Shown here: piece after piece, positions 1 to 24,167 of the stretch
How positions within the stretch are numbered: the stretch's first letter is position 1
Layout: each line of letters begins with the position of its first letter
Source of the DNA: a virus
IMG/VR virus record: IMGVR_UViG_3300048672_000098
Span: 1 to 24,167 of that record
Strand: one strand, 5' to 3'
Length of the DNA stretch: 24,167 nt
The notes under the pieces: model-generated
What the model saw: the letters and a program-made list of their open reading frames with translations, nothing else
Databases searched by the model: none
What the model was told of the DNA's origin: nothing
Position numbers and translations under genes: made by a program

Positions 1-642
1 CTAAGAGACTATGTAGTACCTATAAGTACTTTAGACACTACAAGTACCTTTAGTAATATAAATCTTAGTAAAGAATTCTCTTTAACTATAGATACTTTAG
101 ATACTACAAGTACCTTTAGTAATATAGGTTTCGTAAGATCTTATAACTTAAATATAGACACTAATGTGTCTATTACCTCAGAGTTTAATATAGACTTTTC
201 TTATGGAAAGCAAATATTTATAGATACTGATATAACATTATCGACTACTACACCGATAGTTTTTAATAGATCTTATGTATTAAGTATTGCTAGTCTAGTA
301 ATAGATTGCACAACTCATAGTATAAATCTTATAAAGGATACTACTTTACTTATAGACGGGGGGGCTTATACTACAGATACTCACAGTATTTTATTGACTA
401 GGGGTTATTCCATAGCTCTAGATGTCCTAGGTTCAGATACACTAACAAGCGATGTAAGGTTTATTGTTGGTAGAGCTATACTATTAGAGGTAGTCGATAC
501 CTCTAGTATATTTACTGATATAACATTTAGAAGGATTACTAGTGTAAAAGACTATAGCCGTAAATCTAAGGTTCTAGTAACATCTGGTTTTAAGAACAAT
601 ATGTATCTACAACCAAGGGTAAATAAGATATTTCAGGGTTAG
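1..642 (+). CDS. Repeat-rich virion (tail) protein, 3' part only
   Basis: The frame is open from base 1 to the TAA at 640-642, so the gene begins upstream of the window; the GTG at 166 is only an internal codon. The 213 visible residues are rich in Ser, Thr, Ile, Leu and Asp and read as short alternating beta-strand-like units. A segment containing LDTTSTFSNI occurs twice, 22 residues apart. The style resembles the N-terminal part of the 600-residue virion protein at 17639-19441, so I infer a tail or appendage structural protein. No enzyme motif, signal peptide or membrane segment is seen. The extreme C-terminus is basic (YLQPRVNKIFQG). Coding is sound; the function is inferred from style and neighbours only. 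Confidence 0.6.
   Translation, partial: LRDYVVPISTLDTTSTFSNINLSKEFSLTIDTLDTTSTFSNIGFVRSYNLNIDTNVSITSEFNIDFSYGKQIFIDTDITLSTTTPIVFNRSYVLSIASLVIDCTTHSINLIKDTTLLIDGGAYTTDTHSILLTRGYSIALDVLGSDTLTSDVRFIVGRAILLEVVDTSSIFTDITFRRITSVKDYSRKSKVLVTSGFKNNMYLQPRVNKIFQG
28..60 (+). repeat. Direct repeat copy 1 (33 nt, within CDS)
   Basis: This 33-base unit, beginning ACTTTAGACACTACAAG, recurs at 94-126 with a single C/T difference. The period is 66 nt, so the repeat stays in frame and encodes a repeated peptide (TLDTTSTFSNI). It looks like recent internal duplication of a protein repeat unit. Confidence 0.85.
94..126 (+). repeat. Direct repeat copy 2 (33 nt, within CDS)
   Basis: Second copy of the 33-base unit at 28-60, differing at one third-codon position (GAC to GAT), so the encoded peptide is unchanged. 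Confidence 0.85.
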
Positions 643-706
643 TAACACAAGACCTTTAACGTAACACTCCACAAACCAATCAATATTATTAACATAAGGA
701 TTTATA

Positions 707-1114
707 ATGGCAACATTTACAAAAGTAACATCATTTAATGAGGCATTGGCTGAGAAGGTACACAACCTTCAATCAGATGTATTAACAGTTGCATTAACAA
801 ATACAGCACCTACAGCAGCTAACACTGTTCTTGCTGACATTACTGAGATCTCATATACTAACCTATCATCTAGAACACTTACAACCACATCATCTTCAAC
901 AATCTCTAGTGTATATAGGTTGATATTAGCTGATTTAACACTCACAGCTACTGGAGCCGTAGGGCCATTCAGATACATAGTAATATATAATAATACTGCT
1001 ACTAATAAAGAGTTAATTGGCTTCGCTGATTATGGCTCTTCTATCTCTTTAACTACTGGGGAGACTTTTAGATTAGACTTTGATAACGTTAACGGTCTAT
1101 TATCTAAATCTTAA
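707..1114 (+). CDS. Conserved phage virion-associated protein, 135 aa
   Basis: A complete 135-residue protein starting at an ATG with AAGGA eight bases upstream. It has no catalytic motif. The pattern is that of a small conserved phage protein I recognise from tail-fibre/structural neighbourhoods: an N-terminal AEKVHNLQSDVLTVALTNTAP segment, then ADITEISYTNLSSR, then a beta-rich GAVGPFRYIVIYN core and a C-terminal TGETFRLDFD strand. These proteins are small beta-sandwich-like virion or fibre-associated subunits of unproven role. It lies between a repeat-rich tail protein and another small tail-type protein, with the next gene starting one base after its stop. The family resemblance is from memory and the role is inferred. 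Confidence 0.6.
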   Translation: MATFTKVTSFNEALAEKVHNLQSDVLTVALTNTAPTAANTVLADITEISYTNLSSRTLTTTSSSTISSVYRLILADLTLTATGAVGPFRYIVIYNNTATNKELIGFADYGSSISLTTGETFRLDFDNVNGLLSKS

Positions 1115-1115
1115 T

Positions 1116-1634
1116 ATGTCAATAGTTTATTCAGATGATACTGACATAACCTATTGGCCACTAAATGAGCTTCATGATATAAACTCTAGTAAGTATTACT
1201 TTATAGATTATAGACCAGATATATGGGCACCTAGTACACACTATATCAAAGGGGTAGATCTAGTTATTCCCCCTACTGCAAATGGGTGTATGTACGAGTG
1301 TACATCTGGTGGTACATCAGCATCTATACTCCCTGTCTTTCCAACTTTAGAAGGAAGAGAGTTTAAAGACGCTGATGTATCCTGGAGGGTTCTACCTTTT
1401 GCTGCTAGGTTAGGTTATGGTGATAACATAACATCATCTACTTGGACTAGCAGTATTGGTGTTACTATATTAGATGATGAGTTAATAGGGGCTAAGACGG
1501 CTGCTGTCAAAGTCAGTGTTTCAGATACTACTTTATGTGAGTTTGATCTTATTAATACTATAAGTATTACTAGATCTACTGGTAGGTCTGAGATATTCAA
1601 GAAAACATTAAGGATAACTGTAGGAGTACTATAG
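1116..1634 (+). CDS. Putative tail-associated protein with a carbohydrate-binding-like segment, 172 aa
   Basis: I choose the ATG at 1116, one base after the previous stop, giving 172 residues. A TTG at 1080 in the same frame would overlap the upstream gene by 35 nt. Neither site has a good ribosome binding site, so translational coupling is likely. Residues ~35-85 (WAPSTHYIKGVDLVIPP, then CMYECTSGGTSAS, then a WRVLPF segment) follow the layout of a small module common in phage tail proteins: 'x-W-x-x-x-Y-x-x-G' followed by 'G-x-x-Y-x-C-x-x-x-G-x-S'. That module is often regarded as carbohydrate-binding-like. The C-terminal half is beta-rich without a known motif. I infer a host-recognition or tail appendage accessory protein. 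Confidence 0.55.
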   Translation: MSIVYSDDTDITYWPLNELHDINSSKYYFIDYRPDIWAPSTHYIKGVDLVIPPTANGCMYECTSGGTSASILPVFPTLEGREFKDADVSWRVLPFAARLGYGDNITSSTWTSSIGVTILDDELIGAKTAAVKVSVSDTTLCEFDLINTISITRSTGRSEIFKKTLRITVGVL

Positions 1635-1636
1635 GC

Positions 1637-1807
1637 ATGACGGATCAAGAGAAACGCGAAATAATAGAGGAACTAAGGAAAGAAATGCAGGATGATCTTG
1701 CAATATACATTGGCAATAATGTATTGAAAGGTGCTGCTAAAATTATAGGGACAGGCGTACTAGCTCTTGGTTATTATTTAATATCTAACGGGTATTTAAA
1801 AGTATGA
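1637..1807 (+). CDS. Small single-span membrane protein, 56 aa (lysis-associated candidate)
   Basis: A short gene beginning two bases after the previous stop and ending in a TGA that overlaps the next start (ATGA). The protein has a highly charged N-terminal amphipathic helix (residues 2-20, TDQEKREIIEELRKEMQDD). A hydrophobic stretch from about residue 33 to 50 (AAKIIGTGVLALGYYLI) can span a membrane, followed by a short NGYLKV tail. This charged-helix plus single-span layout and the four-base overlap with a putative holin gene suggest a lysis accessory, for example a holin partner or antiholin. No sequence motif proves this. An alternative is a small virion membrane-interacting protein. Confidence 0.65.
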   Translation: MTDQEKREIIEELRKEMQDDLAIYIGNNVLKGAAKIIGTGVLALGYYLISNGYLKV

Positions 1808-2040
1808 CGCTCAAAAAAGAAGAACACTGGCTTAAATGGGTACCAAGACCTTTATCAATCTTGGTATCTGTTATAACATTGTTGTATTCTGGGGTTGGTA
1901 TATCAGTTCTTAATGCTATCTTTATGTATAATGGGGTATCAGTAACTGTACCAGCAGTCGATTCATTAACACAAAATAATATGCTTATTGTCTTACTTGG
2001 CGTTGGTGCTATGAGATCTATAGATAAGCGGAATAAATAA
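1804..2040 (+). CDS. Putative holin, 78 aa
   Basis: The start overlaps the previous stop by four bases. The protein has a basic N-terminus (residues 1-15), a hydrophobic span at about 17-42 (PLSILVSVITLLYSGVGISV), a short polar loop at about 43-57, and a second span at about 58-70 (NNMLIVLLGVGAMRS) ending in a basic tail, DKRNK. Small size, two spans, a charged C-terminus and a terminal GxGAMRSxDK segment match the general make-up of phage holin-like proteins, which open the inner membrane at lysis. No endolysin or spanin gene is visible in the window, so the lysis assignment rests on architecture and the partner gene. It is the last gene before an intrinsic terminator. Confidence 0.55.
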   Translation: MTLKKEEHWLKWVPRPLSILVSVITLLYSGVGISVLNAIFMYNGVSVTVPAVDSLTQNNMLIVLLGVGAMRSIDKRNK

Positions 2041-2045
2041 TTATT

Positions 2046-2072
2046 GAGGCTCTTTAATGGGCCTCTTCTTTT
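2046..2072 (+). terminator. Intrinsic (Rho-independent) terminator
   Basis: A 7-bp stem, GAGGCTC (2046-2052) with GGGCCTC (2059-2065), encloses a six-base loop TTTAAT and is followed by TTCTTTT. It begins six bases after the putative holin stop and ends nine bases before the terminase start, so it separates the two gene blocks. Confidence 0.85.
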
Positions 2073-2081
2073 AAGGGATCT

Positions 2082-3422
2082 ATGAGTAATATTATAACTA
2101 TACCTTATATGTTTACACCTAGGGTGTATCAGAAAGAGCTAATGATGGCTATGGATCTAGGCTATAAAAGAGCTATATCTATATACCACAGAAGAGCTGG
2201 GAAAGATAAGACCATGTTTAATATAATGGTCAGAGAGGCCCTTAAAAGAAGAGGTACATATTATTACTTCTTCCCAGAGTTTGCTCAAGGACGAAGAGTT
2301 ATCTGGGAAGGTATAGATGGCTCTGGGTTTAAGTTTCTAGATCATATACCAGAACCTTTAATACAATCTAAGAATAGTACTGATATGCGTATTATCTTAA
2401 CTAATGGCTCTGTTATACAGATCATGGGTACTGATAAGTTTGATAAGGTTCGTGGTAGTAACCCTGTAGGATGTGTATTCTCTGAGTTCGCCTTCCAGAA
2501 CCCTAAAGCCTGGAACGTTATCAGACCTATTTTAGCTGAGAATAATGGTTGGGCAATATTCAATAGTTCTAAGAATGGTAAGAACCACTTATATGAGTTA
2601 TATGAGAGGGTTAAAGATAATAAAAGGTGGTTTGTACAAGATCTTAATGTACTACAGACCTTAGATGAGAATGGTAATAGATATATCTCTGACGAAGTTA
2701 TAGAGGAAGAAAGAGCTGCTGGTATGTCTGAGGAAATGATACAGCAAGAGTTCTTTAACTCCTGGAGTGCCAACTCTCAAGGCTTCTATTACCTATCTCA
2801 GATCGAAGATTTAGAGGTAGATGGCAAGATTTGTAATGTTCCACATGACCCATCAAGCCCTGTAGATGTATACTTTGATATAGGCGTAGGTGATAGCACA
2901 GCTTGTTGGTTTATACAGACCGAAGGCAAGACTGTTAATGTAATAGACTTCTACCAGAATACTAACAAGGGCTTGGATCACTATGCTAAGCACCTACAAT
3001 CAAAGAGATATGTCTACTCTAATATTAACTTCCCGTGGGATATGAGAAATATTGAGTTTGGATCAGGTAGGACTAGGTATGAGGTTGCTGAAGAATTATT
3101 TAAAGGCATAAGACTTAATACGGTATCTAAGTTACCTGTATCTGAAGGTATTAACGCAGTACGTATGATTCTACCGGCATGTAGGTTTGATAAAGTTAGA
3201 TGTAAGGAAGGTTTAGATAGTCTTAAGAACTATAAGAAAGAGTGGAACGATAAGCAACAGGTTTATTCAGACCATCCACTACATGATTGGGCGAGTGATG
3301 CTGCTGATGCTTTTAGGTACTTAGCAGTAGGTATTAGTCTTCCAAAGGCTAAGGCTTTTAGAAGTGATGCTATTAGAAAAGAGATTAAAAGTAAAGTAAC
3401 TAAGAATTGGAAAGTTCAATAG
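2082..3422 (+). CDS. terL: Terminase large subunit (TerL)
   Basis: DNA-packaging motor ATPase and nuclease that cuts concatemeric DNA and pumps it into the prohead through the portal. The start has AAGGGA four bases upstream. In the N-terminal ATPase domain, residues 37-44 (RRAGKDKT) form the Walker A region in the RR-x-GKD style. CVFSEFA (131-137) supplies Walker B and the catalytic Glu, and NSSKNGKNH (161-169) is the likely coupling motif. The C-terminal RNase H-like nuclease shows acidic residues at D266 (VYFDIGVGD), probably D320 (FPWD), and D406/D409 (HDWASDAADAF). The length of 446 is normal for phages of this type. No small terminase gene is found next to it; it must lie elsewhere or be unrecognised. 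Confidence 0.95.
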   Translation: MSNIITIPYMFTPRVYQKELMMAMDLGYKRAISIYHRRAGKDKTMFNIMVREALKRRGTYYYFFPEFAQGRRVIWEGIDGSGFKFLDHIPEPLIQSKNSTDMRIILTNGSVIQIMGTDKFDKVRGSNPVGCVFSEFAFQNPKAWNVIRPILAENNGWAIFNSSKNGKNHLYELYERVKDNKRWFVQDLNVLQTLDENGNRYISDEVIEEERAAGMSEEMIQQEFFNSWSANSQGFYYLSQIEDLEVDGKICNVPHDPSSPVDVYFDIGVGDSTACWFIQTEGKTVNVIDFYQNTNKGLDHYAKHLQSKRYVYSNINFPWDMRNIEFGSGRTRYEVAEELFKGIRLNTVSKLPVSEGINAVRMILPACRFDKVRCKEGLDSLKNYKKEWNDKQQVYSDHPLHDWASDAADAFRYLAVGISLPKAKAFRSDAIRKEIKSKVTKNWKVQ

Positions 3423-3430
3423 GAAAATAA

Positions 3431-5488
3431 ATGATTGATAAAACCGCACCGGAAGAGCTTGATCTTATACGTAGACAGTGGAGTCGATATACTTCAGCTT
3501 TACGGAGAGGTCATCAAGCGTATCAAAAACGCGCTAAGGTTTGTGAGAACTTCTACATAGGCTGTGGATTACAGTGGACTGAAGAAGAAAAGCAGGCATT
3601 AGAGGAAAAAGGTAAGCCTTGGTTAGAGGAGAATATTATCTTCTCTACTGTTAATACTGTTATTGGCTATCAAACACAGAGTCGTATGGATATAGCTTAT
3701 AAGCCTAGAGAAGATGACGATCAAGAAATATCTGATACCCTCTCTAAGATTGCTATGTTCCTTACAGATCAGAATAAGTTTCCTTGGAAGGAAAGTCAGG
3801 TATTCTCTGACGGCCTTATTCAGCAAAGAGGCTATTTTAATATAAAGATGGATTTTAATGATAATGTCTACGGTGATATTAAGATAGATGTATTAGACCC
3901 TCTTGATGTTATACCTGATCCAGACTCTAAGAGCTATGACCCTGATGATTGGGCGGATGTAATAGTTCTATCTTGGATGACTTTAGATGATATTAGAGAA
4001 GTATATGGTGAGAAGGTTTATCGAAAGATACAGGCTTGTTATGAGAACTATGGTCAGCCTGATTTTGGAAGAGGCTCTTTTGAGGAGGACAGAAATAAGT
4101 TTGGCACCAATAATAGCTATTCCCCTTTCTTCACAGACTCTACAGATGTACCACACGTTAGATTAATCGATAGGCAGTATTGGAAGGTTCAGAATAGAGA
4201 CTTCTACTTCAATGCACAATCTGGTGACACATACGCAGTTCCAGAAGGCACTAAGCCAGCAGAAATGAAGAAGTATGCTAGAGTTAATGGTCTTGAGCTT
4301 ATTAAAAAGGTTGTTAAGCGTATTAGGTGGACTGTATCTACACATGATTCTATTCTTTTTGATGAGTGGAGTCCATACGATCATTTCACTGTTGTACCAT
4401 ATTTCCCATACTTTAGAAGAGGTGTTACTCTAGGCTTAGTAGATAACTTGATTAAGACACAGGAGCGTATAAATAAAGTATCTTCTCAAATACTGCACTC
4501 TGTTAATAGTACATCTAACTCTGGCTGGTTAATTGAAGAAAACTCTTTAGCCAATATGGATATAGAGGATTTAGAGGATGTAGGGGCTCAGACAGGTCTT
4601 GTACTAGAGTATAAATCTGGTAGAGATAAACCTGAAAAGATTGAACCTAACCAAGTACCTCAAGGTCTAAGTGAGTTATATAGGAGTGGTATTGAGCTGA
4701 TTAGGCTCATATCAGGCGTAAGCGAGACTTTCCAAGGTGGAAAAGGCCCTGAGGTATCTGGGGTAGCCATTCAATCTAGAAGCCATCAGGCAGCAATACA
4801 GTTAGCTGCACCTATAGATAATTTGTTTAGAACAAGAAATATGATTGCTGAAAGAATGTTAAGGCTTATACAGACATTCCTAACACAAGAGCGCACATAC
4901 ATGATTGCTGGTGTTAATCCAGAGGGTGTTAGTAAGCTTACTCCTGTTACTATTAATAAGCAGGATGCAAGCTCTAGTACATTAATCAATGATGTAACTC
5001 TTGGTAAGTATGATGTAGTAGTAGCTGATGTTCCTACTCAGATCACCTTCCAGAATGCACAGTTCTCTCAAGCTATAGAGATGAAGAAGTATGGTGTTAA
5101 TATACCAGATGATGAGATGATCTTAATGAGCACTCTCTCTAGAAAGCATGAGATAGCTAAGAAGATAAGCCCTGAGATGACTGATGAACAAAGAGCCTTA
5201 CAGCAACGTAGTACTGAAGCAGAAGTCTCTAAGCTTGAACAAGATGCTGAAGAGTTGAAGGCTAAGGCTAAAGAGAAAGATGCTGAGACACTAGCTAAGG
5301 TGGCTACAGTAGCTCAGATGATTTCTGATAATCCATCACTATCTATAATGATAGATAGTTTACTAGCTACACTCTCTGAAGAGAAGGCTAACCTTAATAA
5401 ACCTCAACCAGTTCAGTCAGCCCCTGAGCAATTAGGACAAGCTGAAATGCCTATAGGCTCTGAACAACTAGGACAAACTTTAGAATAA
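3431..5488 (+). CDS. Portal protein (P22-like)
   Basis: Dodecameric portal at the unique capsid vertex; the channel for DNA entry and exit and the docking site for terminase and head-tail adaptor. The start has AGGAAAATAA directly upstream, eight bases after terL. The 685-residue length and the N-terminal layout (FYIGCGLQWTEEE at 41-53, then ENIIFSTVNTVIGYQ at 67-81) resemble P22-like portals. DPLDVIPDPDSKSYDPDDW (156-174) and the central region with SGVSETFQGG also fit. The C-terminal ~70 residues are charged and helical (QRSTEAEVSKLEQDAEELKA), consistent with a crown or barrel-like coiled coil, and end in a Pro/Gln-rich tail. Position between terL and scaffold supports the call. Confidence 0.93.
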   Translation: MIDKTAPEELDLIRRQWSRYTSALRRGHQAYQKRAKVCENFYIGCGLQWTEEEKQALEEKGKPWLEENIIFSTVNTVIGYQTQSRMDIAYKPREDDDQEISDTLSKIAMFLTDQNKFPWKESQVFSDGLIQQRGYFNIKMDFNDNVYGDIKIDVLDPLDVIPDPDSKSYDPDDWADVIVLSWMTLDDIREVYGEKVYRKIQACYENYGQPDFGRGSFEEDRNKFGTNNSYSPFFTDSTDVPHVRLIDRQYWKVQNRDFYFNAQSGDTYAVPEGTKPAEMKKYARVNGLELIKKVVKRIRWTVSTHDSILFDEWSPYDHFTVVPYFPYFRRGVTLGLVDNLIKTQERINKVSSQILHSVNSTSNSGWLIEENSLANMDIEDLEDVGAQTGLVLEYKSGRDKPEKIEPNQVPQGLSELYRSGIELIRLISGVSETFQGGKGPEVSGVAIQSRSHQAAIQLAAPIDNLFRTRNMIAERMLRLIQTFLTQERTYMIAGVNPEGVSKLTPVTINKQDASSSTLINDVTLGKYDVVVADVPTQITFQNAQFSQAIEMKKYGVNIPDDEMILMSTLSRKHEIAKKISPEMTDEQRALQQRSTEAEVSKLEQDAEELKAKAKEKDAETLAKVATVAQMISDNPSLSIMIDSLLATLSEEKANLNKPQPVQSAPEQLGQAEMPIGSEQLGQTLE

Positions 5489-5491
5489 TTT

Positions 5492-6355
5492 ATGAGTGAA
5501 ATTGACAACGATTTAACAGAAGAAGAGTTAGCAGCCCTTAGAGGAGATACTTTTGAGGGTGAAGAGGATGAGGCTGAAGAAGAAGAAGTGTCTGAGGATG
5601 CTGAATCAGAAGAAGAGCCTGAGGATACTGAAGTTGAAGAAGACCCTAGGATTAGTAGACTATTAGAGCAGATGGAGGCTAGCAAAGAGCGTAATGCCTG
5701 GCTAGAAGAGCAATTAGGTAAACTGATAGCTAAAGAAACTTCAGTCAAATCTATAGAACCTGATAAACCTGCATATGACTTTGAAGCTAAAGAAGAAGAG
5801 TATGTTAACCTTATTATTGAAGGTGAGATTGCTAAGGCTTCTAAACTACGCTCTCAGATTGATGCTGCAAAGACTAGTGAGTTACTGGCCCTTATACGAG
5901 GGGAGGCTGAATTAACATCTAAGAAATCTATAGCTGAGGCTCAGATCCTTATTGAACAAGATAAGTTCTCTAAGGCTGTTGAAGTTATAGAGTCTCAACA
6001 TCCTTTCTTTAATCCAGATCATAAACTATATAATGAAGAGGCTGTAGATACTGCAAATAGTCTAATGAATGCCTTTATTGCTAAAGGAGAGTCTAGGACT
6101 GCTGCTCTTAAGAAGGCTGTATCACGTATACTCCCGTTATATGAGCCACAGATTACTAAGTCAGCTTTAGGGTCTGAAAGGAAATCTACGGCTGGTAAGA
6201 TTGCTGCTGATGCTGCTAATAGACAGCCACCTAAAACATCAGGAGTTAAAGGTGAATCAGGCTCTCTAAAGACTAAGCCTTTATCAGCTTACACGGATAA
6301 GGAGTTTATGGCGCTAACCCCAGCACAACTTAGAGAGCTTAGAGGAGATATGTAA
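5492..6355 (+). CDS. Probable capsid scaffolding protein, 287 aa
   Basis: Starts three bases after the portal stop, probably by translational coupling because no strong ribosome binding site is present. The first ~50 residues are extremely acidic (runs such as GEEDEAEEEE and EPEDTEVEEDP). They are followed by a predicted coiled coil at about 53-85 (RISRLLEQMEASKERNAWL). A helical middle and a Lys/Ser-rich, disordered-looking region (~230-270) come before a short basic C-terminus with LTPAQLRELRGDM. Acidic N-terminus, coiled coil and location between portal and major capsid gene are typical of scaffold proteins that shape the procapsid and are then removed. Scaffolds are poorly conserved, so this is inferred from composition and context. 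Confidence 0.75.
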   Translation: MSEIDNDLTEEELAALRGDTFEGEEDEAEEEEVSEDAESEEEPEDTEVEEDPRISRLLEQMEASKERNAWLEEQLGKLIAKETSVKSIEPDKPAYDFEAKEEEYVNLIIEGEIAKASKLRSQIDAAKTSELLALIRGEAELTSKKSIAEAQILIEQDKFSKAVEVIESQHPFFNPDHKLYNEEAVDTANSLMNAFIAKGESRTAALKKAVSRILPLYEPQITKSALGSERKSTAGKIAADAANRQPPKTSGVKGESGSLKTKPLSAYTDKEFMALTPAQLRELRGDM

Positions 6356-6579
6356 TGTTATCCTTTAGTGAAGCTTTAGATCAACTTAAAGATGGTTACT
6401 CAGTACTTAGATACTCTGATGTTCTAGACGATAAAGAGATTATTATGGTTCATACAGATAAGCTTAGGGGTCTCTTTAAGGTTAATTATTTAGATCAGAT
6501 GACACCTTTCTTCCCTTCATTTGATGATCTTGTTGCGGAAGATTGGTATGTAGTTTGTAAGACGTTTAGTGTAACGTAA
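6355..6579 (+). CDS. Small DUF2829/Tad2-like protein, 74 aa (candidate anti-defence protein)
   Basis: The ATG shares one base with the scaffold stop (TAATG). The protein opens with FSEALDQLKDGYSVLR (residues 4-19) and ends with PFFPSFDDLVAEDWYVV (51-67). This matches what I know of the DUF2829 family. That family has an N-terminal 'F-x-x-A-L-x-x-L-K-x-G-x-x-V-x-R' and a C-terminal 'P-x-x-x-S-x-x-D-L-x-A-x-D-W-x-V-V', with a variable beta-rich middle. DUF2829 includes Tad2, which binds the signalling nucleotide of Thoeris immunity. The length is slightly below typical members, and the usual Trp after the Arg is absent (RYSD). Its place inside the head operon is odd for an anti-defence gene. 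A head-assembly role is possible instead. Confidence 0.5.
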   Translation: MLSFSEALDQLKDGYSVLRYSDVLDDKEIIMVHTDKLRGLFKVNYLDQMTPFFPSFDDLVAEDWYVVCKTFSVT

Positions 6580-6591
6580 AAACACTATGAC

Positions 6592-6614
6592 GGGGAGGAC
6601 ATAAGAGCCTCTCC
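6592..6614 (+). other. Leader hairpin 1 upstream of major capsid gene
   Basis: Stem GGGGAGG (6592-6598) pairs with CCTCTCC (6608-6614), including one G-U pair, around the nine-base loop ACATAAGAG. There is no U-tract, so it is not a normal terminator. The loop is almost the same as that of the next hairpin. Confidence 0.6.
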
Positions 6615-6620
6615 ATATCT

Positions 6621-6641
6621 GTAGGGACATAGGAGCCCTAC
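6621..6641 (+). other. Leader hairpin 2 upstream of major capsid gene
   Basis: Stem GTAGGG (6621-6626) pairs perfectly with CCCTAC (6636-6641) around the nine-base loop ACATAGGAG. It lies 26 bases before the capsid start, followed by TTTAAAATT and the AGGA ribosome binding site. It could influence stability, processing or translation of the capsid message. Confidence 0.6.
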
Positions 6642-6667
6642 TTTAAAATTATAGGAAAATTAATAAA

Positions 6668-6829
6668 ATGGCATTAACAAACTTTTCTGCTTTAACACCA
6701 GAACAAAAAACAGTATGGAGCCGCCAGCTCTGGATGCAAGCTCGTGATTTATCTTTCATGACTAGATTCACTGGCGGTACAGATGCAGTAGTCCAACGTA
6801 TCACTGATTTAACAAAAACTGAAAAGGGT
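6668..6829 (+). CDS. Major capsid protein, exon 1 of 3 (codons 1-54)
   Basis: First exon of an N4-gp56/DUF4043-like major capsid protein, the main shell subunit. The full gene is the join 6668-6829, 7648-7862, 8401-9124, encoding 366 residues. The ATG has AGGA 12 bases upstream. The exon encodes the N-terminal arm (MALTNFSALTPEQKTVWSRQ) through FTGGTDAVVQRITDLTKTEKG, a characteristic family stretch. It ends at the GGT codon (6827-6829). The last four bases GGGU can pair with GCUC (6837-6840) to form P1 with the expected U-G at the splice site. Reading on into the intron meets TAG at 6848-6850, so unspliced RNA would give only 60 residues. The boundary rests on frame, P1 and alignment of the intron 3' ends. 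Confidence 0.85.
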
Positions 6830-6873
6830 CAAGTTGGCTCGGCTATATAGTAATATATAGTGCATACCTCTCT

Positions 6874-6982
6874 AATTGCTGGGATCTCTTGAAGGTGGTT
6901 GAACTACAACGTAAGATTAAAATCTAAACGTGAATGTTTAAAAATCAATTATTATAAGACAATCAGCAGCTAAGCCTCTAAG
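6874..6982 (+). repeat. Intron core repeat, copy 1 (109 nt)
   Basis: Identical to 7908-8016 except for four bases (GG/AA at 6897-6898, T/C and C/T near 6971-6976). It covers the P4-P5-P4'-P6 part of the intron core, including about 70 bases with no difference. Offset between copies is 1034 nt. Confidence 0.95.
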
Positions 6983-7067
6983 GATATTTATATCTATGAG
7001 GAAAGTTCAGAGTCTAGTCGAAAGACGTAGTTATTTAGTTTAATAACGAAATGGGAGGAGGCCTTAA

Positions 7068-7589
7068 ATGGTTAAGATTTGCAAGATTTGTGGAGAAATG
7101 GATCAAAGTTTACTGTGTATCTCACATGGCTATGTATGTAATATGTGCAAAGCATGTAGAAATGAGTGTAAAAGGCAGTGGAACAAAGATAACAGTGAGG
7201 CCCAGAGAATATATAAGAAGAATTATAGAGAGGCTAATAAAGACTCTATAAGAGCCTATTCAAAGGCCTATAGATCTCTCCACAGAGATAAAAGTATAAG
7301 AAGAATGAGGGATTGGAGAGCTTTAAATCCTGGTAAGGTCAATTACTACTCTGCTAAGAGAAGGGCCTTCATAAACAGGGTTAAGGTTGACTGCGAGTTT
7401 AATGATTTTATTATTCAAGAGATGTATAGCTTGTCTCGATATAGGTCTGAGATTACAGGTATAAAGTGGGTTGTGGATCACATAGTACCTTTAAACTCTA
7501 AACTTGTATGTGGCCTTCACACATACCATAACTTAAGAGTTATACCACATTCTATAAATGCTAGTAAATCTAATAAGTTTGAGGTCTAA
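7068..7589 (+). CDS. HNH homing endonuclease, intron 1-encoded, 173 aa
   Basis: Intron-encoded nuclease expected to cut intronless capsid genes and promote intron homing. The start has a very strong ribosome binding site (GGGAGGAGG) eight bases upstream. N-terminal CxxC pairs (C5/C8, C27/C30, with an extra C24) suggest a zinc-binding finger. Residues 45-100 form a basic helical linker (RIYKKNYREANKDS and similar). The C-terminal HNH domain has VVDHIVPL (135-142; D137, H138), CGLHTYHNLRVIP (148-160; H151, N155) and NASKSNK (164-170; N164, K167). These are the complete set of expected active-site and structural residues, so the protein looks functional. The stop codon lies four bases before the 3' strand of P7, so ribosomes would reach the ribozyme core. 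Confidence 0.93.
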   Translation: MVKICKICGEMDQSLLCISHGYVCNMCKACRNECKRQWNKDNSEAQRIYKKNYREANKDSIRAYSKAYRSLHRDKSIRRMRDWRALNPGKVNYYSAKRRAFINRVKVDCEFNDFIIQEMYSLSRYRSEITGIKWVVDHIVPLNSKLVCGLHTYHNLRVIPHSINASKSNKFEV

Positions 7590-7647
7590 GATATAGACCA
7601 TTCTTATATGTGAATATAAGAGGTACAGGATGTACCGTAATATAAAG

Positions 7648-7862
7648 GAACGTGCAATTATGCACCTGTTAGCCGATTTGGTTGATGATGGTACAGTGGG
7701 TGATGATGTCCGTGAGGGTCAGGAAGAAGCTTTAGTTAGCTTCAACGAAACAATCAATATCGATATGATTGCTCATCAAGTTCGTGAAAAAGGTAAGATG
7801 GCAGCTCAAAAAACTGTTATCGCATTCCGTGAAAACGCTAAAGAAAGATTGGCATTTTGGCT
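7648..7862 (+). CDS. Major capsid protein, exon 2 of 3 (codons 55-126, last codon split)
   Basis: Encodes ERAIMHLLADLVDDGTVGDD through REKGKMAAQKTVIAFRE to the split Leu codon in AFWL, the most recognisable section of N4-gp56-like capsid proteins. The ATG at 7630 in the same frame lies in the intron and is not a real start. The exon ends at CT (7861-7862). P1 of intron 2 forms between GGCU (7859-7862) and GGCC (7873-7876), with U7862 opposite G7873. Without splicing, translation ends at TAA 7888-7890. The 215-nt length is not a multiple of three, so skipping this exon would shift the frame. Confidence 0.88.
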
Positions 7863-7907
7863 ATGTAATGATGGCCCCTTAGTAGCTTAACTAAGGAGAA
7901 TACCCTT

Positions 7908-8016
7908 AATTGCTGGGATCTCTTGAAGGTAATTGAACTACAACGTAAGATTAAAATCTAAACGTGAATGTTTAAAAATCAATTATTATAAGACAATCAG
8001 CAGCCAAGCTTCTAAG
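7908..8016 (+). repeat. Intron core repeat, copy 2 (109 nt)
   Basis: Second copy of the group I core at 6874-6982, with four differences in 109 bases. Two of these fall in or beside P6, where one forms part of a compensatory pair change. Confidence 0.95.
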
Positions 8017-8099
8017 TCTATCCTTATAGGTATGAAGAAGGTTCAGAGACTAGGGAGGAATCCCGTAGTTATTTAGTTTAATAACGAAAGAGGGTAATA

Positions 8100-8279
8100 A
8101 TGCACATTTGTAAAACTTGTGGTGAATCAGATATATCTAAATTTAGAATCAGAGCAACCTCTAACAGACCGTATGGTAGCTGTAGATCTTGTAACAATGA
8201 TAAATATAGAGATAAGCGTACTGAGTACTACAGGTCTGATAAAGGTAAGGCAATTAAAGCCGCTTCTGACAGGAAGTAG
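8100..8279 (+). CDS. Zinc-finger remnant of an HNH homing endonuclease, 59 aa
   Basis: A short reading frame inside intron 2 with ATG preceded by GAGGG. It encodes MHICKTCGESDISKFR, then CRSCNNDKYRDK and a short basic tail. The CxxC (C4/C7) and second CxxC (C28/C31) match the N-terminal zinc-binding part of the intron 1 endonuclease (ICKICGEMDQSLL, then CKACRN). The helical linker and the whole HNH catalytic domain are missing. It ends at TAG 8277-8279. The likely reading is a deletion derivative of a homing endonuclease left in an otherwise intact ribozyme. A retained role as a small RNA- or DNA-binding protein is possible. It is in the same strand and relative position as the intron 1 gene. 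Confidence 0.65.
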   Translation: MHICKTCGESDISKFRIRATSNRPYGSCRSCNNDKYRDKRTEYYRSDKGKAIKAASDRK

Positions 8280-8400
8280 GTATTAATCTTCAAGTAATAC
8301 CAGCCATAGAAAACCTTTTGAAATCAAACCGAGTGTTATAAAATATAGTCCAAACTTTATAGAGATATAAAGAGAGATATGGATGTCTCGTAATATAATG

Positions 8401-9124
8401 ATCTAACAGAATTGACCAACTTATGATTCAAACGCTTAGTGGTATCAGCTTTGCTTTGAATACTGATGGTTCTGCCCGTGCTTCAGGCGCATTTAACTCA
8501 TTAGCATTTGCTGCTGATGTATCTGCTCCTACAGCTAAGCGCCATCGTCGTTGGGACGCTACAAATTCTGTATTAGTAGCCGGTAATACTGCTGCTGTTA
8601 CAGCAACTGATAAACTTACATATAAAGCCTTAGTAGAAGCTAACGTTTACGCTAAGACCCACTATGTTAAACCTTTGATGGCAGGCGGTAAAGAGTATTA
8701 CTGCTTATTTGTACGTCCTGAAGCCTTAGCTCAGTTAAAAGCTGACCCAGAGTATCAACGTGCATTAATAACTGGTATGGATCGTGGTAAAGAGAATCCT
8801 TTCTTCACCGGCGCTACCATCACTGTTGATGGGTTGATAATCCATGAACACAGATTAATCTTCAACACCCGTGGTGCTGCTTCTGGTAGCAAATGGGGTG
8901 CTACAGGAACTGTAGAAGGTAGCCGTGCATTATTATGTGGTGCTCAAGCTCTAGGCTTTGCAGATTTAGGTGCTCCTGAATGGTCTGAAAAACTATTTGA
9001 ATATGACAGCTCAGCTGGTATATCAGTAGATAAGATGATTGGTATGGTTAAGCCTAAGTTCTATAGTCAGTACGACAAATCTATCGAAGATTTTGGTGTT
9101 ATTGCTATTGACCACGCTATCTAA
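8401..9124 (+). CDS. Major capsid protein, exon 3 of 3 (end of codon 126 to codon 366)
   Basis: Begins with A8401, which completes the split Leu codon, then SNRIDQLMIQTLSGISF, the continuation expected in this capsid family. The ATG at 8423 is an internal Met (residue 134), not a start. The remaining ~230 residues include AKRHRRWDATN, HYVKPLMAGGKEYYCLFVRP, QALITGMDRGKENPFFTGA-like text and the C-terminal YDSSAGISVDKMIGMVKPKF segment. These are typical of N4-gp56/DUF4043-like major capsid proteins. The frame closes with TAA at 9122-9124. Codon usage is cleaner and more C/G-ending than in neighbouring genes, as expected for a very highly expressed protein. Confidence 0.9.
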
Positions 9125-9137
9125 GTAAGCTAACAAC

Positions 9138-9240
9138 ACCCCCTACGCCTCTAAGAGTGGCTGGTATAGAGAAAGTTAAAAATGCTGAGAGACTCTATAT
9201 TTGTAAGATTCACCCACAAGATATGCGCACCATAGGGGGT
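9138..9240 (+). other. Structured spacer downstream of major capsid gene
   Basis: A perfect 8-bp stem, ACCCCCTA (9138-9145) with TAGGGGGT (9233-9240), encloses shorter possible stems. These are GCC/GGC (9147-9149 region with 9159-9161), TATAGAG/CTCTATA (7 bp, within about 9164-9199) and TTGT/ACAA (about 9200-9219). The result is a closed multi-branch shape. It is not a recognisable tRNA: the loop sizes and conserved tRNA bases do not fit. A role in mRNA processing or stability at the end of the capsid message is a guess. Part of the spacer also reads as a weak GTG-started frame. Confidence 0.45.
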
Positions 9241-9253
9241 TACTTTAAAGTAA
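9240..9253. repeat. 14-bp perfect palindrome TTACTTTAAAGTAA
   Basis: The sequence equals its own reverse complement and sits 21 bases upstream of the next gene start. It adjoins the 3' strand of the long stem. It could be a dimeric protein site or simply an AT-rich structure near the ribosome binding site. Confidence 0.4.
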
Positions 9254-9274
9254 TATTTATAGGAATAAAATATA

Positions 9275-9667
9275 ATGGCATTTGTTAAGAACTCTGGTCG
9301 TCAAGAACCTACTCTTGCGTATTCAGTAGTAACCTTCGGTACTGGCAAAGATGTATCTGCTGCTGGTACATACCCTTTAATTCAGATCCCACAGAAGGCT
9401 GTGGTAATTCGTTGTAGTGTTAATGTAATTGATGCTACTAGTACTGGTGTTACTGTAGATGTTGGTGATGCTTTAGTACCAACTCGCTATGCTACTGATG
9501 TAGCTGGTGATGTAGTTGCTATGACCACTTCCCACGGTACGGGCTTCAAGATCCCAACTACTCAAGATATTAGTATTGTTGTTGCAGGAACCCCTGTTGA
9601 CTCAGGTATTATTGAATTCTACATTGAGTATGTTGTAGAAGGCCGAGTTGAGTATTCACAAGGTTAA
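9275..9667 (+). CDS. Probable capsid decoration/stabilisation protein, 130 aa
   Basis: Starts at an ATG with AGGA 10 bases upstream. The 130-residue protein is beta-rich and has no cysteine-rich or catalytic motif other than one Cys in VIRCSVNVIDATSTG. The pattern is alternating strands with small residues: YPLIQIPQKAVVIR, then a TGVTVDVGDAL turn, then a C-terminal IIEFYIEYVVEGRVEY. Its codon usage resembles that of the capsid exons, suggesting high expression. A small beta-sandwich protein directly behind the major capsid gene is most often a capsid decoration or cement protein, and I infer that role. A head-completion protein is the alternative. Confidence 0.6.
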   Translation: MAFVKNSGRQEPTLAYSVVTFGTGKDVSAAGTYPLIQIPQKAVVIRCSVNVIDATSTGVTVDVGDALVPTRYATDVAGDVVAMTTSHGTGFKIPTTQDISIVVAGTPVDSGIIEFYIEYVVEGRVEYSQG

Positions 9668-9675
9668 TAAGTACT

Positions 9676-9725
9676 AAAGCCTACTATATGTAGGTAGCCG
9701 TACCGTCCGGCTTTATAATAGACGG
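9676..9725 (+). other. Intergenic RNA with alternative pairings
   Basis: AAAGCC (9676-9681) can pair with GGCTTT (9709-9714). Inside, CCTAC/GTAGG (9680-9684 with 9690-9694) competes with GGTA-GCCG-TACC (9693-9704). CCGTC (9703-9707) can instead pair with GACGG (9721-9725). It lies between two head genes and has no U-tract. A role is unproven. Confidence 0.35.
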
Positions 9726-9757
9726 CCTCAAATTCATAAGAGTATTATTGGAGTTTT

Positions 9758-10141
9758 ATGTTTAAGAAGTTTAGAAGCCCTGGTTTAGATATCAGGATAA
9801 GTAATACATTAGGCTTCACAGCAATCATAGGTAAAGATTTTGTTAATGTTCATCAATCCCTTTGGAGAGATGCCTACTCTGAGGGGGCTATCTCTGAAGA
9901 TGTTTTAGCAGTGGCTATGGATTATATTGCTGAGAAGAAGGAAGAACAAAAGGCTGTAGTTAATGAGGAACGTGAGGCTATTAAAACCTTAATGAGAGAT
10001 AGTATCCTTGATAGACCTACAGACTTCTTAGATAAAGATAATAATATTATTTACCGTAAAGTTGTAGCTTTGACAAAAAAGACACATAAGAAAGATTACT
10101 TTGAGACTATATGGAAAGAAATAATAGACGAGGCTAAGTAG
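9758..10141 (+). CDS. Unknown head-region protein, 127 aa
   Basis: Starts with GGAG seven bases upstream. The protein begins with a short beta-rich segment (LDIRISNTLGFTAIIGKDFVNV). It then becomes strongly helical and charged (residues ~50-85, DYIAEKKEEQKAVVNEERE) and ends in a lysine-rich helix. I do not recognise the family. The N-terminal 'G-K-x-F-V-x-V' turn followed by helices is seen in several small phage proteins between decoration and adaptor genes. A head-completion or assembly factor is a reasonable guess from location. It ends two bases before the adaptor gene, so the two are probably co-translated. Confidence 0.5.
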   Translation: MFKKFRSPGLDIRISNTLGFTAIIGKDFVNVHQSLWRDAYSEGAISEDVLAVAMDYIAEKKEEQKAVVNEEREAIKTLMRDSILDRPTDFLDKDNNIIYRKVVALTKKTHKKDYFETIWKEIIDEAK

Positions 10142-10143
10142 GT

Positions 10144-10833
10144 ATGAATGTATTAGAACTAGTTACTTATCTAAGAACTAACATTCTAGATGACACAGGT
10201 GGTCAAGGGGTGGATTGGGCCTCACACACAGAAGAAGATTACGACGCTTACCAGTTAAGGTGGTCTAATGAAGAGCTAGTTTCTAATATAAATGAAGCTA
10301 TTAACCAAGTATATAGAAGGGCTCAACCAGCTAAAGATATTTTCCATATCAATATAATATCTGGTAAAGATACATATAAACTCCCTGCATATCTCCTTAA
10401 GATTGTTCAGATTAGAGCTGAAGATGGTAGGGAGGTTAAAGAGATAGATCTTGAAGACCTTTGGTTCTCTAATACTATTAGAAGATCTGGAGATATTAGT
10501 GTATACACAACTGACTATCTTACTAGTACAATAAAAATATTTCCACTGCCAGATAAGAATTCTAAAATCTCTGCAATGATTTATAGGCTCCCTTTAGAAA
10601 GAGCGGACATCTCATCTACAGAAAATATAGAGCTTAAAGATGAGTTTGTTCTACCAATGCTTCACTATGCCGCAGCCCTATGTTATATGAAGGATGAGGC
10701 TAATGTACTAGACCCTAATAGATCAACATACTTCATGAACCTCTTTGATAGAGAATTCCCTTTTACCTCTTCATACTCTACAATACGTAAAAGTAGGACT
10801 TCTAATAGACCTGTTAAATATGGAGGCTTATAA
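10144..10833 (+). CDS. Head-tail adaptor (connector) protein, DUF6682-like, 229 aa
   Basis: Expected to form a ring under the portal and join the head to the tail machinery. The N-terminus, MNVLELVTYLRTNILDD followed by WSNEELVSNINEAINQVYRR (residues ~35-58), is the helical pattern I associate with podovirus-type adaptors of the DUF6682 kind. There follows a beta segment with DTYKLPAYLLKIVQI (~78-92), and later LKDEFVLPMLHYAAALCYMKDE, the conserved C-terminal helix in which the chain 'D-x-x-x-x-x-x-L-x-x-x-A-x-x-x-x-Y-x-K-D' is typical. The gene follows directly on the previous one and its stop overlaps the next start by one base. Confidence 0.72.
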   Translation: MNVLELVTYLRTNILDDTGGQGVDWASHTEEDYDAYQLRWSNEELVSNINEAINQVYRRAQPAKDIFHINIISGKDTYKLPAYLLKIVQIRAEDGREVKEIDLEDLWFSNTIRRSGDISVYTTDYLTSTIKIFPLPDKNSKISAMIYRLPLERADISSTENIELKDEFVLPMLHYAAALCYMKDEANVLDPNRSTYFMNLFDREFPFTSSYSTIRKSRTSNRPVKYGGL

Positions 10834-12104
10834 TGCCTAAACATCCAGGTACTATAAACCTAACAAACTTTAAAGGTCTTAATAATGTATCTAGACCTGA
10901 AGATTTAGACCAAAGCTATCTTACTAAGGCTAATAATGTTAATATTAATAAGAAAGGTACTATAGCTAAAAGACAGGGTTACACTTTAAAAGTACCAGGA
11001 GATGTAACATCACTTTGGAGCTCTGATAATGGTCTTGGGTGTTACTGTGTTATATTAGGAGATCTTTATAGATTATTAGATGATTATAGTATCTCTCTTA
11101 TAAAATCAGATGTAGGGACTAGTCCACTTTCTTTTGAAGAAGTTGATGATATAGTATATTTTGTGTCTGAGACCACTATAGGTAGCATCATTAATGGTAA
11201 GTATGAAGACTGGGGTATAGAGAAGAATAGATTGTCTCCTACACTATCACAGGGGATAGGTGCTCTATCAGAGGGTACTTATCAAGTAACATTTACTTAT
11301 GTATCTAATAGAGGCATAGAGTCTGGATCAGGTGTTGCTAGCCCTATAACAGTGCCTTCAGGATCTTCAATATCTATAACTATACCTACTGTACTTAATA
11401 ATAATATTGTAGCTGCTAAGATATACTGCTCAGGGCCTAATGGCAGTGAACTATATTTTGTAAAAAAAATTAACTTAGGAAGTACATACTCTATCACTAG
11501 TATACCAGAGTCTTCTGTAATCTTTAGACACTTTAACCTAGATGCCCCTCCAAATGGTAGTATATTAAAATACTATAAAGGCAGGTTATATATTGTTAGT
11601 GGTAATCTTCTATTCTATTCTAACCCTTTTCAATATCATCATTTTGATATGGGTTATAATTATATAGAGTTCTCTAGTGATATTGTAGAACTGTTACCAG
11701 TTCCTGAGGGTATTTGGGTTTGTACAGATAAGATAGATTATCTTTCTGGAGATACTCCTGACACATTCACCAAGACTACTAAAGAATATGTTAAAGCTGT
11801 TAAGGGTACTGCTACGAGGTTCAGTGGAAGTTACATTAAGATAGATAATACACCTGTGGGGTATAAGTGGTTAGTAACTACAGATATTGGGATCTTCGCA
11901 CTATTTAATAATGGCTTAATAATTAACCTTACATCTGATTACCTATCCTTGGATAAAGCAGATAGCGGGACATCACTGTTCTTACAAAGTGGTGGTAATA
12001 ACCAATACGTCTCTATTCTTAAAACAAATGATAAGCCTAATAACTCGGTCATGGGTGATTTGGTAGAGGCTCAAATTGTCAGAAATGGCGTAATTATACA
12101 ATAG
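10833..12104 (+). CDS. Beta-rich tail hub/stabilisation protein, 423 aa
   Basis: Starts one base inside the adaptor stop (TAATG). The N-terminus, INLTNFKGLNNVSRPEDLD followed by ANNVNINKKGTIAKRQGY, is the hallmark opening of phage proteins that plug or stabilise the packaged DNA (P22 gp10-like in general layout). It is followed by repeated beta-blades: SLWSSDNGLGCYCVI, DIVYFVSETTIG and GRLYIVSGNLLFYSNP. GLINLTSDY-like repeats towards the end fit a beta-propeller. A fibronectin-like segment (GTYQVTFTYVSNRGIES, ~147-163) is embedded. Position right after the adaptor supports a nozzle or tail-closure role. The exact homologue cannot be named. Confidence 0.62.
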   Translation: MPKHPGTINLTNFKGLNNVSRPEDLDQSYLTKANNVNINKKGTIAKRQGYTLKVPGDVTSLWSSDNGLGCYCVILGDLYRLLDDYSISLIKSDVGTSPLSFEEVDDIVYFVSETTIGSIINGKYEDWGIEKNRLSPTLSQGIGALSEGTYQVTFTYVSNRGIESGSGVASPITVPSGSSISITIPTVLNNNIVAAKIYCSGPNGSELYFVKKINLGSTYSITSIPESSVIFRHFNLDAPPNGSILKYYKGRLYIVSGNLLFYSNPFQYHHFDMGYNYIEFSSDIVELLPVPEGIWVCTDKIDYLSGDTPDTFTKTTKEYVKAVKGTATRFSGSYIKIDNTPVGYKWLVTTDIGIFALFNNGLIINLTSDYLSLDKADSGTSLFLQSGGNNQYVSILKTNDKPNNSVMGDLVEAQIVRNGVIIQ

Positions 12105-12113
12105 GAAATAAAA

Positions 12114-12617
12114 ATGGAACAAACTCAAGTTGGCGGCTACTTTAAGTTCGAGCATATTCGTGATGGTGAGGTCATTGACTCTTGGGACTCAAGCAATATC
12201 GTAGTTAACCAAGGCTTAAACTATATCTTAGATGCTGCACTATCTAATGGTACGATCATACCAACATGGTATATTGGACTTTTTAAAAACAACTATACTC
12301 CCGTAGCTGCTGATGTTAAATCTACATTCACAGGTGCTGGTGTTGCTAATGAAGCTAGTTCAGAATACTCTGAAACAGTAAGACCTACATGGGTAGATGC
12401 TGGCCCTGTAACACAATCTATTTCTAATAGTGCATCACCTGCTGTATTTACTTTTACAGCTGCTGTAACAATCTTTGGTGCCTTTATGACTAGTACATCT
12501 ACTAAAGGTGATACTGCTGGTACATTATTGGCTGCATCTAAATTCACTACATCTAAAGTAATGGCTATTGCAGATCAGTTAAACATTAGCTATATTATCT
12601 CAGCCACATCTACCTAA
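12114..12617 (+). CDS. Conserved phage virion protein, 167 aa
   Basis: AGGAAATAAAA precedes the ATG. The sequence follows a widespread small phage protein. It has an N-terminal GGYFKFEHIRDGEVIDSW (residues 7-24), NIVVNQGLNYILDAAL (28-43), WYIGLFKNNYTPVAAD (52-67), a YSETVRPTW segment, and a C-terminal part with FGAFMTSTSTKGDTAGTLLA. Such proteins are found among tail and fibre genes of diverse phages and are thought to be minor virion or fibre-associated subunits; their molecular role is not established. Codon choice at its start is less AT-biased than in the next gene, hinting at stronger expression. It ends nine bases before the following gene. Confidence 0.62.
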   Translation: MEQTQVGGYFKFEHIRDGEVIDSWDSSNIVVNQGLNYILDAALSNGTIIPTWYIGLFKNNYTPVAADVKSTFTGAGVANEASSEYSETVRPTWVDAGPVTQSISNSASPAVFTFTAAVTIFGAFMTSTSTKGDTAGTLLAASKFTTSKVMAIADQLNISYIISATST

Positions 12618-12626
12618 AGGGTAAAT

Positions 12627-14078
12627 ATGTCAGACTTTCTTAAGATTACTGGTAATAAAGTAAGAGCTAATGAAATACTAGCCCAGGCTAATCAGTTAAA
12701 AAACTTTATGAAAATTAATCTTGAGAGGTCTGGCCTCTCTAGTTCTATTAGAAGATTACGTCTAGGTGATGGATCTTCTATTAGCATTAGATTATATAAA
12801 GATGCAAACTCCAGTATTATAAATAGCGTTACTAATCTTTTTGGAGCTATTAAAGTTATACAAGCTATAAAATCATTTAGTATTAAGTTTTATGGGCCTA
12901 ACTATTCTAGAAAGTATCATAATAACTTAGAAGGTTCTTATTTAGACCCTGAGCCTATTAAGGTTCTAGTAAGAGGTAATAGTGCATATCATTCACCTTT
13001 TACAACAAACTATAAGTTTTATCAAACTGGGGATATCCTATCTTATTTAACTAATCCATTAGGTGTTATAAGTAAGATAAATAATATTTATAGAAATGAT
13101 AAACCTACTTCAATTGACAATATAAGGTTGATAGCTGCCACTTTAATAGGTGATAGAATATTTGTAATAACCTCTAATCTGCCTTTTGGCATAAGTATAG
13201 GGTACTATGACCTAGTATTATCTAGTACAGATCAATATATATATAGCCCTTATATATACTTAGTATCTTCATTTGCCATTGCATCACAATCAACTGCATT
13301 TTCCTCAATGGATGGAAGATCTTTTATACTAAATAATACAGACAATAATAGTATATACAAGATCTATATTAATAATGACTTAACAGTATCAGTGTCTTTA
13401 GTTTATTCACTACAAGGCTTCACGGGATCTATAAAAAGAGCCCTACTTAATACCTTCTCTAGTGAGTTTTCAGATGACTATACATTAACAGTAGCTGAAA
13501 AGGTTTCTTATACAGATGTAGATTATGTATATTCAAACAATAATAGAATACTTATATATAAGTATATACATAAAGATAACACTTTCATAAAGCTACCTAT
13601 AGATGGTTTCTATTATAACGAGTATGTAAACCAGAATACTGGTGAATTTACTACTAATATATACATGCCAATGTATGTCTCTCCTGATAAAGATTTGTAT
13701 ATAGTATCTTCAATATTAGTAAGTAGACCTAATATATCAACCCCTTTATCATATAGGTATGTACTTAAGGTTATAAATAAAGGGGTAACAACTGAAATAT
13801 ATAGCAGTACTAATAGCTTTGATTTTTCAGCAATACCTTATAATTATAGCTCCATACTAACCTCTATACCTCAGATTTTATGTATAGATAATAGTTACCT
13901 ACTAGGTATAAGTATAAGCCTACCAAAGACACATGGGTCTATAGTTAATCAGAGAAGTATATCTATTATATATGATTACTCTGATAATTCTTTTGATATT
14001 GTTAATACTTATAATCAAGATACCTTTGATAGATTATACTTAAATAATATCTCACCAACTATAACATTAAATAGGTAG
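12627..14078 (+). CDS. Unknown beta-rich virion protein, 483 aa
   Basis: AGGG lies eight bases before the ATG. Residues 1-90 are helical with an embedded RLGDGSSISIRLYKDA strand pair (46-61). The rest is extremely rich in Ser, Asn, Tyr and Ile, with repeated blade-like units such as DRIFVITSNLPFGISIGYYD and SSMDGRSFILNNTDNN. KDLYIVSSILVS and YLLGISISLPK come later. This suggests a beta-propeller or beta-helix tail protein. No enzyme motif is visible. It sits between a conserved virion protein and two fibre genes, so I infer a tail appendage or its attachment part. I do not recognise the family. Confidence 0.5.
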   Translation: MSDFLKITGNKVRANEILAQANQLKNFMKINLERSGLSSSIRRLRLGDGSSISIRLYKDANSSIINSVTNLFGAIKVIQAIKSFSIKFYGPNYSRKYHNNLEGSYLDPEPIKVLVRGNSAYHSPFTTNYKFYQTGDILSYLTNPLGVISKINNIYRNDKPTSIDNIRLIAATLIGDRIFVITSNLPFGISIGYYDLVLSSTDQYIYSPYIYLVSSFAIASQSTAFSSMDGRSFILNNTDNNSIYKIYINNDLTVSVSLVYSLQGFTGSIKRALLNTFSSEFSDDYTLTVAEKVSYTDVDYVYSNNNRILIYKYIHKDNTFIKLPIDGFYYNEYVNQNTGEFTTNIYMPMYVSPDKDLYIVSSILVSRPNISTPLSYRYVLKVINKGVTTEIYSSTNSFDFSAIPYNYSSILTSIPQILCIDNSYLLGISISLPKTHGSIVNQRSISIIYDYSDNSFDIVNTYNQDTFDRLYLNNISPTITLNR

Positions 14079-14086
14079 TATATTAA

Positions 14087-15952
14087 ATGGCACAACTCTT
14101 TGCAAATAATGCTAAAAGTACTCTTAGTACTTCTATTTCTGATATAGATACAATAATAACTCTACAGACTGGGGGCGGATCTAAATTCCCTAGTAATCTA
14201 TCTAATACTAACTATATACTAGTTACCTTATCTTCCATAGATGGCCTCTCTCAAGAGGTAATAAAAGTTACTGGAATTTCTGGTGATATATTTACATCTG
14301 TAGTTAGAGGTTATGAGTTAGGGCCACCTAAGACTTTTATTGCAGGTGATAATGTATATTTATCTATAACGTCATCAACATTAGATCTTCTTCCTACTAC
14401 AAACTTAAATGGGACTTCCTTATATCTTTCAAATAAATCAGACAGCATAGGGTCATATAGTACCTTATTCGGTATAGGGTCTTCCTGTAATGGCTACTCT
14501 TTTACTACAGTATTTGGTAAAGGTACCAGCTCTATAGGCCACTATAACTGTATAATTGGAAGCTCTATAAATACTCTAGATTATAGTACAGACTCTTGTG
14601 TAACTATAGGATCATTCTCATCCTTAGGAGCCGCTATAGGCTGTGTAGCTTTAGGGGATTTCTCATTTATAAATGGGGCTAACTCTATAGCTATAGGATC
14701 AGGCTCATCAGCAGATACTTTATCTGTAGCTATAGGCCCAAGCTCCTACTCTTACCTCTCTTCTGTAGCTATTGGTAAGAACTCTTATGCTGAGAACTCG
14801 TCAGTAACATTTGGTGTATTATCATCATGTGTTGGATATAATAATATTAGTATTGGTTGTCTTAATAAATCCTCTAGCTTATTCAGTAATACTATTACTT
14901 CAGGATCACAGCTAGCCTCTACTGTAATAGGAAGTGGTAATGTTTGTATTGCCTCATCTAATAAAGGCTCTAATAGTATAATTATAGGCTCATACTCTGT
15001 ACCTACAGAGATAGCTGCTAATAACTCTGTTATTATAAGTCATGGTTCATCCCTTATTACTAGTGCATCATATACATCTTTATCCTCTACATACCCAAAT
15101 AACTATATAGAAAATAATACTTATACAGGCAATGGTAGTATTACAGATTCTATATTAATTAACTCAACAGCCTTCTCTTCCTCTTTTCCTGGAAGTAATA
15201 CTATAGCCATAGGTGCTGGATCATCATCTTCAACAACTACTGGAGTTATTATTGGATCGGCTCTTGGGGATATATCTTTCCCATCTATAACTCATGTCGG
15301 AAGTACACAGGGTTATAACTTAGGTCAAAGGTCATCAACTATTGGATCATTAGCAGGTTATCATGGTATTTACACATCTAATGAAGTCACTATTAAAGAT
15401 GTAACTGCAATAAGAGGCTACGCAACAACAGCATCTGGTAATACTATACTTCCTAATATAAATACAGGTTGTTCTGTTATAGGTAGGGGTTCTTTTTGTA
15501 AACTTCCAGCAACAAAAATAATCAATGGTACATCACAAATACCCGTAACCCCTTCAGCCCAATCTACTAAGATATTCTCTAAATGCACTGGATATGAGAC
15601 TATTTTTTCTAAAGCTGCTATATCTAGTACAATATTTAATGTAATAAACTCTAATCTATTTGCTGCTGAGGCTGCTACATCATATGTTAATTATGGGTTT
15701 ATATGTACTAGGGTAGGTTTTGTTATACTTACAGGTACAGTTAGTACTCCTCCTACAATAACAATAGCAGGTAATCTTGCCTCTAAAGTATTTACACCAT
15801 CTAACACTGTGACTAATAGTATATCGGTATCTCCAGAATTACCTGTACTACTCTCTAATGGCACTGGAAATATAACATTCATTAATACAACAGCATCTAC
15901 AGGTACATTTACTGCTAGATTACTTGTTTATGGATACTTCATTGGTATATAA
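14087..15952 (+). CDS. Tail fibre protein 1 with YadA-like repeats, 621 aa
   Basis: Residues 1-~105 form a common phage fibre N-terminal module. It runs from MAQLFANNAKSTLSTSISD through EVIKVTGISGDIFTSVVRGYE to the FIAGDNVYLSIT strand, and probably attaches to the virion. Residues ~120-400 contain many short 'S-x-x-I-G' repeats (SIAIGSGSSAD, SVAIGPSSYS, SVAIGKNSYAENS). These are the pattern of the left-handed beta-roll head of bacterial trimeric autotransporter adhesins such as YadA. The last ~150 residues form a separate beta-rich domain (TIFNVINSNLF, then TASTGTFTARLLVYGYFIGI), shared with the next gene. I infer a trimeric receptor-binding fibre. The spacing of the repeats is looser here than in the downstream paralogue. 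Confidence 0.75.
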   Translation: MAQLFANNAKSTLSTSISDIDTIITLQTGGGSKFPSNLSNTNYILVTLSSIDGLSQEVIKVTGISGDIFTSVVRGYELGPPKTFIAGDNVYLSITSSTLDLLPTTNLNGTSLYLSNKSDSIGSYSTLFGIGSSCNGYSFTTVFGKGTSSIGHYNCIIGSSINTLDYSTDSCVTIGSFSSLGAAIGCVALGDFSFINGANSIAIGSGSSADTLSVAIGPSSYSYLSSVAIGKNSYAENSSVTFGVLSSCVGYNNISIGCLNKSSSLFSNTITSGSQLASTVIGSGNVCIASSNKGSNSIIIGSYSVPTEIAANNSVIISHGSSLITSASYTSLSSTYPNNYIENNTYTGNGSITDSILINSTAFSSSFPGSNTIAIGAGSSSSTTTGVIIGSALGDISFPSITHVGSTQGYNLGQRSSTIGSLAGYHGIYTSNEVTIKDVTAIRGYATTASGNTILPNINTGCSVIGRGSFCKLPATKIINGTSQIPVTPSAQSTKIFSKCTGYETIFSKAAISSTIFNVINSNLFAAEAATSYVNYGFICTRVGFVILTGTVSTPPTITIAGNLASKVFTPSNTVTNSISVSPELPVLLSNGTGNITFINTTASTGTFTARLLVYGYFIGI

Positions 15953-15974
15953 GTAAAGGATATATGGTTATTTA

Positions 15975-17636
15975 ATGGCACAGCTATTTTCTAATAATGC
16001 AAAAACAACACTATCTAGTAATATAAATAGTTCTCAAACATCTATCCCTGTAGTAAATGCTTCAGTATTTAATGTAGGGTTAACCTCTCCAGATTTTGAG
16101 GTTATTACTCTAGAAGATACCTCAGGTAATAGAGAAATTATTAAGGTTGATGGTATAGTATCTAATACACTTACTGTTACTAGAGGCTATGAATCTACTA
16201 CTCCTTTATCATTTTCATCATCTGATACTACTGTTGAATCTAGGCTAACAGCCGGTAGTCTCTCTCTTCTACCAAAATCTAATCTTAATAACTCTTTATC
16301 TATAGGTTATAATACTACTACTGGAAGTACATCCTGTATGGCTATCGGCAATAGTGCTATATGTCAAGGGAGTAACTCTATGGCCTTGGGTCATCTATCT
16401 ACAACAGCATCTAGTTCTGGATCTATAGCTATTGGTTATGGTTCAACATCTATAGGCGGGTCATCTGTTGCTATAGGTTATGGGGCTAACACTAATACAG
16501 CTACATCTTCTGTAGTAATCGGTACATCCTGCTCTACAAATGCTAATGATTCTATAGTTATAGGAAAAACAATAGCTGCTAGCGCTACTTCATCTATTAA
16601 TATAGGCTCTTGGGCTACATCATCTGTAGCAGGTATTAATACAACCTCTATAGGCTATAGCACATTTAATAATAATACCACTAGTGTTGGGATTGGTGCA
16701 AACTGCCTTACTCAAGGTGTAGGTTCAGTCTCTATAGGTTATGCCTCTAGTTCAACAGGTGGCGTAGCTATAGGCTCTGGAGCTATAGCAACTACTAGTT
16801 CTTCTGTATCTATTGGTACATCTGCAAACTCTGTAACTAGTGGGGCCGGTATCTCAATAGGGAACTTATCTAAGTGTGCATTAAGTTCTATATCTATAGG
16901 TACATCATCAACCTCATCAGGAGCTAATACTATAGCTATAGGTTCTAACTCTACTGCTACTGGAGCAGGTTCTCTTGCTATAGGTACTAGCGCAAATACA
17001 GGGGCTACAACAACATCTACCTCTATAGGTAACTCATCCTCTGTACTTGCTTCAAGGTCTACTGCTTTTGGGTATGCCTCAACTGTTGCAGCAGCAGCTA
17101 CTGATTCTATAGCTGTAGGGTATAACGCCTCTTGCACAGCTACAGCGATTGGAAGTATTGCTTTTGGTTCAGGTGCAATAAATACATTACCAAGTACTAC
17201 AGTTATTCTTGGTACTAGCTTTCTACCTGTAACACAAGCTGCTAATCATCTAAAGGTTTTTAGTCAAATAACAGGTAATGTTACTATAATTGGTACACCT
17301 GTAATCTCTTCTACAATATTCAATGTTATAAATAGTAATCTTATCCCTATAGAAGATATGACTGAGTTTAGTACTTCTTTATTTGTTGTAGATGCTATAT
17401 CATTTTCAATATCCACAGGGACGGTTACAACACCTCCAACAATAACCTTAACAGGTAACACAGGGTCTGTAGTATTTACCCCTACTAATACAGTTACTAA
17501 TTCTATATCAAGATCTACAACAAATCCTACAGTAGTATCAAGTGGGTCTGGTAACTTGACATTAGTAAATACAACAGCATCTACAGGTACATTTACTGGT
17601 AGGGTCTTTATTCATGGGTACTTTATAGGTGCTTAA
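15975..17636 (+). CDS. Tail fibre protein 2 with YadA-like repeats, 553 aa
   Basis: Paralogue of the preceding fibre, with the same N-terminal module (MAQLFSNNAKTTLSSNINSS, then NREIIKVDGIVSNTLTVTRGYE). About twenty 'S-x-x-I-G' repeats at ~110-415 follow (SIAIGYGSTS, SVAIGYGANT, TIAIGSNSTATGAGS, SLAIGTSANTG). A matching C-terminal domain contains ISSTIFNVINSNL and TASTGTFTGRVFIHGYFIGA. Repeat units are mostly 12-16 residues and closer to the bacterial YadA consensus than those of fibre 1. A three-codon frame (ATG at 15964, Met-Val-Ile-stop) precedes the gene, and its TAA overlaps this ATG. Inferred: trimeric adhesin-like receptor-binding fibre, perhaps an alternative or heteromeric partner of fibre 1. 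Confidence 0.75.
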   Translation: MAQLFSNNAKTTLSSNINSSQTSIPVVNASVFNVGLTSPDFEVITLEDTSGNREIIKVDGIVSNTLTVTRGYESTTPLSFSSSDTTVESRLTAGSLSLLPKSNLNNSLSIGYNTTTGSTSCMAIGNSAICQGSNSMALGHLSTTASSSGSIAIGYGSTSIGGSSVAIGYGANTNTATSSVVIGTSCSTNANDSIVIGKTIAASATSSINIGSWATSSVAGINTTSIGYSTFNNNTTSVGIGANCLTQGVGSVSIGYASSSTGGVAIGSGAIATTSSSVSIGTSANSVTSGAGISIGNLSKCALSSISIGTSSTSSGANTIAIGSNSTATGAGSLAIGTSANTGATTTSTSIGNSSSVLASRSTAFGYASTVAAAATDSIAVGYNASCTATAIGSIAFGSGAINTLPSTTVILGTSFLPVTQAANHLKVFSQITGNVTIIGTPVISSTIFNVINSNLIPIEDMTEFSTSLFVVDAISFSISTGTVTTPPTITLTGNTGSVVFTPTNTVTNSISRSTTNPTVVSSGSGNLTLVNTTASTGTFTGRVFIHGYFIGA

Positions 17637-17638
17637 AA

Positions 17639-19441
17639 ATGTTACTTAATACTAGTAAAATATCATCAGTACCTTTAGATGGCTTATTTATACCTGCATC
17701 TGGTGGTGGCTCACAATCAGATACTATATCAGAAAATATATCTTATATATCTAGCCCTATATTAGGTAGTATAGATTTTGAAAGTATAAGTGAAGCTTTC
17801 TATATAGTAACTAGCTCTATAGCTGATTATAGATTCAGCCAAGGTATTACTGAGCCTTTCAGCATATCATCATCATCTATAGCGGCTAATCTTCAAATCT
17901 TCAGCATATTAGATACACTTAATATTAATGTTTCTGAGTCTATATCTAAAAATGCCCTCAAGATATTATCAGAATCTTTTAATGTATCTAAGAATGAGTT
18001 GGTACATGTAAACTCTAGTATAACTGACTATATTAATATACTAGACTCTTATACTACTAAACAGATATTCTCACTTGTATCATCAATAGTTAGTAGCACC
18101 TCTACTGTTGTAGTTGGTAAGTTCTATTCTGCACTTATAACATCATTATCATTAAGTGTTGATGCTCTAGCTAGCTATAACTTTAACCAGGCAATAATAG
18201 AGTTATTCTCTACTATAGATCTTCCTAGCAAGGTTCAGCAAGAGTTTATATATAATAGCATATCAACTTTAGAATCCTACTTATTATCTATAACAGTACC
18301 AGCTAACTCTTCAGTATCTATTAGTACAGTAAACAGTATTAATAGTAATTTGAAGTATGAAAATAAAGAAACTATATCTACTGTGTCTTTAGTTAATACT
18401 AATGCCTTTGGTGCTATAACAGAGTTATTAGTCCTTATAACTGATATGATAGTTAAAGATTATAATAGTTTAGAAGACACTATTACGATGTCATCTATTA
18501 TAAGTAGTAAGAGTTATTTGTATGAATCCCTTCTTAATATTATAAAACTGAATAGCTTGTATAAAGTCTTAGATATAGCTATTATATCAGATGGTCTAGA
18601 TGTATCTACTAATATATTATCTTTAGTTAAATCTATAGGGATTATTATAGAGTCTATAGATACTAGTTCAGATGCCTTTATAGCAAGTAATACATTCCTA
18701 GTTCTCTTAGATACTTTAACTTTAATAGATCAATCAGTATATGCTTTATTTGGAAGTATTTCAGAGACTATAGAGTATAGTCTATTAACAAGCTCTATAA
18801 GAAAGAGTATTGAGAAGGTAATAGAGGCTTTATTTATAAGTCAATCCTCCGCTCAAAACTCTGTTATATTGGTTCCTTTATTAGATAATCTATCTATAAA
18901 TAGTGACTATTCTTTATCCTCTATAATACAGGCACTGCTATCTGATGAACTGTTACTAGTCTTACCTAATAGCTTTGGTAGTTCTAACTACTTTACGTAT
19001 GCCTTTAGTCCTGAGACAAGCTCTATAAGCACCTATGATAATTATAATTTTGATGGCGCTTGTGTCTTTAAGGATAAGTATCTATTCTTCAATAAAACTG
19101 GAATATATGAATATGGTGGTAAGTTTGATAATGGACTACCTATACAATCTGAAATTAGCACATCAGCCTTAATGTATGCTACCTCTAATCTTAAGTCTGT
19201 ACCTAGTGTTTACCTTGGGGTTGTTAATTCTGATTTTGTCATATTAAAAGTTAGAACTGATGGAAGAGGGGAGTTTACCTATAAACTTAATAAGCACACA
19301 AATAATCTTCATACACAAAAGATAAATGTAGGCAAAGGTGTTATAGGTCGATACTTTCAGTTTGATTTAATTACCAGTGCTGAAGATTTTGATCTAAACA
19401 GTATAGAATTTCTACCTTTAGTACTTAAAAGGAAAATATAA
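17639..19441 (+). CDS. Conserved phage virion protein with repeat N-terminus, 600 aa
   Basis: Starts two bases after the fibre 2 stop, so probably coupled. Residues ~25-440 are low-complexity Ser/Ile/Leu units of about 30-40 residues (for example SITDYINILDSYTTKQIFSL) in an alternating strand-like style, similar to the gene entering the window at base 1. The C-terminal ~150 residues form a domain I recognise from many phages. Its signposts are YDNYNFDGACVFKDKYLFF, GIYEYGGKFDNGLPIQSEIS, KVRTDGRGEFTYKL, GVIGRYFQFDL and a final FLPLVLKRKI. In other phages this protein sits next to the long helical protein found next here. The biochemical role is unknown; it is treated as a virion/tail structural protein. 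Confidence 0.65.
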   Translation: MLLNTSKISSVPLDGLFIPASGGGSQSDTISENISYISSPILGSIDFESISEAFYIVTSSIADYRFSQGITEPFSISSSSIAANLQIFSILDTLNINVSESISKNALKILSESFNVSKNELVHVNSSITDYINILDSYTTKQIFSLVSSIVSSTSTVVVGKFYSALITSLSLSVDALASYNFNQAIIELFSTIDLPSKVQQEFIYNSISTLESYLLSITVPANSSVSISTVNSINSNLKYENKETISTVSLVNTNAFGAITELLVLITDMIVKDYNSLEDTITMSSIISSKSYLYESLLNIIKLNSLYKVLDIAIISDGLDVSTNILSLVKSIGIIIESIDTSSDAFIASNTFLVLLDTLTLIDQSVYALFGSISETIEYSLLTSSIRKSIEKVIEALFISQSSAQNSVILVPLLDNLSINSDYSLSSIIQALLSDELLLVLPNSFGSSNYFTYAFSPETSSISTYDNYNFDGACVFKDKYLFFNKTGIYEYGGKFDNGLPIQSEISTSALMYATSNLKSVPSVYLGVVNSDFVILKVRTDGRGEFTYKLNKHTNNLHTQKINVGKGVIGRYFQFDLITSAEDFDLNSIEFLPLVLKRKI

Positions 19442-19443
19442 TA

Positions 19444-21303
19444 ATGCCACTTAACAATCTGGACATTAATGTAAACTCGAATGGTGTAGATGTTTGGCTT
19501 ACTGATTTAAAGAATATAGCAGATTCAGCTATAAATAAAGCCTCATCATCAGCCTCATCACTTCAAACTAACTCATTTCAAACATACCCTGTATCCAATT
19601 CTCATCTATTCCCAAATAGTGAAAGAGTTCAGATAGATAGTGTTTCAGATCCTATAGAGCCTACTTTTGATCTTCCACAGAGACCCGTGCCTAGGAAGAT
19701 CACTCTTAATCTATCTAGTGTTACACCACCTCACTTAGACTCAGTTCTTGTTGATCCACCCACACTAAACATACCTAAAGCTCCAGGTGTATCTTTAGGT
19801 GATGCCCCTGTAAGAAATTTTAATGTTAATACTAATCTATCGGTACCTGAGTTTGAAGGTTATAATCTTCCTAAGGTGCCTACGTTCGAATCTCTTAAGA
19901 TACCTGTACTAGATACACCAAACATTACTCCTTTCCTACAGGCTATACCCTCTTTTAACTCTTCAGTAATACCTACATCTATAGTATCCTTCAACCCTAC
20001 AAGATATACTTCAGGGTTGGTAACATCTGTAAGGGATTTATTATTAAGAAGATTATCTGGTGGTACAGGTCTATCAGCAACAGTAGAGGCTGCTATATGG
20101 GATAGGGATCGTGATAGAGAGTTAAGAGCTTCTAGGTTATCTGAAGAGACTTTACTTAACTCTAGAGCTGGTTCAGGTTTTAGTAGACCTACTGGATCTA
20201 TGTTCTCTGTACTAGATAATATGGTACAGGATGCCCAATCTAAGATTATAGAGCTTAGTAGAGAGATAATGATTAAACAGGCTGATCTAGAACAGAAGAA
20301 CCTGGACTCTTCTATCTCTCAAACTATGGCTCTTGAAGATTTATTACTTAAAGAGTTTTTAGAGTTTACTAAAACCTCATTTGATCTAGCTAAATATAAG
20401 AAGGATACAGAGGTAGAAATTTTTAAATCCTCCTTATCAGTATTCTCTTCAGAGATAGAGATGTATAAAGCCTATGCAATATCATATGAAACTATGATTA
20501 AGGCAGAGCTTAATAAGCTTGATATTTATAAAGCCGAATTAGATGGTGCTAGATTAGTTAATGAAGTTAAGGCTCAAGAGATAAGTGTATTCTCTGCTGG
20601 TATAGAAGGTATTAAGGCTAGTGTAGATTTATATAGGTCTCAGATACAGGCTATAGAGGAAACCTTAAAGATAGAAGGTTTAAAGTTTGATCTATTTAAA
20701 TCAGATATAGAGGCATATAACTCTACTTTAGAATCTCATAAACTTAAATATAATATATATGCCGAGCAGATTAAAGGTGAGCTATCTAAAACAGAGATCT
20801 ATGATTCTCAAGTTAAAGCTTATGCTTCTAGAGTTCAGGCATACTCTTCAGAGGCTGATGTTTCTATGAAGGTTGCTGAACTTAACAGTAATCTTGAAGG
20901 TCTAAAACTGAAGCAATATGAGGCTGATACAGATCTTTATATAAAACAGCTTCAGTCAGATCAATTAAGATATGAGTCAGCTGTTAATGTATACAAAGGT
21001 CAAGCAGACGTCTTCTCAGCTAAACTAGGTCTTAATAGAGCTAATGCTGAAATACAGCTTAAGAATATTGAAAATACTATAGAGCAGAATAAAGCTCAAG
21101 CTAATATCTCGGTAGAGAATGCCAGACTTAACTTAGCATCCTTATCTAATAGTGCTAATGCTCTTATAGAGGGTAAGAAGGCTGCTGGCGGGATCTACCA
21201 GGCTATAGGCTCATCTGCCTTATCAGCAATTAACGTAAGTAATCACTTCTCTAGTAGCGTTGGCTTGACAGCTAGTGAAGATCATAACTACTCAGGGGTA
21301 TAA
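19444..21303 (+). CDS. Long helical virion protein, 619 aa
   Basis: AGGA lies about ten bases before the ATG. Residues ~70-180 are proline-rich with repeated short strands (LPQRPVPRK, VTPPHLD, NIPKAPGVSLGD). WDRDRDRELRASRL at 219-232 is a signature found in related phage proteins. Residues ~260-590 are almost entirely helical with repeats of the type E-x-Y-K-A/E-x-x-x-x (EIEMYKAYAISYE, LDIYKAELDGARL, KTEIYDSQVKAYASRVQAY), implying a very long coiled coil or helical rod. The C-terminal ~40 residues are Gly/Ser/Ala-rich. This family pairs with the preceding protein. I infer a rod-like virion component, possibly ejected or part of a tail spike stalk; a tape-measure role is unlikely given the podovirus-like gene set. 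Confidence 0.62.
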   Translation: MPLNNLDINVNSNGVDVWLTDLKNIADSAINKASSSASSLQTNSFQTYPVSNSHLFPNSERVQIDSVSDPIEPTFDLPQRPVPRKITLNLSSVTPPHLDSVLVDPPTLNIPKAPGVSLGDAPVRNFNVNTNLSVPEFEGYNLPKVPTFESLKIPVLDTPNITPFLQAIPSFNSSVIPTSIVSFNPTRYTSGLVTSVRDLLLRRLSGGTGLSATVEAAIWDRDRDRELRASRLSEETLLNSRAGSGFSRPTGSMFSVLDNMVQDAQSKIIELSREIMIKQADLEQKNLDSSISQTMALEDLLLKEFLEFTKTSFDLAKYKKDTEVEIFKSSLSVFSSEIEMYKAYAISYETMIKAELNKLDIYKAELDGARLVNEVKAQEISVFSAGIEGIKASVDLYRSQIQAIEETLKIEGLKFDLFKSDIEAYNSTLESHKLKYNIYAEQIKGELSKTEIYDSQVKAYASRVQAYSSEADVSMKVAELNSNLEGLKLKQYEADTDLYIKQLQSDQLRYESAVNVYKGQADVFSAKLGLNRANAEIQLKNIENTIEQNKAQANISVENARLNLASLSNSANALIEGKKAAGGIYQAIGSSALSAINVSNHFSSSVGLTASEDHNYSGV

Positions 21304-21306
21304 TGA

Positions 21307-22338
21307 ATGGCAGATCCTAATAAGAAAGATCCTAAGAAGGCTCAACTTGGTGCTGGTGGTAATGGTGCTCAAGCAACTACAGTAGATGATAAGTCTGGTA
21401 CTGGTGCCCAGTCTACCCTTCAAAGAGGTATAGGCGCAGTTGGTAAAGTATTAAATAATATTAACCCTTTCAACAATGTAGCATCTAATGTAGTTAAAAC
21501 TTTAACAGATGGTAGTATCGTTAATGGGGCTAAGGCTTTAGGTAGTCAAGTAGCTACAGCTTTAACAACACCCCCTACTAGTCAGAATGATTTAAATGCT
21601 AGTAGAGTAGCTACTACCCCAGTAGCACCATCAAAGGTTACTACCCCAGTAGGAGTTCAAAGTACTAAAGTAGATAGCCTACCTGATGGTGGCTTCAGAA
21701 CTAATACATATACCAATGGTGCTAATAGTGTTACTTTCGGTAATAGAACTTTATCAGATACACAAGTATCTAATCTAGATAAAACATTAGAGTACAATCG
21801 TAGACCTGAGGTAATAGAAGGTTTTGCTAAGAATGCTGCCCTCTCTCAGGCTAGATACGATGATTACTTTAAGAAGAAAGAGGTAGGGGATCTTACAGCT
21901 AGGTTAGATGGTGAACTTAGTAAAAGATTCCCTAATCCTACAGTTGTTAATAACCTTCAAGAGCGTCTTAAGTTAGGGAGTGAGGAGAAGGCTACTGGCC
22001 CTTCCTTCGCTGATGTAAATAAAGCAGATGAGGCCAAGGCTAGGTTACAGCTAGATATTAATAAAGGTAGTGATGCTAAGAATAATAAATTTATGGCATC
22101 TCTAACTAAAGAAGATCCATCAGGACGTAAGAGAAGTCTTAACAATATTTTAGCTGAAGGTGAGGGGTTAGGTGCTGATTATAATGTAGACGTTGTATCT
22201 CAATTCTCTGATGCGCCACAAGAAACTTTAGCTAGACTAGGTTCTGCTAAGACCTCTGAAGAGTATTTACAGACCTTAAAAGAGTTAGGCGTATCACCAC
22301 CTTTAGCACTAAAGGCAACCCAAAAGAAATTTAAATAG
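21307..22338 (+). CDS. Probable internal virion (ejection) protein, 343 aa
   Basis: The ATG at 21307 is in the reading frame; another ATG at 21303 overlapping the previous stop is out of frame. The protein has a basic, Gly/Ala/Gln-rich N-terminus (KKDPKKAQLGAGGNGAQATT). It continues with a helical stretch IGAVGKVLNNINPFNN, a disordered Pro/Thr segment (~95-125) and a helical charged C-terminal half (LTARLDGELSKRF, KADEAKARLQLDINK). There is no catalytic motif. Low-complexity, Ala/Gly-rich helical proteins behind the tail genes of podoviruses are commonly ejection proteins that leave the capsid before DNA. That role is inferred from composition and position. Confidence 0.5.
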   Translation: MADPNKKDPKKAQLGAGGNGAQATTVDDKSGTGAQSTLQRGIGAVGKVLNNINPFNNVASNVVKTLTDGSIVNGAKALGSQVATALTTPPTSQNDLNASRVATTPVAPSKVTTPVGVQSTKVDSLPDGGFRTNTYTNGANSVTFGNRTLSDTQVSNLDKTLEYNRRPEVIEGFAKNAALSQARYDDYFKKKEVGDLTARLDGELSKRFPNPTVVNNLQERLKLGSEEKATGPSFADVNKADEAKARLQLDINKGSDAKNNKFMASLTKEDPSGRKRSLNNILAEGEGLGADYNVDVVSQFSDAPQETLARLGSAKTSEEYLQTLKELGVSPPLALKATQKKFK

Positions 22339-22352
22339 TAGGTAACTAACAA

Positions 22353-24167
22353 ATGGCAAAATTAGGACAAGGTGGTAATGAAGATTCAATTTCATCTTAT
22401 ATTGGACAAGGTAATAGCATTGATAAATATCTAGGAAAATCTACATCTTCTGAGCCTTCTCCTAATGCTTCTAAGATCCTAGAAGATTATAAAAAAGTCT
22501 TTAGTACTTCCTCAGAAGTAGTTAAGCCAGAGAAGAGTAGACTAGATACTGTTAAAGACAATGCTATGGATCTTGGCAAGGCATTGGCTACAGGGACTAT
22601 AGGTACAGTAGGAAATACAGCCAATGAATTAGCTGCTTATGCTGGAAACAGTATTAATCAGTTATCAGGTGGTAGAACTAGATTAGGTTTACCAACACCT
22701 TCAGAGGCTGCTGACAATGCTCTAAGTATCTCTAAGTTCACTAAAGATGTTGTAGGTAACTACTCTAATGATTATCAAAGCAACCCATTACTTACAGACA
22801 CTGGTGCTATCAACACTGATTACTCTCTTAAGAATGCTGCTGTAGGTTTTATGCAATCTGTACCAGGTATAGCTGCAACCTTAGGTATTACTAAAGGGGC
22901 TTCTCTTGCTGGTAATGTATTAACTAAAGGTGCTTTGGCCGAGAGTACATTAGCACCTAAGCTTATAGCTGGTGCATCTGAGGGTACAATAGCTGCTGCT
23001 CAAAGCGCTGCTGATACACGTACCCAGGTCTTAGAAACACCTATTGAATCTTTAAGAGGAACACCTAAGTTTGAATCAGAGTTAGCACTACAAGATAAAA
23101 CCTTACCTTTACATGAAAGAGAAAAGGCAGCTCAGCTAGAGTTGTCTAATCAGGCAGCTACTTCTGTATTCACAGACACCTTCCAAAGTACAGCTGCTAT
23201 AGGTATAGCAATGCCTGGTTTTGAGGGTGATGTAGCTGCAAGAGCTTTAGGACAGGGTGGGCTTGCTAGTAGGGCATTGTCTAGAGCTGCTCAAGGTGCT
23301 GAACACTTTAAGAAGGGCACTGTTGAGGCTTTCCAAGAACTTGGTCAAACTGGTAGAGAGGCATACATTCAGAACCTTGCAGAGAAAGAATATGTCAATC
23401 CTAATAAGAATGCCTATGATGGTGTTCTAAGTAAATCTTTAGAGGGTGCTATATTAGGCTTCGGTTCTGGTGTTGGTATGAGTATGATAGCTCATCCTAC
23501 TACATTGAGAAATATTGAGACTGGTAAAAGACCAGATGCTAAAAACCCTATTAATCCTACAACTAACGCACCAATACAAAATAGCACTTTAAAGAAAGCT
23601 TTCTCTTCCTACTCACAACAATACATATCGAGTACTCGTGATGTAAATTCAGAAGAGTATAAATCCTCATATCAGGTAGCTAAAGATACAATCAACTCTA
23701 TTATAAGTAAAGACGGTGCTACACCTCTAGATATTAAAGAGGGTCAAGAGCTTCTTAAAAGTATTGAGGTAAGTCATAGTGCTGCTAAGGCTGCTCAGGC
23801 TGCTGCTAGAAGAGCTGCTGGAATTGAAGAGCCAGTGGATAGTGTTGCTGATAGTAGTACAGTCCAATCAGAGGCTACTAAGCCTTCATCAACTACAGAT
23901 TCATTTAAAGCCCCTAAATCCTTCACTTCAATAAAGAAGATCTATAACGACCTAAGGGCTCAGAGTATTGATGATAATAACCCTATAGAGGATGTATCTG
24001 ATGTTACCACTAGTGATGGATTAAAAGCCTTCACAGTATTAGCCAAGACTGCTACATCTCAAGAGGATCTAATAGATAAATTCCAGAAGGCTCACAAGGC
24101 TGTTAGAGACGAGAAAGCTGCTAAGGCTAATGGTACTAAGGCTAAGCCTAAAACTAATACTCCTGTA
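22353..24167 (+). CDS. Large internal virion (ejection) protein, 5' part only
   Basis: Begins at ATG 22353 with AGGTAA nine bases upstream, and stays open for all 605 codons to the window end, so the C-terminus is missing. The visible part is Ala/Gly/Ser-rich and largely helical. Two amphipathic or hydrophobic glycine-rich stretches (residues ~161-190, AAVGFMQSVPGIAATLGITK; ~363-382, EGAILGFGSGVGMSMIAH) could associate with membranes. A linker rich in Lys, Ser and Thr occurs near 510-540. No lytic transglycosylase motif is seen so far, but such a domain could follow beyond the edge. By size, composition and context it is a candidate for the major ejected DNA-channel protein of a podovirus. 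Confidence 0.6.
   Translation, partial: MAKLGQGGNEDSISSYIGQGNSIDKYLGKSTSSEPSPNASKILEDYKKVFSTSSEVVKPEKSRLDTVKDNAMDLGKALATGTIGTVGNTANELAAYAGNSINQLSGGRTRLGLPTPSEAADNALSISKFTKDVVGNYSNDYQSNPLLTDTGAINTDYSLKNAAVGFMQSVPGIAATLGITKGASLAGNVLTKGALAESTLAPKLIAGASEGTIAAAQSAADTRTQVLETPIESLRGTPKFESELALQDKTLPLHEREKAAQLELSNQAATSVFTDTFQSTAAIGIAMPGFEGDVAARALGQGGLASRALSRAAQGAEHFKKGTVEAFQELGQTGREAYIQNLAEKEYVNPNKNAYDGVLSKSLEGAILGFGSGVGMSMIAHPTTLRNIETGKRPDAKNPINPTTNAPIQNSTLKKAFSSYSQQYISSTRDVNSEEYKSSYQVAKDTINSIISKDGATPLDIKEGQELLKSIEVSHSAAKAAQAAARRAAGIEEPVDSVADSSTVQSEATKPSSTTDSFKAPKSFTSIKKIYNDLRAQSIDDNNPIEDVSDVTTSDGLKAFTVLAKTATSQEDLIDKFQKAHKAVRDEKAAKANGTKAKPKTNTPV

Follow-up and report, generated by a model that had tools for sequence, protein, structure and literature searches.

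The window analysed here is the whole of IMG/VR record IMGVR_UViG_3300048672_000098, an incomplete viral genome of 24,167 bp, in which the gene at 6668-9124 lies in three pieces in different phases. Removal of 6830-7647 (818 nt) and 7863-8400 (538 nt) yields a 1101-nt frame of 366 codons plus the stop. Its exons, all on the plus strand, are exon 1 (6668-6829, codons 1-54), exon 2 (7648-7862, 215 nt), and exon 3 (8401-9124, the end of the frame); all three are defined by the spliced frame and by the junctions seen in relatives, and exon 3 in addition by its match to the TIGR04387 model. Farther along the window, 14087-15952 and 15975-17636 encode two adjacent paralogues whose ends are alike and whose serine/glycine-rich repeats resemble the heads of trimeric adhesins; they are likely tail fibre or spike proteins.

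The capsid gene and its junctions

Judged from its predicted sequence, the 366-residue product is a major capsid protein of the N4-gp56/PF13252 family. It scores 77.6 bits against TIGR04387 (capsid_maj_N4, an equivalog model with a cut-off of 60) and 141.9 bits against PF13252 (E 3e-41; cut-off 23), and it matches PHROG 334, “major head protein”, with an E value of 5.5e-81. The residues brought together at the two junctions, KTEKG followed by E and W-L-S/A-N-R (WLANR/WLSNR), are contiguous in uninterrupted IMG/VR relatives. When the nearby T/G splice pairs were enumerated, 6829/7648 and 7862/8401 retained both E55 and WLxNR and gave a P1 helix of 6 bp with a U.G pair. The pair 6834/7653 also keeps the frame and the length, but it replaces the conserved E55 with Q, and the folded P1 fits 6829. 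The splice sites and the N4-gp56-like identity proposed in a preliminary description of this DNA are thus upheld.

It is hardly conceivable that the functional capsid protein is instead a 233-residue product read from the ATG at 8423, with the upstream pieces as separate genes, as in the annotation of MW202615.1. Such an ATG is indeed present, and GenBank gives a 285-aa capsid protein in MW202615.1. On the other hand, roughly 120 distinct relatives each encode the protein in a single full-length frame, and exon 3 alone scores 44.8 bits against TIGR04387, under the cut-off of 60 that the spliced protein exceeds.

Two group I introns and their pairing

The preliminary description had assigned both interruptions to the group I introns and had proposed a covariance search with Rfam model RF00028, whose gathering score is 50 bits. 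Intron 2 (7863-8400) is matched at 7853-8372 with 52.4 bits; intron 1 (6830-7647) is matched at 6821-7030 with 39.3 bits (E 6e-7), under the gathering score. For intron 1, the model misplaces P3: the true 3' strands of P3 and P7 lie beyond the site it chose, that of P7 even beyond the open reading frame (ORF) that follows the 3' strand of P3. The search matched both segments, and only intron 2 passed the gathering score. Sub-threshold snoRNA matches elsewhere in the Rfam results for the window were dismissed as chance.

In both introns, the last nucleotide is G (7647 and 8400), the 3' end reads CGTAATATAA-A/T-G, and P1, P3, P4, P6, and P7 could all be identified. P1, found by folding, has 6 bp in each case with a U.G pair at the splice point: GGGU/CA with UGGCUC in intron 1 (6826-6840) and GGCU/AU with AUGGCC in intron 2 (7859-7876), the slash marking the splice site. 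The strands of P3 and P7 were assigned by hand with the help of the alignment and covariation described below. P3 of intron 1 pairs CCUCUC (6867-6872) with GGGAGG (7053-7058), and its P7 pairs GUCUA (7012-7016) with UAGAC (7594-7598). The counterparts in intron 2 are UACCCU (7901-7906) with AGGGUA (8091-8096) and GACUA (8048-8052) with UAGUC (8346-8350). All these elements are on the plus strand. Two apparent hairpins, recognised by sequence, lie between the 5' strand of P7 and the 3' strand of P3 in both introns, where group I introns of subgroup IA have the extra stems P7.1/P7.2.

The pairing was followed through 13 phage introns, those of the window together with introns from MW202615.1, the loci L029 and L037, jaberico, Pollock, EF1, ctcc615, and phiKZ; the candidate relative 10AMN was left out of the alignment because the 3' strand of its P3 could not be placed. 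The intron in the RNA polymerase gene region of phiKZ (NC_004629.1, L197) has the same type of ribozyme core in sequence and pairing, but it belongs to another gene and another host and served here only as an aligned relative. The pairs of P3, P6, and P7 are retained in 13/13 introns with many double changes, and 11 pairs have changes on both sides. Standard pairs make up 99.3% of the pair cells versus 84.8% in shuffles, a percentage biased towards structure because the alignment was built by hand from the positions of the elements. The covariation score is 0.481 versus 0.152 in shuffles, and chance can be excluded because none of the 500 shuffles scored as high; in slid controls, 33-50% of the cells were paired. 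As the slid and shuffled controls show, the covariation signal is real despite the hand alignment. The group I nature of both segments is accordingly borne out by the RF00028 matches, P1 with its U.G pair, the terminal G, and the covarying core helices, which include the P3/P7 pseudoknot.

Could the gene nevertheless be broken, with the insertions as dead remnants in a decaying or mis-assembled phage contig and no capsid protein made? The degenerate endonuclease of intron 2 (see below), as well as the unusual P7 pair and the sub-threshold Rfam score of intron 1, would fit such a reading. However, all three exons retain the invariant residues of the family and the frame, the remaining block of structural genes is intact, and the ribozyme helices are maintained by double changes, including those by which P3, P6, and P7 differ between introns 1 and 2. 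We regard a broken gene as very improbable.

The most convincing explanation, which we hold with high confidence on the basis of these comparisons, is that a podovirus-like phage carries in its capsid gene two IA-like group I introns that arrived as mobile elements and are both spliced for capsid production. Each intron would fold into a ribozyme, cut at the U.G pair of P1, rely on the G at its end for the 3' site, and join the exons. The 366-residue protein would be made only once both introns are removed, and capsid output would depend on two splicing events. Three observations weigh against this explanation: the score of intron 1 under the gathering cut-off, its inverted P7 pair, which could reduce activity even though pairing is kept, and an endonuclease ORF for which Pfam gives nothing at its default threshold.

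Sister ribozymes and their reading frames

The P4-P5 blocks of the two introns (6873-6970 and 7907-8004, both on the plus strand) are identical at 96/98 positions, or 98%. Identity is complete in P7.2 (26/26), falls to 69% across P6-P7-P7.1, and is 52% on the P1-P3 side, approximately the level of shuffled sequences; each window intron is only 73-76% identical to the two outside cores compared, L035b and L037b. At the foot of P7, both window introns also have the same G and A (UUCAGAG, where most others have UUCAACG), and in both, this G is matched by a C after the 3' strand. By these sequence criteria, introns 1 and 2 are sisters whose recognition sequences are fitted to two different sites: their P1 guides fit the two sites, and the P4-P5 core would have been recently shared or gene-converted. 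The patchiness of this identity suggests that an older duplication was followed by recent gene conversion. It should be mentioned that the cores at 6873-6970 and 7907-8004 form a direct repeat of 98 bp, 1,034 bp apart, and that recombination between the copies would remove exon 2, which may be a price of keeping both introns.

The second pair of P7 is U-A in intron 1 and A-U in the other 12 introns compared; in other words, the pair is inverted in a compensated manner and the pairing is retained. We take its position to be that of the A265-U310 pair of the Tetrahymena and Azoarcus structures, adjoining the guanosine-binding pair, and an inverted pair in this guanosine-binding part of P7 could lower the activity of intron 1. 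A search of IMG/VR with the core pattern GCAGCNAAG...GTTCANNG[A/T]CTA, which covers introns with exactly this flanking core, found the common form in at least 120 stretches, with the fitting UAGUC 3' strand in 84/87 matches (80 loci listed). The inverted form was found in 32 stretches, only two of which have UAGAC within 1.5 kb downstream, and no 5' strand of P4 was present in the four inverted-form matches inspected, including one of the two with UAGAC. The inversion was therefore rejected as a common variant: with 30 of the 32 stretches lacking a matching 3' strand and the four inspected lacking P4, the matches look like chance.

A further proposal, added to the main explanation, is that the compensated inversion of this nearly invariant pair makes two near-identical ribozymes non-interchangeable, a natural orthogonalisation selected to insulate them against exon skipping. 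By computed energy, P7 cross-pairing between the introns is weakened by the inversion from -5.2 to -1.2 and -0.7 kcal/mol (the -1.2 is for intron 1's 5' half paired with the 3' half of intron 2), and the inversion was not found in the other 12 introns or in any genuine core that matched the IMG/VR pattern. Exon skipping is real elsewhere, having been observed in terL of SIOphi (PMC11878797), and here a product joining exon 1 to exon 3 would stop at once (GGT ATC TAA). As a general insulator, the inversion was rejected, since neighbouring intron pairs elsewhere, including both introns of MW202615.1, have an identical P7. For the window introns themselves, cross-pairing through P3 stays strong in the direction that matters (-8.9), and the case is a single one. 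Both the non-interchangeability and its selection seem to us improbable.

Intron 1 contains an intact ORF of 173 aa (7068-7589, plus strand) that resembles homing endonucleases of the EndoVII/HNH type. It matches PHROG 1035 (E 2e-12), is 36% identical to the ORF in the first intron of MW202615.1 and 35% identical to that of L029, and displays the motif DHIVPLN...GLHTYHNL...NASKSN, of the DH...N...SN type. At the default threshold, it has no match in Pfam, HNH included, and its search for relatives in IMG/VR gave one weak match only. It is thus a putative endonuclease, whose cutting activity is suggested by the PHROG match and the motif; it could home intron 1 into intron-free alleles. The 3' strand of P3 in intron 1, GGGAGG, overlaps the likely Shine-Dalgarno sequence of this ORF, whose ATG lies at 7068 (region 7053-7068). 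Because the same GGGAGG serves as P3 strand and as likely Shine-Dalgarno sequence, translation of the ORF and folding of the ribozyme should compete or exclude each other. A comparable layout is seen in L029.

Intron 2 retains two pieces of such an endonuclease on the plus strand. The first, at 8100-8279 (59 aa), is an N-terminal remnant with the zinc-finger part and is 37.5% identical to the ORF of intron 1 over 32 aa (E 2e-4). The second, at 8285-8332 in another frame, is a C-terminal remnant with 56-60% identity over 15-16 aa to the ORFs of intron 1 and L029 (E 0.011 and 9e-4, respectively). From these similarities, the ORF of intron 2 is an endonuclease whose middle has been deleted, and intron 2 itself is probably a passive passenger.

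Insertion sites among relatives and known systems

A search of 188 loci found the capsid gene uninterrupted except in the window, L029, MW202615.1, and four contig-end fragments; single uninterrupted capsid frames were recorded at 187 loci, including six copies in bacterial genomes, and comprised 120 distinct sequences. Sampling of this type favours uncut genes close to the query, and the frequency of introns is only a rough guide. MW202615.1 (podovirus ctwe8250, our L035) has two introns in the same capsid gene (4971-5767 and 5814-6155), inserted after nt 170 (codon 57) and after codon 72, and L029 has one (607-1410) near codon 78; removal of these introns gives full-length capsid proteins. 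The window introns lie at codons 54 and 126. In a tree of 82 capsid sequences, the three genes with introns belong to a single clade of 18 members (support 1.0), each surrounded by uninterrupted relatives, and the branch that places the window within this clade is weakly supported (0.44). Because five intron sites in the same capsid gene are distributed over three phages, the sequences point to separate gains. Both window introns would have entered the capsid gene as mobile elements, and the 5' part of this gene is probably a repeated target of such insertions within a single clade of phages.

The GenBank capsid protein of MW202615.1 (UOF79330.1, 4801-7043) is annotated without its first two exons, at 285 aa; neither intron was recognised, and the ORF within the intron is labelled a PacI restriction endonuclease. 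L054, which among the sampled sequences stands nearest to MW202615.1 in the capsid tree, has weak RF00028 matches at 19,393-22,490 of its 66,908-bp record, away from its uninterrupted capsid gene. One further intron with the exact core pattern was found in IMG/VR; it interrupts an ATPase-like gene in a different phage (L037, 3300026484_000014). This record has three RF00028 matches within about 6.5 kb, and the one in the ATPase-like gene holds the 21-nt core common to the window introns.

Several known systems resemble parts of this arrangement. The phage Twort is said to have one gene with three introns, according to a 1999 paper. In the polymerase and terL genes of the Bastillevirinae, several group I introns, mostly IA-like, likewise occupy one phage gene (PMC11878797), but in Twort and these phages the genes are not capsid genes, and exon skipping is observed there. 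A case in a capsid gene is that of LittleE, whose major capsid gene is interrupted by an intron of about 820 nt, putatively of group I, that contains an endonuclease ORF and has part of its core in common with an intron elsewhere; splicing of the capsid intron was proven by RT-PCR and N-terminal sequencing (PMC3706429). It differs in having one intron, in belonging to the cluster J mycobacteriophages, and in the LAGLIDADG-like ORF, which lies on the opposite strand (PMC3706429). A capsid-gene intron of Tuc2009 is cited in the same paper. In MW202615.1, the capsid protein is of the same family as that of the window (about 70% identity), and its gene has two group I introns, the first with an endonuclease; the sites, at nt 170/codon 57 and codon 72, are not those of the window (54 and 126), and the introns are unrecognised in the record.

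The preliminary description had called two ribozymes in one capsid gene unusual, which holds in a relative sense only: MW202615.1 also has two, and capsid introns are published (PMC3706429). Among the open-access papers searched, we came across no description of a single capsid gene with two introns. Introns in phage capsid genes have been described before, as have phage genes with several introns, and the window adds another case, in which two introns sit in a capsid gene, a type of phage gene that usually ranks among the most strongly expressed. Because introns were missed, a capsid gene of this clade has been recorded as truncated, a warning to annotators. Because related phages have been invaded at five sites, this capsid gene offers a natural system for studying how mobile introns choose, tolerate, and re-target an essential gene.
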